From Sphaerisporangium sp. (lineage in GTDB: Bacteria; Actinomycetota; Actinomycetes; Streptosporangiales; Streptosporangiaceae), in the NCBI GenBank assembly GCA_025964675.1, contig JAOPYI010000255.1, positions 1 through 64,000 on the forward strand: a stretch of DNA of 64,000 nt. The letters are read 5' to 3'. The notes below the pieces were generated by a model, which saw only the letters and a list, made by a program, of their open reading frames with translations, searched no databases and was not told where the DNA came from. Shown piece after piece: positions 1 through 64,000 of this stretch. The translations under genes were made by a program, and so were the position numbers. Every line of letters starts with the position of its first letter. Positions within the stretch are counted from its first letter, which is position 1.

Positions 1-53
1 CATGGCGAGCGCTTCCGGCTCGACGGCCCCGGCCCGCTTCGCTCGGTACGGCC

Positions 54-94
54 AGGGGTACCCCTACCCAGCAAGCGCTTGCTTACAGTAGGGG
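54..94. promoter_or_regulatory. Nested palindromes, LacI-type operator candidate
   Basis: A perfect 14-base palindrome AGCAAGCGCTTGCT (70-83) is framed by CCCCTAC (61-67) and its complement GTAGGGG (88-94), and AGGGGTACCCCT (54-65) is a second palindrome on the left edge. The central AAGCGCTT core is typical of LacI-family operators (family knowledge). The bases CAT at 1-3 could be the start codon of a minus-strand gene leaving the window, which such an operator could control. A terminator role for the outer arms is the alternative. Confidence 0.4.
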
Positions 95-114
95 TTGTGA
101 GGGTTACGCCCACT

Positions 115-141
115 TTGCGGCGCATGGAACACTGATAGGCA
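115..141 (+). promoter_or_regulatory. Possible promoter of the rib operon
   Basis: TTGCGG (115-120) and TAGGCA (136-141) are 15 bases apart, just upstream of the FMN riboswitch, so a transcript would begin close to the first aptamer helix. The spacing is short and the match modest; the call rests mainly on position. Confidence 0.3.
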
Positions 142-147
142 GAGCAG

Positions 148-275
148 CGTGCTCCGGGGTCGGTGTAATTCCGAACCGGCGGTGACAGTCCGCGACCCGG
201 CCGAGTCCATCGGCCGGTGGACCTGGTGAAATTCCGGGACCGACGGTGAAAGTCCGGATGGGAGGAAGCGCGCGA
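148..275 (+). promoter_or_regulatory. FMN riboswitch (RFN element)
   Basis: The conserved RFN blocks appear in order: GGTGTAATTCCGAACCGGCGG near 160-182 (given as two overlapping blocks, CGGTGTAATTCC and GAACCGGCGGTGA), a variable helix with complementary arms CGGCC...GGCCG around 198-216, GGTGAAATTCCGGGACCGAC at about 224-243, then GGTGAAAGTCCGGATGGGAG at about 245-264. These match the FMN aptamer consensus of rib operons. It precedes ribE-ribM-ribBA-ribH on the same strand, so FMN should shut off synthesis and uptake together. The regulated step (termination or ribosome access) is not proven. Confidence 0.95.
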
Positions 276-302
276 GCGTCCGGCGACCATGTCGCCGGAC
301 GC
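276..302 (+). terminator. Perfect hairpin after the riboswitch (expression platform candidate)
   Basis: Arms GCGTCCGGCGA (276-286) and TCGCCGGACGC (292-302) are perfectly complementary over 11 bp with loop CCATG. It follows the aptamer directly and has no U-tract, as is common for terminators of high-GC actinomycetes. It is the best candidate for the switching element. The loop contains an ATG (289-291). Confidence 0.6.
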
Positions 303-625
303 GTACGTGGTGCGTCTGCCGCACCCGATCACCCCGGGGCCCGCCGTGGCAAGAAAGCTACTGGCGAGTAGGAGGGGCCGGGTGGGCCGACCGGACGTCA
401 CCACGTGGCGCGCCATCGGACGCGCCGCGTCTCCTTGCGCCATCCCCGCTTCCCGTGCCCGTGCCGTCGCGCCCCCTCGCGTACGACCGGAGCTCTTCGG
501 GTTCTTCGCGGATTCCCCCCTGTCCCCCGGAAGACGGGCGGATCCTCGCGGGTTGCTTCCTCACGCAGCTTCCGATCGGCCCGAGCTCCGGCTCCTCGCC
601 CGGCCGCACCGCACAAGGAGCGTTG
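303..625 (+). other. Long untranslated leader before ribE
   Basis: I see no gene I can support in these 323 bases. An open frame from the ATG at 289 runs to 645, overlapping the start of ribE by 20 bases, but its Arg/Pro-rich translation resembles nothing known and looks like high-GC noise. In related operons this position can hold ribD (family knowledge); nothing like a deaminase-reductase is present here. A ribosome binding site GGAG lies just before the ribE ATG. Confidence 0.5.
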
Positions 626-1234
626 ATGTTCACAGGAATCGTTGAGGAGCTCGGCGAGCTCGACGGCGTGGAGGTGCTGCCAGACGCGGCACGCTTCTCC
701 ATCCGAGGCAGGACCGTCGCCGATGGCGCCCGGCACGGCGAGTCGATCGCGGTCAACGGCGTCTGCCTGACCGTCGTGGACGCCTGCGGCGACACGTTCA
801 CCGCCGACGTGATGAAGGAGACCCTCGACCGCAGCTCGCTCGGATCCCTCACGCCGGGCATGCGGGTCAACCTGGAGCGGGCCGTCCGCGCCGACCAGCG
901 CCTCGGCGGCCACATCGTGCAGGGCCACGTGGACGGCACCGGAGTGGTGCTGGCCCGCGAGCCGGCCGAGCACTGGGAGGTCGTGCGGATCTCCCTGCCG
1001 CCCGGGCTCGGTCGCTACGTGGTCGAGAAGGGGTCGATCGCCGTCGACGGCATCAGCCTGACGGTCGTGAGCGTGGACGACGCCGAGTTCGCCGTCAGCC
1101 TCATCCCCACGACCCTCAAGCTCACCACGCTCGGCCTCAAGGAGCCGGGCGACCCGGTGAACCTCGAGGTCGACGTGATCGCGAAGTACGTCGAGAAGCT
1201 CGTCGGCCCGCGCGGCGAGGGCGCCGCGTCATGA
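626..1234 (+). CDS. ribE: Riboflavin synthase, alpha subunit type
   Basis: This enzyme converts two 6,7-dimethyl-8-ribityllumazine molecules into riboflavin, the last step of the pathway. The protein has 202 residues, the usual size, and shows the duplicated lumazine-binding barrel: the first copy begins [12 protein letters not shown], the second contains [12 protein letters not shown] near residues 94-105. The ATG at 626 follows an AAGGAG box; the open frame extends further upstream, but the N-terminal MFTGIVE is the family start. It is the first gene of an operon under an FMN riboswitch, and its TGA overlaps the ATG of ribM by four bases, implying translational coupling. Confidence 0.96.
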
Positions 1235-1847
1235 GCTGGACCCAGGCGGGCTTCACCCTGTTCGGCCAGCACGTCCTCTGGACCGACCTGGTCGGCAACA
1301 TCTGCGCGCTCGCGACCGTCTGGCTCGCCATGAACCGCACGATCTGGACCTGGCCCGTACAGCTCGTCGGCTCGGTGCTGCTGTTCACCGCCTCGGTCGA
1401 GGCGCACATCACCGGCAACGCGCTGAAGCAGGCGATGTTCGGCGTACTCGCCCTGTACGGCTGGGTCCGCTGGACCAGGGGCACCAAGGAGGGCAAGACG
1501 CTGCCCGTACGGCCGGGGAGCACCCGCGAGCGTGTCACGCTGATCGCGGTCATGGTGGCCGCGACCGCGCTCGTCGCCCTGTTCTTCACCGTGACCGGCT
1601 GGTCGTGGGCGCCGCTGCCGGACGCCTACATCTTCGTCGGCAGCGCCATCGCCACCTACGCCCAAGGCAGGGCGCTGATCGACTTCTGGTGGATCTGGAT
1701 CGCGGTCGACGTGGTCGGCGTCCCCCTGGCGTTCGGCTCCGGCCTCGTCGTCTCCGGCGTGGTGTACGGCATCTTCTTCGTCATGGTTCTGCTCGGGATT
1801 CGCGAGTGGCGGCGGCAGTACAGCCGCCGGCTGGAGGTAGTCACAGC

Positions 1848-1851
<4 letters not shown>
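1231..1851 (+). CDS. ribM: Riboflavin transporter, PnuC/PnuX (RibM) family
   Basis: A 206-residue membrane protein of the PnuC-like family, with about six to seven hydrophobic helices (for example residues 10-35, 42-60, 95-118, 130-150 and 165-190). PnuC proteins usually carry nicotinamide riboside, but members inside rib operons behind FMN riboswitches (RibM of Streptomyces davaonensis, PnuX of Corynebacterium) are riboflavin facilitators. The position between ribE and ribBA, with four-base overlaps on both sides, argues for riboflavin. The family is clear; the substrate is inferred from context. Confidence 0.88.
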
Positions 1852-3588
<1,737 letters not shown>

Positions 3589-3630
3589 GGAACTTGCCGC
3601 GCCGATACCGCGCCATCCGGACGGGCCGCC

Positions 3631-4083
3631 GTGCCTGAAAGCGAACTGCCGCCCCTGCCGATGACCTGGCGGCCACGCCGGGCCCGGATCCTGGCGTACG
3701 GTTTCGCCACGGTGATGGTCGTGGGTTCGATCGTGCTCGCCGTGCTGCTCCCTCCGCCGTTCAAGCTGCCCGACAAGGTGGGCCTGGTGGCCTTCGGCTG
3801 CCTGGTCGCGTTCATCCTGCACCTGCTGGGACGGCTACGCGTGGAGGCCGACGAGCGGGGCGTCACGGTGGTCAACGCCGTGCGCGTCCACCGGTACGAA
3901 TGGCCCGAGGTGCTCGGCGTGAACCTGCCGGAAGGGGAGCCGTGGCCCAAGCTCGACCTGGCCGACGGCTCCAGCGTCGGGGCCATGGGCATCCAGGGCA
4001 CCGAGAGGGGCCGCTCACAGAAGGCCGTCGCGGAGCTGCGCGCCCTCATCCACCAGTACGGCGAGGCCCCCGACCGCCGCTAG
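3631..4083 (+). CDS. PH-domain-like membrane protein
   Basis: A 150-residue protein with two hydrophobic segments (about residues 18-38 and 48-68) followed by a soluble region beginning RVEADERGVTVVN and containing RYEWPEVLGV. That pattern fits the small bacterial PH-domain (bPH) membrane proteins. Its biochemical role is unknown. It begins at GTG 3631, 42 bases after ribH on the same strand, and may be read through from the rib operon; such a gene next to ribH is a common actinomycete arrangement (recalled, not checked). The call to the PH family is from fold-pattern resemblance. Confidence 0.75.
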   Translation: MPESELPPLPMTWRPRRARILAYGFATVMVVGSIVLAVLLPPPFKLPDKVGLVAFGCLVAFILHLLGRLRVEADERGVTVVNAVRVHRYEWPEVLGVNLPEGEPWPKLDLADGSSVGAMGIQGTERGRSQKAVAELRALIHQYGEAPDRR

Positions 4084-4117
4084 GCGGCCGGGGCGCGCCG
4101 GGCCCGGCGGGCGGGGG

Positions 4118-4372
4118 TCAGGGCGCCTCGTCGGTCGGGGCGGGGGGATAGCGGCTCTTGCGGCGCGCCTCGGCCGCCGCCTGCTCGTCGAGCTGGCGGG
4201 CGAGGTCCTCGAGGTCGTCGGCGCCGAGCAGGTTGGAGACGCCGAACCTCGCGGCGGTGGTGGACCAGGCGTGGCGCCGGTAGGCCACCCAGCCGCCGTG
4301 GAACTCCATGATCTCCCATTTGCGGCCGTGGCGCTGCTGGACCTGCGCGAGCGTCAGGCGGTTCACGGTCAC
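4118..4372 (-). CDS. Small hypothetical protein
   Basis: An 84-residue protein from GTG 4372 (a second in-frame GTG lies at 4366). The sequence has a compact region TLAQVQQRHGRKWEIMEF, then GGWVAYRRHAW and a charged helical part DDLEDLARQLDEQAAAE. The frame remains open back to a TTG at 4492, but the added residues are a proline-rich stretch that looks non-coding, so I prefer the internal start. No family recognised. It converges with the PH-domain gene; a 14-base palindrome CGCCGGGCCCGGCG (4096-4109) lies between them. Confidence 0.55.
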   Translation of the reverse strand: MTVNRLTLAQVQQRHGRKWEIMEFHGGWVAYRRHAWSTTAARFGVSNLLGADDLEDLARQLDEQAAAEARRKSRYPPAPTDEAP

Positions 4373-4687
4373 CGGTCGTGCGCCGTGCCCTCGAGGCGCA
4401 CGACCCTTCTTCTCAGCTTCACTGAGGGGCGGCGCGGCAGGTGGCGGTGGGGGGCGTGCGTGGAGGCCACTGTGACAGCTTCCCTTCGTCAATAACCCGA
4501 GTCAAACTCGTGTTTACAGAACGTTATGAGCCCGTGCAAGGGTTATTCGGAGCCGAAGGGCTTCCGGATGACTCATCGGCGCTGTTTCCCCGGGTTATCT
4601 GTCTTTCACCGCCTGCGGCGGGTGGCCGGGGGCGAGGGACGGCCGCCCCTCGCCCCGCCGCCTCGGCGCGCTCTCGGGCCCGGCCGG
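4373..4687. other. Intergenic region with AATAACCC/GGGTTATT repeats
   Basis: No gene I can support. The part from about 4490 to 4610 is noticeably AT-richer than the surroundings. AATAACCC (4491-4498) is complementary to GGGTTATT (4540-4547), GGGTTAT occurs again near 4592, and CGAGTcaaACTCG (4498-4510) is a small palindrome. It separates two minus-strand genes and could hold the promoter and operator of the small gene at 4118-4372. Confidence 0.35.
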
Positions 4688-5839
4688 TCAGGCGGTCAGG
4701 CGGACGGGCTCTCCCGCGCCGTCGAGGACGCCCCTGCGGCGCAGCTCGGGCAGCACTCCCTCGCCGAACCAGTAGGCCTCCTCCAGATGCGGGTAGCCGG
4801 ACAGGACGAACTCGCTGATGCCCTGGCCGGCGTACTCCTCGATGAGGTCGGCCACCTCGGCGTGGCTGCCGACGAGCGCCGTCCCCGCGCCGCCGCGCAC
4901 CAGTCCGACGCCCGCCCACAGGCCCGGGTAGACCTCCAGGTCGTGCACGCTGCCGCCTTCACGGCGGTAGTCCTCGTGTAGTGCGAGCATGCGCTTCTGC
5001 CCGACCGAGTCGCTGCGGTGAAGGGTCTGCTGGGCGGTGCGGATGTCGGCGGGGTCGATGGCCTCCAGCAGGCGGGCGGCCTCGGCCCACGCCTGCTCGG
5101 AGGTGTCCCGGGTGATGACGTGCAGCCTGATGCCGAATCTCAGCGTCCGTCCCTCCCCGGCGGCCAGCCCCCGCGCCCAGGCGATCTTCTCGGCGACCTG
5201 GGCGGGCGGCTCACCCCAGGTGAGGTACGTCTGGACGTGCTTGGCCGCGACCACGCCGGCCGCCGCGGACGAGCCCCCGAAGTAAAGCTCGGGGACCGGG
5301 TGCGGCGGCTCGGCCACCGTGGCGCCCTCCACCTGGTAGTGCGTGCCGGTGAAGTCGTACGGCGTGCCGCTCCACGCCCCGCGCACGATGGAGAGGAACT
5401 CATCGGTCCTCGCGTACCGCTCGTCCTTGGACAGGTGGTCGCCGAAACGGCGCTGCTCTGTGGTCTCCCCGCCGGTGACGACGTTGAGCAGCAGCCGCCC
5501 GCCGGAGATCCGCTGGTAGGTCGCCGCCATCTGGGCGGCCAGGGTGGGGGAGACGAAGCCGGGCCGGAAGGCGACGAGGAACTTCAGCCGCGTGGTCTGC
5601 TGGGTGAGCGCGGCGGTGACCAGCCAGGCGTCCTCGCACCACGTGCCGGTCGGGGTCAGCACCGCCTCGAACCCGAGCTGCTCGGCCGATCTCGCGATCT
5701 GGCCGAGGTAGTCGATGGAGGGCGGCCGGAACGCGCTCGCCGTCGGACGGCCGTGCCCGCGTTGGAGCCCGTGGCCGCCGCCGACGATCGCCCGGCTGTC
5801 CCCGGAGGTGGGCAGGAACCAGTGGAACTTGGCAGTCAT
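4688..5839 (-). CDS. ssuD: FMNH2-dependent alkanesulfonate monooxygenase
   Basis: This luciferase-like flavin enzyme uses FMNH2 and oxygen to split alkanesulfonates into sulfite and an aldehyde, giving sulfur when sulfate is scarce. The 383 residues are the normal SsuD size. The N-terminus KFHWFLPTSGDSR, the segment PTGTWCEDAWLVTAAL and the later LNVVTGGE and RTDEFLSIVRGAW motifs are those of SsuD rather than of F420 relatives. It is the last gene of ssuCBAD, four bases after ssuA. A partner flavin reductase (SsuE) is not present in the window. Confidence 0.93.
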   Translation of the reverse strand: MTAKFHWFLPTSGDSRAIVGGGHGLQRGHGRPTASAFRPPSIDYLGQIARSAEQLGFEAVLTPTGTWCEDAWLVTAALTQQTTRLKFLVAFRPGFVSPTLAAQMAATYQRISGGRLLLNVVTGGETTEQRRFGDHLSKDERYARTDEFLSIVRGAWSGTPYDFTGTHYQVEGATVAEPPHPVPELYFGGSSAAAGVVAAKHVQTYLTWGEPPAQVAEKIAWARGLAAGEGRTLRFGIRLHVITRDTSEQAWAEAARLLEAIDPADIRTAQQTLHRSDSVGQKRMLALHEDYRREGGSVHDLEVYPGLWAGVGLVRGGAGTALVGSHAEVADLIEEYAGQGISEFVLSGYPHLEEAYWFGEGVLPELRRRGVLDGAGEPVRLTA

Positions 5840-5842
5840 CGC

Positions 5843-6838
5843 TCAGGTGTCCTTTTTGACGATGTCGTTGAACCGGCGGTCGGCGAAGTCAGTGAACGTG
5901 ATCTTCCCGGGGAGTAGTCCCTCGGCGGTGAAGGCGTCTGCCATCTCCTGCTCGGAGGCGACCAGCGCGTCGTCGATCGGCACGGGGGTGGTGGTCCGGT
6001 TTCCGGCGGCGGCCGTCGTGACCCCGATCGACAGGCCCGTCTCCTTCGCCCAGACCTCGGCCCACTCGGCCTGGTGGGTGTTGGCCCAGATCTTGGCGCG
6101 CTGCAGGCGGGTGAGGTAGTCGCGGATCGCCGCCGCCTTGGCCGTGTCGGCGAGCGCGGCCTGCCCCGCGACCTGGAAGTTGTAGCCGTTGACGTAGCCG
6201 GCGCCGTCCACCAGGACCTTGGCCTTGTTCTGCACCGTGGCCTGTGAGGTGTACGGGTCCCAGATCGCCCAGGCGTCGATCTGCCCGGAGCTGAAGGCGG
6301 CGAGCGCGTCGGCGGGCTGGAGGTAGTTCACCGTGATGTCCTTGAAGGTGAGGTTCTCCTTCCGCAGCACGGCGAGCAGGTGGTAGTGCGCCGAGCTTCC
6401 CTTGGCCACGGCGATCCGCTTGCCCTTGAGCTGGGCCGGGCTCGTGATGGCCGACCCGGGAGGCACGACCACGGCCGCGCCCGCGACGTTCTGCCTGTCC
6501 GCCGCCACGATGGCGATCTTGGAGTTGGCCGCCGCCGCGAAGATCGGCGGCGTGTTCCCCACCGCGCCGAGGTCGACGCCGCCGGCGTTGACGGCCTCCA
6601 GAAGCGGGGGCCCGGAGGGGAACTGCGCCCAGGTGACCTTGTAAGGCAGCTTGTCGAGCTCGCCGGCCGCCGAGAGGAGCACCTGGGAGCCGGCCTTCTG
6701 GTCGCCGACCTTGAGGGTGATCCCCGAGAGGTCGGACGCCGAACCCGTCGAGGGGCCGCTTCCCGAGGTCCCTCCGCAGGCGGCGAGCACGGCCGTAAGC
6801 CCCAGCACTCCGAGCAGCCGGACGGCCTTGCCGATCAT
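5843..6838 (-). CDS. ssuA: Sulfonate ABC transporter, substrate-binding lipoprotein
   Basis: A 331-residue periplasmic-type binding protein of the nitrate/sulfonate/taurine (SsuA/TauA) class that would deliver sulfonates to SsuBC. A lipoprotein signal ends in LAACG, putting the lipidated cysteine at residue 21. Further family features are VTWAQFPSGPPLLEAVNAG, DLGAVGNTPPIFAAA and GQIDAWAIWDPYT. The ATG at 6838 follows a GGAGG box and overlaps the stop of a 13-codon bridging ORF. The open frame runs farther upstream into ssuB but only as a shadow. Confidence 0.93.
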   Translation of the reverse strand: MIGKAVRLLGVLGLTAVLAACGGTSGSGPSTGSASDLSGITLKVGDQKAGSQVLLSAAGELDKLPYKVTWAQFPSGPPLLEAVNAGGVDLGAVGNTPPIFAAAANSKIAIVAADRQNVAGAAVVVPPGSAITSPAQLKGKRIAVAKGSSAHYHLLAVLRKENLTFKDITVNYLQPADALAAFSSGQIDAWAIWDPYTSQATVQNKAKVLVDGAGYVNGYNFQVAGQAALADTAKAAAIRDYLTRLQRAKIWANTHQAEWAEVWAKETGLSIGVTTAAAGNRTTTPVPIDDALVASEQEMADAFTAEGLLPGKITFTDFADRRFNDIVKKDT

Positions 6839-6876
6839 CGCGTGCCCTCCGGGGTCACGACGAGCGTGGTGATCAT
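6835..6876 (-). CDS. 13-codon bridging ORF between ssuB and ssuA
   Basis: The frame encodes MITTLVVTPEGTR. Its ATG overlaps the ssuB TGA as ATGA and its TGA overlaps the ssuA ATG as ATGA, so it spans the gap exactly. The ssuA ribosome binding site (GGAGG) lies inside it. This is the same geometry as the 19-codon ORF between ribBA and ribH. A coupling function is inferred; there is no recognisable product. Confidence 0.35.
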   Translation of the reverse strand: MITTLVVTPEGTR

Positions 6877-7631
6877 TGCTGTTCCTCCGGGGTGCCTTGC
6901 CGTTCGGTGATGAGCCGTCCCTCAGGGGCCACGCCGAGCGCGGTGAGGAGACGGGTGCGCAAGGAGACGAGCTCCGGGTGGTCGCGGTGGCGGGGACGGG
7001 CCGCGGTGATGGCGGCCTCGTGGGCGATCCGGCCCTCGTCCAGGACGAGCACGCGGTCGGCGAGGACGAGCGCCTCGTCGACGTCATGGGTGACCAGGAG
7101 CACGGCGGGCCGGTGCCTGGCCCAGAGCTGCAGGACGAGCTGGTGCACGGTGATGCGGGTGAGCGCGTCGAGCGCGCTGAACGGCTCGTCCAGCAGCAGC
7201 AGTTCGGGCTCCCTGACGAGCGCGCGGGCCAGGCTGGCGCGCTGCGCCTCGCCCCCCGACAGCGTCAGCGGCCAGGCGCCCGCACGCTCGGTGAGGCCGA
7301 CCTCGGCGAGCGCCCGGTGGGCGCGTTCCCCGGCGTCGGGCACGGCGAGGCCCAGCGCGATGTTGGCGTCTACCCGCTTCCAGGGCACGAGCCGTGGCTC
7401 CTGGAAGGCGACGGCGACCGTGCCGGTCACGTCCAGGTCGCCCTCGACGTCGCGGTCCAGCCCGGCGAGCGCGCGCAGCAGCGTCGACTTGCCGGAGCCG
7501 CTCCGCCCGAGCAGGGCGATGAACTCCCCGCCGTGGATGTCAAGGTCCAGGCTGTGAAGGATGACACGTTCGCCGAACCGCCGGGTGAGGCCCCGGATCC
7601 CCGCTACTCGCTGAGAAAGCCGCGCCGCCAT
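6873..7631 (-). CDS. ssuB: Sulfonate ABC transporter, ATPase
   Basis: The cytoplasmic ATPase that powers SsuC-mediated sulfonate import. From ATG 7631 it has 252 residues. Walker A is GRSGSGKST (about 42-50), the ABC signature is LSGGEAQR, Walker B is LLLLDEPFSALD and the switch histidine sits in LLVTHDVDEA. The Q-loop reads FQEPRLVPWK, typical of the nitrate/sulfonate/taurine group. The start overlaps the end of ssuC by 28 bases. Confidence 0.94.
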   Translation of the reverse strand: MAARLSQRVAGIRGLTRRFGERVILHSLDLDIHGGEFIALLGRSGSGKSTLLRALAGLDRDVEGDLDVTGTVAVAFQEPRLVPWKRVDANIALGLAVPDAGERAHRALAEVGLTERAGAWPLTLSGGEAQRASLARALVREPELLLLDEPFSALDALTRITVHQLVLQLWARHRPAVLLVTHDVDEALVLADRVLVLDEGRIAHEAAITAARPRHRDHPELVSLRTRLLTALGVAPEGRLITERQGTPEEQQ

Positions 7632-8464
7632 GAGAGCGCCCTCCGTTCCAGGAGCCGTACGACGGCGTCGGTGAGAAGGCCGAGCGCGCTGTAGACGAGC
7701 AGCCCCACCACGATGACGTCCGTGCGGAGGAACTCCCGCGCGTCGTTGATCATGTATCCCAGACCGGCGTCCGCGTTGACCTGCTCGGCCACGATGAGGG
7801 CCAGCCACGCCACGCCGAGGCTCTGCCGCAGGCCGACCAGCGTCTGCGGGAGCGCCCCCGGAAGCACGATGTGGCGGACCAGCGCGGCACGGCTCAGCTT
7901 GAGGGTGCGCGCCAGCTCGGCCAGCTTGCCGTCGACCCCGCGGATGCCCGCGAAGGTGTTGAGGTACAGCGGGAAGGACACCGCGAGCGCCACCAGCGTG
8001 ATCTTGGGCGTCTCCCCGATGCCGAACCACAGGATGAACAGCGGGATCAGCCCGAAGAACGGCAGGGCGCGGAGCATCTGCATGAGCGGGTCGACGGCGT
8101 TCTCGCCCGCCCGGCTCAGCCCGGCGACCAGGGCGAGCAGCACTCCGGAGAGGCCACCCAGCACGAAGCCGGCGGCGACCCGCTGGAGCGAGACGGCGAT
8201 GGCGTTGGGCAGCGTGCCGTCGGCCACCAGGTCGAGGGTGGTGGCGGCGACCGTGGTGGGCGCGGCGAGCAGGCGTTCGGGCAGGAGCCCGGTGGCGCTG
8301 GCGATCTGCCAGATGACGACGACCGCCAAGGGGCTGAGCCACCGCCGCCACGCTCCGCCCCGGCCCGGCGCGCGAGAGGACCGCGGGTGCGGCGGGGGGT
8401 CATGTGTCGCCGGCGGCCCGGCGGGCTCGCGTGCCGCCTGAACTTCCAGTGCGGGGGAGGACAT
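7604..8464 (-). CDS. ssuC: Sulfonate ABC transporter, permease
   Basis: A 286-residue inner-membrane permease, first gene of the ssu operon. After a proline-rich cytoplasmic start of about 40 residues come roughly six membrane helices. The EAA loop that contacts the ATPase reads GVDGKLAELARTLKLSRAAL followed by LPGALP. Family: BPD transporter inner-membrane component of the SsuC/TauC type. A minus-strand promoter lies about 40-70 bases upstream. Confidence 0.93.
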   Translation of the reverse strand: MSSPALEVQAAREPAGPPATHDPPPHPRSSRAPGRGGAWRRWLSPLAVVVIWQIASATGLLPERLLAAPTTVAATTLDLVADGTLPNAIAVSLQRVAAGFVLGGLSGVLLALVAGLSRAGENAVDPLMQMLRALPFFGLIPLFILWFGIGETPKITLVALAVSFPLYLNTFAGIRGVDGKLAELARTLKLSRAALVRHIVLPGALPQTLVGLRQSLGVAWLALIVAEQVNADAGLGYMINDAREFLRTDVIVVGLLVYSALGLLTDAVVRLLERRALSWRRGFLSE

Positions 8465-8488
8465 CGAGGGGACCTCGCAGGGTTGTCG

Positions 8489-8537
8489 TCGAGGGCGGCG
8501 TCCCTCGAATAGTTATCGCTATTACCTACCAAGTCAA
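8489..8537 (-). promoter_or_regulatory. Promoter and leader hairpin of the ssu operon
   Basis: On the minus strand TTGACT (8537-8532) and TAACTA (8515-8510) are separated by 16 bases, a good vegetative-type promoter. Directly downstream the transcript contains TCGAGGG and CCCTCGA (8508-8502 and 8495-8489), a perfect 7-bp hairpin or operator. The divergent molybdenum-maturation operon starts at 8604, so this short AT-rich stretch serves both directions; TATATT at 8543-8548 could be its -10. Confidence 0.6.
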
Positions 8538-8603
8538 TAGGTTATATTGTGAAGCCGTGTTCGGCGAAAGCCATGGCACGCCGGTGACGCGTAACCTGAG
8601 GGG

Positions 8604-9503
8604 GTGTGGCACAGGACACCCCGGGCGTCTGACATCGAAACACCAGGCAGGCTCGCCGAGCTGCTCGGCGAGCAGGCCTATCTGGCCGACGAGGGGCTGG
8701 CGACTGCCTGCTTCCTCGCGCTGAGAATGGGCCGGCCCCTGTTCCTGGAGGGCGAGGCCGGGGTCGGGAAGACCGAGCTGGCCAAGACGCTGTCCACCGT
8801 CCTCGGCGCGCCGCTCATCCGCCTCCAGTGCTACGAGGGCCTGGACGCCGCCCAGGCGCTCTACGACTGGGACTTCGCCCGGCAGTTGCTGCACCTCAAG
8901 GCGGCCGAGGCCACCGGCGCGACGGGCGCCACCGACGCCGCTCGCCTGGAGGGCGAGCTGTACGACCGGCGGTTCCTGATCGCCCGCCCGCTGCTCAAGG
9001 CCCTTGAGACCCAGCCGAGCGTGCTGCTGGTCGACGAGATCGACCGGGCCGACGACGAGTTCGAGGCGTTCCTGCTGGAGGTGCTGTCCGACTTCACGAT
9101 CTCCATCCCGGAGCTCGGCACGATCAGCGCCAAGACCCCCCCGGTCGTGGTCGTGACGTCCAACCGCACGCGCGACGTGCACGACGCGCTCAAGCGCCGG
9201 TGCCTGTACCACTGGCTGGAGCACCCGACGTTCGAGCGGGAGGTCGCCATCCTGCTGCGGCGCCTGCCCGAGTGCACCGAGACCCTCGCCGGTCAGGTGG
9301 CCCGGGCCACCGAGCGCCTGCGCGCCGCCGGCCTCGTCAAGCCGCCGGGCGTCGCGGAGACCCTCGACTGGACCGAGGCGCTGCTCACCCTCGGCGCGCG
9401 CGACCTCGACCCGGGCCTCGCCGCCGCGACCCTCGGCGCGGTGCTGAAGTACCGCGAGGACCAGGAGGCCGTGCTCAAGAACGGTCTTCTCCGCCATGGA
9501 TGA
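8604..9503 (+). CDS. MoxR-family AAA+ ATPase (CoxD type)
   Basis: A 299-residue AAA+ ATPase with Walker A GEAGVGKTE (about 50-58), Walker B VLLVDEID (about 140-147) and sensor VVVTSNRTRDVHDALKRRC. The N-terminal ETPGRLAELLGEQAYLADE and the family insert match CoxD, which in Oligotropha works with CoxE on copper-sulfur insertion into CO dehydrogenase; related pairs serve other molybdenum hydroxylases. GTG 8604 is the start. Its end overlaps the VWA gene by eight bases as ATGgATGA, typical of a coupled chaperone pair. Confidence 0.88.
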   Translation: MWHRTPRASDIETPGRLAELLGEQAYLADEGLATACFLALRMGRPLFLEGEAGVGKTELAKTLSTVLGAPLIRLQCYEGLDAAQALYDWDFARQLLHLKAAEATGATGATDAARLEGELYDRRFLIARPLLKALETQPSVLLVDEIDRADDEFEAFLLEVLSDFTISIPELGTISAKTPPVVVVTSNRTRDVHDALKRRCLYHWLEHPTFEREVAILLRRLPECTETLAGQVARATERLRAAGLVKPPGVAETLDWTEALLTLGARDLDPGLAAATLGAVLKYREDQEAVLKNGLLRHG

Positions 9504-10638
9504 CCAGACCCGCCCGGCGTTCCAGGTCACGGGTCGCCGGGGGCCGGAGGCCGTGGGGCACCTCACCGCGACGATGACCGGCTTCGCCCGCACGCTGCGG
9601 GCCGCCGGGGTGGCGGCCGACCACGAGCGCACGCAGAACCTCCTGCGCGCAGTAGGCCACCTCGGCACCGACCGCGACGCGGTCTACTGGGCCGGCCGTC
9701 TCACACTGTGCGCCGGCCCCGACGACCTTCCGCGCTACGACCGGTGCTTCGCGGCCTACTTCGGCGGCGAGCGGGCCCGCCCCGGCCGTACGGCTCCGCC
9801 CGTGGTGACCGTCACCCGGCACACGGTGTCCGTGGACGGCTCCGGGCCTCGCGAGGCCGGAGACGACCAGGCGGTGCCCGCCACCGCGAGCCGCACCGAG
9901 GTGCTCAGGCGCAGGGACATCGCCCGCATGACCGCCACGGAGCTGGACGAGATCCACCGCCTGCTCGCGATCCTGCGCACGCGAAGGGAGCGGCGCCGCT
10001 CCCGCCGGTTCGCCCCCGCCCACCGAGGCCGCCTCGACCCCCGCCGCACGATCAGGGAGACCCTGCGCCGGGGCGGCGAGACGGTCCGCCTGCGCCGCAG
10101 GGCGCACAGGTCGCGCCCGCGCCGGGTCGTGCTGCTGGTGGACGTGAGCGGCTCGATGGCGCCGTACGCCGACACGCTGCTGCGGTTCGCCCACGCGCTG
10201 GTCCGGTGCGAGCCGCGCGCCACCGAGGCGTTCAGCGTCGGCACCCGGCTCACGCGGATCACCGCCGAGCTGCGGCACCGCGATCCCGGTACGGCGATGC
10301 GCGAGGTGTCCGCGGCCGTACCCGACTGGAGCGGGGGCACCCGGCTCGGCGAGGAGCTGAAGGAGTTCCTCGACCGGGGGTCCGGCGCCAGGGGAGCCGT
10401 CATCGTGATCGCCTCCGACGGGTGGGAGCGGGGCGACCCTTCCCTCCTCGCACAGCAGATGGCGCGGCTGTCGCGGCTCGCGCGACGCGTCATCTGGGTG
10501 AACCCGCACAAGGGCCAGGACGGCTACCAGCCGCTGACCGGCGGGATGCGCGCGGCCCTGCCCCACGTAGGAGCGTTCGTCGCCGGGCACAGTCTGGCGG
10601 CCTTCGAGGAACTCGCGGAAAGGTTGTCCCATGCGTGA
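9496..10638 (+). CDS. VWA-domain protein, CoxE family
   Basis: A 380-residue partner of the preceding MoxR ATPase. The N-terminal half contains FARTLRAAGVAADHERTQNL and the C-terminal half a von Willebrand A domain with an intact MIDAS motif DVSGSM at residues 216-221, then SVGTRLTRIT and SDGWERGD. CoxE-type proteins act with CoxD ATPases in maturing xanthine-oxidase-family molybdenum enzymes. The middle is very arginine-rich (about residues 150-210). Overlaps the next gene by eight bases. Confidence 0.88.
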   Translation: MDDQTRPAFQVTGRRGPEAVGHLTATMTGFARTLRAAGVAADHERTQNLLRAVGHLGTDRDAVYWAGRLTLCAGPDDLPRYDRCFAAYFGGERARPGRTAPPVVTVTRHTVSVDGSGPREAGDDQAVPATASRTEVLRRRDIARMTATELDEIHRLLAILRTRRERRRSRRFAPAHRGRLDPRRTIRETLRRGGETVRLRRRAHRSRPRRVVLLVDVSGSMAPYADTLLRFAHALVRCEPRATEAFSVGTRLTRITAELRHRDPGTAMREVSAAVPDWSGGTRLGEELKEFLDRGSGARGAVIVIASDGWERGDPSLLAQQMARLSRLARRVIWVNPHKGQDGYQPLTGGMRAALPHVGAFVAGHSLAAFEELAERLSHA

Positions 10639-11731
10639 CGTGCTGTCGCAGATCCTGCGGTGGTGGGAGTCGGGGGAGAGGTTCGGCCTGGCCACTGTGG
10701 TGAACACCTTCCACAGCGCCCCGAGGCCGCCGGGCGCCTCCATGGCCGTCCTCGGGGACGAGGTCGTCGGCAGCGTCTCGGGCGGCTGCGTCGAGGGCGC
10801 GGTGTACGAGCTGTCGCAGCGGGCCGTGGAGGAGGACCGCGTGGTGCTCCAGAGGTACGGCGTGAGCGACGACGACGCCTTCTCCGTCGGCCTGACCTGC
10901 GGGGGCATCATCGACATCCTCGTCGAGCCGGTGTCGAGGGACACCTTCCCCGAGCTGGGACAGATCGCCGAGTCGGTGCGGCGGCACGAGCCGGTGGCCG
11001 TCGCCACGGTCATGTCCGGTCCGGGACGCGTCGGCGCGCGCATGGTCACGTGGGGGGACCGGGCGTCGGGGTCGCTGGGCGTGCCGAGGCTCGACGCCGC
11101 CGTTGAGGACGACGCGCGCGGCATGCTCGCGCAGGGCCTCACGGGCGTGCGAAGGTACGGCCCGGAGGGCGAGCGGCGGCTGGACGACCTTTCGGTCTTC
11201 GTCCACTCCTTCGCCCCGCCGCCGCGCATGCTGGTCTTCGGCGCCATCGACTTCGCCGCGGCGGTGGCGAGGCTCGGCAAGTTCCTCGGCTACCACGTCG
11301 TGGTGTGCGACGCCCGCCCGGTGTTCGCGACGGCCAAGCGCTTCCCCGAGGCCGACGAGGTGGTCGTGAAGTGGCCGCACGACTACCTGTCCACCGCCCA
11401 CGTCGACGAGCGCACGGTGATCTGCGTGCTGACCCACGACCCGAAGTTCGACGTGCCGCTCCTGGAGGTCGCCCTGCGCACCGACGCGGGGTACGTCGGC
11501 GCGATGGGCTCCCGCCGCACCCACGACGACAGGCTGGACCGGCTGCGCGAGGGGGGCGTGCCGGAGGACGCGCTCAAGCGGCTGCGCTCGCCGATCGGCC
11601 TCGACCTCGGGGCGAGGACGCCGGAGGAGACGGCGGTGTCGATCGCGGCAGAGCTGATCCAGCTCCGCTGGGGCGGCTCGGGCAGGTCGCTGACCGAGAC
11701 CAGCGGCCGCATCCACGGAGCCGGTTCGTGA
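10631..11731 (+). CDS. XdhC/CoxI-family molybdenum cofactor maturation protein
   Basis: A 366-residue protein. The N-terminal XdhC/CoxI domain includes TFHSAPRPPGASMAV and SGGCVEGAV; the C-terminal Rossmann-like domain begins PRMLVFGAIDFAAAVARLG and ends with YVGAMGSRRTHDDR. XdhC binds and protects the cofactor, and with a sulfurase it allows formation of the terminal sulfido ligand before insertion into the apoenzyme. The glycine motif reads GAIDFA in place of the usual GAGxxA. It sits between coxE-like and mobA-like genes, as expected for a maturation operon. Confidence 0.9.
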   Translation: MRDVLSQILRWWESGERFGLATVVNTFHSAPRPPGASMAVLGDEVVGSVSGGCVEGAVYELSQRAVEEDRVVLQRYGVSDDDAFSVGLTCGGIIDILVEPVSRDTFPELGQIAESVRRHEPVAVATVMSGPGRVGARMVTWGDRASGSLGVPRLDAAVEDDARGMLAQGLTGVRRYGPEGERRLDDLSVFVHSFAPPPRMLVFGAIDFAAAVARLGKFLGYHVVVCDARPVFATAKRFPEADEVVVKWPHDYLSTAHVDERTVICVLTHDPKFDVPLLEVALRTDAGYVGAMGSRRTHDDRLDRLREGGVPEDALKRLRSPIGLDLGARTPEETAVSIAAELIQLRWGGSGRSLTETSGRIHGAGS

Positions 11732-12336
11732 TCGTGCCGGGCAGGCCCGCATGTGCCGGCCTTCTGCTCGCGGCCGGGCGGGGCGCCCGGCTCGGCACCC
11801 CGAAGGCTGCCCTGGAGTTCAAGGGGGAAAGACTGGTCGACCTCGGCACGCGGCTGCTCCACGAAGGCGGCTGCCATCCGGTGGTCGTGGTCCTCGGCGC
11901 GGTCACCCTGCAGGTCCGCGGCGCGGTGACCGTACGCAACCCCGACTGGGCGACCGGCATGGGCTCGTCCCTTCGCGTCGGGCTGGACGCCCTGCCGCCG
12001 TCCGCCCAGGCCGTCGTGATCGCCCTCGTCGACCAGCCGCTCATCGGCGCCGAGACCGTACGCCGCCTGATCGAGGCCAGGAAGGGCGGCGCCGCGGTGG
12101 CGGTCGCCACGTACGGCGGGGCGACGCGCAACCCCGTGCTGATCGGGAGGGAGCACTTCGGTGAAGTGGGCAGGCTCGCGGCGGGGGACGTCGGGGCCCG
12201 CCCGTTCCTGCGGGCGCATCCGGGCCTGGTCACGCCCGTGCCCTGCGACGACGTGGGCGACCCGTCCGACATCGACACCCTTGACGACCTCGCCCGCCTC
12301 TCTGGGGCGGCGCCGCCCGCGGGGGACCACGGATGA
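11728..12336 (+). CDS. MobA-like NTP transferase (MocA type)
   Basis: A 202-residue nucleotidyltransferase, probably the cytidylyltransferase that turns molybdopterin-Mo into MCD, the form used by xanthine-oxidase-family enzymes. Motif LLLAAGRGARLGTPKA near residue 12 is the nucleotide-binding signature, and ALVDQPLI holds the metal-binding aspartate. GTG 11728 overlaps the previous stop as GTGA. CTP specificity is inferred from the company of the XdhC/CoxI gene, not from residues. Confidence 0.82.
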   Translation: MIVPGRPACAGLLLAAGRGARLGTPKAALEFKGERLVDLGTRLLHEGGCHPVVVVLGAVTLQVRGAVTVRNPDWATGMGSSLRVGLDALPPSAQAVVIALVDQPLIGAETVRRLIEARKGGAAVAVATYGGATRNPVLIGREHFGEVGRLAAGDVGARPFLRAHPGLVTPVPCDDVGDPSDIDTLDDLARLSGAAPPAGDHG

Positions 12337-12347
12337 GAGCGCGGGGG

Positions 12348-12376
12348 TTGGTCCTGGCCGGGCGACTCGATAGCCT
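12348..12376 (+). promoter_or_regulatory. Promoter of the F420-type oxidoreductase gene
   Basis: TTGGTC (12348-12353) and TAGCCT (12371-12376) are 17 bases apart, with a predicted start site near 12383 and the coding region at 12431. The following leader carries a GGACGGAAGGA ribosome binding site. This separates the gene from the molybdenum-maturation operon. Confidence 0.5.
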
Positions 12377-12430
12377 GGCCTGACACTACTGGAACATCAT
12401 TCGGTTTGCCTTTGGACGGAAGGACGTGGG

Positions 12431-13471
12431 ATGCGCATCGGCATGGCCCTCAACTACGCCGGAGGCTTCAAGGAGACCGTGGCGGAGCTGGCCGACTACG
12501 AGAGCGCCGGGCTCGACATCGTGTTCGTCGCCGAGGCCTACAGCTTCGACGCCGTGAGCCAGATGGGCTACATCGCGGCCAAGACCGAGCGGCTCCAGAT
12601 CGCGTCGGGCATCCTGCCGATCTACTCGCGCACGCCCACGCTGCTCGCCATGACGGCCGCGGGCATGGACTACGTCTCCGACGGCCGCTTCGTGCTCGGC
12701 ATCGGCGCGTCAGGCCCGCAGGTCATCGAGGGCTTCCACGGCGTGCCGTACACCGCGCCGCTCGGCCGCACCCGCGAGGTGATCGAGATCTGCCGCAAGG
12801 TGTGGCGGCGCGAGCGGCTCACCCACGAGGGCAGGCACTACACGCTGCCGCTGCCCGCAGACAAGGGCACCGGCCTGGGCAAGCCGCTCAAGCTGATCAA
12901 CCACCCCGTACGCCCGCGCGTCCCGATCGTCGTCGCGGCCATCGGCCCGAAGAACGTCGAGCTGACCGCCGAGCTGGCCGAGGGCTGGGAGCCGATCTTC
13001 TACGTGCCCGAGAAGGCCGCCGACGTGTGGGGCGCCTCGCTGGCGGCGGGCAAGGCCAAGCGCGCGGAGGAGCTGGGCGAGCTGGACGTCATCGCCCAGG
13101 CCACCCTGGCGATCGGCGACGACGTCTCCGGCTTCCTGGAGTTCGGCAGGCCGATGGCGGCGCTGTACATCGGCGGCATGGGGGCCAAGGGCAGGAACTT
13201 CTACAACGACCTCGCCCGGCGCTACGGCTACGAGAAGGAGGCCGAGCGCATCCAGGACCTCTACCTCGAGGGGAAGAAGGAAGAGGCCGCGGCGCTCGTG
13301 CCCATGGAGCTGCTGGAGAACATGTCGCTGGTGGGTACGGAGGGTTTCGTCCGCGACCGCGTGGCGGCACTGAAGGAGTCCGGGGTCACCACGATCAACG
13401 TCAACCCGATCGCGGGCACGCACGAGGAGCGCCTCAAGCTCATCGAGAAGATCAAGGACCTGGCCGCCTGA
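12431..13471 (+). CDS. LLM-class F420-dependent oxidoreductase
   Basis: A 346-residue luciferase-like TIM-barrel protein. The start MRIGMALNYAGGF, the segment FVAEAYSFDAVSQMGY, IASGILPIYSRTPTLLAM and GRFVLGIGASGPQVIEGFHG are typical of actinobacterial F420-dependent members related to methylene-H4MPT reductase. F420 rather than FMN use is family knowledge; the substrate is unknown. It ends six bases before the convergent tetR gene. Confidence 0.85.
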   Translation: MRIGMALNYAGGFKETVAELADYESAGLDIVFVAEAYSFDAVSQMGYIAAKTERLQIASGILPIYSRTPTLLAMTAAGMDYVSDGRFVLGIGASGPQVIEGFHGVPYTAPLGRTREVIEICRKVWRRERLTHEGRHYTLPLPADKGTGLGKPLKLINHPVRPRVPIVVAAIGPKNVELTAELAEGWEPIFYVPEKAADVWGASLAAGKAKRAEELGELDVIAQATLAIGDDVSGFLEFGRPMAALYIGGMGAKGRNFYNDLARRYGYEKEAERIQDLYLEGKKEEAAALVPMELLENMSLVGTEGFVRDRVAALKESGVTTINVNPIAGTHEERLKLIEKIKDLAA

Positions 13472-13477
13472 CCCTCA

Positions 13478-14041
13478 TCAGGGGGTAAGGCAGGCGGTGA
13501 AGATGGCCGTCAGCCGTCTCTCCAGGTAGGCGGGGTCGGCGCCGCGCAGCGCCTCGGGCCCGAGCAGGCGGCGCAGGGAGCCCGCGCCGAGGATGATCGC
13601 CGCGGCCAGCATCGCGCGCTCTACGGCCCCCGCTCCGGACAGCTGCTCGCCGAGCGGTGCCGCGAGGGCCGACGTGACCCGGTCGCGAAGGACGGCCTTG
13701 ATCTGCGGGCTGGTGCCCGCGCGGTCGATCACGCGCACGATCGGGTCCGCGGCGCCCGCGCTCAGCCGACGGGCCACGTGGGCCGCCAGCCTCTGCGGGA
13801 GCCTGTCCGGGTCGCCCTCGAGGACGGACTCCATGGCCGACTCGCTGACCAGAACCTCCGCGAACAGCCGGGCCTTCGACCCGAAGTAGCGGTTGATCAA
13901 GGAGACGTTCGCCTCGGCCGCAGACGCGATCATGCGCACGGTGACGTGGTCGTAGCCGTGTTCGGCGAACAGGTGGCGGGCGGCCACGAGAATCCGGGTC
14001 TTCGTGGCCTCACGGTCCCGTCCCAGCGACGAAGCCTCCAC
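13478..14041 (-). CDS. TetR-family transcriptional regulator
   Basis: A 187-residue repressor-type protein. The N-terminal helix-turn-helix spans about residues 14-60 with RILVAARHLFAEHGYDHVTV and ASAAEANVSLINRYFGSK; the rest is a divergent all-helical ligand domain. It is divergent from an MFS multidrug-type exporter across 101 bases that hold palindromic sites, so it very likely controls that exporter. The inducer is unknown. Confidence 0.9.
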   Translation of the reverse strand: MEASSLGRDREATKTRILVAARHLFAEHGYDHVTVRMIASAAEANVSLINRYFGSKARLFAEVLVSESAMESVLEGDPDRLPQRLAAHVARRLSAGAADPIVRVIDRAGTSPQIKAVLRDRVTSALAAPLGEQLSGAGAVERAMLAAAIILGAGSLRRLLGPEALRGADPAYLERRLTAIFTACLTP

Positions 14042-14078
14042 TTATACCCCCTTTTCACCCTATGTAACTCAGTGTAGT

Positions 14079-14110
14079 TGTTTGACAGGTAAACAAGCGC
14101 CTACTACAAA
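14079..14110 (+). promoter_or_regulatory. Exporter promoter with TetR operator candidate
   Basis: TTGACA (14082-14087) and TACAAA (14105-14110) are 17 bases apart. The -35 lies inside TGTTTgacaggtAAACA (14079-14095), with 5-base complementary arms, and wider arms TGTAGT (14073-14078) and ACTACA flank it. A repressor bound here would block the exporter promoter. Confidence 0.6.
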
Positions 14111-14142
14111 AGGTTGGTAAAGACATCCATTTCTGGGGGCCT

Positions 14143-15732
14143 GTGGTGGTAGTCAAGGGGGACGCCCGATCTGAGGCGCAGGGCGAGTCCGGTGCCCGGC
14201 GGACCTACACCCACCGCGAGATTCTAAAGATCATGTCGGGGTTGCTGCTCGCCCTGATGACGTCAATGATCTCGACCTCCGTGGTCGGCACCGCCCTGCC
14301 GACGATCGTCGGCGAGTTCGGTGCCCAGGACCAGCTCTCGTGGGTCGCGAGCGCGACCCTGCTGACGATGACGGCCTCCACCCCCCTGTGGGGCAAGCTC
14401 TCCGACCTGTTCGGGCGCAAGCGCATGTTCCAGCTCGCCCTCGGGCTGTTCGTGGCCGCGTCCATGATCGCAGGACTTTCGCAGAGCATGGGCATGCTCA
14501 TCGTCGCCCGCGCCGTGCAGGGCCTCGGCACCGGCGGCCTGTCCGCCCTGACCCAGGTCATCCTCGGCGACGTGGTGCTGCCGAGGGAGCGGGGCCGCTA
14601 CTCCGGCTACATCGGCGCGGTGTTCGGCGTCTCCACCGTCGGAGGTCCCCTGCTCGGCGGCTTCCTGGTGGACACCTCGTGGCTCGGCTGGCGCTGGTGC
14701 TTCTACGTCTGCGTCCCCCTCGCCGTCGCGGCGTTCGCGGTCATCCAGAGGGTGCTGCGGATGGACCACGAAGCGCGGGACGCCCGAATCGACTGGTGGG
14801 GGGCGTTCACGCTCACCGGCGGAGCCTCCGCGCTGATGCTGCTGCTGTCATTCGGCGGCCACGAGTTCGCGTGGAACTCCCCCTGGTCGTACGGGCTCGG
14901 CGCCGCCACGGCGGCCCTGTTCGGACTCTCCATCCTCGCCGAGCGGCGTGCCGCCGATCCGATCCTGCCGCCGAGGCTCTTCCGCGACCGCACGTTCGTC
15001 CTCGCCGGCACGGCGTCGCTGCTGGTGGGCATCTCGATGTTCGGCGTGATGATCTACCTGCCGCAGTACCTGCAGATCGTCAAGGGCATGAGCCCGACCA
15101 TGTCCGGCATCATGACGACCCCCCTGGTCGTGAGCCTGCTCCTGTCCTCGATCAGCTCGGGGCGGGTCGTCACCCGCACCGGCCGGTGGAAGATCTTCCC
15201 GGCCGCCGGCATGCTGCTGGTCGGAACCGGCATGGCGCTGCTCTCCCTGCTGCACACCGACTCCAGCGACTGGGTGATCGGCGTCGACATCGCCATCCTC
15301 GGCACGGGACTCGGCCTCAGCATGCAGGTGCTCATACTGGCCGCGCAGAACGCCTCGCAGCTACGGGACATGGCCGTCACCACGTCCGGCATCTCGTTCT
15401 TCCGCAACCTCGGCGGCGCGGTCGGCGTGGCGGCCCTGGGCGCCATCCTGACCAACCGGGTCGCGAGCGAGGTGACGGTCATGCTGGCCGCCGCGCACGC
15501 CCCGCTGCCGAAGGGCGGCGAGCTCACCCTCGGCACGCCCGAGGCCATCGCGCACCTGCCGGCGGCGCTCCAGCACATCGTGATCGAAGCCTTCACCCGG
15601 GCCATGCAGACGGTGTTCCTGGCGTGCGTGCCCGCCGCCGTGCTGGGTTTCCTCGCGGTGATGTTCCTGCGCGAGCTGCCGCTGCGCTCGGCCAGGAGCG
15701 GCGCGGCCGAGGCCGCTGGAGGGCCCGGGTGA
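14143..15732 (+). CDS. MFS drug exporter, DHA2 (EmrB/QacA) family
   Basis: A 529-residue proton-driven exporter with about 14 membrane helices. Seen: the first helix LLLALMTSMISTSVVGTALP, motif A GKLSDLFGRKRMF, motif C region GAVFGVSTVGGPLLGG, and the long C-terminal helix FTRAMQTVFLACVPAAVLGF. DHA2 members export cationic drugs, dyes or the producer's own metabolites. GTG 14143 is preceded by TGGGGG. The divergent TetR gene is the likely local regulator. Confidence 0.92.
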   Translation: MVVVKGDARSEAQGESGARRTYTHREILKIMSGLLLALMTSMISTSVVGTALPTIVGEFGAQDQLSWVASATLLTMTASTPLWGKLSDLFGRKRMFQLALGLFVAASMIAGLSQSMGMLIVARAVQGLGTGGLSALTQVILGDVVLPRERGRYSGYIGAVFGVSTVGGPLLGGFLVDTSWLGWRWCFYVCVPLAVAAFAVIQRVLRMDHEARDARIDWWGAFTLTGGASALMLLLSFGGHEFAWNSPWSYGLGAATAALFGLSILAERRAADPILPPRLFRDRTFVLAGTASLLVGISMFGVMIYLPQYLQIVKGMSPTMSGIMTTPLVVSLLLSSISSGRVVTRTGRWKIFPAAGMLLVGTGMALLSLLHTDSSDWVIGVDIAILGTGLGLSMQVLILAAQNASQLRDMAVTTSGISFFRNLGGAVGVAALGAILTNRVASEVTVMLAAAHAPLPKGGELTLGTPEAIAHLPAALQHIVIEAFTRAMQTVFLACVPAAVLGFLAVMFLRELPLRSARSGAAEAAGGPG

Positions 15733-15776
15733 CAGTGTTCCAGGGACTGATCACGGCAGGCCGTACAGTCTGGGAC

Positions 15777-16826
15777 ATGACCGTCATTCACGAATCGCGG
15801 CGCGCGCGGCTCGCCGCCCTGCTCGCCGAGCACGACGTGGACGCCATGCTGGTCACCCGGGGCGTCAACGTGCGTTACCTGACCGGCCTGGTCAGCTCGA
15901 ACGCCGCCGTGCTGGTGAGGGGCGACGCTTCCGCGGTGCTGGCGACCGACTCGCGCTACATCGAGACGGCGCGTCGCGTCTGCTCGGGCATCGAGGTCAT
16001 CGAGCAGCGCGACGTGGCCGGCGGCCTGGTCAAGATGGCGGAGCGGCCGGGCATCGAGGCGCACGACATGTCCGTGGCCCGGTACCGGCGCCTCGGCGGC
16101 GAGCCGACGCCGGTCGACGGCATCGTGGAGCTGCTGCGGGTGGTCAAGGACGAGTCCGAGATCGAGGCGCTGCGCACCGCCTGCGACCTGACCGACCGGG
16201 CATTCGCCGACGTGGTGGCCACCATCGCCCCGGGTATGACCGAGAAGCGGATCGCCCGGGCGCTGGAGTCCCGCATGGTGGAGCTCGGCGCCGACAAGCC
16301 GGCCTTCGACTCGGTCGTGGCGAGCGGGCCGAACGGCGCGGTTCCCCACCACTCGCCGTCCGACCGGCCGATCGAGCGTGGAGACCTGGTGACCATGGAC
16401 TTCGGGGCGCTGTACGACGGGTACCACGCGGACATGACGAGGACCGTCGCCGTGGGCACCGTCTCCGGCTGGCAGCGGGAGCTGTACGACCTGGTCCGCG
16501 AGGCGCAGCGCGCCGGGCGGCGCGCGCTCGCGCCCGGAGCCGGCACCGAGGAGGTGGACGCGGCGGCGCGCGGCCTCATAACGGACGCCGGGTACGGCGA
16601 GCACTTCGGCCACGGCCTCGGCCACGGCGTGGGGCTGGAGCTCCACGAAGACCCGTTCCTGAGTCCCTCGGGTGCCGGTAGACTTGAGGATCGGGTTCCG
16701 ATCACCGTCGAGCCGGGCGTCTACCTGCCAGGCAGGGGCGGCGTCCGGATCGAGGACACTCTCGTGACGCGCGCCGACGGCCCGGAGCTCCTCACCCGCA
16801 CGACGAAGGAGCTGCTGGTCCTCTGA
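15777..16826 (+). CDS. M24 metallopeptidase, Xaa-Pro aminopeptidase/dipeptidase type
   Basis: A 349-residue cytoplasmic peptidase removing residues next to proline. An N-terminal creatinase-like domain (about residues 1-125) precedes the pita-bread catalytic domain. The metal ligands are visible: two Asp in DFGALYDGYHADMTR, His in HFGHGLGHGVGL, Glu in VEPGVYLPG and Glu in VRIEDT. The gene lies 52 bases upstream of efp on the same strand, the usual bacterial order pepP-efp-nusB. The open frame runs far upstream as a shadow of the exporter gene. Confidence 0.92.
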   Translation: MTVIHESRRARLAALLAEHDVDAMLVTRGVNVRYLTGLVSSNAAVLVRGDASAVLATDSRYIETARRVCSGIEVIEQRDVAGGLVKMAERPGIEAHDMSVARYRRLGGEPTPVDGIVELLRVVKDESEIEALRTACDLTDRAFADVVATIAPGMTEKRIARALESRMVELGADKPAFDSVVASGPNGAVPHHSPSDRPIERGDLVTMDFGALYDGYHADMTRTVAVGTVSGWQRELYDLVREAQRAGRRALAPGAGTEEVDAAARGLITDAGYGEHFGHGLGHGVGLELHEDPFLSPSGAGRLEDRVPITVEPGVYLPGRGGVRIEDTLVTRADGPELLTRTTKELLVL

Positions 16827-16878
16827 GAACGGGACGGCGGCGGAGCGAGCGCGACCATGACGACGCAGGAGAGAACGA

Positions 16879-17439
16879 GTGGCGACGACCAACGACCTCA
16901 AGAACGGCCTGGTGCTCAAGCTCGAGAGTGGTGAGCTGTGGACGGTGGTGGACTTCCAGCACGTCAAGCCGGGCAAGGGCGGCGCCTTCGTCCGCACCAA
17001 GCTGAAGAACGTGCTTTCCGGCAAGGTCGTCGACAAGACCTTCAACGCCGGCGTGAAGGTCGAGGTGGCCAACGTCGACAAGCGTGAGATGCAGTACTCC
17101 TACATGGACGGCGACGACTTCGTCTTCATGGACACCGAGACCTACGACATGCTCCATGTCACCCGGCCCACCGTCGGCGACGCCGCCAATTACCTCCTTG
17201 AGAACACCCTCGCCACCGTGGCGGTCAACGAGGGCAACGTCCTCTACATCGAGCTCCCCGCGGCCGTCGAGCTGACGATCTCCCAGACCGAGCCCGGCCT
17301 GCAAGGAGACCGCTCCACCGGCGGCACCAAGCCGGCCACGCTGGAGACCGGCGCCGAGATCAAGGTCCCGCTGTTCATCACGAACGGCGAAAAGGTGAAG
17401 GTCGACACTCGCACCGGCGAGTACCTCGGCCGGGCCTGA
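16879..17439 (+). CDS. efp: Translation elongation factor P
   Basis: EF-P relieves ribosomes stalled at polyproline, relevant here because FtsI, FtsZ, DivIVA and the kinases in this window carry proline-rich runs. The protein has 186 residues in three beta domains. The tip loop reads VKPGKGGAF with K33 as the functional lysine. I see no genes for its modification nearby. GTG 16879 follows GGAGAG. nusB starts two bases after the stop. Confidence 0.96.
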
Positions 17440-17440
17440 G

Positions 17441-17851
17441 GTGTCCGCTCGGGGAAAGGCGCGCAGGCGCGCGCTTGACATCCTGTTCGAGGCCGAGCTG
17501 CGGGACACGGCGCCGGCCGACGTGCTCGCGGAGCGGGTGGAGCGGGCGGAACCGCCGGTCAACGAGTACACCTCGACCCTGGTCGAAGGCGTGAACCGTC
17601 ACCGGTCGCGGATCGACGAGCTGATCTCGACCTACTCCGAGGGCTGGACCCTCGACCGCATGCCCGCCGTCGACCGCAACCTCCTGCGCGCCGGCACCTA
17701 CGAGCTGCTGTGGGTCACGGACGTGCCCGAGGCGGTGGTCATCAGCGAGTGGGTCCATCTCGCCTCTGAGCTGTCCACCGACGAGTCGCCGCAGTTCGTC
17801 AACGGCCTGCTGGCCCGCTTCAAGCAGCTCAAGCCGTCCCTCGCCCTCTGA
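17441..17851 (+). CDS. nusB: Transcription antitermination factor NusB
   Basis: A 136-residue all-helical RNA-binding protein that, with NusE (S10), forms the rRNA antitermination complex. Family features are the arginine-rich start RGKARRRALDILFEAEL, the centre RIDELISTYSEGWTLDRMPAVDRNLLR and the end FVNGLLARF. GTG 17441 is almost joined to efp, so both are probably translated together. Confidence 0.95.
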   Translation: MSARGKARRRALDILFEAELRDTAPADVLAERVERAEPPVNEYTSTLVEGVNRHRSRIDELISTYSEGWTLDRMPAVDRNLLRAGTYELLWVTDVPEAVVISEWVHLASELSTDESPQFVNGLLARFKQLKPSLAL

Positions 17852-17903
17852 GGCGGGGATCGGCCGGTGCGCCGCCGCACCGCGTAGGCTGGGCCCGACC
17901 GAA

Positions 17904-18689
17904 ATGCTTCAAGGAGGCGAGCTGAAGTTGCGCACCGAAGGCGCCACACGCCAGGCGGCCACCACTCCCGCGGCGCGCACCGCCGTGGTGTGGGACGCGC
18001 TCCGCGCCGCGCTGGCCGAGCAGGTGCGCGCCACCGGGCGTGAGCGGCTCGACATCGTCGACGCCGGAGGCGGCACCGGCGGGTTCGCCGTGCCGCTCGC
18101 CGAGCTCGGCCACTCGGTGACGGTGGTCGACCCGAGTCCCGACTCGCTGGCGGGCCTGGAGCGCAGGGCCGCCGAGGCGGGCGTGGGCGTCAAGGGCATC
18201 CAGGGCGACGCCGCCGACCTTCGCGACCTGCTGGATCCGGGCAGCGCCGACCTCGTGCTGTGCCACAGCGTCCTTGAGTACGTCGAGGATCCCGAGAGCG
18301 CGCTGGCCGCCGTGGCGGGCGTTCTGAGGCCGGGCGGGGTCGTCAGCGTGCTCGCGGCCAACCCGGTCGCCACGGCGATCCACCGTTCGCTGTCCGGCCA
18401 CTTCGACGAGGCGAGGCAGGCGCTGGCCGATCCCTCCGGCAGGTGGGGCGACCAGGATCCGACGCCCCGCCGGTTCAGCGGCGAGGCGCTCGCCGGTCTG
18501 CTGTCGGCGGCCGGGTTCACGCCCGGAGAGGCGAGGGGCGTGCGGATCTTCGCCGACCTGGTGCCGGGCCGCCTGCTCGACGGCGACCCGGGGGCGGCGC
18601 GGGCGCTGGTCGCGCTGGAGCAGGCCGCCGCCGCGCATCCCGTGCTGCGCGACATCGCCACACAGCTCCACCTTCTCGGCCACCGATGA
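17904..18689 (+). CDS. Class I SAM-dependent methyltransferase
   Basis: A Rossmann-fold methyltransferase of up to 261 residues. SAM motif I is IVDAGGGTGGFAVPLAELG, the acidic motif II VVDPSPDSL, and the central strand reads DLVLCHSVLEYVEDPE. The target is unknown; CmoA/SmtA-like tRNA methyltransferases are similar in layout. The start is uncertain: an AAGGAGG box at 17911-17917 lies inside the frame opened by ATG 17904, so initiation at TTG 17928 is possible. TAGGCT at 17885-17890 could be a -10. Confidence 0.85.
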   Translation: MLQGGELKLRTEGATRQAATTPAARTAVVWDALRAALAEQVRATGRERLDIVDAGGGTGGFAVPLAELGHSVTVVDPSPDSLAGLERRAAEAGVGVKGIQGDAADLRDLLDPGSADLVLCHSVLEYVEDPESALAAVAGVLRPGGVVSVLAANPVATAIHRSLSGHFDEARQALADPSGRWGDQDPTPRRFSGEALAGLLSAAGFTPGEARGVRIFADLVPGRLLDGDPGAARALVALEQAAAAHPVLRDIATQLHLLGHR

Positions 18690-18727
18690 CCGTCACCGGT
18701 GGGCAATGTCGTCGGAAGTCACTGGTG

Positions 18728-18748
18728 GAACGCCTGTTCGGTTAGGAT
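18728..18748 (+). promoter_or_regulatory. LexA box and -10 of dinB
   Basis: GAACgcctGTTC (18728-18739) matches the Gram-positive/actinobacterial LexA operator core GAAC-N4-GTTC. It lies directly before TAGGAT (18743-18748), a likely -10. The dinB GTG begins six bases after that hexamer, so the transcript may be leaderless. LexA bound here would cover the promoter spacer. Confidence 0.7.
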
Positions 18749-18754
18749 TGCCCT

Positions 18755-20011
18755 GTGTCGCGCAAGCAGGTTCTGCGGTCGGAGCCCGGGCAGGGCCATG
18801 ACCCGGGCCGCTCGCCCCTGGCCGACGACACCGGCTGCCCGATCCTTCACGTCGACATGGACGCCTTCTTCGCGAGCGTCGAGCTGCTGGACCGTCCCGA
18901 GCTGAAGGGCACCCCGGTGATCATCGGGGCCGCCGGCGCTCGCGGAGTGGTGCTCAGCGCCACCTACGAGGCCAGGGGGTACGGCGTGCACTCGGCGATG
19001 CCGATGACGCGCGCCCGCCGCCTGTGCCCGCAGGCCGTGATCATCCCGCCCAGCCACGGCAAATACTCCGAGGTCTCCAAGGGCGTGATGGAGATCTTCC
19101 ACTCCATCACCCCCGAGGTGGAGCCGATCGCCTCCGACGAGGCCTTCCTCGACGTCGGCGGGGCCCTGCGCCGGCTCGGGCGGCCAGCCATGATCGCCGC
19201 GCTGATCCGCGCCCAGGTCGTCGAGCGTCAGGGCATCACGTGCTCGGTGGGCGTGGCGAGCACCAAGTTCGTTGCCAAGCTGGCCTCCCGGCACTGCAAG
19301 CCCGACGGTCTCCTGGTGATCCCCGCCGACGGGGTGGTGGAGTTCCTCCACCCGCTCCCAGTCGCCGCCCTGTGGGGCGTCGGGGAGCGCACGGAGCAGG
19401 CTCTGGTGCGGCTCGGCATCAGGACCGTGGGCGATCTCGCCAACGTCCCTCCCTCGACCCTCCAGCGCGAGTTCGGGGCCGTCGGCAGCCATCTGGCCGC
19501 CCTCGCCTGGGGCCGCGACGATCGCCGGGTCACCCCGCACGTCCCCGACAAGAGCATCGGCGCGGAGGAGACCTTCTCCCACGACGTGGACGACCCTGAG
19601 ACCATCCGCCGCGAGCTGCTGAGGCTGTCCGAGCGGGTCGCCGCGCGGCTGCGGGCAGGCGGTCACGTCGGGCGCACGGTCAGCGTCAAGCTCCGCCGCT
19701 CCGACTTCACGACGATCACCCGCTCCCGCACACTGCGGGAGCCGACAGATGTGGCGAAAGAGATATATGCCACTGCCTGCGACCTCTACGGGGCCGCCGG
19801 GCTCGAGCGCGTGCGCCTCCGTCTGGTCGGTGTGAGGGTCGAAAACCTCCGTCCGGCGGGCTCGGCCACGCGCCAGCTCGGCCTCGGAGAGCGCGAAACA
19901 GGCTGGCGGGAGGCCGAAAGGGCTATGGATAAGGCGATGCGGAGGTTTGGCCCGGAGGCGGTTCGCCCGGCTTCGCTGGTCCGGCCTCCGTTTGATGGAA
20001 TAGATCTATGA
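18755..20011 (+). CDS. dinB: DNA polymerase IV (Y family)
   Basis: A translesion polymerase of 418 residues. The catalytic acidic residues sit in HVDMDAFFASVE (D34, D36) and ASDEAFLDV (D128, E129). The steric-gate region ATYEARGYGVHSAMP, the thumb HhH segment LWGVGERTEQALVRLGIRTV and the little-finger domain with GRTVSVKLRRSDF follow. The last residues PFDGI lack a clear QxxLF-type clamp motif. A LexA box at the promoter indicates SOS control. Confidence 0.94.
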   Translation: MSRKQVLRSEPGQGHDPGRSPLADDTGCPILHVDMDAFFASVELLDRPELKGTPVIIGAAGARGVVLSATYEARGYGVHSAMPMTRARRLCPQAVIIPPSHGKYSEVSKGVMEIFHSITPEVEPIASDEAFLDVGGALRRLGRPAMIAALIRAQVVERQGITCSVGVASTKFVAKLASRHCKPDGLLVIPADGVVEFLHPLPVAALWGVGERTEQALVRLGIRTVGDLANVPPSTLQREFGAVGSHLAALAWGRDDRRVTPHVPDKSIGAEETFSHDVDDPETIRRELLRLSERVAARLRAGGHVGRTVSVKLRRSDFTTITRSRTLREPTDVAKEIYATACDLYGAAGLERVRLRLVGVRVENLRPAGSATRQLGLGERETGWREAERAMDKAMRRFGPEAVRPASLVRPPFDGIDL

Positions 20012-20158
20012 CGTCACCTCCGGTTTGGTCTACGTTGGACGTTTTCTTTCGCCTACGTCTACAGCCTCGTATTCTGGGGATAACCGACCGCGAGGTCCGG
20101 ACACCCTGTGGTGCCCGTTGCCGTCTTCCCCGTCAAGGGGCTGTCCTTGGGAGGCGCC

Positions 20159-20551
20159 GTGCCGCTCTCTGAGCACGAGCAGCGCTTGCTCGACCAGATC
20201 GAGCAGGCCCTCTACGCCGAGGACCCGAAGTGGGCCAATACCGTTCGGATCAGTGATCCACGCAACCACTACAAACGTCGCCTGGTGAAAGCCTCCATCG
20301 GCTTTGTCCTCGGTGTCGTCCTGTTGATGGTCGGCGTCGTGGCACCGATAATCCCACTCGGTGTCGGCGGCTTCGTGGTCATGCTCGCCGCGTGTCTGTG
20401 GGGTCTGTCCAGCTGGAAACGCATGAACGGGTTCGGCGGTGAAGCCAGGCCGCCCGGTGCCCCCGGGCAGCCCGAGAGGCGCCGTGCCAACCGGCCGAGC
20501 TTCATGGAACGCATGGAGGAGCGCTGGCGCCGCAGGGGCGACGAGCGCTGA
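20159..20551 (+). CDS. DUF3040 membrane protein
   Basis: A 130-residue actinobacterial protein of unknown function. It begins PLSEHEQRLLDQIEQALYAEDPKW, the DUF3040 hallmark, followed by two membrane helices in the region of residues 42-85 and a basic tail rich in Arg. GTG 20159 follows GGGAGG; the frame is open to 20108 but the ribosome binding site supports the later start. Function unknown; the family is clear. Confidence 0.88.
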   Translation: MPLSEHEQRLLDQIEQALYAEDPKWANTVRISDPRNHYKRRLVKASIGFVLGVVLLMVGVVAPIIPLGVGGFVVMLAACLWGLSSWKRMNGFGGEARPPGAPGQPERRRANRPSFMERMEERWRRRGDER

Positions 20552-20557
20552 GCCGCG

Positions 20558-20618
20558 CCACGGCGCCCGCCGCCGTGGACGTCCGCCGTCCCCGCGGCCG
20601 GACGAGCGCGCTCTTTTT
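20558..20618. terminator. Terminator region between convergent genes
   Basis: CCACGGC (20558-20564) pairs with GCCGTGG (20572-20578), then a GC-rich imperfect hairpin GTCCG...CGGAC, then GAGCGCGCTC followed by TTTTT (20614-20618). It lies between DUF3040 (plus) and the transglutaminase gene (minus). The T-run supports termination in the plus direction. Confidence 0.5.
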
Positions 20619-20712
20619 CGATCATGTCTGTGATGAGGCGCGACTCGACCGCCTGACCACCTGAGAAACCGGGCGCCGGTCAGCGCTGTGAGGCCGACCG
20701 GCCCGCCTGGTG

Positions 20713-23196
20713 TCAGTGCCGTGAGCCGGTGAGCGCGCGCTCGTCGGCCGCCTGCTCGGGCGGCGCCTCGGCGCGGTCGCGGCGGCGCGGCCACAGCCGG
20801 AGGGTCTCCAGCCGGTCGAAGCCGTCCAGCACCTTCTCGCCCATGCCCCTCACCCTCAGCAGGGTCGAGGGAGGCAGCAAGGTCGCCCGTGCCCGCCGTC
20901 CGCGCGGGACCGTCGCCCGCAGGGCACGGCGCACGCGCCGTAGGTCGCCCGCCAGGGAGTCGACCCGCCCCGGCGTCCTCGCGTACCGCAGCCGCTCCTC
21001 CGCTGAGGCGATCCTTGTGACCGAGGCCGAGGTCTCGGCGTCCAGCTCGTACTGCTCGGTGAGCCGTCTCGCCAGGGCACGCGGGGTCTCGCTCGCCTCG
21101 TGGCCGAGGCCGAGATCGTGGAGCGTGTCGATCAGCTCGCGCCAGGTGGCGTGCACCGCGTACTCCAGCCGTTCCCTCACGGGCTCCCCCGGAGTACCTT
21201 CCCCAACTCGCCCGGGGTGCTCCCTCGCGGGTTTTCGCGCCGTCCAGGCGCGCCGGCGACGGTAGCCGGTCGAAAGGCGCCAGGCCGCCGGGATCAGAGC
21301 GATCAGCAGCAGCACCAGGGCGCCGAGGCCGGCCTTGGCGGGTACGGACAGGCCCTGGTCGACGATGACGGGATCCGTGGAGCGACCGGCCTCGGGGTCA
21401 CGGGGGTTTCGTGTCCTCCCGGCGAGGCCGTTGGTCGGGTCGGTGGAATTCGGGCCGGGCGTCGGGTGCGCGGACGCGCCGTCGCCGGGGGTGGCTGCCG
21501 AGACCGGCGGGCGGGAGTAGTCCGGGACGCGCGCGGTGGCCTGGCCGAGGCCGCCCGACGGGGTGGGCTCGAAGCGCAGCCACCCGGCCCCCTGGAAGTA
21601 CAGCTCGGGCCAGGCGTGCAGGTCGTGGGTGCGGACCTGCCACGTGCCGCTGACGTTGGTACCGCCGGTGTAGCCGATCCCCACGCGGGCGGGGATGCCG
21701 AGGACGCGGGCCATCACCGCCATGGCGGCGGCGAACTGCTCGCAGTAGCCCGTCCGGTTGCGCAGGAAGTCGAGCAGCGCCTCGTTGCCGTTGCCCTGGG
21801 TCCGCAGGCTGTAGACGAACCCTCCGTTGGAGGTGAACCACGCCTGGAGCTTGACCGCCTTCTGGTACGGGGTGTCGGTGTCCTTGATCAGGCGTTCCGT
21901 CATGGTGCGGATCTGCGGGGGCAGGCTCTGGGGCAGTTGCAGGTAACGCCTGTCCGCCGCGATGTCAGGGCGCTCGGTCAGCCCTTGCAGGCCGTCCGGC
22001 GTCGGCTGTGGCTCCTGGCTGACGACGTCGTACCTCTGGCCTCCGGCCGTGTCGTGCGTGGAGAACACCATGAGGGTGCTCTCGTCGGCACGCCAGTCGC
22101 CGTCCACCCGCACCGTGGTCGCCGGGTAGGGCAGCGGCAGGAAGCTCAGGTTCTCGACGGCGTCGCTCACCGTCACCTGGGTGACGACGTTCTTCACCGG
22201 GACCGTGGGGTAGAGGCCGGGCGGAGGCGGCAGCGGGCCCTCGGACACGCGGTTCTCCGGCCGGCCCTTCGGCTGCGACATGGTCCACTGGTCGCCGTCG
22301 AAGGTGTCCAGTGAGTACATCCGGAGGTAGCGGGGGATGTTGTCGCTGTTGGTATAGGTGAGGACGGTGGCGTCGCCCGGCTGGGTGAGCTGGCCGCGCA
22401 GGCTGGCGATCGGGTTCGGAATCGTGATCATGTTGCCGCCCCTGCCGGTGCCCGATCCTACGCCGAAGCCGAACAGCGGGTTCGGCGGGAGCGTCGGCAG
22501 CAGCGCGGGGAGCGTGACGGCGAGCGCGACGGCCGCGAACCCGATGCGCTTGCCCGCCAGCGAGAGCGGGGCGGCGTCGGTATGGACCTGGGAGCCCGTG
22601 CCACGCGAGCGGCGCACGAGAACGGCGCGGCCCCAGTGGCTGAGCCGCTCGCGCCCGTCTGCGGTGAGCAGGCCCACGTACCCGAGCGCCGCGATGATGA
22701 ACGCCGGCCACCCGATGGGGTCGGAGATCACGGCAGCGGGGACCGTGAACAGCGCCAGCAGCGGCAGGCCCGCGAGCGCGGCATGGCGCAGCCGTACGGC
22801 GAGGAGGTCGACGAGCACGGCGATCAGGCCGATGCCGCCTGCCGTGAGGAGGGAGATTCCCGGGTTGGCCGGAACGGGCGCCGCGAACCGCTGGATGTCG
22901 CCGAACCCCTCCCGCAGCAGGCCGGTCAGGGCGACCACCGTCTCCTTGGTGGGGACCACCCACGCCCAGGTCTTGTCACCGGCGTACACCAGCGTGAGGT
23001 ACATCCACACCACGAAGAGCTCCAGCGGGGGGCCGAGCCACCGCGGCACGTTGTGGCGCGTCGTGAGGACCGAGGCGGCGACGACCATGAGGATCGTGCC
23101 CATCCCCGTCAAAAACCAGGTGCCACCCTGGAACAGCGGGTAGAGGGTGATCGACGCCGCGGCCGTGGCCAGGCCCGCCGCGATCGGGAGTCTCAT
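20713..23196 (-). CDS. Transglutaminase-like membrane protein (TgpA/DUF3488 type)
   Basis: An 827-residue membrane protein. About seven N-terminal helices (residues 1-215) precede an extracytoplasmic transglutaminase domain with catalytic C485 (RTGYCEQFAAAMAVMARVLG) and H527 (THDLHAWPELYF); the third position reads FEPTP, Glu where many homologues have Asp. A further helix near residue 625 and a cytoplasmic C-terminal helical tail follow. It is the last gene of a moxR-DUF58-transglutaminase operon, a widespread set with unknown role in envelope protein processing. ATG 23196 overlaps the DUF58 stop by four bases. Confidence 0.88.
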   Translation of the reverse strand: MRLPIAAGLATAAASITLYPLFQGGTWFLTGMGTILMVVAASVLTTRHNVPRWLGPPLELFVVWMYLTLVYAGDKTWAWVVPTKETVVALTGLLREGFGDIQRFAAPVPANPGISLLTAGGIGLIAVLVDLLAVRLRHAALAGLPLLALFTVPAAVISDPIGWPAFIIAALGYVGLLTADGRERLSHWGRAVLVRRSRGTGSQVHTDAAPLSLAGKRIGFAAVALAVTLPALLPTLPPNPLFGFGVGSGTGRGGNMITIPNPIASLRGQLTQPGDATVLTYTNSDNIPRYLRMYSLDTFDGDQWTMSQPKGRPENRVSEGPLPPPPGLYPTVPVKNVVTQVTVSDAVENLSFLPLPYPATTVRVDGDWRADESTLMVFSTHDTAGGQRYDVVSQEPQPTPDGLQGLTERPDIAADRRYLQLPQSLPPQIRTMTERLIKDTDTPYQKAVKLQAWFTSNGGFVYSLRTQGNGNEALLDFLRNRTGYCEQFAAAMAVMARVLGIPARVGIGYTGGTNVSGTWQVRTHDLHAWPELYFQGAGWLRFEPTPSGGLGQATARVPDYSRPPVSAATPGDGASAHPTPGPNSTDPTNGLAGRTRNPRDPEAGRSTDPVIVDQGLSVPAKAGLGALVLLLIALIPAAWRLSTGYRRRRAWTARKPAREHPGRVGEGTPGEPVRERLEYAVHATWRELIDTLHDLGLGHEASETPRALARRLTEQYELDAETSASVTRIASAEERLRYARTPGRVDSLAGDLRRVRRALRATVPRGRRARATLLPPSTLLRVRGMGEKVLDGFDRLETLRLWPRRRDRAEAPPEQAADERALTGSRH

Positions 23197-24473
23197 GCCG
23201 GGTCTCCTGCTGTGATCGTGTCCTGCGGCCCGGCGTACCTGCTGTTCTGGGCGGCGTCCTGCCAGACCGCCGCCAGCGAGGTGCCGGCGGGAAGCCGTAC
23301 GACCCGCCAGCCGGACGCGGTGAGCACCGTGCGCGCGATCTCGTGCGACTCGTCCGTGGCCGGGTGGTGGGCGGGGGTCTGCTGCCAGCTCCGCACGTCG
23401 AGCATGACAGCGACGCCGGTGACGCCGCCGTGCCGCAGCCGGGCGAGCGCGTGGGCCTCCTCGGCGTCGAGGTCGCCGAGCACGGCGACGATGAGCCCGT
23501 CGCCGCCCCCCTGGCGCAGGGCCGCGATGCCGGACTCCAGCGACCGCGCGGTGCTCTGCCGGACGACCGCGAGCGCGTCGAGGAGGGCGTGGCCTGAGCC
23601 CGCGTCGGTGAGGTGGTGGGCGCCCTGGTCGGTGACCAGTCGCAGCCCGAGGCTCTCGCGGGCCAGGTGCAAGCCGATGGACGCGGCCGCCGAGACCCCC
23701 ACCTCGAAGGACGACCGGGGCCCCTCGCCGCGGTGGGCGTGCCTGCGGGTGTCCAGGAGGAGCGCGCCGCGGCTCTGCCACTGCTGCTCCTCGCGGCGGA
23801 CCATGAGCTCGCCGTACCGCGCGGTGGAACGCCAGTGCACCCGGCGCAGGTCGTCGCCCTGCCGGTACTCGCGGGGTCCGATGTCGTCGTCTCCGGCCGC
23901 CGCCACGCTGGTGGTACGGCTGTCGCCGCCGCCGCTCCACTCGCCCGAGAGCCGCACATGCGGGAGCGGTACGACCTGTGGCACCACCATCAGCGTGTCG
24001 GTGGCGGTGAACGCCCGGGTCAGCTCGACGAGGCCGAACGGGTCGGCGATGCGGACCGACAGCGGCCCGATCGGGTACCGGCCCCGCAGGTCGGACCGGA
24101 CCTTGTAGTCGATCTCACGGATGCCGCGCGACTCGACCCGGTCAAGGACGAACCGCGGCCGGGTGCCGACGGCGTAAGGGATCGTGTCCTCGATGAGGAG
24201 CAGGCCGGTGGGCAGTCTGGTGACGTTCTCCAGCCGCACCGTGACCGTGCTGTCGGAGCCGACCTCGACCCTGCTCGGGTCGAGCCGCCTCGCGCAGCTC
24301 AGCCGGTATCGCGTGCGCGCAACCACCATGGCGGCGAGCAGCGGCAGGGCGATGATCAGCACGCTGACCCGCAGCAGGTCATGCTCCCCGAGGAAGAACG
24401 CGCACAGCATGGCGGCGACGCCGGAGGCGAGGAACGAGCGGCCTCGCGACGTGAGCGCTCTCAGCCCCGCCAT
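23193..24473 (-). CDS. DUF58 domain protein
   Basis: A 426-residue membrane-anchored protein with two N-terminal helices (about residues 14-55), a beta-rich middle, and the DUF58 signature YRQGDDLRRVHWRSTARYGE followed by LMVRREEQQWQ. DUF58 proteins carry a VWA-like fold and partner MoxR ATPases. ATG 24473 overlaps the moxR stop by one base (TGATG), and its own stop overlaps the transglutaminase ATG, so the three are probably made in fixed ratio. Confidence 0.9.
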   Translation of the reverse strand: MAGLRALTSRGRSFLASGVAAMLCAFFLGEHDLLRVSVLIIALPLLAAMVVARTRYRLSCARRLDPSRVEVGSDSTVTVRLENVTRLPTGLLLIEDTIPYAVGTRPRFVLDRVESRGIREIDYKVRSDLRGRYPIGPLSVRIADPFGLVELTRAFTATDTLMVVPQVVPLPHVRLSGEWSGGGDSRTTSVAAAGDDDIGPREYRQGDDLRRVHWRSTARYGELMVRREEQQWQSRGALLLDTRRHAHRGEGPRSSFEVGVSAAASIGLHLARESLGLRLVTDQGAHHLTDAGSGHALLDALAVVRQSTARSLESGIAALRQGGGDGLIVAVLGDLDAEEAHALARLRHGGVTGVAVMLDVRSWQQTPAHHPATDESHEIARTVLTASGWRVVRLPAGTSLAAVWQDAAQNSRYAGPQDTITAGDPA

Positions 24474-25549
24474 CACCGCCGGGATCCCGCCCCGTCGAAC
24501 CCCCTCTCCCGGGTCTCCGGAACGGGGACGCGGCGTACGAGCTCGGCCATGACGTGCTCGGGGCGGCGGCGCTGGCCCTGGGCCTCGAGGCTGGGGAGCA
24601 GGCGGTGGGCCAGCACGGGGACGGCCAGCTCCTGCAGGTCGTCGGGGATGACGTAGTCGCGTCCCGAGAGCGCGGCGTGGGCGCGGGCGGCCCGCACCAG
24701 GTGGAGGGTGGCGCGCGGTGACGCGCCGAGGCGCAGGTCGGGGGACTGACGGGTGGCGGTGACCATATCTATGGCGTACTTCTTTATGGACTGGGAGACG
24801 TAGACCGCCCGCACGGTGTCGATCAGGGCGCGGACCTCGGCGGTCGTGGCGACGGGCTGGAGCTTGTCGAGCGGCGAGGAGGCGCCGTGGACGTCCAGCA
24901 TCTCGAGCTCGGCGGCGGGCTCGGGGTAGCCCATCGCGATCCTGGCGGTGAAGCGGTCGCGCTGCGCCTCGGGGAGGGGATATGTGCCTTCCATCTCGAT
25001 GGGGTTCTGGGTCGCGATGACCATGAACGGCGTCTCGAGGTGGTAGGTCGTGCCGTCGACGGTGACCTGGTGCTCCTCCATGCACTCCAGCAGCGCCGAC
25101 TGGGTCTTCGGGGACGCGCGGTTGATCTCGTCGCCCACCACGATGTTGGCGAACACGGGGCCGGGCTTGAACTCGAACTCGCGCGACTGCTGGTTGAAGG
25201 CGCTGACGCCCGTGATGTCGCTGGGGAGCAGGTCGGGGGTGAACTGCACGCGGCGCACCGGGCAGTCGATGGAACGCGCGAGCGCCTTGGCAAGCATGGT
25301 CTTGCCGACTCCCGGCACGTCCTCGATGAGGAGATGCCCTTCCGCCAGCAGTACGGTGAGGGTGAGGCGGACGACGTCGCTCTTGCCCTCGATCACCGAC
25401 TCGATCGCCTCACGGATCCGATGCGCCGCGGCGACCAGACCTTCCAGCTCCTGTCCGACGTCGTGGGTTACTCCCACTGGGCCTCCATGATGGTGCGGCA
25501 GCCCCACGGCGGGATCGTATTGCGGGGGGCTTTGCGATTCCTTCTTCAT
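24473..25549 (-). CDS. MoxR-family AAA+ ATPase
   Basis: A 358-residue ATPase. Walker A is DVPGVGKT (about 77-84), Walker B reads NIVVGDEINRASPKTQ with Gly where most MoxR have Ala, and the sensor is FMVIATQNPIEMEGTYPLPEAQ. It is the chaperone partner of the DUF58 and transglutaminase proteins downstream. ATG 25549 is chosen because upstream residues look random; a GTG 15 bases earlier is an alternative. Confidence 0.92.
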   Translation of the reverse strand: MKKESQSPPQYDPAVGLPHHHGGPVGVTHDVGQELEGLVAAAHRIREAIESVIEGKSDVVRLTLTVLLAEGHLLIEDVPGVGKTMLAKALARSIDCPVRRVQFTPDLLPSDITGVSAFNQQSREFEFKPGPVFANIVVGDEINRASPKTQSALLECMEEHQVTVDGTTYHLETPFMVIATQNPIEMEGTYPLPEAQRDRFTARIAMGYPEPAAELEMLDVHGASSPLDKLQPVATTAEVRALIDTVRAVYVSQSIKKYAIDMVTATRQSPDLRLGASPRATLHLVRAARAHAALSGRDYVIPDDLQELAVPVLAHRLLPSLEAQGQRRRPEHVMAELVRRVPVPETRERGFDGAGSRR

Positions 25550-25886
25550 TGTGCTTACCGACACTACGATGCCGCGGGTTCCCGAGCGACTTTCCACGAC
25601 ATTTCGGGTGAACAGGCCAAGTGTTCGCTCAAGGGTCGCGTTCTCGTCCCGCCGATGCGAATTCCCTGACATCCGCCCAGGCCGGGAGGCTCCACTTTCC
25701 TCCACCGGGGACCTCGGTTTCCTCCATTCGCCCTGAACGCGGCTCGCACGCGTACTGCAGATGTCAAGGGACGGCGCCGACACGCCCGTGTACGTGCGTG
25801 CCGGCCTCAGGGCCCTCCACTCCGCTCCACCCCTATTGACCTGCATAAACGCGAACGACACCCCCGCATAACACTGTTTGAATCAG
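25550..25886. other. Divergent intergenic region, moxR to mraZ
   Basis: No gene I can support. GAACA (25610-25614) and TGTTC (25622-25626) form an inverted repeat with a seven-base centre and could be a regulator site for the minus-strand moxR operon. The right end leads into the mraZ promoter. I do not see a clear vegetative promoter for moxR. Confidence 0.4.
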
Positions 25887-25937
25887 TTGACGGTGGGGAG
25901 AAGTGGAGTATGGTGGTGCGCAGTGGAGGGGCTGGGG
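25887..25937 (+). promoter_or_regulatory. dcw promoter with MraZ-type repeats
   Basis: TTGACG (25887-25892) and TATGGT (25909-25914) with a 16-base spacer form a promoter. GTGGGG at 25893, GTGGAG at 25903, GTGGTG at 25913 and GTGGAG at 25923 recur every ten bases, and TGGGG occurs again at 25933. MraZ binds TGGGN direct repeats at ten-base spacing near its own promoter (family knowledge), so this is a probable autoregulatory operator. Confidence 0.75.
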
Positions 25938-25979
25938 TTCAAGCGTCAGCCGTTCTGCGTGGCACGGGAGGTGGGGCCG

Positions 25980-26411
25980 GTGTTCCTCGGCACCCATCAA
26001 CCGCGTCTGGATGAGAAAGGACGACTGTTCCTGCCGGCGAAGTACCGTGAGGAGCTGGCGGAGGGTCTTGTGATCACCAAGGGCCAGGAGCGGTGCCTCT
26101 ACGTGTTTCCCGTGGAGGAGTTCCAGCGCATCACCGAGGCGCTGCGCACCGCGCCTGTGACAGCCAAGGCCGTCCGCGATTACAGTCGTGTCTTCTTCGC
26201 CAGCGCATCCGACGAGACGCCCGACAAACAGGGGCGGATCACCATTCCCCAGGGCCTGCGCGAATACGCCGGCCTCCGCCGTGATTGTGTGGTCATCGGG
26301 GCCAACACCCGGCTGGAGATCTGGGACGCGACGGCCTGGGACACCTACCTGGCCGACCAAGAGCAGGCATTCTCCGAGCTGTCGGAGGAGGTGCTGCCAG
26401 GAGTTCTTTGA
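25980..26411 (+). CDS. mraZ: Transcriptional regulator MraZ
   Basis: A 143-residue AbrB-like ring-forming DNA-binding protein, first gene of the division and cell wall cluster. It starts [24 protein letters not shown] and repeats the SpoVT/AbrB-like unit with [18 protein letters not shown], the two DXXXR motifs used for DNA contact. GTG 25980 follows GGGAGGTGGGG and agrees with the family N-terminus, although the frame is open to 25878. It probably represses its own operon through the repeats upstream. Confidence 0.94.
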
Positions 26412-26708
26412 AAACGGTCGACTCGTCGGTGAAAACTTCGTTCGGCGAGGTCTCCACCCGCTCCCAGGGTGCCGGGACGGTTCCCGGTCACCGCGGCGTC
26501 GCCGCCAGCTGATGCACCTTCCCCGGTGTCAGGTGGCGGGGCGCGAAGAGCGGACGCGGATGGGGACCTGGCCGGGCGAGCCGTTCACAGGGGTGGGGGG
26601 CGAGAGCCCACTGGCGAGACGACGTCATGAGAAGCCGCATATCCGCGAGCAGGGAAGTGTCAACGGGGTTCCATCAGACACGACCATGGCGGCGAAGGGG
26701 GTTTGACC
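26412..26708 (+). ncRNA. Structured leader upstream of rsmH
   Basis: A 297-base gap inside an otherwise tightly packed operon. Two adjacent hairpins are visible: CCGGGA/TCCCGG (26472-26477 with 26482-26487) and GCGGC/GCCGC (26493-26497 with 26501-26505). A conserved RNA called the mraW motif has been described upstream of mraW (rsmH) in Actinobacteria; I recall its location but cannot check the consensus here. An internal promoter is another possibility. Confidence 0.4.
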
Positions 26709-27680
26709 ATGCATGTCGAAAATCAGGCCGAGCCGGGCGGGCACGTGCCGGTTATGCTCCGCCGTGTCCTGGAGATCCTCGCTCCCGCGCTAGCCGGACC
26801 GAGCCCCGTGCTGGTCGACGCCAACCTGGGCCTCGGGGGTCACGCCGAGGCGCTGCTGGCCGCGCATCCCGATCTTCACCTGGTCGGCATCGACCGGGAC
26901 CCGACCGCCATCGAGCGGTCCACCGAGCGCCTCGCGCCGTACGCCGGCCGCATCACCCTGGTGAGGGCGGTCTCCGACGAGCTTCCCGAGGTGCTGTCGC
27001 GCACCCGCCTCGAGCGGGTGAACGGCGTGCTGTTCGACCTAGGCGTCTCCTCCCCGCAGCTCGACGAGGCGGGGCGCGGTTTCGCCTACTCCCACGACGC
27101 TCCGCTCGACATGCGCATGGACCCCGAGCAGGAGCTCACGGCCGATGTGGTGGTCAACACCTACTCCGAGGGGGCGTTGACCCGCATCCTGCGCGACTAC
27201 GGCGAGGAGCGCTTCGCGTCCCGGGTCGCGCGTTTCATCATCCGGGAGCGGGAACAGGTCGCCATCACGTCGACCAAGCGGCTCGCGGAGATCGTGCGCG
27301 AGGCGATCCCGGCCGCTACCCGCCGCACTGGGGGAAACCCCGCGAAAAGAACGTTCCAGGCGTTACGCATCGAGGTCAATGGGGAGCTGACGGCTCTCGA
27401 ACGGGCGCTCCCCGCGGCCCTCGACGCTCTGGCAGTCGGGGGGCGCGTGGTCGTGCTCTCCTACCACTCACTCGAGGACCGGCTCAGCAAGCAGGCCCTC
27501 ACGGCGCGAACCAGGGACACCAGCCCGCCCGGGCTGCCCGTCCCGCTGCCGGCCCACCAGCCGAGGTTCCGCTTGGTGACGAGGGGAGCCGAGCTCCCAG
27601 ACGAGGAGGAGGTCGCGCGCAACCCGCGCGCGGCCTCGGCCAGGTTGCGGGCGGCAGAGAGGATCCGGGAGCCGGAATGA
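26709..27680 (+). CDS. rsmH: 16S rRNA (cytosine-1402-N4)-methyltransferase
   Basis: RsmH (MraW) adds the N4-methyl group to C1402 in the ribosomal decoding centre. The 323-residue protein shows HVPVML near the start, the SAM loop [35 protein letters not shown], and the C-terminal [14 protein letters not shown] with [11 protein letters not shown] 26709 is preferred over TTG 26703 because it follows GAAGGGGG at good spacing. The stop overlaps the ftsL start by four bases. Confidence 0.95.
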
Positions 27681-28237
27681 GCATCGACAAGGACACCACG
27701 CGGGACATCGGCGGCGGCCAGACCGCGACCGCCGTCGGCGAGAGGCCGGCGGTGCCGGCCGCCCGTCGGGCCGCCGCGCCGCCGAGGCCGCAGAAGACCC
27801 CGCGCCGTGCCACGCCGGCGCCGCGCCGGGTCACGCCCGCCACCTCCACCCCGCCGGTCGCGGAGGGCTCGCGGCGCGCCTCCTCGGCTCGCACCGCGCC
27901 GAGGACGCCGTTCGTGCTGCTGGTCGTCGGCCTGCTGTGCGGTGGCCTGGTGAGCCTGCTGCTGCTCAACACCGTGCTCGCGCAGGACTCGTTCAGGATG
28001 AGCGACCTGCTCCACAGCACCCAGCGGCTGCGCCAGGAGGCCCAGGACAAGAGCAAGGAGCTGCTGATCAAGTCGCAGCCGGGTGAGATCGCCCGGCGGG
28101 CCAAGGAGCAGGGTGACAAGCCGGACGCCACCGCGCCGGACATCCTCGTCATTCCCTCCGAGGAGCAGGGCGCCGGGCGCCAGGCGAGCCAGGCCCAGAC
28201 CCCGGTGGGCTCACAGGCGGAGGTCGCGACCCGGTGA
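27677..28237 (+). CDS. ftsL: FtsL-like septum protein
   Basis: A 186-residue single-pass protein. About 73 N-terminal residues are basic and rich in Pro, Ala and Arg; a membrane helix [20 protein letters not shown] follows (about 76-95), then a short coiled coil [19 protein letters not shown] and a tail. FtsL/DivIC-type proteins have this build and sit between rsmH and ftsI in dcw clusters. The sequence itself is poorly conserved, so identity rests on position and topology. It overlaps both neighbours by four bases. Confidence 0.85.
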
Positions 28238-30351
28238 GAGAAGGCGGTGGCCGTCCTCCGAGGCCCGGCCGCAACGGGCCCGGCAGTGGATCCGGGGGCG
28301 GGCGGGGCGGCCCCGGCGGGCCCCGGCGCACCTCCGGATCCGGAGGACGCCCAGGACGTCCCGAGGGGTCCGGCCGGTCCGGGGCTCCCGAGGGGTCCGG
28401 ACGATCTCCCCGCCCCCCTGAGACGCCTCCCGGGTCTGGACGCCCTCCCCGCCCGCCTGAGACGCCTCCCGGGTCCGGGCGACCGGAACGGACCGGACGC
28501 GTCCTCGGAGACGGGCAGGGCACCCGCCGCGTACCGCCCGCCGGCCGCGCCACCGGCATGGACGGGCCTCCCCGGCGGCCGGGGCCTCGCCGCTCGTTCG
28601 CGCCGCGCCCGATGGCCCCGCTGCGCCTCGGCAACCCGTCCCGGCGGATCAACGTCGGCCTGATGGGCATGGCCGTCGTGCTGTCGCTGTTCGCCGGGCG
28701 GCTGGTCCAGCTCCAGGGCCTCGACTCCAAGGTGTTCGAGGCGAAGGCCGCCACGCTCCGCGTGCGCGAGGAGACGCTGCCCGCGCGCCGGGGTTCGGTC
28801 ACCGACGTCAACGGCCACGAGCTCGCCGTCACGGTGGAGGCCCGCGAGATCTCCGCGGACCCCCTGAAGGTGCCGCCCGCCAAGCGTGACCAGGTCGCGA
28901 CGACGCTCGCCGTGGCCCTCCGCGTCTCCAAGGCCGACATCCTGGCCAAGCTCTCGCTGACCAGGACGCACTACGCGCTGCTCGCGCGGGACGTCCCCCT
29001 CGGCACCGCGAAGAGCGTGCTCGACATGAAGATCGACGGTGTCGCGGCCTCGCCGCAGTACCAGCGGCTCTACCCGGGAGGCGACCTCGCGGGCGGGCTC
29101 GTCGGCTTCGTCCAGGACAACGGCGCCGGGGCGACAGGGGTGGAGCAGACGTACGACAAGCTCCTGTCCGGCAAGGACGGCCGTCAGACCATCGAGATCG
29201 GCGGCTCCGGGCAGCGCATCCCCATGACGAGGAGCACCCGGCAGGAGCCGGTCGCCGGCCAGGGGGTCCGGCTGACCATCGACCGTGACATCCAGTGGGC
29301 CGCGCAGGAGGCGATCGCCAAGCAGGTCAAGGCCACGGGTGCCCTCAGCGGCAGCGTGATCGTCATGGACGCGCGCAACGCCGAGGTGCTGGCCATGGCC
29401 AACGCCCCCGAGGTCGACCTGGGCAAGTGGAAGACGGCTCCCCCCGCCGACTGGGGCAACCGCGCGGTGTCGGAGGTGTTCGAGCCCGGCAGCACGAACA
29501 AGGTCATCACGGCCGCCGCCGCCCTGGAGGCCGGGGCGGTCAGGCCGGAGACCGTGTTCGAGGTCAAGGACAAATACCAGTGCGCCGACCGGGTCCTCAG
29601 CGACGCCCACCCGCATCCGCCGGAGCACCTGACCTTCACCGGGATCATCGCAGAGTCCAGCAACGTCGGCACGATCATGGCCGCCGACAAGGTGGGCGAC
29701 CAGTCGCTGTACAACATGCTCAAGGCGTTCGGCTTCGGCGCGAGGACAGGCGGCGGGTTCTACGGGGAGGAGGCCGGGCTGCTGCCGAAGCGGGAGGCCT
29801 GGTCAGGGAGCCAGCGGTGCACGATCGCCTTCGGGCAGGGGGTCTCGGTGACGGCCCTGCAGATGGCGAGCGTCTACCAGACGATCGCCAACGGGGGAAT
29901 CCGCGTCACCCCGCAGATCGTGGCCGGCACGGTAGATCAGCACCACAGGCTGGTCCCGGCGAAGCCCGGCAGGCAGACACGCGTGATCAGCCCGAGTACG
30001 GCCAAGGACATCTCGTCGATGCTGGAGGCCGCCGTGAGCGCCAACGGCAGCACGGGTTCGCTCGCCGCCATCAAGGGATACCGGGTAGCGGGTAAAACCG
30101 GCACCGCAATGCGGTACGACGAGAACTGCCGAGGGTATTGCGGATATACCGCTACGTTTGTGGGGTTCACTCCTGCTGACGCGCCGGGTCTGGTGGTGCT
30201 GGCGGTCATTCAGGCACCCAAGAACGGCCACTTCGGCGGTGAGATCGCCGCGCCTGTGTTCAAGGATGTCATGACGTTCGCGTTGAAGAGCCGCAAGATT
30301 CCGCAGACCGGTACGACCGCTCCATCGGTGCGCATGAGCACCGACGGGTGA
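28234..30351 (+). CDS. ftsI: Septal peptidoglycan transpeptidase (PBP class B)
   Basis: A 705-residue division-specific D,D-transpeptidase. The catalytic motifs are S420 in PGSTNK (SxxK), S475-S476-N477 and K621-T622-G623. A membrane helix (about 138-156) is followed by the pedestal domain with ARRGSVTDVNGHELA. The cytoplasmic N-terminus is unusually long, about 135 residues of Gly, Pro and Arg with two perfect-phase copies of a 13-residue unit ending PRPPETPPGSG. No PASTA domains. GTG 28234 overlaps the ftsL stop; a shorter start inside the low-complexity part cannot be excluded. Confidence 0.94.
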   Translation: MREGGGRPPRPGRNGPGSGSGGGRGGPGGPRRTSGSGGRPGRPEGSGRSGAPEGSGRSPRPPETPPGSGRPPRPPETPPGSGRPERTGRVLGDGQGTRRVPPAGRATGMDGPPRRPGPRRSFAPRPMAPLRLGNPSRRINVGLMGMAVVLSLFAGRLVQLQGLDSKVFEAKAATLRVREETLPARRGSVTDVNGHELAVTVEAREISADPLKVPPAKRDQVATTLAVALRVSKADILAKLSLTRTHYALLARDVPLGTAKSVLDMKIDGVAASPQYQRLYPGGDLAGGLVGFVQDNGAGATGVEQTYDKLLSGKDGRQTIEIGGSGQRIPMTRSTRQEPVAGQGVRLTIDRDIQWAAQEAIAKQVKATGALSGSVIVMDARNAEVLAMANAPEVDLGKWKTAPPADWGNRAVSEVFEPGSTNKVITAAAALEAGAVRPETVFEVKDKYQCADRVLSDAHPHPPEHLTFTGIIAESSNVGTIMAADKVGDQSLYNMLKAFGFGARTGGGFYGEEAGLLPKREAWSGSQRCTIAFGQGVSVTALQMASVYQTIANGGIRVTPQIVAGTVDQHHRLVPAKPGRQTRVISPSTAKDISSMLEAAVSANGSTGSLAAIKGYRVAGKTGTAMRYDENCRGYCGYTATFVGFTPADAPGLVVLAVIQAPKNGHFGGEIAAPVFKDVMTFALKSRKIPQTGTTAPSVRMSTDG
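28402..28479 (+). repeat. 39-base tandem repeat in ftsI
   Basis: Two in-frame 39-base units (28402-28440 and 28441-28479) encode RSPRPPETPPGSG and RPPRPPETPPGSG. They differ at only a few bases and lie in the cytoplasmic tail of FtsI. Unit number could vary between strains by slippage or recombination without breaking the frame. Confidence 0.85.
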
Positions 30352-31910
30352 CGGGGGAAGGTACGCTCTCGCCCGTGCGTCCCCCGTCGTCCATTCGCCC
30401 CGCGGCCTGCCCGGTCCGCCCGCTGTCCGGCCTGGCCGCCCTGCTCGGCGCGCCGTCGGGCGGCCCTCGCGCGCCGCTCGCCGCGGTCACCGGCATCACC
30501 ATCGACTCGCGCCAGGTGCAGCGAGGCGATCTGTACGTCGCCCTGCCGGGCACCACCGCCCACGGCGCGGGATTCTCCGGCGACGCCGTCGCCAGGGGGG
30601 CCGTCGCGATCCTGACGGACCCGGCAGGCCAGGACGCCGCGGTCGCGACCGGCGTGCCCGTCCTCGTGGTGCCCGACCCGCGTTCGGTGCTGGGCCAGGT
30701 CGCCGCCTGGGTGTACGGCCGGCCCGCCGCCGGGATCCTCGTCGTCGGCGTCACGGGCACCAGCGGCAAGTCCACCACCTCGTTCCTTCTGGAGGCCGGC
30801 CTGCGGGCCGCGGGGCACCGCACAGGTCTCATCGGAGGCGTCGAGATCCACGCCGGCGACCGCAGCCTGCCTCCCACGCTGACGACGCCGGAGGCCAGCG
30901 ACCTGCAGGCCCTGTTCGCGCTGATGCGCGAGGAGGGCGTCACCGCCGCCGCCATGGAGGTGTCGAGCCACGCCCTGGCCCTCGGGCGGGTCGACGGCGT
31001 GTTCTACGACGTGGCGCTGTTCACCAACCTCTCTCAGGACCACCTCGACTTCCACAGCGACCTCGACGACTACTTCCTGACCAAGGTGCGGCTCTTCACC
31101 CCCGAGCTGTGCCGGGCCGGCGTCGTCAACATCGACGACGACCACGGCCGCGAGCTGGTGGGCATCGCGAAGGTCCCGATGACGACGTTCTCGGCCTCGG
31201 GGGCCCCGGAGGCCGACTGGCGGGCGCAGGACGTCCGCCTCGGCGCCGACGGCAGCACCTTCCGGGTGATCGGCCCCGGCGGGATCGAGGCCGACGTGTC
31301 GGTGGCCCTGCCGGGCCCGTTCAACGTCGCCAACACCCTCGGCGCGCTGGTGACCCTCGTGGAGGCCGGGGTGCCGCTCCAGGTCGCCGTGCACGGCATG
31401 GGCACGGTCACCGGCGTCCCCGGCCGCATGGAGCGCGTGCCGGGCGCGCGGGGGTTCCAGGCGATCGTCGACTACTCCCACAAGCCGGGCGCCGTCGAGT
31501 CGGTGCTGCGGGCGCTGCGGGAGGTCACCTCGGGCGACCTGATCATCGTCCTCGGGTGCGGTGGCGACCGCGACCGGGGCAAGCGCCCCATGATGGGCGA
31601 GGCGGCGGCTCGCCTCGCCGACGTGGCGATCCTGACCAGCGACAACCCGCGCACGGAGGATCCCCTGCGGATCCTCGGGGCCATGATAGAGGGCGTCCTG
31701 CGCGTCCCCGGGCACGAGCGGGCACATGTGATCATGGAGCCCGACCGGGCGGCGGCGATCGACCTCGCCATCGGCCGCGCCAGGCCCGGCGACGTGGTCA
31801 TCGTCGCGGGCAAGGGCCACGAGCAGGGTCAGTACATCGACGGTGAAGTGCTGCCGTTCGATGACAGGCAGGTCGTCGCCGAGGCGATCAGCAGACGTGA
31901 GCACATGTGA
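30348..31910 (+). CDS. murE: UDP-MurNAc-L-Ala-D-Glu:meso-diaminopimelate ligase
   Basis: The third amino-acid ligase of peptidoglycan precursor synthesis. The 520 residues contain the ATP loop GVTGTSGKSTT, the HxxDLDFH-type motif LSQDHLDFHSDLDDYF, and the DNPR motif at D432-R435 that marks meso-DAP rather than lysine use; the organism should therefore have DAP-type peptidoglycan. GTG 30348 overlaps the ftsI stop; GTG 30375 is a shorter alternative. It is followed by a 108-base gap. Confidence 0.95.
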   Translation: MTGEGTLSPVRPPSSIRPAACPVRPLSGLAALLGAPSGGPRAPLAAVTGITIDSRQVQRGDLYVALPGTTAHGAGFSGDAVARGAVAILTDPAGQDAAVATGVPVLVVPDPRSVLGQVAAWVYGRPAAGILVVGVTGTSGKSTTSFLLEAGLRAAGHRTGLIGGVEIHAGDRSLPPTLTTPEASDLQALFALMREEGVTAAAMEVSSHALALGRVDGVFYDVALFTNLSQDHLDFHSDLDDYFLTKVRLFTPELCRAGVVNIDDDHGRELVGIAKVPMTTFSASGAPEADWRAQDVRLGADGSTFRVIGPGGIEADVSVALPGPFNVANTLGALVTLVEAGVPLQVAVHGMGTVTGVPGRMERVPGARGFQAIVDYSHKPGAVESVLRALREVTSGDLIIVLGCGGDRDRGKRPMMGEAAARLADVAILTSDNPRTEDPLRILGAMIEGVLRVPGHERAHVIMEPDRAAAIDLAIGRARPGDVVIVAGKGHEQGQYIDGEVLPFDDRQVVAEAISRREHM

Positions 31911-32018
31911 CGAGCGGCGTTGTGCGAGGCTGAGGCGGTAGCCCGGCCGGGCGTCCTGGCGAGGCGCCGGTCTCCCCGCACACGCACGAAGACCTGGTAT
32001 GGAGAGTAGGGAAAACGA

Positions 32019-33392
32019 ATGATCCCGTTGCCGCTGGCGAGGATCGCCGAGATCACCTCGGGTGCCCTCGCGGGCATGGCCGATCCCCGCGCCGTGGTCC
32101 GCGGGCCCGTCCTGATCGACTCGCGCGCCGCCGAGCCCGGATCGCTCTTCGTGGCGATCAGGGGGGAGCGCGCCGACGGGCACGACTTCGCCGCCCAGGC
32201 CTGCCAGGCTGGCGCGGTCGCCGTGCTCGCGAGCAGGCCCGTGGAGGCGCCCTGCCTGATCGTGGGCGACGTCGTGACGGCGCTGGCCGAGCTCGCCTCT
32301 GCCACGGTCGCCGAGCTGCCGCGCACGACCGTCATCGGCGTCACAGGCTCCGCGGGGAAGACCACCACCAAGGACCTGCTCGCCGGGCTCACGGCCCTGG
32401 TGGGCGACACGATCGCCCCCGTCGGGTCCTTCAACAACGAGCTGGGCCACCCCCTGACGGTGCTCAGGGCGGACGAGAAAACCCGGTTCCTGGTGCTGGA
32501 GCTCAGCGCCCGTGAAGAGGGCCACATCGCCTACCTTGCGCGCATCGCCCCGCCCAAGATCGGCGTGGTGCTCAACGTCGGCACCGCCCACCTCGGCGTG
32601 TTCGGCGGGCGCGAGCAGATCGCCAAAGCGAAGGGCGAGTTGGTCGAGGCGCTGCCCGCGGGCGGCGTGGCCGTTCTCAACGCCGACGACCCGTTCGTAC
32701 GGGCCATGGCCGACCGCACCCAGGCCCGCGTGAGCTGGTTCGGCCGCTCCGCCGACGCGGGCGTCCGGGCCGAGGACGAGACCCTGGACGAGCGCGGCAG
32801 GGCGTCGTTCACGCTCAGGACCCCCTCCGGCACCGCTCAGGTGCGGTTGCGCCTGTACGGGGCGCACGCCGTGGAGAACGTCCTCGCCGCCGCGGCCGCG
32901 GCGTACGAGCTGGGCCTCCCGGTGGCGACCATCGCCGAGGAGATGTCGCGGGCCGAGCCGCGCAGCCGCTGGCGCATGGAGGTCACCGACCGCTCCGACG
33001 GCGTGACCGTGATCAACGACGCGTACAACGCCAACCCCGACTCCATGCGGGCGGCGTTCGAGACGCTCGGCGTGCTCGGCAAGGAGCGGCGCAGGTTCGC
33101 CGTGATCGCCTCGCTGCGCGAGCTCGGGGACGAGAGCGACACGTTGAACGAAGGGGTCGGCCGCCTCGCCGCCGAGGCCGGGCTCACCGGCGTGTGGGTG
33201 GTGGGGGAGAACCCCTGGCCGGTCCTCGCGGGCGCCAAGGGAGCGCCCGCGGTCCACGTGCCCGACGCAGCAGCCGCCGCCGCCGAGCTGGCCGCCGAGC
33301 TGCGTCCAGGAGACGTGGTGCTCATCAAGGGCCCGCGCGCCGCCGGTCTGGAAGCCGTCGCTCATGCCCTTCTGGGAGGTGATGCCCGATGA
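32019..33392 (+). CDS. murF: UDP-MurNAc-tripeptide:D-Ala-D-Ala ligase
   Basis: MurF adds D-Ala-D-Ala to make the UDP-MurNAc-pentapeptide. The 457 residues show [25 protein letters not shown], the ATP loop [28 protein letters not shown] and [17 protein letters not shown] 32019 follows GGGAAAACGA after a 108-base gap with no overlap to murE, one of the few breaks in the cluster, so an internal promoter is possible. The stop overlaps the mraY ATG. Confidence 0.95.
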
Positions 33393-34447
33393 TGGACGTC
33401 CTCGTCGCCGCGGCGGTGGCGCTGCTGCTGTCGATGCTCGGCACCCCGCTGGCGATCAGGCTCTTCAGCCGCAGGGGCTACGGCCAGAACATCCGCGAGG
33501 AGGGCCCCTCGGGGCACCACGAGAAGCGCGGCACGCCCACCATGGGCGGCACGGTCCTCGTCATCGCCGCGCTCATCGGCTTCGCCTGCTCCCACCTGGC
33601 CACCTGGACGCCGCCCACCGCCTCCGCGGTGCTGGTGCTGTTCCTCATGGCCGGTCTCGGCACGGTGGGCTTCCTCGACGACTTCATCAAGATCTACAAG
33701 CAGCGCAGCCTCGGCCTGCGCAGCGGCGCCAAGGCGCTCGGTCAGCTCATCGTCGGAGCGGTCTTCGCGGTGCTGGTGGTCCGGTTCCCGAACGCCTACT
33801 CCATCACCCCGGCCGAGACGCGTCTTTCGTTCCTGCGGGACTTCGGGCCATCGGTGGGCCTGGTGGTCTTCACGATCTGGGTCCTGATCATGATCGTCGG
33901 CTTCTCCAACGCCGTGAACCTCACCGACGGCCTCGACGGCCTCGCCAGCGGCGCCACCGGGGTGGTCCTGGGCGCCTACGTGCTGATCGGCAACTGGCAG
34001 CTGCGCAACAGCTGCCTGAACCAGCTCGGCCCGAGCTGCTACTGGGTGCGCGACCCGCTCGACCTCGCGGTGGTGGCGGCCGCCGTCCTCGGCGCGCTCG
34101 TCGGCTTCCTGTGGTGGAACGCCCCGCCCGCGAAGATCTTCATGGGCGACACCGGCTCGCTGGCACTCGGCGGCGTGCTCGCGGGGCTGGCGATCACCAC
34201 GCGCACGCAGTTCCTGCTGTTCATCCTGGCGGGCCTGTGCGTCATCATCACCGCCTCGGTGATCATCCAGGTCGGCTTCTTCAAGATGACGGGCAGACGG
34301 GTCTTCCGCATGGCTCCCCTCCAGCACCACTTCGAGCTCGCGGGCTGGGCGGAGACGACGATCGTGGTGCGGTTCTGGCTGATCGCGGGCCTGTGCGCCG
34401 CCGCCGGCCTCGGGCTCTTCTACGTCGAATGGATGCCCAAGCAATGA
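33389..34447 (+). CDS. mraY: Phospho-MurNAc-pentapeptide transferase
   Basis: MraY moves phospho-MurNAc-pentapeptide onto undecaprenyl phosphate, producing lipid I at the membrane. The 352 residues form about ten helices. Active-site features are [13 protein letters not shown], the DDFIK motif ([11 protein letters not shown]), [10 protein letters not shown] and [12 protein letters not shown], with the terminal [15 protein letters not shown]. The ATG has a second ATG three bases downstream; either may be used. Confidence 0.96.
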
Positions 34448-35832
34448 CCGCCGCCACCATCTGCGTGGCGGGGCTCGGGGTTTCCGGCGTGGCGGCCGCG
34501 CGCAGCCTCGCCAGGTCCGGCAGTCACGTCATCGTGGTCGAGACGGGCGACGGCGAGCGGCAGCGGGCCTCGGCGGCCGAGCTCGCCGGCCTCGGGGTGG
34601 AGGTGCGGTTCGGCGGCGGGCTGCCCGCCGAGGCGGCCCTGGTCGTGACCTCGCCGGGCTGGCGGCCCGAACACCCCCTTCTGCTGGAGGCGGCGGCCAA
34701 GGGCGTCGAGGTGATCGGCGAGGTCGAGCTGGCCTGGCGGCGAAGGCCCGCCGGAGCCGCGCCCTGGCTGGCCCTGACCGGCACCAACGGCAAGACCACG
34801 GCGGTGCGCATGCTCACCGCGATGCTGAGGGCCGCGGGACACGACGCGGCGGCCGTGGGCAACGTCGGCATCCCCATCGTGGAGGCCGTCGAGAAACCGT
34901 ACGACGTGCTCGCCGTGGAGCTGTCGAGCTTCCAGCTCCACTGGTCGGCGAGCCTGTCCCCGCGTGCGGCGGCCGTGCTCAACGTGGCCGACGACCACCT
35001 CGACTGGCACGGCTCGATGGAGCAGTACGCCCGGACCAAGGGCCGCGTCTTCGAGCGTGCCGGGGTCGTCGTGTACAACGCCGACGACCCATGGTCTACC
35101 CGCCTCGCCGCGCCGTACGCCGAGGCGGCGGACGGGCCCGCGCGGGTGGCCGGCTTCACGCTCGGCGTGCCCGCGCGCGGCCAGCTCGGCGTCGTGGAGG
35201 ACCTGCTCGTCGACCGTGCCTTCGTCGAGGACCCCGTCGGGGGCGCGGAGGAGCTCGCCACCCTGGCCGACGTCCGCCCGCTCGCGCCGCACAACGTCGC
35301 CAACGCGCTGGCGGCGGCGGCGCTGGCCCGCGCCTACGGCGTCCCGGCCGAGGCCGTACGGCGTGGACTGCTCGGCTACGTGCCCGACCCGCACCGCATC
35401 GCCCACGTCGCGCGGGTCGGCGACGTCGACTACGTGGACGACTCCAAGGCGACCAACCCCCACGCCGCCGCCGCGTCCCTGGCCTCCTACCCCTCGATCG
35501 TCTGGATCGCGGGCGGCCTCCTCAAGGGCGCCGACGTCGGCGATCTCGTACGCGACGCGGCGGGCCGGCTGCGCGGGGCCGTGCTTCTCGGGGCGGACCG
35601 GGCACGAATTCGCCAGGCTCTGTCGCGACACGCGGCGAATGTTCCCGTCGTGGAGGTCGAGGGGCAAGACACTGGGGTCATGGACCGTGTCGTCACCGAA
35701 GCCGCCCGGCTCGCCTCCCCGGGGGACACCGTGCTGCTCGCCCCCGCGGGAGCGTCTCTTGACATGTTCGCCGACTACGGCGCCCGTGGGGAGGCGTTCG
35801 CCCGAGCCGTCCACCGCCTGCCGGTGCGATGA
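34444..35832 (+). CDS. murD: UDP-MurNAc-L-alanine:D-glutamate ligase
   Basis: MurD attaches D-Glu to UDP-MurNAc-L-Ala. The 462 residues start with a Rossmann-like domain [18 protein letters not shown], then the ATP loop [36 protein letters not shown] and the C-terminal [18 protein letters not shown] 34444 overlaps the mraY stop by four bases, and its stop overlaps ftsW. The frame open upstream is a shadow of mraY. Confidence 0.95.
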
Positions 35833-37133
35833 GCGACATCCCGATCGCCCCCGCGAGGGCGGAGGCCTCCGGATGGCGTCGCGAGCGGCTCTCCGCGCTC
35901 GGCGAGCTGCTGAACCGCCCGCTCACGTCCTACTACCTGGTGCTCGGCTGCAGCGCGCTTCTGCTCGCGCTCGGGCTGATGATGGTCCTTTCGGCCTCCA
36001 GCATCGAGGCGCTGCAGGTGAAGGGGGACCCGTTCTACTGGTTCCTCAAGCAGTCGCTGTCGGTCGGCATCGGCGTGCCGGTGATGTGGATCTGCTCCCG
36101 GCTGCCGCCGAGGTTCTTCCGCCTCGCCGGCTATCCGCTGATGGCCATCTCGATCATCGGCCTGATCATGGTCATCTTCATCGGCGAGACCGAGCTGGGC
36201 GCGCAGCGGTGGATCTACATCGGCGGGCTCACCATCCAGCCGTCCGAGCCGGCCAAGCTGGGCCTGGTGCTCTGGGGGGCCGACCTCCTGGCGCGCAAGG
36301 CCAAGGGCGGCCTCATCGAGTGGCGGCAGCTCCTGATCCCGCTCATGCCCGGCACGGCGATCCTCGCCGTCATGGTCATGCTCGGGCGCGACCTCGGCAC
36401 CACGCTCGTGCTGATGCTCATCTTCCTGGCGTTGCTGTGGGTCGTCGGCGCGCCGCTGCGGCTGTTCGGCGGCATCCTCGCCGTCGCCACGCTGGCCACC
36501 GTCATCATGATCAGCGTCGAGGGCTACCGCTCGGCCCGCATCGAGGGCTGGCTGGACGTCTGGGGCAACGCCCAGACGTCGGGCTACCAGGCGGCACAGG
36601 GCCAGATCGCGATGGGCTCCGGCGGCTGGTTCGGGCTAGGCCTCGGCAGCAGCCGGCAGAAGTGGAGCTGGGTGCCGCACGCCGAGAGCGACTTCATCTT
36701 CTCGATCATCGGCGAGGAGCTCGGACTGATGGGCACCCTGGTGGTGGTCGCCCTCTTCGGCCTCCTCGGGTACGCCGGGCTGCGCGTGGCCTCCCGGGTG
36801 AAGGATCCGTTCATCCGGCTGACGGCCTCCGCCGCGGTGGCCTGGATCGCAGGTCAGGCGATCGTGAACATCGGCGCGGTGATCGGCGTGCTGCCCATCA
36901 CCGGGATTCCGCTGCCGCTTGTGTCGTACGGTGGTTCGGCGCTGTTGCCCACGCTGGCGGCGCTTGGCATGTTGTTGTCGTTCGCCAAGCGCGAGCCCGG
37001 CGCGGCCGACGCGCTCGCCGCCCGTGGACCCGGGCCCGCGGCGCGGGCTCTAAGCTGGCTTGGCCTGGGTCGCCCGCTGGCGATGATTCGCCGTCCGGGG
37101 CGGCTCCGTCCTACATCGAGGCACGTGGAGTGA
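35829..37133 (+). CDS. ftsW: SEDS peptidoglycan glycosyltransferase FtsW
   Basis: A 434-residue ten-helix SEDS polymerase that works with FtsI at the septum. The catalytic Asp region reads [18 protein letters not shown], and other family signs are [39 protein letters not shown] and [22 protein letters not shown]. Position between murD and murG identifies it as FtsW rather than RodA. A basic cytoplasmic tail of about 45 residues ends the protein. Confidence 0.95.
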
Positions 37134-37143
37134 AAGGACCGAC

Positions 37144-38231
37144 ATGAGGGTGGTCCTCGCAGGCGGCGGTACGGCCGGCCACATCGAACCCGCCCTGGCG
37201 CTGGCCGACGCGCTGCGCAGGCAGGATCCGAGCATCGGGATCACCTGCCTCGGCACCGAGCGCGGGCTCGAGACCAGGCTGGTGCCCGCCCGAGGGTACG
37301 AGCTGGCGCTGGTGCCCGCGGTCCCGCTGCCGCGGGCCATCACGCCGCAGTTGCTGACGGTCCCCGGCCGCCTGGCCGGGGCGATCAACTCGGCCGCCGG
37401 CATCATGGACCGCGTCCAGGCCGACGTGCTGGTCGGCTTCGGGGGGTATGTCGCCACGCCGGCCTACCTCGCCGCGCGGCGCCGCGGGGTGCCGATCGTG
37501 GTGCACGAGGCCAACCCGCGTCCCGGGCTCGCCAACCGGCTCGGCGCCCGGCTCACCGACCACGTGTTCACCGGCCACCCCGACACCACGCTGCCGCACT
37601 CGGAGTACGTCGGCATCCCGCTGCGCCAGGAGATCGTGGCGCTCGACCGGCTCTCGACGGGCGACAAGGCCAGGTCCTACTTCGGCCTGGAGAACGACCG
37701 GCCGACGCTGCTGATCTTCGGCGGCTCGCAGGGGGCGCGCGCGATCAACGAGGCCGCCCTCGCGTCCGCGCCCGCCCTGCGCCACGCCGGCGTCCAGGTG
37801 CTGCACGTGATCGGCCCGAAGAACACCGTCGTCCAGGAGCCGCCGCCAGGCGATCCGCAGTACGTCGTGCTTCCCTACGTCGACCGCATGGACCTCGCCT
37901 ACGCCGCGGCCGACTTCGTGCTGTGCCGCAGCGGGGCGATGACCTGTGCCGAGCTGACCGCCGTAGGGCTCCCCGCGGCGTACGTCCCGCTGCCGCACGG
38001 CAACGGCGAGCAGAAGCTCAACGCCACGCCCATCGTCCAGGCCGGGGGAGGGATGATGGTCGACAACGCCGACCTGACCGCCGAGTGGATCATCCAGACG
38101 GTGCTTCCCGTCCTGCGCGATCCCGAGCGGGTCGTGGCGATGTCGGACGCCGCCTCGCGGATGGGCCGCAAGGACGCCGACACCGTGCTGGCACGCAAGG
38201 TCATCGACATCGTGAACACCGGAGGCCGCCG

Positions 38232-38235
<4 letters not shown>
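37144..38235 (+). CDS. murG: Lipid II synthase, UDP-GlcNAc transferase
   Basis: MurG adds GlcNAc to lipid I at the inner face of the membrane. The 363 residues show the GT-B signature [72 protein letters not shown] and the UDP-sugar site [21 protein letters not shown] 37144 follows AAAGGACC ten bases after ftsW. Its stop overlaps the murC ATG. Confidence 0.96.
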
Positions 38236-39637
<1,402 letters not shown>

Positions 39638-39641
<4 letters not shown>

Positions 39642-40309
39642 GCCCTTCGGCGTGGCGCACGGCCTTCGCCGTCCTGCTGTCCTGCGGGGTGGTGGGGGCC
39701 GCCGCATGGCTGGTGTTCTTCTCGCCGGTTCTCGGCGTCCGCGATATCGCGATCACCGGGAACGCCGGGCTCCCGGCCGAGCGGGTCCGCGAGGCCGCCG
39801 CCGTGCCCGACCACCAGCCGTTGGCCACCGTCGACCTCGAGCAGGTGCGGCGCAGGATCGCCGCGCTGCGGCAGGTCGGCTCGGTAAGCGTGGAGCGCAG
39901 CTGGCCGAGCACCCTGCGGGTCCGCGTGGTCGAGAGGAGACCGGTGGCCGTGGTCCTCTCCGCCGGCAAGGCGGAGGTGGTCGACCGTCACGGGGTCGTG
40001 ATCGAGGTCAGGGACATCGCCCCGGCGGGCCTTCCGACGCTCCACGTCGACCGCTTCGGCCAGGGCGACCCGGCGACCAGGGCCGCGCTCGCGGTCGCCG
40101 CCGGCCTTCCGGAGATTCTCGCGCGCAGGGTCCAGTTGATGCGCGCGACGACGGCGGAGGACGTCTCCCTGCGCCTGGCCGACGGCCGTACGATCATGTG
40201 GGGCGGGGCCGAGCGCACACGCGACAAGGCGCGCATCGCCCTCACGCTCCTGGAACGCCCGGCCCACAGCTACGACGTCAGCACACCGGATGCCGTGACA
40301 GTCAAGTGA
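39638..40309 (+). CDS. ftsQ: Cell division protein FtsQ/DivIB
   Basis: A bitopic protein of 223 residues that recruits the FtsL/FtsB/FtsW/FtsI complex. Only about eight residues precede the membrane helix AFAVLLSCGVVGAAAWLVFF, a much shorter cytoplasmic tail than in many actinomycetes. The POTRA domain follows with VRDIAITGNAGLPAERV and SVERSWPSTLRVRVVERRP. GTG 39638 overlaps the murC stop as GTGA. The next gene, ftsZ, is 236 bases away and has its own control region. Confidence 0.92.
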
Positions 40310-40360
40310 TATGTCCCACAGCCGTACAGGTTTCCGGCAGGAGCGAATGGGACAGGCCGC

Positions 40361-40477
40361 GACACGCCGGGCGAGCTTGCGGCGCGGTGAGTTGACCCTG
40401 AGGGAGGGGCAACCCTACTGTCCGTATCATTCCTCAGGTTGACATAACTCTAAATCTCAACTTGAGGGTGAGAGTTA
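40361..40477 (+). promoter_or_regulatory. ftsZ control region with nested inverted repeats
   Basis: TTGACA (40439-40444) is a clear -35-like hexamer. Immediately downstream TAACTCT (40445-40451) pairs with AGAGTTA (40471-40477), and inside lies the palindrome CTCAAcTTGAG (40456-40466). GACAC at 40361 matches the core bound by the sporulation regulator WhiA in Streptomyces, which activates ftsZ there; this single pentamer is weak evidence. The repeat could be an operator or an mRNA hairpin. Confidence 0.55.
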
Positions 40478-40545
40478 AACAAGAAGGTCCGGCACCGTTT
40501 CGGGCTTCACGTAATGCAAGTAAACGAGCGGAAAGGCCCCTCGTC

Positions 40546-41985
40546 GTGGCAGCACCGCAGAACTACCTCGCGGTCATCAAGGTCGTCGGCATCGGCGGCG
40601 GCGGAGTGAACGCCGTGAACCGGATGATCGAGGAGGGACTCAAGGGCGTCGAGTTCATCGCCATCAACACCGACGCCCAGGCGCTGCTGATGAGTGACGC
40701 CGACGTCAAGCTGGACGTGGGCCGCGAGCTCACGCGCGGCCTCGGCGCGGGAGCCAATCCCGAGGTCGGGCGCAGGGCCGCCGAGGACCACCGCGAGGAG
40801 ATCGAGGAGGTCCTCAAGGGCGCCGACATGGTCTTCGTCACGGCGGGAGAGGGCGGCGGCACCGGCACCGGCGGCGCGCCCGTGGTGGCGAACATCGCCC
40901 GGTCGCTCGGCGCGTTGACCATAGGGGTCGTGACCAGGCCGTTCAGCTTCGAGGGCCGGCGCCGCGCGGCGCAGGCCGAGGCCGGGATCGAGACCCTGCG
41001 CGACGAGGTCGACACGCTCATCGTCATCCCGAACGACCGCCTGCTGTCGATCTCCGACCGCCAGGTCAGCGTCCTGGACGCCTTCAAGGCGGCCGACCAG
41101 GTGCTGCTGTCCGGTGTGCAGGGCATCACCGACCTCATCACCACACCCGGCCTGATCAACCTGGACTTCGCCGACGTGAAGTCGGTCATGTCCGGCGCGG
41201 GTTCGGCGCTGATGGGCATCGGCCACGCGCGCGGCGACGACAGGTCAGTCGCGGCGGCCGAGATGGCGGTCTCCAGCCCGCTGCTGGAGGCCAGCATCGA
41301 CGGCGCCCACGGGGTGCTGCTGTCCATCGCCGGCGGGTCCGACCTCGGTCTCTTCGAGATCAACGAGGCGGCCCAGCTCGTGTCCAACGCGGCCGCGCTG
41401 GACGCCAACATCATCTTCGGCACGGTCATCGACGACGCGCTCGGTGACGAGGTGCGTGTCACGGTGATCGCCGCCGGGTTCGACGAGCCGGCGCCCGAGA
41501 AGGCGGCCGCTCCGCCGCAGCCGGCTGCGCGCGCGCAGCCTCCGGCACGTCCGGCCCCGCAGCCGGCGCCTGTCGCGACCCACTCGTCCGCGATGAGCCA
41601 GCCCGCCCGTCCCGCGATGTCCGGCTTCCCCGCGTCGAAGGCCGAGCCGCCGCGCGTCGAGCAGCGTCCGGCCTCGGTCCGCCCGCTGCCGTCGGCGCAG
41701 CCCGCCCCCGCGGCGGCCACGCCCTCGGTTCCCGAGCCCGCTCCCGCCGACCCGGCCCCCTCGCCGGTCTCGGCCTCGGGTGCCACGCCGTTCGGGCGTG
41801 AGACCGCGGAAGCCTCGCACGGCTCGCAGCCGGAGCAGCAGGCCCAGGGCCCGGTGTCGATCCCCAGGCCGGCGCCCGAGCCGCCCACCCCGATCACCTC
41901 CCGTGTCTCCGAGCCCGCCCGGCGCCGTCCGGTGGTCTTCGAGGAGCAGGAGGAGGAGCTGGACGTCCCCGACTTCCTGAAGTGA
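40546..41985 (+). CDS. ftsZ: Cell division GTPase FtsZ
   Basis: The tubulin-like protein that polymerises into the Z-ring. From GTG 40546 it has 479 residues, starting [19 protein letters not shown]. The GTP loop [13 protein letters not shown] lies near residue 102 and the synergy residues in [13 protein letters not shown]. After the globular part (to about 318) comes an unusually long linker of about 145 residues rich in Pro, Ala and Ser, then the conserved C-terminal peptide LDVPDFLK that binds SepF or FtsW. The upstream open frame is ignored because the family start and GGAAAGG site agree. Confidence 0.97.
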
Positions 41986-41990
41986 GCACG

Positions 41991-42039
41991 GGCACGTGCC
42001 GTCCCCCTCCGCTGGGGCGACGGCACGTGCCTCGTTTTT
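41991..42039 (+). terminator. Rho-independent terminator after ftsZ
   Basis: GGCACGTGCCGTC (41991-42003) pairs perfectly with GACGGCACGTGCC (42019-42031); CCCC and GGGG extend pairing inside the loop, and TTTTT follows at 42035-42039. This is the clearest intrinsic terminator in the window and ends the mraZ-ftsZ transcript six bases after the ftsZ stop. Confidence 0.9.
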
Positions 42040-42104
42040 CGGCCCCTGCCGTACGCTGAAGCGACCATCCGTTTCCTGAACTCCTGAAGTGACCGAACCC
42101 CCAC

Positions 42105-42815
42105 GTGAAGAACGCGAACACCACGCGCCGCGATGAGATCGCCGCGGGCCTCGCCGAGGTGGAGCGCCGGATCGCCGGCGCCTGCGAGACGGCCGGGCGC
42201 GCCCGCCACGAGATCACCCTTGTCGCGGTCACCAAGACCTATCCCGCCTCCGATGTGAGAATCCTCACCGGGCTCGGCGTCCGCGACGTCGGCGAGAACC
42301 GCGACCAGGAGGCGGCGGCCAAGGCGAGTGAGTGCGCCGACCTGCCGCTGACGTGGCATTTCGTCGGGCAGCTCCAGACCAACAAGGCGAGGTCCGTGGT
42401 GTCCTACGCCGATGTGATCCACTCCGTCGACCGCGCCCGGCTGGCCGAGGCGCTGGGCCGTGAGGCCGTCAAGGCGGGCCGGCGGGTCACCTGCCTGGTG
42501 CAGGTGGCGCTGGACGACGATCCTGGCCGTGGTGGTGTCGTGCCCGCCCAGCTGCCGGCGCTGGCGGACCTGATCGCGGTGACCGAGGGGCTCGCGCTCG
42601 GCGGGGTCATGGCGGTGGCCCCGTTGGGAGGCGATCCGGGTAGGGCGTTCGCGAGGCTTTTGGGGCTTTCATTCGCTCTGCGGGTGGAACATCCACATGC
42701 GTCGGTCGTTTCGGCCGGAATGAGCGGAGACCTGACCCAAGCGATAGCCCATGGAGCGACACACCTGCGTGTCGGTACGGCGTTGCTCGGTCGCCGGAAG
42801 CCCTTCGTCAGGTAA
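42105..42815 (+). CDS. YggS-family PLP-binding protein
   Basis: A 236-residue PLP homeostasis protein (COG0325), single-domain TIM-barrel. K44 in LVAVTKTYP carries the cofactor; GENRDQEAAAK, WHFVGQLQTNKAR, HSVDRARLAEAL, and C-terminal SAGMSGDLTQAIAHGATHLRVG are family blocks. Next to ftsZ and sepF in many Gram-positive genomes. GTG 42105 begins 65 bases after the ftsZ terminator, so it opens a new transcription unit. It is not a racemase despite the fold. Confidence 0.92.
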   Translation: MKNANTTRRDEIAAGLAEVERRIAGACETAGRARHEITLVAVTKTYPASDVRILTGLGVRDVGENRDQEAAAKASECADLPLTWHFVGQLQTNKARSVVSYADVIHSVDRARLAEALGREAVKAGRRVTCLVQVALDDDPGRGGVVPAQLPALADLIAVTEGLALGGVMAVAPLGGDPGRAFARLLGLSFALRVEHPHASVVSAGMSGDLTQAIAHGATHLRVGTALLGRRKPFVR

Positions 42816-42921
42816 TGTCCCCCCGAGTGGACCTTGATGTCCATCTATCCGAGCAGAGGTCGACAGCGGTGCCTTAGGTTGCCTTGGGTACGGCGACCAT
42901 GAGCAGGAGGACGACGTAGCG

Positions 42922-43431
42922 ATGGCCGGCGCGATGCGCAAGATGGCGGTCTACCTCGGTCTCGTGGAGGACGACCGCTACCCGGATTATGGCAATTACC
43001 CCGACGACGACGATTACACGGACGACTACGTCGACCGGCGCCGCGGTGACGAGCGTGGGCTTGGAACGCCCCAAGAGGGCCAGGAAGAGGTCGAGACCCC
43101 CGTCCCCGCTCCGAGGTCGGGCTCCGCCGTCGTCGAGCGCCGTACGACCGATCTGGCGCGTATCACGACCCTCCACCCGCGTACGTACAACGAGGCGCGG
43201 ACGATCGGCGAGCACTTCCGAGAAGGCACTCCTGTCATCATGAACTTGACAGAAATGGTCGACAGCGACGCGAAACGGCTTGTTGATTTCGCGGCAGGTC
43301 TGGTCTTTGGCCTACATGGCAGCATTGAACGTGTTACCAACAAGGTGTTCCTGTTGTCCCCTGCCAATGTCGAGGTGACCGCCGAGGACAAGGCCCGAAT
43401 CGCGGAACGCGGGTTCTTCAACCAGAGCTAG
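42922..43431 (+). CDS. sepF: Cell division protein SepF
   Basis: SepF anchors FtsZ to the membrane; actinobacteria lack FtsA and depend on it. The 169 residues start with an amphipathic membrane-binding helix [18 protein letters not shown], continue with an acidic linker rich in Asp and Tyr (about residues 19-45), and end in the SepF core [35 protein letters not shown] and [14 protein letters not shown] 42922 follows AGGAGGACG. Its partner is the FtsZ C-terminal peptide. Confidence 0.95.
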
Positions 43432-43513
43432 AGTTCCATCATGAACAGTGAACGGCCACTCATGGCCCACCCGTACCGAGGTCGGCAGATCGGGATGGAG
43501 GCAGGACGCGACC

Positions 43514-43804
43514 GTGGGGATCGTTAGGGACATCTTGGTCGCGGTCCTGTCGATCTATCTCGTACTACTGATCGGCAGAATGATCTTCGAGACGGTGCAG
43601 GCGTTCGCCCGCTCCTGGCGCCCCACAGGGGTCGTCCTGGTGCTGGCGGAGGCCACGTACACGGTAACCGATCCACCTCTCAAGTTCCTCCGCCGTTTCA
43701 TTCCGCCCCTCCGGTTGGGTACGGTGGCCTTTGACCTAAGCTTCACAGTGCTGTTCATTGTGGTCTTGGTCATGATCCAAATCGTGTCCGCGCTTCGTTT
43801 TTGA
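43514..43804 (+). CDS. YggT-family membrane protein
   Basis: A 96-residue protein with two membrane helices, IVRDILVAVLSIYLVLLIGR and VAFDLSFTVLFIVVLVMIQ, joined by a segment with the YggT hallmark YTVTDPPLKFLRRFIPPLRLG. The family occurs between sepF and divIVA in most Gram-positive division clusters; its function is undefined, possibly in septum geometry. GTG 43514 gives the expected length, although the frame is open to 43448. Confidence 0.9.
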   Translation: MGIVRDILVAVLSIYLVLLIGRMIFETVQAFARSWRPTGVVLVLAEATYTVTDPPLKFLRRFIPPLRLGTVAFDLSFTVLFIVVLVMIQIVSALRF

Positions 43805-43852
43805 TCGGGTACCGTCCTCCGGACAGACTCCGAGCGCGCCAAGGAGACCGAA

Positions 43853-44722
43853 ATGCCGCTGACGCCCGCTGATGTGCGGAACAAGCAGTTCAGTACCACC
43901 CGGCTCAGGCCGGGGTACGACGAGGAAGAAGTCGACGCCTTCCTTGATGAGGTGGAGGCCGAGCTCGACCGCCTCATCCAGGAGAACGAGGAGCTTCGTG
44001 CGAAGCTGACCGAGTGTCTGCGCGGCAAGGTGCCGGGTGGGATGGGCATGAGCATGGCGCCGGCGCCGGTCGCCGAGCCCAAGCCCGAGATGATGATGCC
44101 CCAGCCGGAGCCCATGAAGCCGCCGGAGCCCATCAGGCCCGAGCCGGTCCCCGTCGGGATGGGTATGCCGCCCGCCGAGGACAACATGGACACCGCCGCC
44201 CGCGTGCTGGCTCTGGCGCAGCAGACCGCGGACCAGGCCATCGCCGACGCGCGCCGCGAGGCCGACGAGACGGTCACCCGTGCCCGGCGCGAGGCCGACG
44301 AGGTTCTCGGCAAGGCCCGCCGCCAGGCCGAGCAGATCATCGGTGACGCCCGTGCCCGCGCTGAGACGCTAGAGCGCGACGCCCAGGAGCGCCACAGGCA
44401 GGCGATGGGCTCGCTGGTGCAGACCCGTGACGAGCTGGAGCGCAAGGTCGAGGAGCTGCGGAGCTTCGAGCGTGAGTACCGCAGCAGGCTCAAGCTGTAC
44501 CTCGAGAACCAGCTCGCCGAGCTCAACGTGTCGGCCGAGGCCAGCGGCGGCTTCCCCGTCGTGGGCGCCCAGATGGGCGGCGCTCCGCCGATGTCCCACG
44601 CTGTCGTCCCCGGTGGCCAGCAGCAGATCCCCGGTGGCCAGAACAACCCGTTCGGCCCCGAGTCCTCGCAGCACTCCAACGCCTTCCAGGGAGTCGACGG
44701 CCCCCACAACGATCGCCGTTAA
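43853..44722 (+). CDS. divIVA: Polar growth protein DivIVA/Wag31
   Basis: A 289-residue coiled-coil protein that marks curved membrane and directs tip growth in actinomycetes. The lipid-binding N-terminus reads PLTPADVRNKQFSTTRLRPG followed by YDEEEVDAFLDEVEAEL. Residues about 62-112 are a Pro/Met linker with repeated PEP units, then a long coiled coil (DARREADETVTRARREADEV...; about 125-225) and a Gly/Gln/Asn tail. The preceding AAGGAGACC site supports ATG 43853. Confidence 0.95.
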   Translation: MPLTPADVRNKQFSTTRLRPGYDEEEVDAFLDEVEAELDRLIQENEELRAKLTECLRGKVPGGMGMSMAPAPVAEPKPEMMMPQPEPMKPPEPIRPEPVPVGMGMPPAEDNMDTAARVLALAQQTADQAIADARREADETVTRARREADEVLGKARRQAEQIIGDARARAETLERDAQERHRQAMGSLVQTRDELERKVEELRSFEREYRSRLKLYLENQLAELNVSAEASGGFPVVGAQMGGAPPMSHAVVPGGQQQIPGGQNNPFGPESSQHSNAFQGVDGPHNDRR

Positions 44723-44766
44723 GGTAACGGGTCAGGTTCCTCACCGACCCGCGACTGGGAGTCCCT

Positions 44767-46932
44767 GTGATCTACCTCAGCGCCATTCTGGTCGTACTCG
44801 CCTTCGGCCTGCTGGTCGCGGGCGTGGTGACCGGAACAGCGGTCCTGGTCATGTGGTCGATCGTGGTCAGCGTGCTGTCCGCGGTCTTCCTTATGATCGG
44901 GGCGCTGCTGCGACGCCACGAGTTGTTCCCCTCCGGTGGCACGCCGGCGGCCACGGCGCCGCCGATGCCTCCGGCAGGCGCCGGCGTCGCGGGTGGCATG
45001 ATGGGCCGTCCCGGGGCGGTTGCCTCCTCAGCGGCCCCGCCGCGCGGGGCCTCCTCTCAGCTGGTCCATCCCCTGGCCGCGCCCCACACGATGCACCAGA
45101 CCGCCACGCTGGCTTCGCCGCGGGGGTTTCCCTCGGCCGCGGCCCGCGGCCCTTCGGGCGCGGGGGGCATCTCCTCTCCTGACGCGATCGTGCTGGTGAT
45201 CCCGGGGCGCAAGCGGTTGCACCTCCCCGGGTGCCGCCAGCTCGCCGGGCGCGAGACCGAGGAGCTCACGTACGAAGAGGCCCGCGAGGAGGGCTTCACG
45301 GCGTGCACCACATGTCTCCCTGACGGCTACAAACCGGACACCGCATACAAGTCGGAGGCCGGACGCACAACGGAGACCATCACTCGTACGCCAGAGCCCG
45401 GCCGCACGTCCGACCCTGGCGTGAGGTCCGAGGCTGGTCGCGCATCTGAGGTGGGTCACCGGTCCGAAGCCGGTCGTACGTCCGAGACTGGCGGCAAGCC
45501 GGAAATCGGTGACAAACCCGACTCGGCACACAAGTCCGAGACGGCACGTAAGTCCGGGACTGGTCACAAGTCCGAGGAGACGCGGCCGGTGACCCAGGTC
45601 CCCGCCGAGTCGGCGATGGAGTCCACCGAGAAAACCCCCGGGCGCGCCGGGCCTCCAGTCGGCTCCTCCACCACGTCGTCTCCCCCCTCCATCGCTTCTC
45701 CTACCTCTTCTACCGCTGCCGACGCCGACGCCGAGCGTTCCGATGGGGGGCAGGCCTCCACATGGAGGTCCGAGGCATGGTTCGCGGCCCGGTCCTCGGG
45801 CTCGTCCGCGAGCAAGCCCACTCAGAGTCCGCCGGCCGACACGGCTTCCAGCAAGCCCGGAGACTCCCCCTCCTCGTCGAAGCGGCCTGGCGCGTCGGCT
45901 GAGCCGATCGCCGTATCGGCACCTCCCATAGAGCTTCCAGAGGCCGTCACCCCTTTCCAGGCGTTCAAGCGCTCGGATTCGCCCAAGCCGCCCGCCAGTA
46001 CGGGCAAGCCCTCGACCGGCGAAGCCAAGCCCGGCGAAGCGAGGCCAGGGGAGCCGAGTGGCGGGAAGCCTGGAGAGCCGGGCGGCGGGAGGCCTCGCAC
46101 GACGCCGTCCGATACCTCCGGCGCCAGTGCGGGCAAGCCCGGAGCAGTCGGCAAGAAGCCCGTTGCGGCTCCTGATGACGACGATGAACCGGTGGTCGTG
46201 GTCAGCGGTTCCTCCCGTCCGGCCGACGCCCCCCGCAAGCCGGACAGCACCGGTAAGTCGGACAGCACGAGCAAGCTGGACACCATCGGCAAGTCGAACG
46301 ACTCTGGCAAGACGAACGGCTCCGGCAACGGTTCGGAGACCGGCGAGCCGGTCGCGCCCGCGAAGAGCGCCGAGCCGGCGAAGAGCGCCAGGCCCGGAAA
46401 CAGTGCCGGACCTGAGAAGGCCGCTGGATCCGCGAAGATCACCGACTCCGTGAAGAGCCCAAAGCCGACGAAGGCCGGCGAGCCCGGGAAGAGCTCGGCC
46501 CCGGGGAGGTCTTCGGCACCGGACACGAGCACGACGGCCCTGAGGAGCGAAGGCTCCACTGAGGCCGCCCCCAAGCCGGCTCCGGCCGCCGAGAGGCCTT
46601 TGAAGCCGGCGGCGGGCGGTGGCTCGACTCAGGCGGCGAGCCCCGCGGACAAGCCGAGGGATGCGCAGGACAAGCCAAAGGACGCCGGCGACAGGTCGAT
46701 GGATGCCGGCGACAGGTCCAGGGACGCCCACGACAAGCCGAGGAAGAGCGAGCCGACCGTCGAGGTGATGCGCCCAGGCATCGTCAAGGTCATCTCCGGC
46801 ACCCGGCGGTACCACAGCTCCGCCTGCCCGATGATCAAGGCATCGGACCCCGGCACCCTCGAGACGATGTCCAGGGCCGACGCCGAGGCCGCCGGCCTCA
46901 CCCACTGCTCGGTCTGCGACCGCGACGACTGA
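44767..46932 (+). CDS. Membrane protein with two Ada-like zinc motifs and a disordered linker
   Basis: A 721-residue protein I do not recognise as a named family. Two N-terminal helices (about 3-26 and 29-49) end in LLRRHE, which puts the rest in the cytoplasm. At about 147-184 and again at 680-717 there is an H-x3-C...C-x2-C motif: RLHLPGC then ACTTC, and RYHSSAC then HCSVC, with 23 and 26 residues between halves. The spacing equals that of the Ada N-terminal zinc site (C-x3-C-x26-C-x2-C) with His for the first Cys. The roughly 490 residues between are low-complexity Ser, Pro, Lys, Gly with degenerate GRTSE/RSEAGR units. It starts 44 bases after divIVA, same strand. Confidence 0.8.
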   Translation: MIYLSAILVVLAFGLLVAGVVTGTAVLVMWSIVVSVLSAVFLMIGALLRRHELFPSGGTPAATAPPMPPAGAGVAGGMMGRPGAVASSAAPPRGASSQLVHPLAAPHTMHQTATLASPRGFPSAAARGPSGAGGISSPDAIVLVIPGRKRLHLPGCRQLAGRETEELTYEEAREEGFTACTTCLPDGYKPDTAYKSEAGRTTETITRTPEPGRTSDPGVRSEAGRASEVGHRSEAGRTSETGGKPEIGDKPDSAHKSETARKSGTGHKSEETRPVTQVPAESAMESTEKTPGRAGPPVGSSTTSSPPSIASPTSSTAADADAERSDGGQASTWRSEAWFAARSSGSSASKPTQSPPADTASSKPGDSPSSSKRPGASAEPIAVSAPPIELPEAVTPFQAFKRSDSPKPPASTGKPSTGEAKPGEARPGEPSGGKPGEPGGGRPRTTPSDTSGASAGKPGAVGKKPVAAPDDDDEPVVVVSGSSRPADAPRKPDSTGKSDSTSKLDTIGKSNDSGKTNGSGNGSETGEPVAPAKSAEPAKSARPGNSAGPEKAAGSAKITDSVKSPKPTKAGEPGKSSAPGRSSAPDTSTTALRSEGSTEAAPKPAPAAERPLKPAAGGGSTQAASPADKPRDAQDKPKDAGDRSMDAGDRSRDAHDKPRKSEPTVEVMRPGIVKVISGTRRYHSSACPMIKASDPGTLETMSRADAEAAGLTHCSVCDRDD
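45340..45590 (+). repeat. Degenerate SEAGR/GRTSE repeats
   Basis: The encoded residues about 192-275 recur in short units such as KSEAGRTTE, RSEAGRASE, RSEAGRTSE, HKSETARKS and HKSEETR. Later parts of the linker use GKSDS, KPGE and DAGDRS units. The repeats are hydrophilic, lacking any predicted fold. Confidence 0.65.
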
Positions 46933-47071
46933 CGCCACAGACAGCGAAGTGCGTGCCGAAGCCGATCGTGTTGGGCTCCTCCAGCTCGGCAACGAGACGG
47001 TGGCGGGAGCTGAGCAGAGCACCCTGCACGACCTGCTCCACCGTGCCGTCACCCACCGCTGATCTGATCGT

Positions 47072-47425
47072 CTACTGCCCCAAGTCGAACGACGCCTCGG
47101 GTCGGGGCCTGCCGCCGACGAAATCCATGGACTCGCGGGCGAGTTGCGGCCACGCCTGTTCGGAGGCCGGATCGAGGCTGAACCACTCCTTCATGGGCGT
47201 GCCCTTGTTCGCGTCGAAGCGCACGCCCTCACCGGCGGCGACGAGCAGGTCGACCCGCGCCCGGGGAAGCTTCACAACCAGCCGATCTCTGACCAGCATC
47301 GCGAAGATCTTGTTCTGGATTCTCAGCGCGCTCGAGCCGAACCCGGTGCCCGGGCGCGGCGGGGTCACACCGGGCATGCCGACCATCTCATACACCAGGT
47401 CGTCGAAACGGTCTTGAGGGATCAT
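47072..47425 (-). CDS. TfoX/YjbR-like domain protein
   Basis: A 117-residue protein starting MIPQDRFDDLVYEMVGMPGV. The pattern NKIFAMLVRDRLVVKLPRARVDLLVAAGEG followed by TPMKEWFSL is typical of the TfoX N-terminal or MmcQ/YjbR fold, small DNA-associated or unknown-function proteins. ATG 47425 has an excellent AAGGAGG site seven to eight bases upstream, better than the longer open frame to 47497. Function unknown. Confidence 0.75.
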   Translation of the reverse strand: MIPQDRFDDLVYEMVGMPGVTPPRPGTGFGSSALRIQNKIFAMLVRDRLVVKLPRARVDLLVAAGEGVRFDANKGTPMKEWFSLDPASEQAWPQLARESMDFVGGRPRPEASFDLGQ

Positions 47426-47782
47426 TGCCGCTACCTCCTTGCCGCTGGCGAGTTTAAACGCGAGCACCGACAATCCCCCCGGCCCCTTTCCCGCCACCTC
47501 CGCCGTAATGTCGTTCTTCGTTCGGCGTCATACCGGAGCATTCGCCGCACTCTCGGATGAGGCGAATGCATGGCATCGCGACGAGAATGGTAAAAGGGTG
47601 CCCGGAATGTTTCTCTGTGGTGGCCTTCCCAGCTGCCCTCGTAAGCCTGCCGCACGCCGAAGCCGTCGCGCACACCGGCCGTTCGGCGGGCCGCGATCGT
47701 CGGCTAATAAGGGGTGTGTGTACCGGAATCGCCGGTCTCGGCAGATCGAACCGGTCGATCGCTCGCGGCGCAGGATCGGATC
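47426..47782. other. Divergent intergenic region
   Basis: No gene I can support between the TfoX-like gene (minus) and the hydrolase (plus). TAATAA at 47705-47710 may be the -10 for the hydrolase. The stretch 47560-47630 is relatively AT-rich. Open frames here are short and lack family features. Confidence 0.4.
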
Positions 47783-49270
47783 ATGCACAGAATGAGATCC
47801 GTCGCCGCAGGTCTCGCGGCCGCCGCCTTGCTCCTGTCGCTCCCGTGCGCGGCCGTGTCCGCTCGCGCGGGTATCGCTCGCCACGCGGGCCCGGCATGCC
47901 CCCCGGGGGCGACCTGCGGGACCCTGCGTGTCCCGCTGGACCGTGACAGTCCCTCGGCGGGCAGCACCACCATCACCTACGCGCTGGTCCACAGGCATGA
48001 CACCTCGCGGCCCGCGGAGGGGACGATCGTGCCGAACCCGGGCGGGCCCGGCGTCGCGGTTATCGGTCACCGGGACTATGCCGGGGAGTACGGTCACCTG
48101 CTGGACAGCCACGATCTGCTGCTGGTCGACCCTCGCGGGGTCGGCGGGTCGGGCCCGTTGCGGTGCGACTCGGCGAGGTGGAGTGACCTGTCCGGTTCCC
48201 GCCTGCTGGCGCTGGAGGCGGTCCGCGCCTGCGGGCGGGAGATCGGTGCCCGGCGCCGCTACTACACCACGGCCGCCGCCGCCGACGACATCGACGCCGT
48301 ACGGGCGCACCTGGGGATCGGCAAGCTGGACCTGCTCGGCCAGTCGTATGGCACATACCTGATGACCGTCTACGCCGAGCGGCATCCCAAGCGCGTGCGC
48401 TCAATCGTCATGTCCTCGGCCTACCCCGTGGACTTCGACATGCTGGGCGGGCCCGCCGCCCGGGCCATGCGCAGGTCCGTCCACCTGCTGTGCCGCCGGT
48501 CCGGCGGTGCCTGCGACGGGGACGCGGTGCTGGACGACCTGCGGACCATGGCACGGCGGCTGGAGGACCGGCCGATCCGCTACCCGGGCGGCGTCCTGGA
48601 CGACACGGCGCTCGCGAGCACCGTGTACAAGCTCGCCTCCAGCCATGTGGAGCTGTACGGAAGGTTGCCCGAGGCCCTGCGCCTGGCGGTCCAGCGGGAT
48701 GCCGAACCCCTTGTGGCGCTGGCCGAACGGGTACGGCCGATCAGCGGGTCGGCCGCGCGCGGAGGGAACTTCAGCCTGCCGATGTACGTGACGGTGACGT
48801 GCAACGACTACCCGGCCTTGTGGGACCGGCGTGCCCCGGTGCGGGAGCGGTTCAAGCAGTACGCCTCGCGGGTGGCGCGGCTGGACCCGGCCGACTACCG
48901 GCCGTTCAGGCCGGAGGCGTGGATCGGCGGGATCGTCGACCTCGGGGACTTCTGCGTCCGCTGGCCGGACCGCGTGGCGCCGGCGCGCTACGGCTCCGGA
49001 CGGTTGCCCGACGTCCCCGTGCTGGTCCTGTCGGGAGAGCTGGACCTCAGTACCCCGACCGAGGAGGGGCTGCTGGCGGCCGAGCAGTACCGCGACGCCG
49101 AAGTGATCGAGGTCCCGAGCACCGGCCACGTCGCGGAGAAGGAGGAAAGGGCCTCCTCCTGCGTGATCTCGCTGGAGACCCAGTTCATCCGCAGAGGGCG
49201 GGTCGGCGACCGCACATGCCTGAGCCGGATCCCCCCGGTGGAGATCCGCTCGGCGGCCGAGATGAAGTGA
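47783..49270 (+). CDS. Secreted alpha/beta hydrolase, S33 tripeptidyl aminopeptidase type
   Basis: A 495-residue exported hydrolase. A signal peptide SVAAGLAAAALLLSLPCAAVSA (shown in part) ends near residue 28. The catalytic triad is S188 in GQSYGTY, D421 in SGELDLSTPTE and H449 in STGHVAEKE; the oxyanion region is PNPGGPG and LVDPRGVGGSG. The C-terminal TAP-like segment with CVISLETQFIRRG matches the Streptomyces SlpD/SlpE and Tap group, which cut short peptides from protein N-termini. Substrate not determined. Confidence 0.87.
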   Translation: MHRMRSVAAGLAAAALLLSLPCAAVSARAGIARHAGPACPPGATCGTLRVPLDRDSPSAGSTTITYALVHRHDTSRPAEGTIVPNPGGPGVAVIGHRDYAGEYGHLLDSHDLLLVDPRGVGGSGPLRCDSARWSDLSGSRLLALEAVRACGREIGARRRYYTTAAAADDIDAVRAHLGIGKLDLLGQSYGTYLMTVYAERHPKRVRSIVMSSAYPVDFDMLGGPAARAMRRSVHLLCRRSGGACDGDAVLDDLRTMARRLEDRPIRYPGGVLDDTALASTVYKLASSHVELYGRLPEALRLAVQRDAEPLVALAERVRPISGSAARGGNFSLPMYVTVTCNDYPALWDRRAPVRERFKQYASRVARLDPADYRPFRPEAWIGGIVDLGDFCVRWPDRVAPARYGSGRLPDVPVLVLSGELDLSTPTEEGLLAAEQYRDAEVIEVPSTGHVAEKEERASSCVISLETQFIRRGRVGDRTCLSRIPPVEIRSAAEMK

Positions 49271-49277
49271 CGTCCGC

Positions 49278-49309
49278 GGCAGGCCACGGGAGTGGGCCCG
49301 TGGCCTGCC
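49278..49309. terminator. Bidirectional hairpin between convergent genes
   Basis: GGCAGGCCACGGG (49278-49290) and CCCGTGGCCTGCC (49297-49309) are perfectly complementary over 13 bp with loop AGTGGG. It separates the plus-strand hydrolase from the minus-strand ileS and can act for both. No U-tract. Confidence 0.75.
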
Positions 49310-49317
49310 GAAGTTGG

Positions 49318-52300
49318 TCAGCCTTCCGTGCGGGTGAGGTGGAAGGTGAGGTTCAGGTCGTCGTCGCGGTGTTCCGGGAGGTCGGCGGTGGGCCTGCCTT
49401 CGGTCATGGTCGTCGCCAGGACCTCGTCGGCGAGCCTGTGGCCGTCCGCCCTCAGGGCCTCGGCGAGGTCGCCCGAGGCCGTCCACCACAGGGAGATCCG
49501 GTCGGTGATCTCCAGGCCGCTCGACTTGCGGGCGTCCTGTACCAGGCGGATCACCTCGCGGATGAGGCCGGCACGCCAGAGCTCGGGCGTGACCGTCAGG
49601 TCGAGCGCGACCGTCTCGCCGGTGCCCGTGCCGACGGCGCCGGTCTCGACGGCCCAGCCCGCCCTCGGCTGCTCGGTGACGATCACGTCGTCAGGCCCTA
49701 CGGTGACCTCGGACCCGTCGACGAGCACCGTCGCGGTATGGCCCGCGCGGACCTGGGCGGCCAGCGTCGCGGGGTCCGCGGTGGTGATGGCCGCCGCCAC
49801 GTCCTTGGTGCCGCTGCCGAAGCGCTTGCCGAGCGCGCGGAAGTTCGGCTTGACGGTGAAGGAGACCAGGTCGGCGGAGAACGACGACAGGTCCTCCAGC
49901 GCCTGCACGTTCAGCTCGTCCGCGATCAGCTCCCGCAGGGAGCCGGGGAGGGACGCCCATCGGGAGGCGCCGACGAGCGCGCGCCCGAGAGGCTGGCGGG
50001 TCTTGACCCCGCTTGACGCGCGCGCCGACCTGCCGAGCTCCACCAGGCGGCGTACCAGGGCCATCTGCTCCGACAGGCCCGGGTCGAGCAGCTCCTGGTT
50101 CACCTCCGGCCACGTGGACAGGTGCACCGAGGAGGGCGCCTCGGGGGTGCGCAGCACGTCCCAGACGTAGTCGGTGAGGAACGGCACCAGGGGCGCCATC
50201 AGGCGCGTCACCGTCTCCAGGGACTCGTACAGCGTGGCGAACGCCGAGACGTCGCCCGACCAGAACCGGCGGCGGGACCTGCGGACGTACCAGTTGGACA
50301 GGTCGTCGAGAAACTCGGTCAGCCGCCGACCGGCCCGCGTGGTGTCGTACGTCTCGAGCGCCTCGGTGACGTCCGACACGGTCCGGTTGAGCTCCGCCAG
50401 CGCCCAGCGGTCGATCGGCGGGCGGTCGGCGTACGCGGGAGCCTCCGACAGCCGCGCGGGTGACCACGACTCGGCGTTGGCGTACAGCGTGAAGAAGGAG
50501 GTCGTGTTCCAGTAGGTCAGCAGGACCTTCCTGACGATCTCCTCCAGGGTGCCGTGGCCGACCCGGCGCGGCGCCCACGGGGAGCCGGAGGTCGCCATGA
50601 ACCAGCGCAGCGCGTCGGCGCCGTGCTCGTTCATCAGCGGGATCGGCTGCAGCACGTTGCCGAGGTGCTTGCTCATCTTGCGGCCGTCCTCGGCGAGGAT
50701 CAGGCCGAGGCACAGCACGTTCTCGTACGCCGACCGGTCGAACACCAGCGTGCCGACGGTCATCATCGAGTAGAACCAGCCGCGGGTCTGGTCGAGGGCC
50801 TCGCAGATGAACTGCCCGGGGTAGGACTGCTCGAAGACGTCCTGGTTGACGTGCGGAGCGCCCCACTGGGCGAACGGCATGGCGCCGGAGTCGTACCACG
50901 CGTCGATGACGTCGGGGACGCGGCGGGCCTCGGCGCCGCAGGTGGGGCAGCCGAAGGTGACGTCGTCGACGAACGGCCGGTGCGGGTCGAGGGCGGTGAG
51001 ATCACGGCCGGCGTGCTCACTCAGCTCCTTCAACGAGCCGACGCAGGTCACGTGGGACTCGTCGGCCGAGCACACCCACAGCGGCAGCGGCGTGCCCCAG
51101 TAACGAGACCTGGACAGGGCCCAGTCGACGTTGTTGCGTAGCCACTCGCCGTAACGCCCCTCCTTGATCGTGGCCGGGAACCAGTTCGTCCGGTCGTTCT
51201 CGGCGAGCAGCCGGTCCTTGATCCGGGTGGTGCGGATGTACCAGGAGGGGAGCGCGTAGTACAGCAGCGGCGTGTGGCAGCGCCAGCAGTGCGGGTAGCT
51301 GTGCTCGAAGTGGCTGCCACGGAAGAGCAGGCCGCGAGCCCGCAGGTCCTCGGTCAGCCCCTCGTCGGCGTCCTTGAAGAACCGGCCGCCGACCTGCGGA
51401 ACGCTCTGCAGGAAGCGCCCGTCCGGGCCGATCGGGTTGACGACCGGCAGGCCGTACCGCTTGCAGATCGTCATGTCGTCGGCGCCGAACGCCGGAGCCT
51501 GGTGGACCAGGCCGGTGCCGTCCTCGACGGTGACGTAGTCGGCCAGCACGACGTAGTGGGCGCCTGGGATGTCGACCAGCTCGAACGGCCGGGAGTACGG
51601 CGTGTGCTCCAGCTCGGAGCCCTGGACCCGGTCGACGACCGTCCAGCCCTCGCCGAGCGCGCTCGCGAGCAGCGGCTCGGCCACGATGACCGGGCGCTCG
51701 CCGTCCTTGGCCGCGACGACGTACGTCACGTCCGGGTGGACGGCCACGGCGGTGTTGGACACCAGCGTCCATGGCGTGGTGGTCCAGATGAGCAGGTCGG
51801 TGCCCTCGAAGCGGCCGGAGGTCACGGGCATCCGCACGTAGACCGACGGGCTGGAGACGTTCTCGTACCCGCCGGGCTGGCCCAGCTCGTGGTCGGACAG
51901 CCCGGTGCCGCAGCGGGGGCAGTACGGGGTGATCCGGAAGTCGCGGAACAGCAGGTCCTTGTCCCAGATGACCTTCAGTGACCACCAGACGGCCTCGACG
52001 TAGGAGGGGTCCATCGTGCGGTAGGCCTGGGACATGTCGACCCAGTAGCCCATGCGCTCGGTCATCTCCTCGAAGGCGTCCACGTGGCGCCTCACCGACT
52101 CGCGGCAGCGCTCGTTGAACTCGGCGATGCCGTACGCCTCGATCTCGGGCTTGCCGGACAGGCCCAGCTCACGCTCGACGGCGACCTCCACGGGCAGCCC
52201 GTGGCAGTCCCATCCGGCCTTGCGGGGGACGTTGAACCCGCGCATCGACTTGTAGCGCGGGAAGACGTCCTTGAAGACACGGGCCTCGATGTGGTGCACG

Positions 52301-52476
52301 CCGGGCATGCCGTTGGCGGTGGGAGGCCCTTCGAAGAAGATCCAGGAGGGGCCGTCCGCGTTCTGTTCGAGCGAGCGTTCGAAGATCTTGCCGTCACGCC
52401 AGCGGTCGAGCACCTCCGCCTCGAAGGCGGGCAGGTCGACCTGCGAGGGCAGAGGACGGAAGTAGGGTGATGACAT
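49318..52476 (-). CDS. ileS: Isoleucyl-tRNA synthetase
   Basis: A class Ia synthetase of 1052 residues, a length and sequence style of the eukaryote-like type II IleRS found in actinobacteria, a group linked with natural mupirocin resistance. The HIGH-type motif reads ANGMPGVHHIEARV and the KMSKS-type loop DGRKMSKHLGNVL. Editing-domain signs are IWTTTPWTLVSNTAVAVHPD and HQAPAFGADD. Zinc-type cysteines occur in FGCPTCGAEARRV and YCPRCGTGL. ATG 52476 is set by the T-box sequestrator, which covers its GGAGG site; the open frame farther upstream is the leader. Confidence 0.96.
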   Translation of the reverse strand: MSSPYFRPLPSQVDLPAFEAEVLDRWRDGKIFERSLEQNADGPSWIFFEGPPTANGMPGVHHIEARVFKDVFPRYKSMRGFNVPRKAGWDCHGLPVEVAVERELGLSGKPEIEAYGIAEFNERCRESVRRHVDAFEEMTERMGYWVDMSQAYRTMDPSYVEAVWWSLKVIWDKDLLFRDFRITPYCPRCGTGLSDHELGQPGGYENVSSPSVYVRMPVTSGRFEGTDLLIWTTTPWTLVSNTAVAVHPDVTYVVAAKDGERPVIVAEPLLASALGEGWTVVDRVQGSELEHTPYSRPFELVDIPGAHYVVLADYVTVEDGTGLVHQAPAFGADDMTICKRYGLPVVNPIGPDGRFLQSVPQVGGRFFKDADEGLTEDLRARGLLFRGSHFEHSYPHCWRCHTPLLYYALPSWYIRTTRIKDRLLAENDRTNWFPATIKEGRYGEWLRNNVDWALSRSRYWGTPLPLWVCSADESHVTCVGSLKELSEHAGRDLTALDPHRPFVDDVTFGCPTCGAEARRVPDVIDAWYDSGAMPFAQWGAPHVNQDVFEQSYPGQFICEALDQTRGWFYSMMTVGTLVFDRSAYENVLCLGLILAEDGRKMSKHLGNVLQPIPLMNEHGADALRWFMATSGSPWAPRRVGHGTLEEIVRKVLLTYWNTTSFFTLYANAESWSPARLSEAPAYADRPPIDRWALAELNRTVSDVTEALETYDTTRAGRRLTEFLDDLSNWYVRRSRRRFWSGDVSAFATLYESLETVTRLMAPLVPFLTDYVWDVLRTPEAPSSVHLSTWPEVNQELLDPGLSEQMALVRRLVELGRSARASSGVKTRQPLGRALVGASRWASLPGSLRELIADELNVQALEDLSSFSADLVSFTVKPNFRALGKRFGSGTKDVAAAITTADPATLAAQVRAGHTATVLVDGSEVTVGPDDVIVTEQPRAGWAVETGAVGTGTGETVALDLTVTPELWRAGLIREVIRLVQDARKSSGLEITDRISLWWTASGDLAEALRADGHRLADEVLATTMTEGRPTADLPEHRDDDLNLTFHLTRTEG

Positions 52477-52488
52477 CGTTGGGGCGGA

Positions 52489-52735
52489 CCTCCACGCGAG
52501 TGTTCCTCCATGGCGTGGAGGGACGAGGCCGACGGCCCCGCGGTACCACCCTCCTTGGCCTCTTTTCCGAACTTTCCCGAAAAGAGGCCCACTCTTGTCA
52601 TCGCTGCCGGTTCTACTGAGCTGGTCGCAGCCGTTCCTCCGGCGGCTCAGGGGTGATCTTCCCTCCGGCTCTCGCCCCGGGCTCGCACCATCCCCGGGTC
52701 GCTCCTGCGAGTAGGGCACGGAGGTACTCGTCCCC
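52489..52735 (-). promoter_or_regulatory. T-box riboswitch (tRNA-Ile sensing, translational)
   Basis: The minus-strand leader of ileS carries the T-box core GGTGGTACCGCG (complement of 52539-52550). Upstream, an ATC codon (52657-52655) in GAAGATCACC is the likely Ile specifier. An 11-bp stem (52557-52567 with 52579-52589) connects the two. Downstream, CCTCCACGC (52521-52513) pairs perfectly with GCGTGGAGG (52497-52489), which contains the ribosome binding site. Uncharged tRNA-Ile would free that site, the mechanism known for mycobacterial ileS. Confidence 0.93.
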
Positions 52736-52792
52736 ATCAACGCCTTGCAAACTAAAACGATATCCCACGTTGGGGAGAGGACCGACACATTT

Positions 52793-53062
52793 ATGAGGGT
52801 GGCGATCAGGGTGCGGCCGGGCGCCGCGCGCGAATCCGTCGGCGGCGGGTACGGCGAGGAGGCGATCGTGGTGAAGGTGAATGCCCGCGCGGTGGACGGA
52901 AAGGCCACGGAGGCCGCGCTTCGGGCGGTGGCGGCCGCCTTCGGCGTGCGGCGGGCCGAGGTACGCCTGGTAAGCGGAGCGACAAGCCGGGATAAGATCG
53001 TGGAGATCATCGGTAATGACGAGGAATTGACTGAAAGGGCTGCGGTGTTACGGATGACGTAA
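52793..53062 (+). CDS. DUF167 (YggU) family protein
   Basis: An 89-residue protein, start MRVAIRVRPGAARESVGG and centre VKVNARAVDGKATEAALRAVA, with VRLVSGATSRDKIVEI near the end; all are DUF167 marks. Function unknown in bacteria. ATG 52793 has GGAGAGG about 12 bases before it. It is divergent from the ileS leader. Confidence 0.88.
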   Translation: MRVAIRVRPGAARESVGGGYGEEAIVVKVNARAVDGKATEAALRAVAAAFGVRRAEVRLVSGATSRDKIVEIIGNDEELTERAAVLRMT

Positions 53063-53146
53063 ACGGTCGGCGCGTCGTTTGTTCTTCGGATATGGGCGAC
53101 CTATGCTTCCCGCACTGCTCATCTGGGGATCGGCGAGGAGGCCTTC

Positions 53147-53557
53147 ATGGCCGGTATGACGCGGGCGGCGAAGACCGCCACCGAAACGAGTGGCGACGCG
53201 AGCTGGACCGACGAGGAAATCTCCGGGGTTCGCGGCCGCCTCCAGGGCGAAATCGAAGAGCTCAACGCGGAGGTCGCACGGTCGGAGTCGCAGATCGCCT
53301 CCGGCGACATCAGCGACAGCGCCGGTGACGACCAGGCCGATGCGGGGGCCAAGACCTATGAGCGGGAACGCGAGATCGCCCTTACCCTGAATGCGCGAGA
53401 CCTGGTCGCGCAGAACGAGCGGGCGCTCGCCCGCATCGACGCAGGAACATACGGAGTGTGCGAATCGTGCCACAAGCCGATCGGCAAGGAGCGCCTGCAG
53501 GCGTTCCCGAGGGCGACGCTGTGCGTGTCGTGCAAGCAACGGGAGGAGCGCCGCTGA
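53147..53557 (+). CDS. TraR/DksA-type zinc finger protein
   Basis: A 136-residue protein with an N-terminal helical hairpin (LQGEIEELNAEVARSESQI, ALARIDAGTYG) and a C-terminal four-cysteine zinc site CESCHKPIG...CVSC. DksA-like proteins bind the RNA polymerase secondary channel; whether this member does is unknown. GGAGGCCTTC directly precedes ATG 53147. Its stop overlaps a CTG that probably starts lspA. Confidence 0.85.
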   Translation: MAGMTRAAKTATETSGDASWTDEEISGVRGRLQGEIEELNAEVARSESQIASGDISDSAGDDQADAGAKTYEREREIALTLNARDLVAQNERALARIDAGTYGVCESCHKPIGKERLQAFPRATLCVSCKQREERR

Positions 53558-54135
53558 ACCCCTCGCCGGACACCGCGGACCGGCCCGACGACGGGCCGGA
53601 GCCGCTTCGCGCCAAGCGGATCGGTGCCCTCGCGGTGGTGGCGGTGCTCATCTACGTGCTCGACCTCGCCAGCAAGACGCTTGTGGTGAGGTTCCTGGAG
53701 GGCAGGGAGCCGGTCCAGGTGCTCGGCGACCTGCTCCAGGTGCGGGTCATCCGCAACTCCGGAGCGGCGTTCAGCATCGGGACCGGCATGACGATCATCT
53801 TCACGGTGATCGCGGCCGGCGTGGTCGTCGCGATCCTGCGCACGGCACGCCGCCTGCGCAGCGTCCCCTGGGCGATCACGCTCGGCCTGCTGCTCGGCGG
53901 CGCGATCGGCAACCTGACCGACCGCGTCTTCCGCTACCCCGCGCCCTTCCAGGGGCACGTCGTCGACTGGATCGAGGCCTTCCCGGTCACGCACTTCCCC
54001 GTCTTCAACATCGCCGACTCGGCGATCGTCTGCGGCGGCGTCCTCGCGGTCTTCCTCGCCTGGCGGGGCTACCAGATCGACGGGTCCCGCGCCGGCGACG
54101 AGTCGACCGGGCAGGCCGGTGAGTCGCGTGGGTGA
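53554..54135 (+). CDS. lspA: Lipoprotein signal peptidase
   Basis: An aspartyl protease of the inner membrane that removes signal peptides of prolipoproteins such as SsuA. Four helices; the catalytic aspartates lie in NLTDRVF and FNIADSAI, with NSGAAFSIG and [10 protein letters not shown] as further blocks. No ATG is near. A CTG at 53554, overlapping the upstream TGA as CTGA, has GGGAGG seven bases before it and gives 193 residues. GTG 53521 (in frame, weaker site, overlapping dksA-like by 37 bases) is the alternative. Followed by rluD-like with 17 bases of overlap, the usual lspA-rluD order. Confidence 0.9.
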
Positions 54136-55057
54136 GCTGCGCAGCCTGCCGGTGCCCGAGGGCCTCGAGGGCGAGCGCCTGGACGCCGCGCTGGCGCGGC
54201 TGTTCGGCTTCTCGCGCACGCGCGCGGCCGAGCTGATCTCCGCGGGCGAGGTCCAGGTCGACGGCGCGTCCGCCGCCAAGTCCGACCGGGTGCACGCCGG
54301 CGCCTGGCTCGACGTCATGATCCCACCGCCGCCGACCATGCCCGTGACCGTGGCCGAGCCCGTTCCCGGCATGCGCGTCCTGTACGAGGACGACGACATC
54401 GTGGTGATCGACAAGCCCATCGGCGTTGCGGCGCATCCCACCGTGGGCTGGACCGGCCCGACCGTCCTCGGGGGCCTGCTGGGCGCCGGGCACCGCGTGG
54501 CCACCAGCGGCGCGGCCGAGCGCCAGGGCATCGTCCACCGCCTCGACGCCAACACCACCGGGGTCATGGTGGTCGCCAAGAGCGAGACGGCTTACTCCCG
54601 GCTCAAGCGGGCCTTCAAGGAGCGCACGGTCGAGAAGCACTACCACGCGCTCGTCCAGGGCCATCCCGACCCGCTGCGCGGCACCGTGGACGCCCCCATC
54701 GACCGGCACCCGTCGGGCGACGGCAGGTTCGCCGTCGTCGCGGGAGGCAAGCCGTCGATCACGCACTACGACACGATCGAGGCATTCCGGGCGGCGTCGC
54801 TGCTCGACGTCAAGCTGGAGACCGGCCGCACCCACCAGATCAGGGTCCACATGTCGGCCATGCGGCACCCCTGCGTGGGAGACCTGGCCTACGGCGCCGA
54901 TCCGACGCTCGCGGCCCGGCTGGGCGTGACCCGGCAGTGGCTGCACGCGGTCTCGCTGGGGTTCGACCACCCGGCGAGCGGCGAGCGGGTGACGTTCACC
55001 AGCGACTACCCAGAGGAGCTGGGCAGGTCCCTCGACAAGGTCCGCGGCGAGTCCTGA
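54119..55057 (+). CDS. RluD-family 23S rRNA pseudouridine synthase
   Basis: A 312-residue RluA-type pseudouridine synthase. An S4 RNA-binding domain (about 15-70; [22 protein letters not shown]) precedes the catalytic domain with the Asp motif [31 protein letters not shown] and [13 protein letters not shown]. By homology it makes pseudouridines in helix 69 of 23S rRNA, but the exact sites are not shown by the sequence. GTG 54119 overlaps lspA. Confidence 0.92.
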
Positions 55058-55058
55058 C

Positions 55059-55081
55059 CCGGGGGGCCTCTACGCCCCCGG
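55059..55081. terminator. Hairpin between convergent rluD-like and kinase genes
   Basis: CCGGGGG (55059-55065) pairs with CCCCCGG (55075-55081) around the end of the minus-strand kinase gene. It starts two bases after the rluD-like stop and could terminate both units. No U-tract. Confidence 0.45.
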
Positions 55082-56554
55082 CAGGGGGACGCCTCCCTGG
55101 ACCACCGCCCGGCCGTCCTGGCTCTGGTCGCCCCAGCCCCCGTAGCCCTGGCCGTCTCCCCGGCCCCACTGGTCCCCGGAGTTGCCGTGGGGGTCGGTCC
55201 CACTCTCGCTGGGGGGCACCACGTTGTCGGAATTGTTGGTCTTGGTGGGCTCCGAGGACGGCGCGGGGGTGGACTTCCCGCCCCCGTTGTCCTTTTTTTT
55301 CGGCTTCTGCTTCCTGTCCCCGGTGGGCTCCGCCGACGACGTGGGTGACGTGGAGGTCCGGGTGGGCGGGGTCTGGTTCTGCGGGTAGGTCTGCGCGGGC
55401 GTCTGCCGGGTCACGGTCTCCGCCGGGGGCCGTGCCGTGGGCGTGACCGAGACGGTCACCCGGACGGTGGGAGAGGTGACCGGCGTGGTGGCGCTGCCCG
55501 CGGACCGCGCGGTCACCCATGCCAGCCCCCCGGCCACCAGGCCGACCGAGACGATCAGCGCGGTGAGCCCCGCGAGGGCGATGCCACGCCCGCCGCTGCC
55601 GGGCCGTGCCTGAGGGGGCCCGGCTCCGGGGGAGGTGACGGCCGGGACGGGCGCGGTCTCCCAAGCGGGCACGGGGACCGGTGACGGTACGGGCGTGGCC
55701 GGGGCCGTGGGCTCCGGGTGGATGCCCGCGGCGACCATGCGCAGGTAGCCTTCCGCCTCCGTGGCGGTGAGCCGCTCGGCCGGGTCCTTGTGGAGCAGGC
55801 CCATCAGGACGGGGGCCAGCGGCCCGGCCAGGCGCAGGGGTGCGGGCGGGTCGTGCATGACCGCGCCGAGGGTCGCCAGCGGGTTGCCGCGCTGGAACGG
55901 CGAGCGCCCCTCGACCGCGACGTACAGGGTGACGCCGAGCGACCACAGGTCGGAGGCGCGCGTCGCCTGGCCCCCCGCCGCCCTTTCCGGGGCGATGAAC
56001 GCGGGCGTGCCGATGAGCGTGCCCGTACGGGTGACGGAGGAGTCGTCGTCCAGCGTCGCGATGCCGAAGTCGGTCAGCACGGCCCGGCCGCTGTCGCTGG
56101 CGAGCAGCACGTTGTCGGGCTTGACGTCCCGGTGCAGCACTCCCGCCTGGTGGGCGGCTCGCAGCGCGGACAGCACCTGCAGGCCGATCTCCGCCGCGCG
56201 TGCCGGCGGAAACGGGCCCTGGTCGCGGACCACGGCTCCGAGCGTGTCGGACGGCACGAGCTGGAGCACGATCCAGGGGTGCCCGCTCTCCTCGAAGACG
56301 TCGTAGACGGTGGCGACCCCCGCGTGGCTCACCCGCCCGGCGGCACGGGCCTCCCTGAAGGTGCGCACAGAGAAGATCTCGCGTTCGGGGCCGGTTAGCT
56401 CCGGAGGCGCGATCAGCTCCTTGACGGCGACCTCGCGCCCGAGAATCTCGTCATGGGCCCGCCAGACGGTGCCCATTCCACCTCGGCCGATTGGTTCAAG
56501 CAGACGGTAACGGCCTGCCACGACTCGGTCTGTGAGCTGGGAGGAATCAGGCAT
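55070..56554 (-). CDS. Receptor-like Ser/Thr protein kinase (first of three)
   Basis: A 494-residue PknB-type kinase. Glycine loop IGRGGMGTV, K45 in VAVKE, HRDVKPDN, DFGIA and APER are all intact. A membrane helix near 323-346 follows a Pro-rich juxtamembrane part. The external tail is about 145 residues rich in Thr, Ser, Pro and Gln, with KPKKKDNGGGK and GQGYGGWGDQ, and lacks the folded domain of the other two kinases. ATG 56554 is chosen by comparison with those paralogues; ATG 56587 lies inside an inverted repeat. Ligand and targets unknown. Confidence 0.9.
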   Translation of the reverse strand: MPDSSQLTDRVVAGRYRLLEPIGRGGMGTVWRAHDEILGREVAVKELIAPPELTGPEREIFSVRTFREARAAGRVSHAGVATVYDVFEESGHPWIVLQLVPSDTLGAVVRDQGPFPPARAAEIGLQVLSALRAAHQAGVLHRDVKPDNVLLASDSGRAVLTDFGIATLDDDSSVTRTGTLIGTPAFIAPERAAGGQATRASDLWSLGVTLYVAVEGRSPFQRGNPLATLGAVMHDPPAPLRLAGPLAPVLMGLLHKDPAERLTATEAEGYLRMVAAGIHPEPTAPATPVPSPVPVPAWETAPVPAVTSPGAGPPQARPGSGGRGIALAGLTALIVSVGLVAGGLAWVTARSAGSATTPVTSPTVRVTVSVTPTARPPAETVTRQTPAQTYPQNQTPPTRTSTSPTSSAEPTGDRKQKPKKKDNGGGKSTPAPSSEPTKTNNSDNVVPPSESGTDPHGNSGDQWGRGDGQGYGGWGDQSQDGRAVVQGGVPLPGA

Positions 56555-56568
56555 GTATGGCTGGCTAC

Positions 56569-56602
56569 CCTGATTTTTGGGCCACATGCCTCAAAAATCA
56601 GG
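56569..56602. repeat. 11-bp inverted repeat between kinase genes
   Basis: CCTGATTTTTG (56569-56579) and CAAAAATCAGG (56592-56602) are exact complements separated by 12 bases. The repeat covers the last codon and stop of the second kinase gene and the upstream region of the first. A hairpin here could attenuate transcription between them, or it could be a binding site; the T-run is inside the arm, not after it. Confidence 0.75.
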
Positions 56603-58073
56603 ACGGGCGGAAACTCACCACAAACCTATCGAAATAGGCAGATTTCTCTGCCCACTGGTCGTCCATGGCGTGGAGGTACAGGGCGAACTGCCGGCCGTCG
56701 CCTGTGGTGAAGGCGCGATCGAGGACGTGCGCCCGCCCGGCCCGCGTCTCCCAGGTGAACTCCCAGTCGGCGGTGGGGCGTCCCCGGAAGGTGAGGGACC
56801 GGAATCGAAGGAGCCGGTAGCCGGGGAGATTGCCTTTGGCCAGCGCCTGCTTCTCGACCCCGCGCAGGGCGGGCAGCGGATCGCCGGCCGTCCAGGGCGT
56901 CGTGTCGATCAACAGGAAGCCGGGCGAGCCGGGAACCCGGAACTTCACGCTGGTCTGCTGCCGCTGGAACTCGACCCAGCCGGCCGGCAGGCTGATCGTG
57001 AAGCCCAGAGCGTCGGAGTGGGGCTGCCATCCGGGTGGAAGGGCCGTCGGCCGGGAAGTGGGCGTCCTCGCGGTCGGCACGGCGGCCGGCGAGGTGACCG
57101 AGGGAGGCGACGACACAGCGACCGGCGGCCGCGCCGCCGCGCCGCCCGAGAGCTGCCGGTAGCCGTACCACCCGGCCACCCCCAACACGGCCAGCAGCAG
57201 TGGCAGGCCCGCGAGCAGGGCGACACGCGAGAACGAGCGGCCCCGCCTCGCGAGATCGGCGGACGCCACGCGGCGCAGCGCCTCCGCGGCCTCGGCGGCG
57301 GGCATTCGCTGGCCGGGCTCCTTGCGCAGCAGCCCGGCGATCACGGGGGCCAGCGGCCCGGCGAGGCGCGTGGGCTCGGGCTGGTCGTTGAGCACGGCCG
57401 CCATCGTCGGCACGGGAGCACCCCGGTCGAACGGTGGCCTGCCCTCCACGGCGGCGTACAGCGTCGCGCCGAGGGACCACAGGTCGGACTCCGGCACGGC
57501 CGGACGGCCCTGCAGGCGCTCGGGTGGTATGAACGCGGGGGTGCCCGACAGGTTGCCGGTCGTGGTGAGGGCCGTCTCCTCGGGCATCGTGGCGATGCCG
57601 AAGTCGGTCAGCACGACCCGGCCGCCCTCGGTGAGCAGGACGTTCTCCGGCTTCACGTCGCGGTGCAGCACCCCGGACGCGTGCGCGGCGCGCAGCGCGT
57701 CGAGCACCTGGGCGCCGATCCGCGCGACGGCGCGCGGATCGAGAGGGCCGCTCGTACGGACGACCTCGCCGAGCGAGCGGGACTGGACGAGCTGCATGAC
57801 GATCCAGGGCCGGCCGTCCTCCTCGATGACGTCGTGGACGACCACCACCGACGGATGGTCGAGACGCCCGGCGGCCCGCGCCTCGCGGATGGTGCGCCGG
57901 TTGAAGGCCGTGCGGTCCTCGTCGCTCATCGCGCGGTAGAGGACCTCCTTGACCGCCACCGGGCGATCGAGGAGCTCGTCGTGGGCCCGCCACACCACGC
58001 CCATGCCGCCACGGCCGATCGGCTCCAGCAGTTGGTATCTGCCGGCGACCCGGCGCTGCGTCTCCGCGGTCAC
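56598..58073 (-). CDS. Receptor-like Ser/Thr protein kinase (second of three)
   Basis: A 491-residue kinase with K42 in VAVKE, HRDVKPENV, DFGIA and, unusually, PPER in place of APE. A membrane helix lies near 289-310. The external part ends in a folded domain of about 145 residues (LGFTISLPAGWVEF..., FLLIDTTPW, ADWEFTWE, HVLDRAFTT) that recurs in the third kinase. GTG 58073 is preceded by GGAGGGGCGGGG; ATG 58091 is an alternative. Minus strand, downstream of the third kinase gene. Confidence 0.9.
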   Translation of the reverse strand: MTAETQRRVAGRYQLLEPIGRGGMGVVWRAHDELLDRPVAVKEVLYRAMSDEDRTAFNRRTIREARAAGRLDHPSVVVVHDVIEEDGRPWIVMQLVQSRSLGEVVRTSGPLDPRAVARIGAQVLDALRAAHASGVLHRDVKPENVLLTEGGRVVLTDFGIATMPEETALTTTGNLSGTPAFIPPERLQGRPAVPESDLWSLGATLYAAVEGRPPFDRGAPVPTMAAVLNDQPEPTRLAGPLAPVIAGLLRKEPGQRMPAAEAAEALRRVASADLARRGRSFSRVALLAGLPLLLAVLGVAGWYGYRQLSGGAAARPPVAVSSPPSVTSPAAVPTARTPTSRPTALPPGWQPHSDALGFTISLPAGWVEFQRQQTSVKFRVPGSPGFLLIDTTPWTAGDPLPALRGVEKQALAKGNLPGYRLLRFRSLTFRGRPTADWEFTWETRAGRAHVLDRAFTTGDGRQFALYLHAMDDQWAEKSAYFDRFVVSFRPS

Positions 58074-58140
58074 GTCGCCCCGCCCCTCCATTTCCGTTTC
58101 CGCATCGTCCCATAACCCCGCCCTGCCGGGAACGTGACGG

Positions 58141-60486
58141 CTACTTGGCGGGTTGGAAGGTGGCGGTGAAGGTGTGGAAGAGGTCGAGGTTCTTGTTCCA
58201 GTCCTTCTCGGCCGTCTTCCAGTAGATGGCGTACCCGTGGTGCTTGTCGGTGACGAAGCCCCGGTTGATGACGTGTGACCGGCCGCCGCCGAAGGTGAAC
58301 TCCCAGTCGGCCGCGGTCTTCCAGTAGTCCACCGCCTTGATGCGGATCAGCTTGTAGCCCCCGAAGCGGCCCCTCGCGCCCGGCTCCTGGTTCTCCCAGT
58401 CCTTCTTCGCGTCCGACTTCGGAGAGCTGGTCTGGTCGATCAGCAGGTAGCTGTTCGGGTCGGGACCTCGGAAGATCACCTGCGTGCCCCGCTGCTCGCT
58501 GCGCCTCCACCCCTTGGGCAGGGCGATGGAGAACCCGCTGCCGTCGTTGTACTTGTGCCACCCGGCTGGGGTGTCGGCCGGGCTGGACGTGCTCGGCGTC
58601 GGGGTGGGCGTGGGCGTGGGTGTCGCGGTCTCGCTGGGGGAGGCGGGCGGCGAGGACGGGGAAGTGGAGCCCGAGGTGCCCGAGGCGGAGGAGGACGGCG
58701 CCGTGGCCGACGCCGAGGAACCGTTCGTTCCGCCCTGCGCGATGTCGCCGGCGTGACGGGCGCCGAGCCACAGGGCGATGCCGGCCACGACGAGGATGGC
58801 GGCGATGGTCGCCAGCGCGATGCGAAGGATCGGCAGCGGCCTGCCGGTCCGCTCCTCGCCGGGCCGCATCGGGATCATCGAAGGAGCGACCGAGGTCGGC
58901 GCCTGGCCCGCAAAGGACGTGTCCGGCTCGGCGGGGGGAGGCATCCCGGGCCCGTTCACCGGCGAGCCCGCGTTCCATCGGGGGTCGGTGTGGGGTGAAG
59001 GCTCGGCGTACGGGCGCTTCCGCGCCTCCGGCCGCGTCTCCGCCTCGGCGCCTCTCACCGGCCTCGGAACCCGCGTCGGACGGTGCGCCTCGGCGTGCCC
59101 GGTATGTCCCGCCTCTTCAGCCCGTGAGGCCTCCGCGGCAGGCGTGGCCTGCGCGGCTTCGGCGGCGAGTTCGACGCGCGAGGAGGCTTCGGCCGGTTCA
59201 CTCGGCTTGACCGGTTGTACGGGCGCCACCGGGGTCTTGGGCGTGGGACGGGAGACCGGAGGCGCCTGTTCCGGGGCGTTGGCCGGCCCCGCCATCTGCC
59301 CCTGGCCCGCCTCGGGCTTCTGGGCCGCCTCGCCCGGCTGGGCCTGGCCGGCCGCCGCTTGAGACGGCCGCGCCTGCGGCTTGCGCGCCTCGGGCCGCTC
59401 GGAAGCCGGAACCTGCCTGGGCGCGGGAACCTGTTCGGACGCAGGGGGCCGGCCGGACGGCGGCGCCTGGCCGGGCGCAGGGGCCTGCTTGAGCGACTGG
59501 ACCTGTTCCAGCGCATCCGCCCCTTCGGGAGCCTCGGGCCGGGAGCCGTCCCTGGGCTCCTTCGGCGGCTTTCGCGGAGGGCTGGTGGCGGGCACGGGAA
59601 GCGGGGTGGCGGGCAGCGTGCGCCGGCTCGTCGTCGGAACGGAGGAACGGTCCTCGGCGATGCTCCGCAGCATGCGCTCGGCCTGGTCGGCGGTGAGGCG
59701 CTCGGCGGGGTTCTTCTCCAGCAGGCCGGAAAGGACGGCGCCGAGGCGCCCGGCTCGCAGGGCGGGCTCCGGCTCGTCGTTCAGCACGGCGTGCATCGTG
59801 GCCATCGCCATGCCCTTGTCGTGGGGCGGGCGGCCCTCGACGGCGGCGTACAGCGTGGCGCCGAGCGACCACAGGTCCGACTCGCGCTGGGCGGCATGTC
59901 CCCGAAGCCGCTCGGGGGCGATGAAGGCGGGCGTGCCGACGAGCCCGGTGCGGGTCATCGTCGTGTCGGTCTCCATGCGGGCGATGCCGAAGTCGGTCAG
60001 CACCACCCGGCCGTCATCGGTGAGGAGAACGTTCTCGGGCTTGACGTCGCGGTGCAGGACCCCGGCGGCGTGGGCGGTGCGCAGCGCCTCCAGGATCTGA
60101 AGCCCGATCTCCGCGGTCATGCGGACCGGCAGCGGACCGTCGTCGCGCAGGACCTGCCCCAGCGACCGGGAGTCGACCAGCTGCATGACGATCCACGGGC
60201 GGCCGTTCTCCTCGATGACGTCGTGCACCACGACGACGTTCGGGTGGGTCAGCCTTCCGGCCGCGCGCGCCTCGCGCAGAGTGCGGCGGTTGAGCTCGGC
60301 GATCTCGTCGTCCTGAGGGTCGCCGGGATACCGGATCTCCTTGACCGCCACGGCGCGGTCGAGCAGCTCGTCGTGGGCACGCCAGACGGTGCCCATGCCA
60401 CCGCGGCCGATCGGCTCCAGTAGCTGGTAGCGGTCGGCCACGCGGCGTCCCTGCTGTCGTTCACCCGGCCGTGCTTCCGACATCAC
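58141..60486 (-). CDS. Receptor-like Ser/Thr protein kinase (third of three)
   Basis: The largest of the three, 781 residues. Kinase motifs: IGRGGMGTV, K49 in VAVKE, HRDVKPENV, DFGIA, APER. A disordered cytoplasmic linker of about 260 residues rich in Pro, Ala, Glu and Gln (about 290-550) leads to a membrane helix near 553-575, a Ser/Thr/Pro spacer with PTPTPTPTP and then the same external domain as the second kinase (GFSIALPKGW, YLLIDQTSS, ADWEFTFG, HVINRGFVT; about 636-781). GTG 60486 and ATG 60483 are adjacent possible starts. It is first in the kinase operon. Confidence 0.9.
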   Translation of the reverse strand: MMSEARPGERQQGRRVADRYQLLEPIGRGGMGTVWRAHDELLDRAVAVKEIRYPGDPQDDEIAELNRRTLREARAAGRLTHPNVVVVHDVIEENGRPWIVMQLVDSRSLGQVLRDDGPLPVRMTAEIGLQILEALRTAHAAGVLHRDVKPENVLLTDDGRVVLTDFGIARMETDTTMTRTGLVGTPAFIAPERLRGHAAQRESDLWSLGATLYAAVEGRPPHDKGMAMATMHAVLNDEPEPALRAGRLGAVLSGLLEKNPAERLTADQAERMLRSIAEDRSSVPTTSRRTLPATPLPVPATSPPRKPPKEPRDGSRPEAPEGADALEQVQSLKQAPAPGQAPPSGRPPASEQVPAPRQVPASERPEARKPQARPSQAAAGQAQPGEAAQKPEAGQGQMAGPANAPEQAPPVSRPTPKTPVAPVQPVKPSEPAEASSRVELAAEAAQATPAAEASRAEEAGHTGHAEAHRPTRVPRPVRGAEAETRPEARKRPYAEPSPHTDPRWNAGSPVNGPGMPPPAEPDTSFAGQAPTSVAPSMIPMRPGEERTGRPLPILRIALATIAAILVVAGIALWLGARHAGDIAQGGTNGSSASATAPSSSASGTSGSTSPSSPPASPSETATPTPTPTPTPSTSSPADTPAGWHKYNDGSGFSIALPKGWRRSEQRGTQVIFRGPDPNSYLLIDQTSSPKSDAKKDWENQEPGARGRFGGYKLIRIKAVDYWKTAADWEFTFGGGRSHVINRGFVTDKHHGYAIYWKTAEKDWNKNLDLFHTFTATFQPAK

Positions 60487-60620
60487 CCGCCGCTACCCCC
60501 TTCCAGGCGAATGAATCGTCCCATAGAGGTGCCCACGTGCAAACGCGTGCTTCCTCGGCACCGTCCACCATGTGAGATATCATGTCCATCAAATGGCGGT
60601 CGGCTGCTAGCCTCAGTGCT

Positions 60621-60680
60621 ATGACTTGCTGTTTCATGTTCACGAGGCCGGTTCTGAGAGGGCCGGTCGCCATCATATGA
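60621..60680 (+). CDS. Possible leader peptide upstream of the chorismate mutase gene
   Basis: A 19-codon frame encodes MTCCFMFTRPVLRGPVAII. TAGCCT (60608-60613), a good -10, ends seven bases before the ATG, so the message could be leaderless. A terminator-like hairpin follows 20 bases after the stop. Adjacent Cys codons are known in cysteine-responsive leader peptides of actinobacteria, while the two Phe codons would fit an aromatic gene; neither reading is proven. Confidence 0.4.
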   Translation: MTCCFMFTRPVLRGPVAII

Positions 60681-60700
60681 AGTAGTGACCATCCGGAGCC

Positions 60701-60736
60701 GGCAGAGGGCGGAGACAGAGGGTGTCTCTGCCTTTT
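60701..60736 (+). terminator. Attenuator-like hairpin upstream of the chorismate mutase gene
   Basis: GGCAGAG (60701-60707) pairs with CTCTGCC (60726-60732), followed by TTTT. GAGACA (60712-60717) can instead pair with TGTCTC (60723-60728). The two stems share their 3' arm and exclude each other, the arrangement of an attenuator. It lies 64 bases before the ATG at 60800. Confidence 0.55.
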
Positions 60737-60799
60737 CGTCATTCCACACCTCCCGCCGGCTCGCGGACGCCGCGGCCGGCGCCCACAGAGGGAGCCGAC

Positions 60800-61816
60800 A
60801 TGTCATCGACCGGGCAGCCAGGCGCGCGCACTGTACGGATCGGGAACCTCTCCGTCGGAGACGGCCCGGTGGTCCTCCTTGGAGGTGCCGCCGATCCCGG
60901 AGAGGGCGGTGACGGGCGATGGCTGAGCCTGCGCGGCCGCACCGGCGCAGGCGCTGTCGCGGAGGCGAGGGCCCGATGGGAAGGGCCGCTGCTCGTGGAG
61001 CCGGGCGTGGCCGGGGACCTGCCCGAGATCGCCGCGCACGCCGACGGAGTGGTGGTCGGAGCGGCGTGGACGGGTGATCTCCCGCTCGTGCGGGCGGCGG
61101 CCAGGCTGGGCCTCCCCCTCGTGGTGCAGCGGGGCCATGGGAGCACCCTGGACGAGTGGCTGGACGTCGTCGATCACTGCGCGGCCGAGGGCAACGACGG
61201 CGTGGTGCTGTGCGAGAGCGGCGGCCGTACGGACGCCACCCACCCGGCCGTGGACCTCGAGCTCGTCCGGGCCGCCAGGCGGCGGACGGGACGCCCGGTC
61301 CTCGCTGGGGCCGGCGTGGACGCGGGGCTGGCCGGAGCGGCGGTGGCGGCCGGAGCGGACGGCCTGTGGCTCGACCCGGCGGCGGGCGCGGAGACGGTGA
61401 CGGCGGCGCGTGAGGCCGTCACCCTGGTCGGCGCGCTCGTACGCCAGGAGGACCCGGGAACGCTGGCGGCGGCGCGTGAGGCCATCGACCGGGTGGACGC
61501 GGCCCTCGCCGTGCTGCTGGAGCGGAGGGCGTCCCTGGCGGGCACCGTGCAGAGGCTCAAGCCCGTCGGCGGCTTCGCCGGGCGGGACATGGAACGCGAG
61601 CGCCGCCTGGTCGCCGCGATGGCCCGCCGCGCGCCTCGCCTGGGCGCGGTACGGCTCGCGCCCATCATGAACGCCGTCATAGAAGGCGGCCTTCACCTGG
61701 CCGAGGAGCTCAGGTCCGAATCGCGGGAGAATGGCCCTGAGCCCTCGCCGGAGAGCGACAGACGGGGCCCGGCGGGGGCGGAGGCGCTCGCCGGCCGGGG
61801 CCCGGATCACGATTGA
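60800..61816 (+). CDS. Chorismate mutase fused to a degenerate DAHP synthase domain
   Basis: A 338-residue fusion. Residues about 1-215 align by eye with type I DAHP synthases (QRGHGSTLDEWL for KRGxxATIxEW, GNDGVVLCESGGRT for GNxxIILCERGIRT, AGADGLWLDPAAG for xGADGxMxEVHP), but the metal Cys, His and Glu, the KPRTSP loop and the CERG arginine are gone. Residues about 220-310 are an AroQ chorismate mutase with AREAIDRVDAAL, ERRASLAGTVQRLK and RDMERERRLV, active-site residues kept. It would turn chorismate into prephenate; the front half probably regulates or is inert. ATG 60800 follows GGGAG. Confidence 0.75.
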   Translation: MSSTGQPGARTVRIGNLSVGDGPVVLLGGAADPGEGGDGRWLSLRGRTGAGAVAEARARWEGPLLVEPGVAGDLPEIAAHADGVVVGAAWTGDLPLVRAAARLGLPLVVQRGHGSTLDEWLDVVDHCAAEGNDGVVLCESGGRTDATHPAVDLELVRAARRRTGRPVLAGAGVDAGLAGAAVAAGADGLWLDPAAGAETVTAAREAVTLVGALVRQEDPGTLAAAREAIDRVDAALAVLLERRASLAGTVQRLKPVGGFAGRDMERERRLVAAMARRAPRLGAVRLAPIMNAVIEGGLHLAEELRSESRENGPEPSPESDRRGPAGAEALAGRGPDHD

Positions 61817-61906
61817 TACTGAGGGGCCGGGTGTGCCACGAGAGGTCGCCGTCACGGCGTAGGCTCTCATCCGCCGCACCGGATCGAGGGGAGAGGGACG
61901 GCCCGC

Positions 61907-64000
61907 ATGGCTGATTCGTTTGTGCATCTGCACGTTCACACCGAGTACTCCATGCTTGACGGCGCGGCGCGGTTGAAGCAGATGTTCGAACAGGTCGGCG
62001 ACCTTGAGATGCCGGCCATCGCGATCACCGACCACGGCAACATGCACGGCGCCTACGACTTCTACAAGCAGGCGACCGGAGCCGGGATCAAGCCGATCAT
62101 CGGCATCGAGGCCTATGTCGCCCCGGCGTCCCGGCACCAGAAGAAGCCGGTGCTGTGGGGTGAGCCGCACCAGAAGCGCGACGACGTTTCCGCGGGTGGC
62201 TACTACACCCACATGACGATCTGGGCGAAGAACGCCAAGGGCCTGAGCAACCTCATGAAGCTCTCCTCGCGTGCCTACACCGAGGGCTTCGTGCGCAAGT
62301 GGGCCCGCATGGACGCCGAGCTGCTCGCCGAGCACGCCGAGGGGCTCATGGCCACGACCGGCTGCCCCTCGGGCGAGGTTCAGACCCGCCTGCGCCTTGG
62401 GCAGTACGACGAGGCGCTAGCGGCGGCGGCGAGGTTCCAGGAGCTGTTCGGCAGGGAGAACTACTACCTCGAGATCATGGACCACGGGCTCGACATCGAG
62501 CGCCGCGTCCGCGACGGGCTCACCCGCATCAGCAAAGAGCTCGCCATCCCGCCGCTGGTCACCAACGACTCCCACTACACCTACGAGTCGGACTCCACCT
62601 CCCACGACGCGCTCCTGTGCATCCAGACCGGCAAGCAGCTGGCCGACCCCGACCGGTTCCGCTTCGACGGCAGCGGCTACTACATCAAGTCCGCCGACGA
62701 GATGCGGGCGGTCGACTCCTCCGAGCTGTGGGCCGAGGGCTGCCGCAACACGCTGCTGGTCGCCGAGAAGGTCGATCCGACCGGCATGTTCGGCTTCAAG
62801 AACCTGATGCCGACCTTCCCCATCCCTGACGGGGAGAGCGAGGAGAGCTGGTTCCGCCAGGAGGTCTGGCGAGGCATGGAGCGCCGCATGCCCGAGGGCT
62901 TCGACGAGGAGCACCGGGCGCAGGCCGAGTTCGAGATGAACGTCATCCTGCAGATGGGGTTCCCTTCCTACTTCCTCGTGGTCGCCGACTTCATCATGTG
63001 GGCGAAGCTCAACGGCATCCGGGTCGGTCCCGGCCGTGGCTCGGCGGCCGGCTCGCTGGTGGCGTACGCGCTGGGCATCACCGACCTCGACCCGCTGCCG
63101 CACGGCCTGATCTTCGAGCGGTTCCTCAACCCCGATCGTGTCTCCATGCCCGACGTCGACATCGACTTCGACGAACGTCGGCGCGGTGACGTGATCCGTT
63201 ATGTGACGGAGAAGTACGGCGTGGAGAAGGTCGCCATGATCGCGACCTTCGGCACCATCAAGGCGAAGGCTGCCATCAAGGACGCGGCCCGCGTCCTCGG
63301 CCATCCGTACGCGCTGGGCGACAAGGTCTCCAAGGCGTTCCCGCCCGCGGTGATGGGCAAGGACATCCCGCTGTCGGGCATCTTCGACAAGGAGCACCCG
63401 CGCTTCAACGAGGCCGGTGAGCTGCGCAGGCTGTACGAGGAGGACGTCGACGTCAAGTCGGCGATGGACCTCGGCAAGGGCCTGGAGGGCCTGATCCGCC
63501 AGACCGGCGTGCACGCGGCCGGCGTCATCATGTCGTCGGAGGTGCTGACCGACTACATCCCGATCATGCGCCGCGACTCCGACGGCGTGATCATCACGCA
63601 GTTCGACTACCCGACCTGCGAGACGCTCGGCCTGCTCAAGATGGACTTCCTGGGCCTGCGCAACCTCACGATCCTCGACGACTGCCTGAAGATGATCGAG
63701 TCCACCACGGGCGAGAGCATCGACCTGCTCAAGCTGCCGCTGGACGATTCCAAGACCTACGAACTGCTCGGTCGCGGCGACACCCTGGGCGTGTTCCAGC
63801 TGGACGGCGGCGGCATGCGCTCGCTGCTGCGGCTGATGAAGCCCGACAACTTCGAGGACTGCTCCGCCCTCATCGCGCTCTACCGTCCCGGCCCGATGGG
63901 TGCCGACTCCCACACCAACTACGCGCTGCGCAAGACCGGCCAGCAGGAGATCACCCCGATCCACCCCGAGTTCGAGGAGTCTCTCGCCGAGATCCTCGGC
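61907..64000 (+). CDS. dnaE: DNA polymerase III alpha subunit (5' part)
   Basis: The replicative polymerase, cut by the window end after 698 codons of a protein normally near 1180 residues. The PHP domain starts [17 protein letters not shown] (about residues 7-23). The polymerase core has [14 protein letters not shown], the catalytic aspartates in [13 protein letters not shown] (about D415 to D421) and the third in [13 protein letters not shown] near 578. This is the housekeeping DnaE1 type because the PHP motifs are intact and the length is typical; DnaE2 lacks neither, so the call is by similarity. TAGGCT upstream may be its -10. Confidence 0.96.

Follow-up and report, generated by a model that had tools for sequence, protein, structure and literature searches.

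A membrane protein with two Ada-like zinc modules, encoded directly after divIVA in Streptosporangiaceae, as a candidate tether working with DivIVA

The 64,000-nucleotide stretch of Sphaerisporangium sp. DNA analyzed here (the window) contains, directly after the polar growth gene divIVA, a gene encoding a 721-amino-acid protein with an N-terminal hydrophobic stretch, a long low-complexity arm and two small modules predicted to bind zinc and to adopt the fold of the N-terminal domain (N-domain) of Ada. In our preferred reading, to which we give about an even chance, the protein is a membrane-anchored, cytosol-facing tether that works with DivIVA, its cysteine-free disordered arm presenting the structural zinc modules as binding heads. 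This reading draws on the linkage to divIVA, the homology of the modules, their Ada fold and ligands, the ligand set kept in every module recovered, the topology, the confinement of cysteines, a Trp-Phe motif in the arm, selection and the precedent of GlpR. It is only partly understood how the peripheral coiled-coil protein DivIVA recruits and organizes membrane-bound growth machinery at the tips of actinobacteria, and a membrane protein encoded beside divIVA in several families, for which neither Pfam nor NCBIfam has a model scoring above cut-off, offers a concrete and testable candidate. The open-licence literature that we searched yielded no description of the gene; the fold is already known, and the architecture and setting appear undescribed.

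The gene occupies positions 44767–46932 of the forward strand, an assignment supported by the open reading frame, its relatives and selection. It starts with a GTG codon, with a GGGAG stretch shortly 5′ of it on inspection of the sequence, and begins 44 bases after the divIVA stop codon; an earlier note, made from the sequence alone, had given the reading frame and this gap correctly. The divIVA gene itself (43853–44722, forward strand) was identified by PF05103 (E = 2.2e-19) and TIGR03544 (over the cut-off) and recurs in all 60 relatives fetched. It is preceded by a yggT-family gene (43448–43804, forward strand; PF02325, E = 4.6e-13). The order leading up to the 721-residue protein gene is ftsW, murG, murC, ftsQ, ftsZ, yggS, sepF, yggT and divIVA, where Pfam was applied to yggT and divIVA and the other names were read from the translations by eye. 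On the 3′ side, reading of the translations places a TfoX/YjbR-like gene and a hydrolase-like gene before ileS; the former (TfoX_N/YjbR-like; 47072–47497, reverse strand) has Pfam scores below the cut-offs. A sigma-70-type scan, which is poorly suited to high-GC actinobacteria, found neither a promoter nor a terminator between divIVA and the gene. An antisense open reading frame of 674 codons (45028–47052, reverse strand) overlaps the gene and is probably a high-GC shadow frame. In Mycobacterium tuberculosis, the neighbour of wag31 is, we presume, Rv2144c. The accessible part of PMC5405230 tabulates Rv2144c as an unknown transmembrane protein. The neighbours of DivIVA named in the accessible part of PMC9858780 are SepF, FtsZ, FtsA, YggT and YggS, none of which is like the present gene.

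Module 1 (residues 140–187; 45184–45327, forward strand) has the putative ligands H152, C156, C180 and C183, and module 2 (residues 672–721; 46780–46929, forward strand) has H683, C687, C714 and C717; they were delimited in alignments A1 and A2 of relatives, respectively. Both predicted sites follow the pattern H-x3-C...C-x2-C, with 23 and 26 residues, respectively, between the half sites, as the earlier note had read them, its residue numbers lying within one of ours. All six cysteines of the protein sit in these two sites. Since the modules of A1 and A2 were selected by the ligand pattern, which makes ligand invariance in those alignments a matter of construction, we also searched with a profile in which the ligands were masked. 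This profile, whose training set was part of these pattern-picked modules, recovered 108 modules from the 60 fetched proteins, and H-x3-C...C-x2-C was present in 108 of 108. Cysteines beyond the two sites number just 20 across the 60 proteins; the second hydrophobic helix accounts for 19, and the remaining one falls in the first strand of a module 2. A chance origin of the motifs was rejected, as the sites are kept across relatives.

Comparison of the module 1 alignment with the module 2 alignment gave a probability of 98.7% (E = 1.6e-16); by this profile comparison, the two modules are homologous to each other. A tree of 54 of the 124 modules, built on 49 columns, left a single origin of modules 1 and 2 unsettled. 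In it, the C-terminal modules of the window's family group with that of L167 (family f17) with support values of 96/93, apart from those of three other families (100/100), so that one duplication and two are both possible.

AlphaFold2 models of the modules, built from the relatives' alignments, had pLDDT values of 90.4 (module 1) and 88.2 (module 2). When module 1 was searched against the PDB with Foldseek, the Ada N-domain structure 1u8b was the first of 14 matches (E = 0.22, TM 0.65); for module 2, 1u8b was again the best (E = 0.80, TM 0.70), and Ada accounted for three of the four matches listed. E values of this size, expected at about 50 residues, are weak and not significant by themselves. 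VIA-align, which re-examines Foldseek's own matches, superposed module 1 on 1u8b over 49 residues at 2.6 Å (Z = 5.1) and module 2 over 46 residues at 1.7 Å (Z = 5.8), and all four rows listed for each module were Ada; taken alone, Z scores of 5.1–5.8 are modest. The Ada-like fold proposed in the earlier note is thus borne out by both predicted models, which superpose on the Ada N-domain.

At the level of sequence the resemblance is faint. Against Ada_Zn_binding (PF02805), module 1 gave E = 0.02 and 14.9–15.5 bits, below the curated cut-off of 23, and its best Pfam match was DUF6233 (PF19746), with E = 5e-5 when searched alone and 21.3–23.7 bits, also below the curated cut-off (27.6). Module 2 of the window matched neither of these families nor any other in Pfam. 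Among the relatives, at E ≤ 1, DUF6233 was matched by 56 and Ada_Zn_binding by 55 of the 57 module 1 rows; of the 53 module 2 rows, 14 matched DUF6233 and 11 matched Ada_Zn_binding. A PDB sequence search with module 1 returned nothing useful. Profile searches against the PDB placed Ada at the top for module 1 (E = 0.46) and third for module 2 (E = 0.71); the best E value for module 2 (6.5e-4) belongs to the designed repeat protein 8etq, a match that breaks up into five tiny segments, each failing when taken alone. As these sequence-profile matches to Ada are weak, the likeness to Ada rests on predicted structure.

The likeness extends to the positions of the four metal ligands. Module 2 residues 1–47 match residues 27–73 of 1u8b with 46 aligned, and the equal spans suggest an offset of 26. 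On the predicted model, this offset would put module 2 residues H12, C16, C43 and C46 on Ada residues 38, 42, 69 and 72, the last three of which we take to be Ada's zinc ligands besides Cys38. In Ada, Cys38 is the methyl acceptor, and the zinc is held by Cys38 together with three other cysteines (PMC10814553, in the text available). In our modules the corresponding residue is a histidine in 108 of 108, and because it replaces Ada's nucleophile no methyl transfer is expected.

This substitution bears on the proposal of redox or alkylation sensing, in which electrophiles or oxidants would react with the zinc sites, release a module and so switch growth or division upon damage, much as Ada responds to methylation. 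The predicted Ada fold of both modules speaks for such a sensor, as does the finding that nearly all cysteines fall in the two sites or at one helix position, which would make zinc-thiolate chemistry unambiguous. Against it, the residue that reacts in Ada (Cys38 in the available text of PMC10814553) is absent from every module; the basic residues of Ada's RPCKRC, around the second cysteine pair, are missing from the TACTTC of module 1 and the THCSVC of module 2; and Pfam and NCBIfam found no helix-turn-helix, methyltransferase or other enzyme domain in the 721 residues, in agreement with the earlier statement that no catalytic domain is visible. We consider sensing improbable, and its alkylation form, which the earlier note had raised, is disfavoured.

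The same residues weigh on a DNA-binding role of the modules, in which the nucleoid or the oriC region would be fastened to the membrane at the tip marked by DivIVA. In actinobacteria, DivIVA contributes to oriC positioning by way of ParA/ParB, which would suit this role. The N-domain of Ada, moreover, does bind DNA (PMC10814553, in the text available). The window's modules lack the basic residues found beside Ada's second cysteine pair, however; one arginine is present there in the distant C-terminal modules of both L095 and L096, and the module 1 consensus, EELTYEEAREEGF, contains many conserved acidic residues. We regard a DNA tether as very unlikely. If the modules are protein-binding heads instead, the Ada fold, familiar from DNA alkylation repair, would appear here in a structural role.

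The 721-residue protein has a single N-terminal hydrophobic stretch, with hydropathy window centres at residues 10–42. This stretch (about residues 3–47, followed by RRHE; 44773–44907, forward strand) is long enough for two helices and a short turn, and we infer a hairpin; the hydrophobicity behind the two N-terminal helices proposed earlier is thus confirmed by hydropathy, and their division into two is our reading of its length. In 59 of 60 relatives, fixed residue windows contained more lysine and arginine past the hydrophobic stretch than at its centre. The positive-inside rule would then place the arm and the zinc modules on the cytosolic side, a topology that fits the membrane-tethered scaffold envisaged in the earlier note.

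The linker (residues 184–670; 45316–46776, forward strand) is a low-complexity region rich in serine, proline, alanine, glycine and threonine and free of cysteine; it measures 487 residues by the boundaries used here, as against the 490 estimated earlier. The linkers of the 48 two-module relatives range from 107 to 591 residues (median 372.5), and cysteine is absent from all 48. The window's linker includes the Trp-Phe short motif SEAWFAAR (45769–45792, forward strand). Among the relatives, WF or WxF occurs in 34 of 60 linkers; 200 composition shuffles gave a mean of 2.3 and never more than 7. F-[KR]-[RK] was found in 12 of the 60 (2.0 in shuffles) and PGRAG in 17 (0.4 in shuffles). The motifs were picked after viewing the common 5-mers of the same linkers, and the species share ancestry, so that these counts are not independent events.

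The architecture is kept widely within the family. A module 1 query found matches in all 11 genomes of the genus (including that of the window) and in 94 of the family's 150 genomes (in 84 of 130 when good assemblies alone are counted); in at least four of the 94, the matched module was the C-terminal one (L093–L096). In all 60 fetched family loci, divIVA lies directly 5′ of the gene on the same strand, and in 45 of them ileS lies convergently on the 3′ side, being elsewhere outside the view of the fetched stretch. Both modules were present in 48 of the 60 proteins, module 1 only in eight (three of them cut by contig ends) and module 2 only in four. For the five complete proteins with module 1 only, a module 2 hidden by a frameshift was sought and rejected: none occurred when all three frames of that strand were read as far as 1,500 bases beyond the stop codon. 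A separate scan, run on named genomes, yielded 194 relatives, of which the best 80 were analyzed; they came from Sphaerisporangium, Nonomuraea, Microbispora, Streptosporangium and other genera, which we take to belong to the Streptosporangiaceae, and from a metagenome assembly labelled Actinobacteria. In 78 of these 80, divIVA precedes the gene, the remaining two having too little upstream sequence; 73 have both modules and seven have one, four of the seven being cut by a contig end. The 60 fetched loci and these 80 overlap in organisms and are not independent samples. The homologues thus retain the Cys/His set and the divIVA neighbourhood, and so escape the outcome that the earlier note had named as refuting its reading.

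Selection differs among the parts of the protein. Compared with four close relatives, dN/dS was 0.04–0.11 for module 1 and 0.26–0.44 for module 2. For the hairpin, it was 0.05–0.11 against three of the relatives and 0.57 against the fourth. Values for the linker were 0.53–0.63, in a region where the alignment is uncertain.

To look beyond the family, we searched 394 genomes of the class with a mixed profile of both modules. It matched 63, of which 44 belong to families other than the window's. Among the 28 of these 44 that were tested, the module gene lies directly after divIVA in 10; all 10 carry the hairpin in the same reading frame, with two modules in five, one in four and a contig cut in the last. 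The hairpin profile was trained on seven of these ten, L160, L163 and L165 being outside the training set. A function in growth or division is suggested by such relatives, which adjoin divIVA in other actinobacteria. In 16 of the 28, no divIVA was detected next to the module; mostly the two are on separate draft contigs, and G160 has no divIVA match. In G458, the module gene is beside ileS, the contig ends inside the gene and divIVA is near the end of another contig, so that the two may well be linked. Outside the class, none of ten genomes tested has a module beside divIVA, and two of these ten have no divIVA match.

The hairpin also occurs after divIVA with no module. In family f14, this is the case at four of four loci (E = 3.8e-19 to 1.4e-21; two were in the training set). 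In the window's own family, eight module-less loci after divIVA (L168–L173, L189 and L190) come from genomes with no module match, and the hairpin profile finds seven of them (E = 5e-8 to 0.013); L171 was assigned by place, hydrophobic start and motif only. Their frames contain 0–2 cysteines each. A TDGLGKASVP-type motif in the arm, which may be a docking site, was recognized in seven of the eight by the TDGLGKASV-like pattern, and L169 has an equivalent by eye. At two f17 loci directly after divIVA, L183 (G170) and L185 (G295), the open frames are 71 and 76 residues, respectively, and extend scarcely beyond the hairpin. Six loci of four families, L174 and L184 (f17), L175 and L177 (f13), L176 (f48) and L181 (f26), showed no detectable hairpin after divIVA; L186 and L187 end too soon for a call. 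At L182, a second DivIVA-like gene is present.

The occurrence of none, one or two modules beside divIVA indicates that the hairpin and arm are constant where the gene is present and that the modules come and go. The module-less forms at the eight family loci and at all four f14 loci make the modules dispensable in relatives, and since the two-module form is not universal beside divIVA, holding partners at a distance, the function proposed in the earlier note for the paired modules, cannot be the sole job of the protein.

The same survey bears on whether the protein is simply a neighbour of divIVA with an unrelated job, such as secretion, envelope stress or membrane-domain organization, kept in place by a seldom-rearranged cluster. 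Because divIVA lies in a stable cluster, the neighbourhood does not prove a shared pathway, which weakens the case for a partnership with DivIVA. In G513, the module gene is beside ileS (L191), and divIVA is on another contig and is followed there by other reading frames (L176); related modules occur elsewhere on other proteins with two transmembrane helices (L192–L196, by eye). The 16 of 28 genomes and the ten outside the class with no such adjacency, together with the six loci in which no hairpin was detected, likewise count against the tether, as do the module-less relatives and the weak Foldseek E values. What argues against mere neighbourhood is that the hairpin keeps the same place in several families that differ in the content of arm and modules. 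We judge the neighbour explanation to be somewhat unlikely, and retain a tether working with DivIVA as the preferred reading.

In such a tether, both ends of the hairpin would be in the cytosol, which would bring the arm and modules to the membrane face that DivIVA coats at tips and septa. Each module would act as a structural zinc-binding head for a protein partner or for a client bound to DivIVA. The arm would set the reach, and the Trp-Phe short motif, found in many species, may add a weak binding site. The hairpin and arm would form the more constant part of the family, modules being gained and lost by lineage. More broadly, we suggest tentatively that the gene after divIVA could be an unrecognized, old component of the actinobacterial machinery for tip growth and division, composed of a hairpin, a variable disordered arm and Ada-like zinc heads, dead in methyl transfer and placed by lineage, that serve DivIVA or its clients; we see this as possible, and somewhat doubtful.

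Several known systems resemble parts of this architecture. The Ada N-domain (PF02805; 1u8b, 1adn, 1wpk and 1zgw) shares the predicted fold and the four metal-ligand positions; the 721-residue protein differs in being membrane-anchored, in its lack of a helix-turn-helix or methyltransferase match, in its modules, which often come in two copies, and in a module 1 score of 15 bits against the Ada_Zn_binding cut-off of 23. DUF6233 is likewise approached by module 1 below its cut-off, and no Pfam or NCBIfam model scored above cut-off for the window protein or for the relatives scanned. Tethers of the ZipA type have an N-terminal membrane anchor, a long disordered linker and a small C-terminal binding domain, an architecture like the present one when compared by description. 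Corynebacterium GlpR is an actinobacterial membrane protein that has long disordered cytosolic arms, as the present protein is predicted to have, and binds the DivIVA homologue Wag31 (PMC10522489, in the text available). According to the same text, it differs in having three transmembrane helices and no zinc module. When the GlpR/SepX model NF050099 was compared with six family proteins (the window's and five relatives), only L158 matched, with 21 bits against a cut-off of 150. By these profile tests GlpR is not of the same family; functionally, we regard it as the closest precedent.

A second kind of actinobacterial module protein was also observed. Nine loci (L192–L196 and L279–L282), not beside a detected divIVA, encode two hydrophobic helices followed by one C-terminal H-x3-C...C-x2-C module; L193 and L196 had no Pfam match over the cut-off, and one genome, G188, has up to nine module matches. 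Outside the class, L277 and L278, again not beside a detected divIVA, have a hairpin-like hydrophobic start, an arm that is first acidic and then rich in lysine and alanine, and one C-terminal module. By eye, the sequence Q-x-P-[YWF]-L precedes the second helix in eight of the nine proteins of the second kind.
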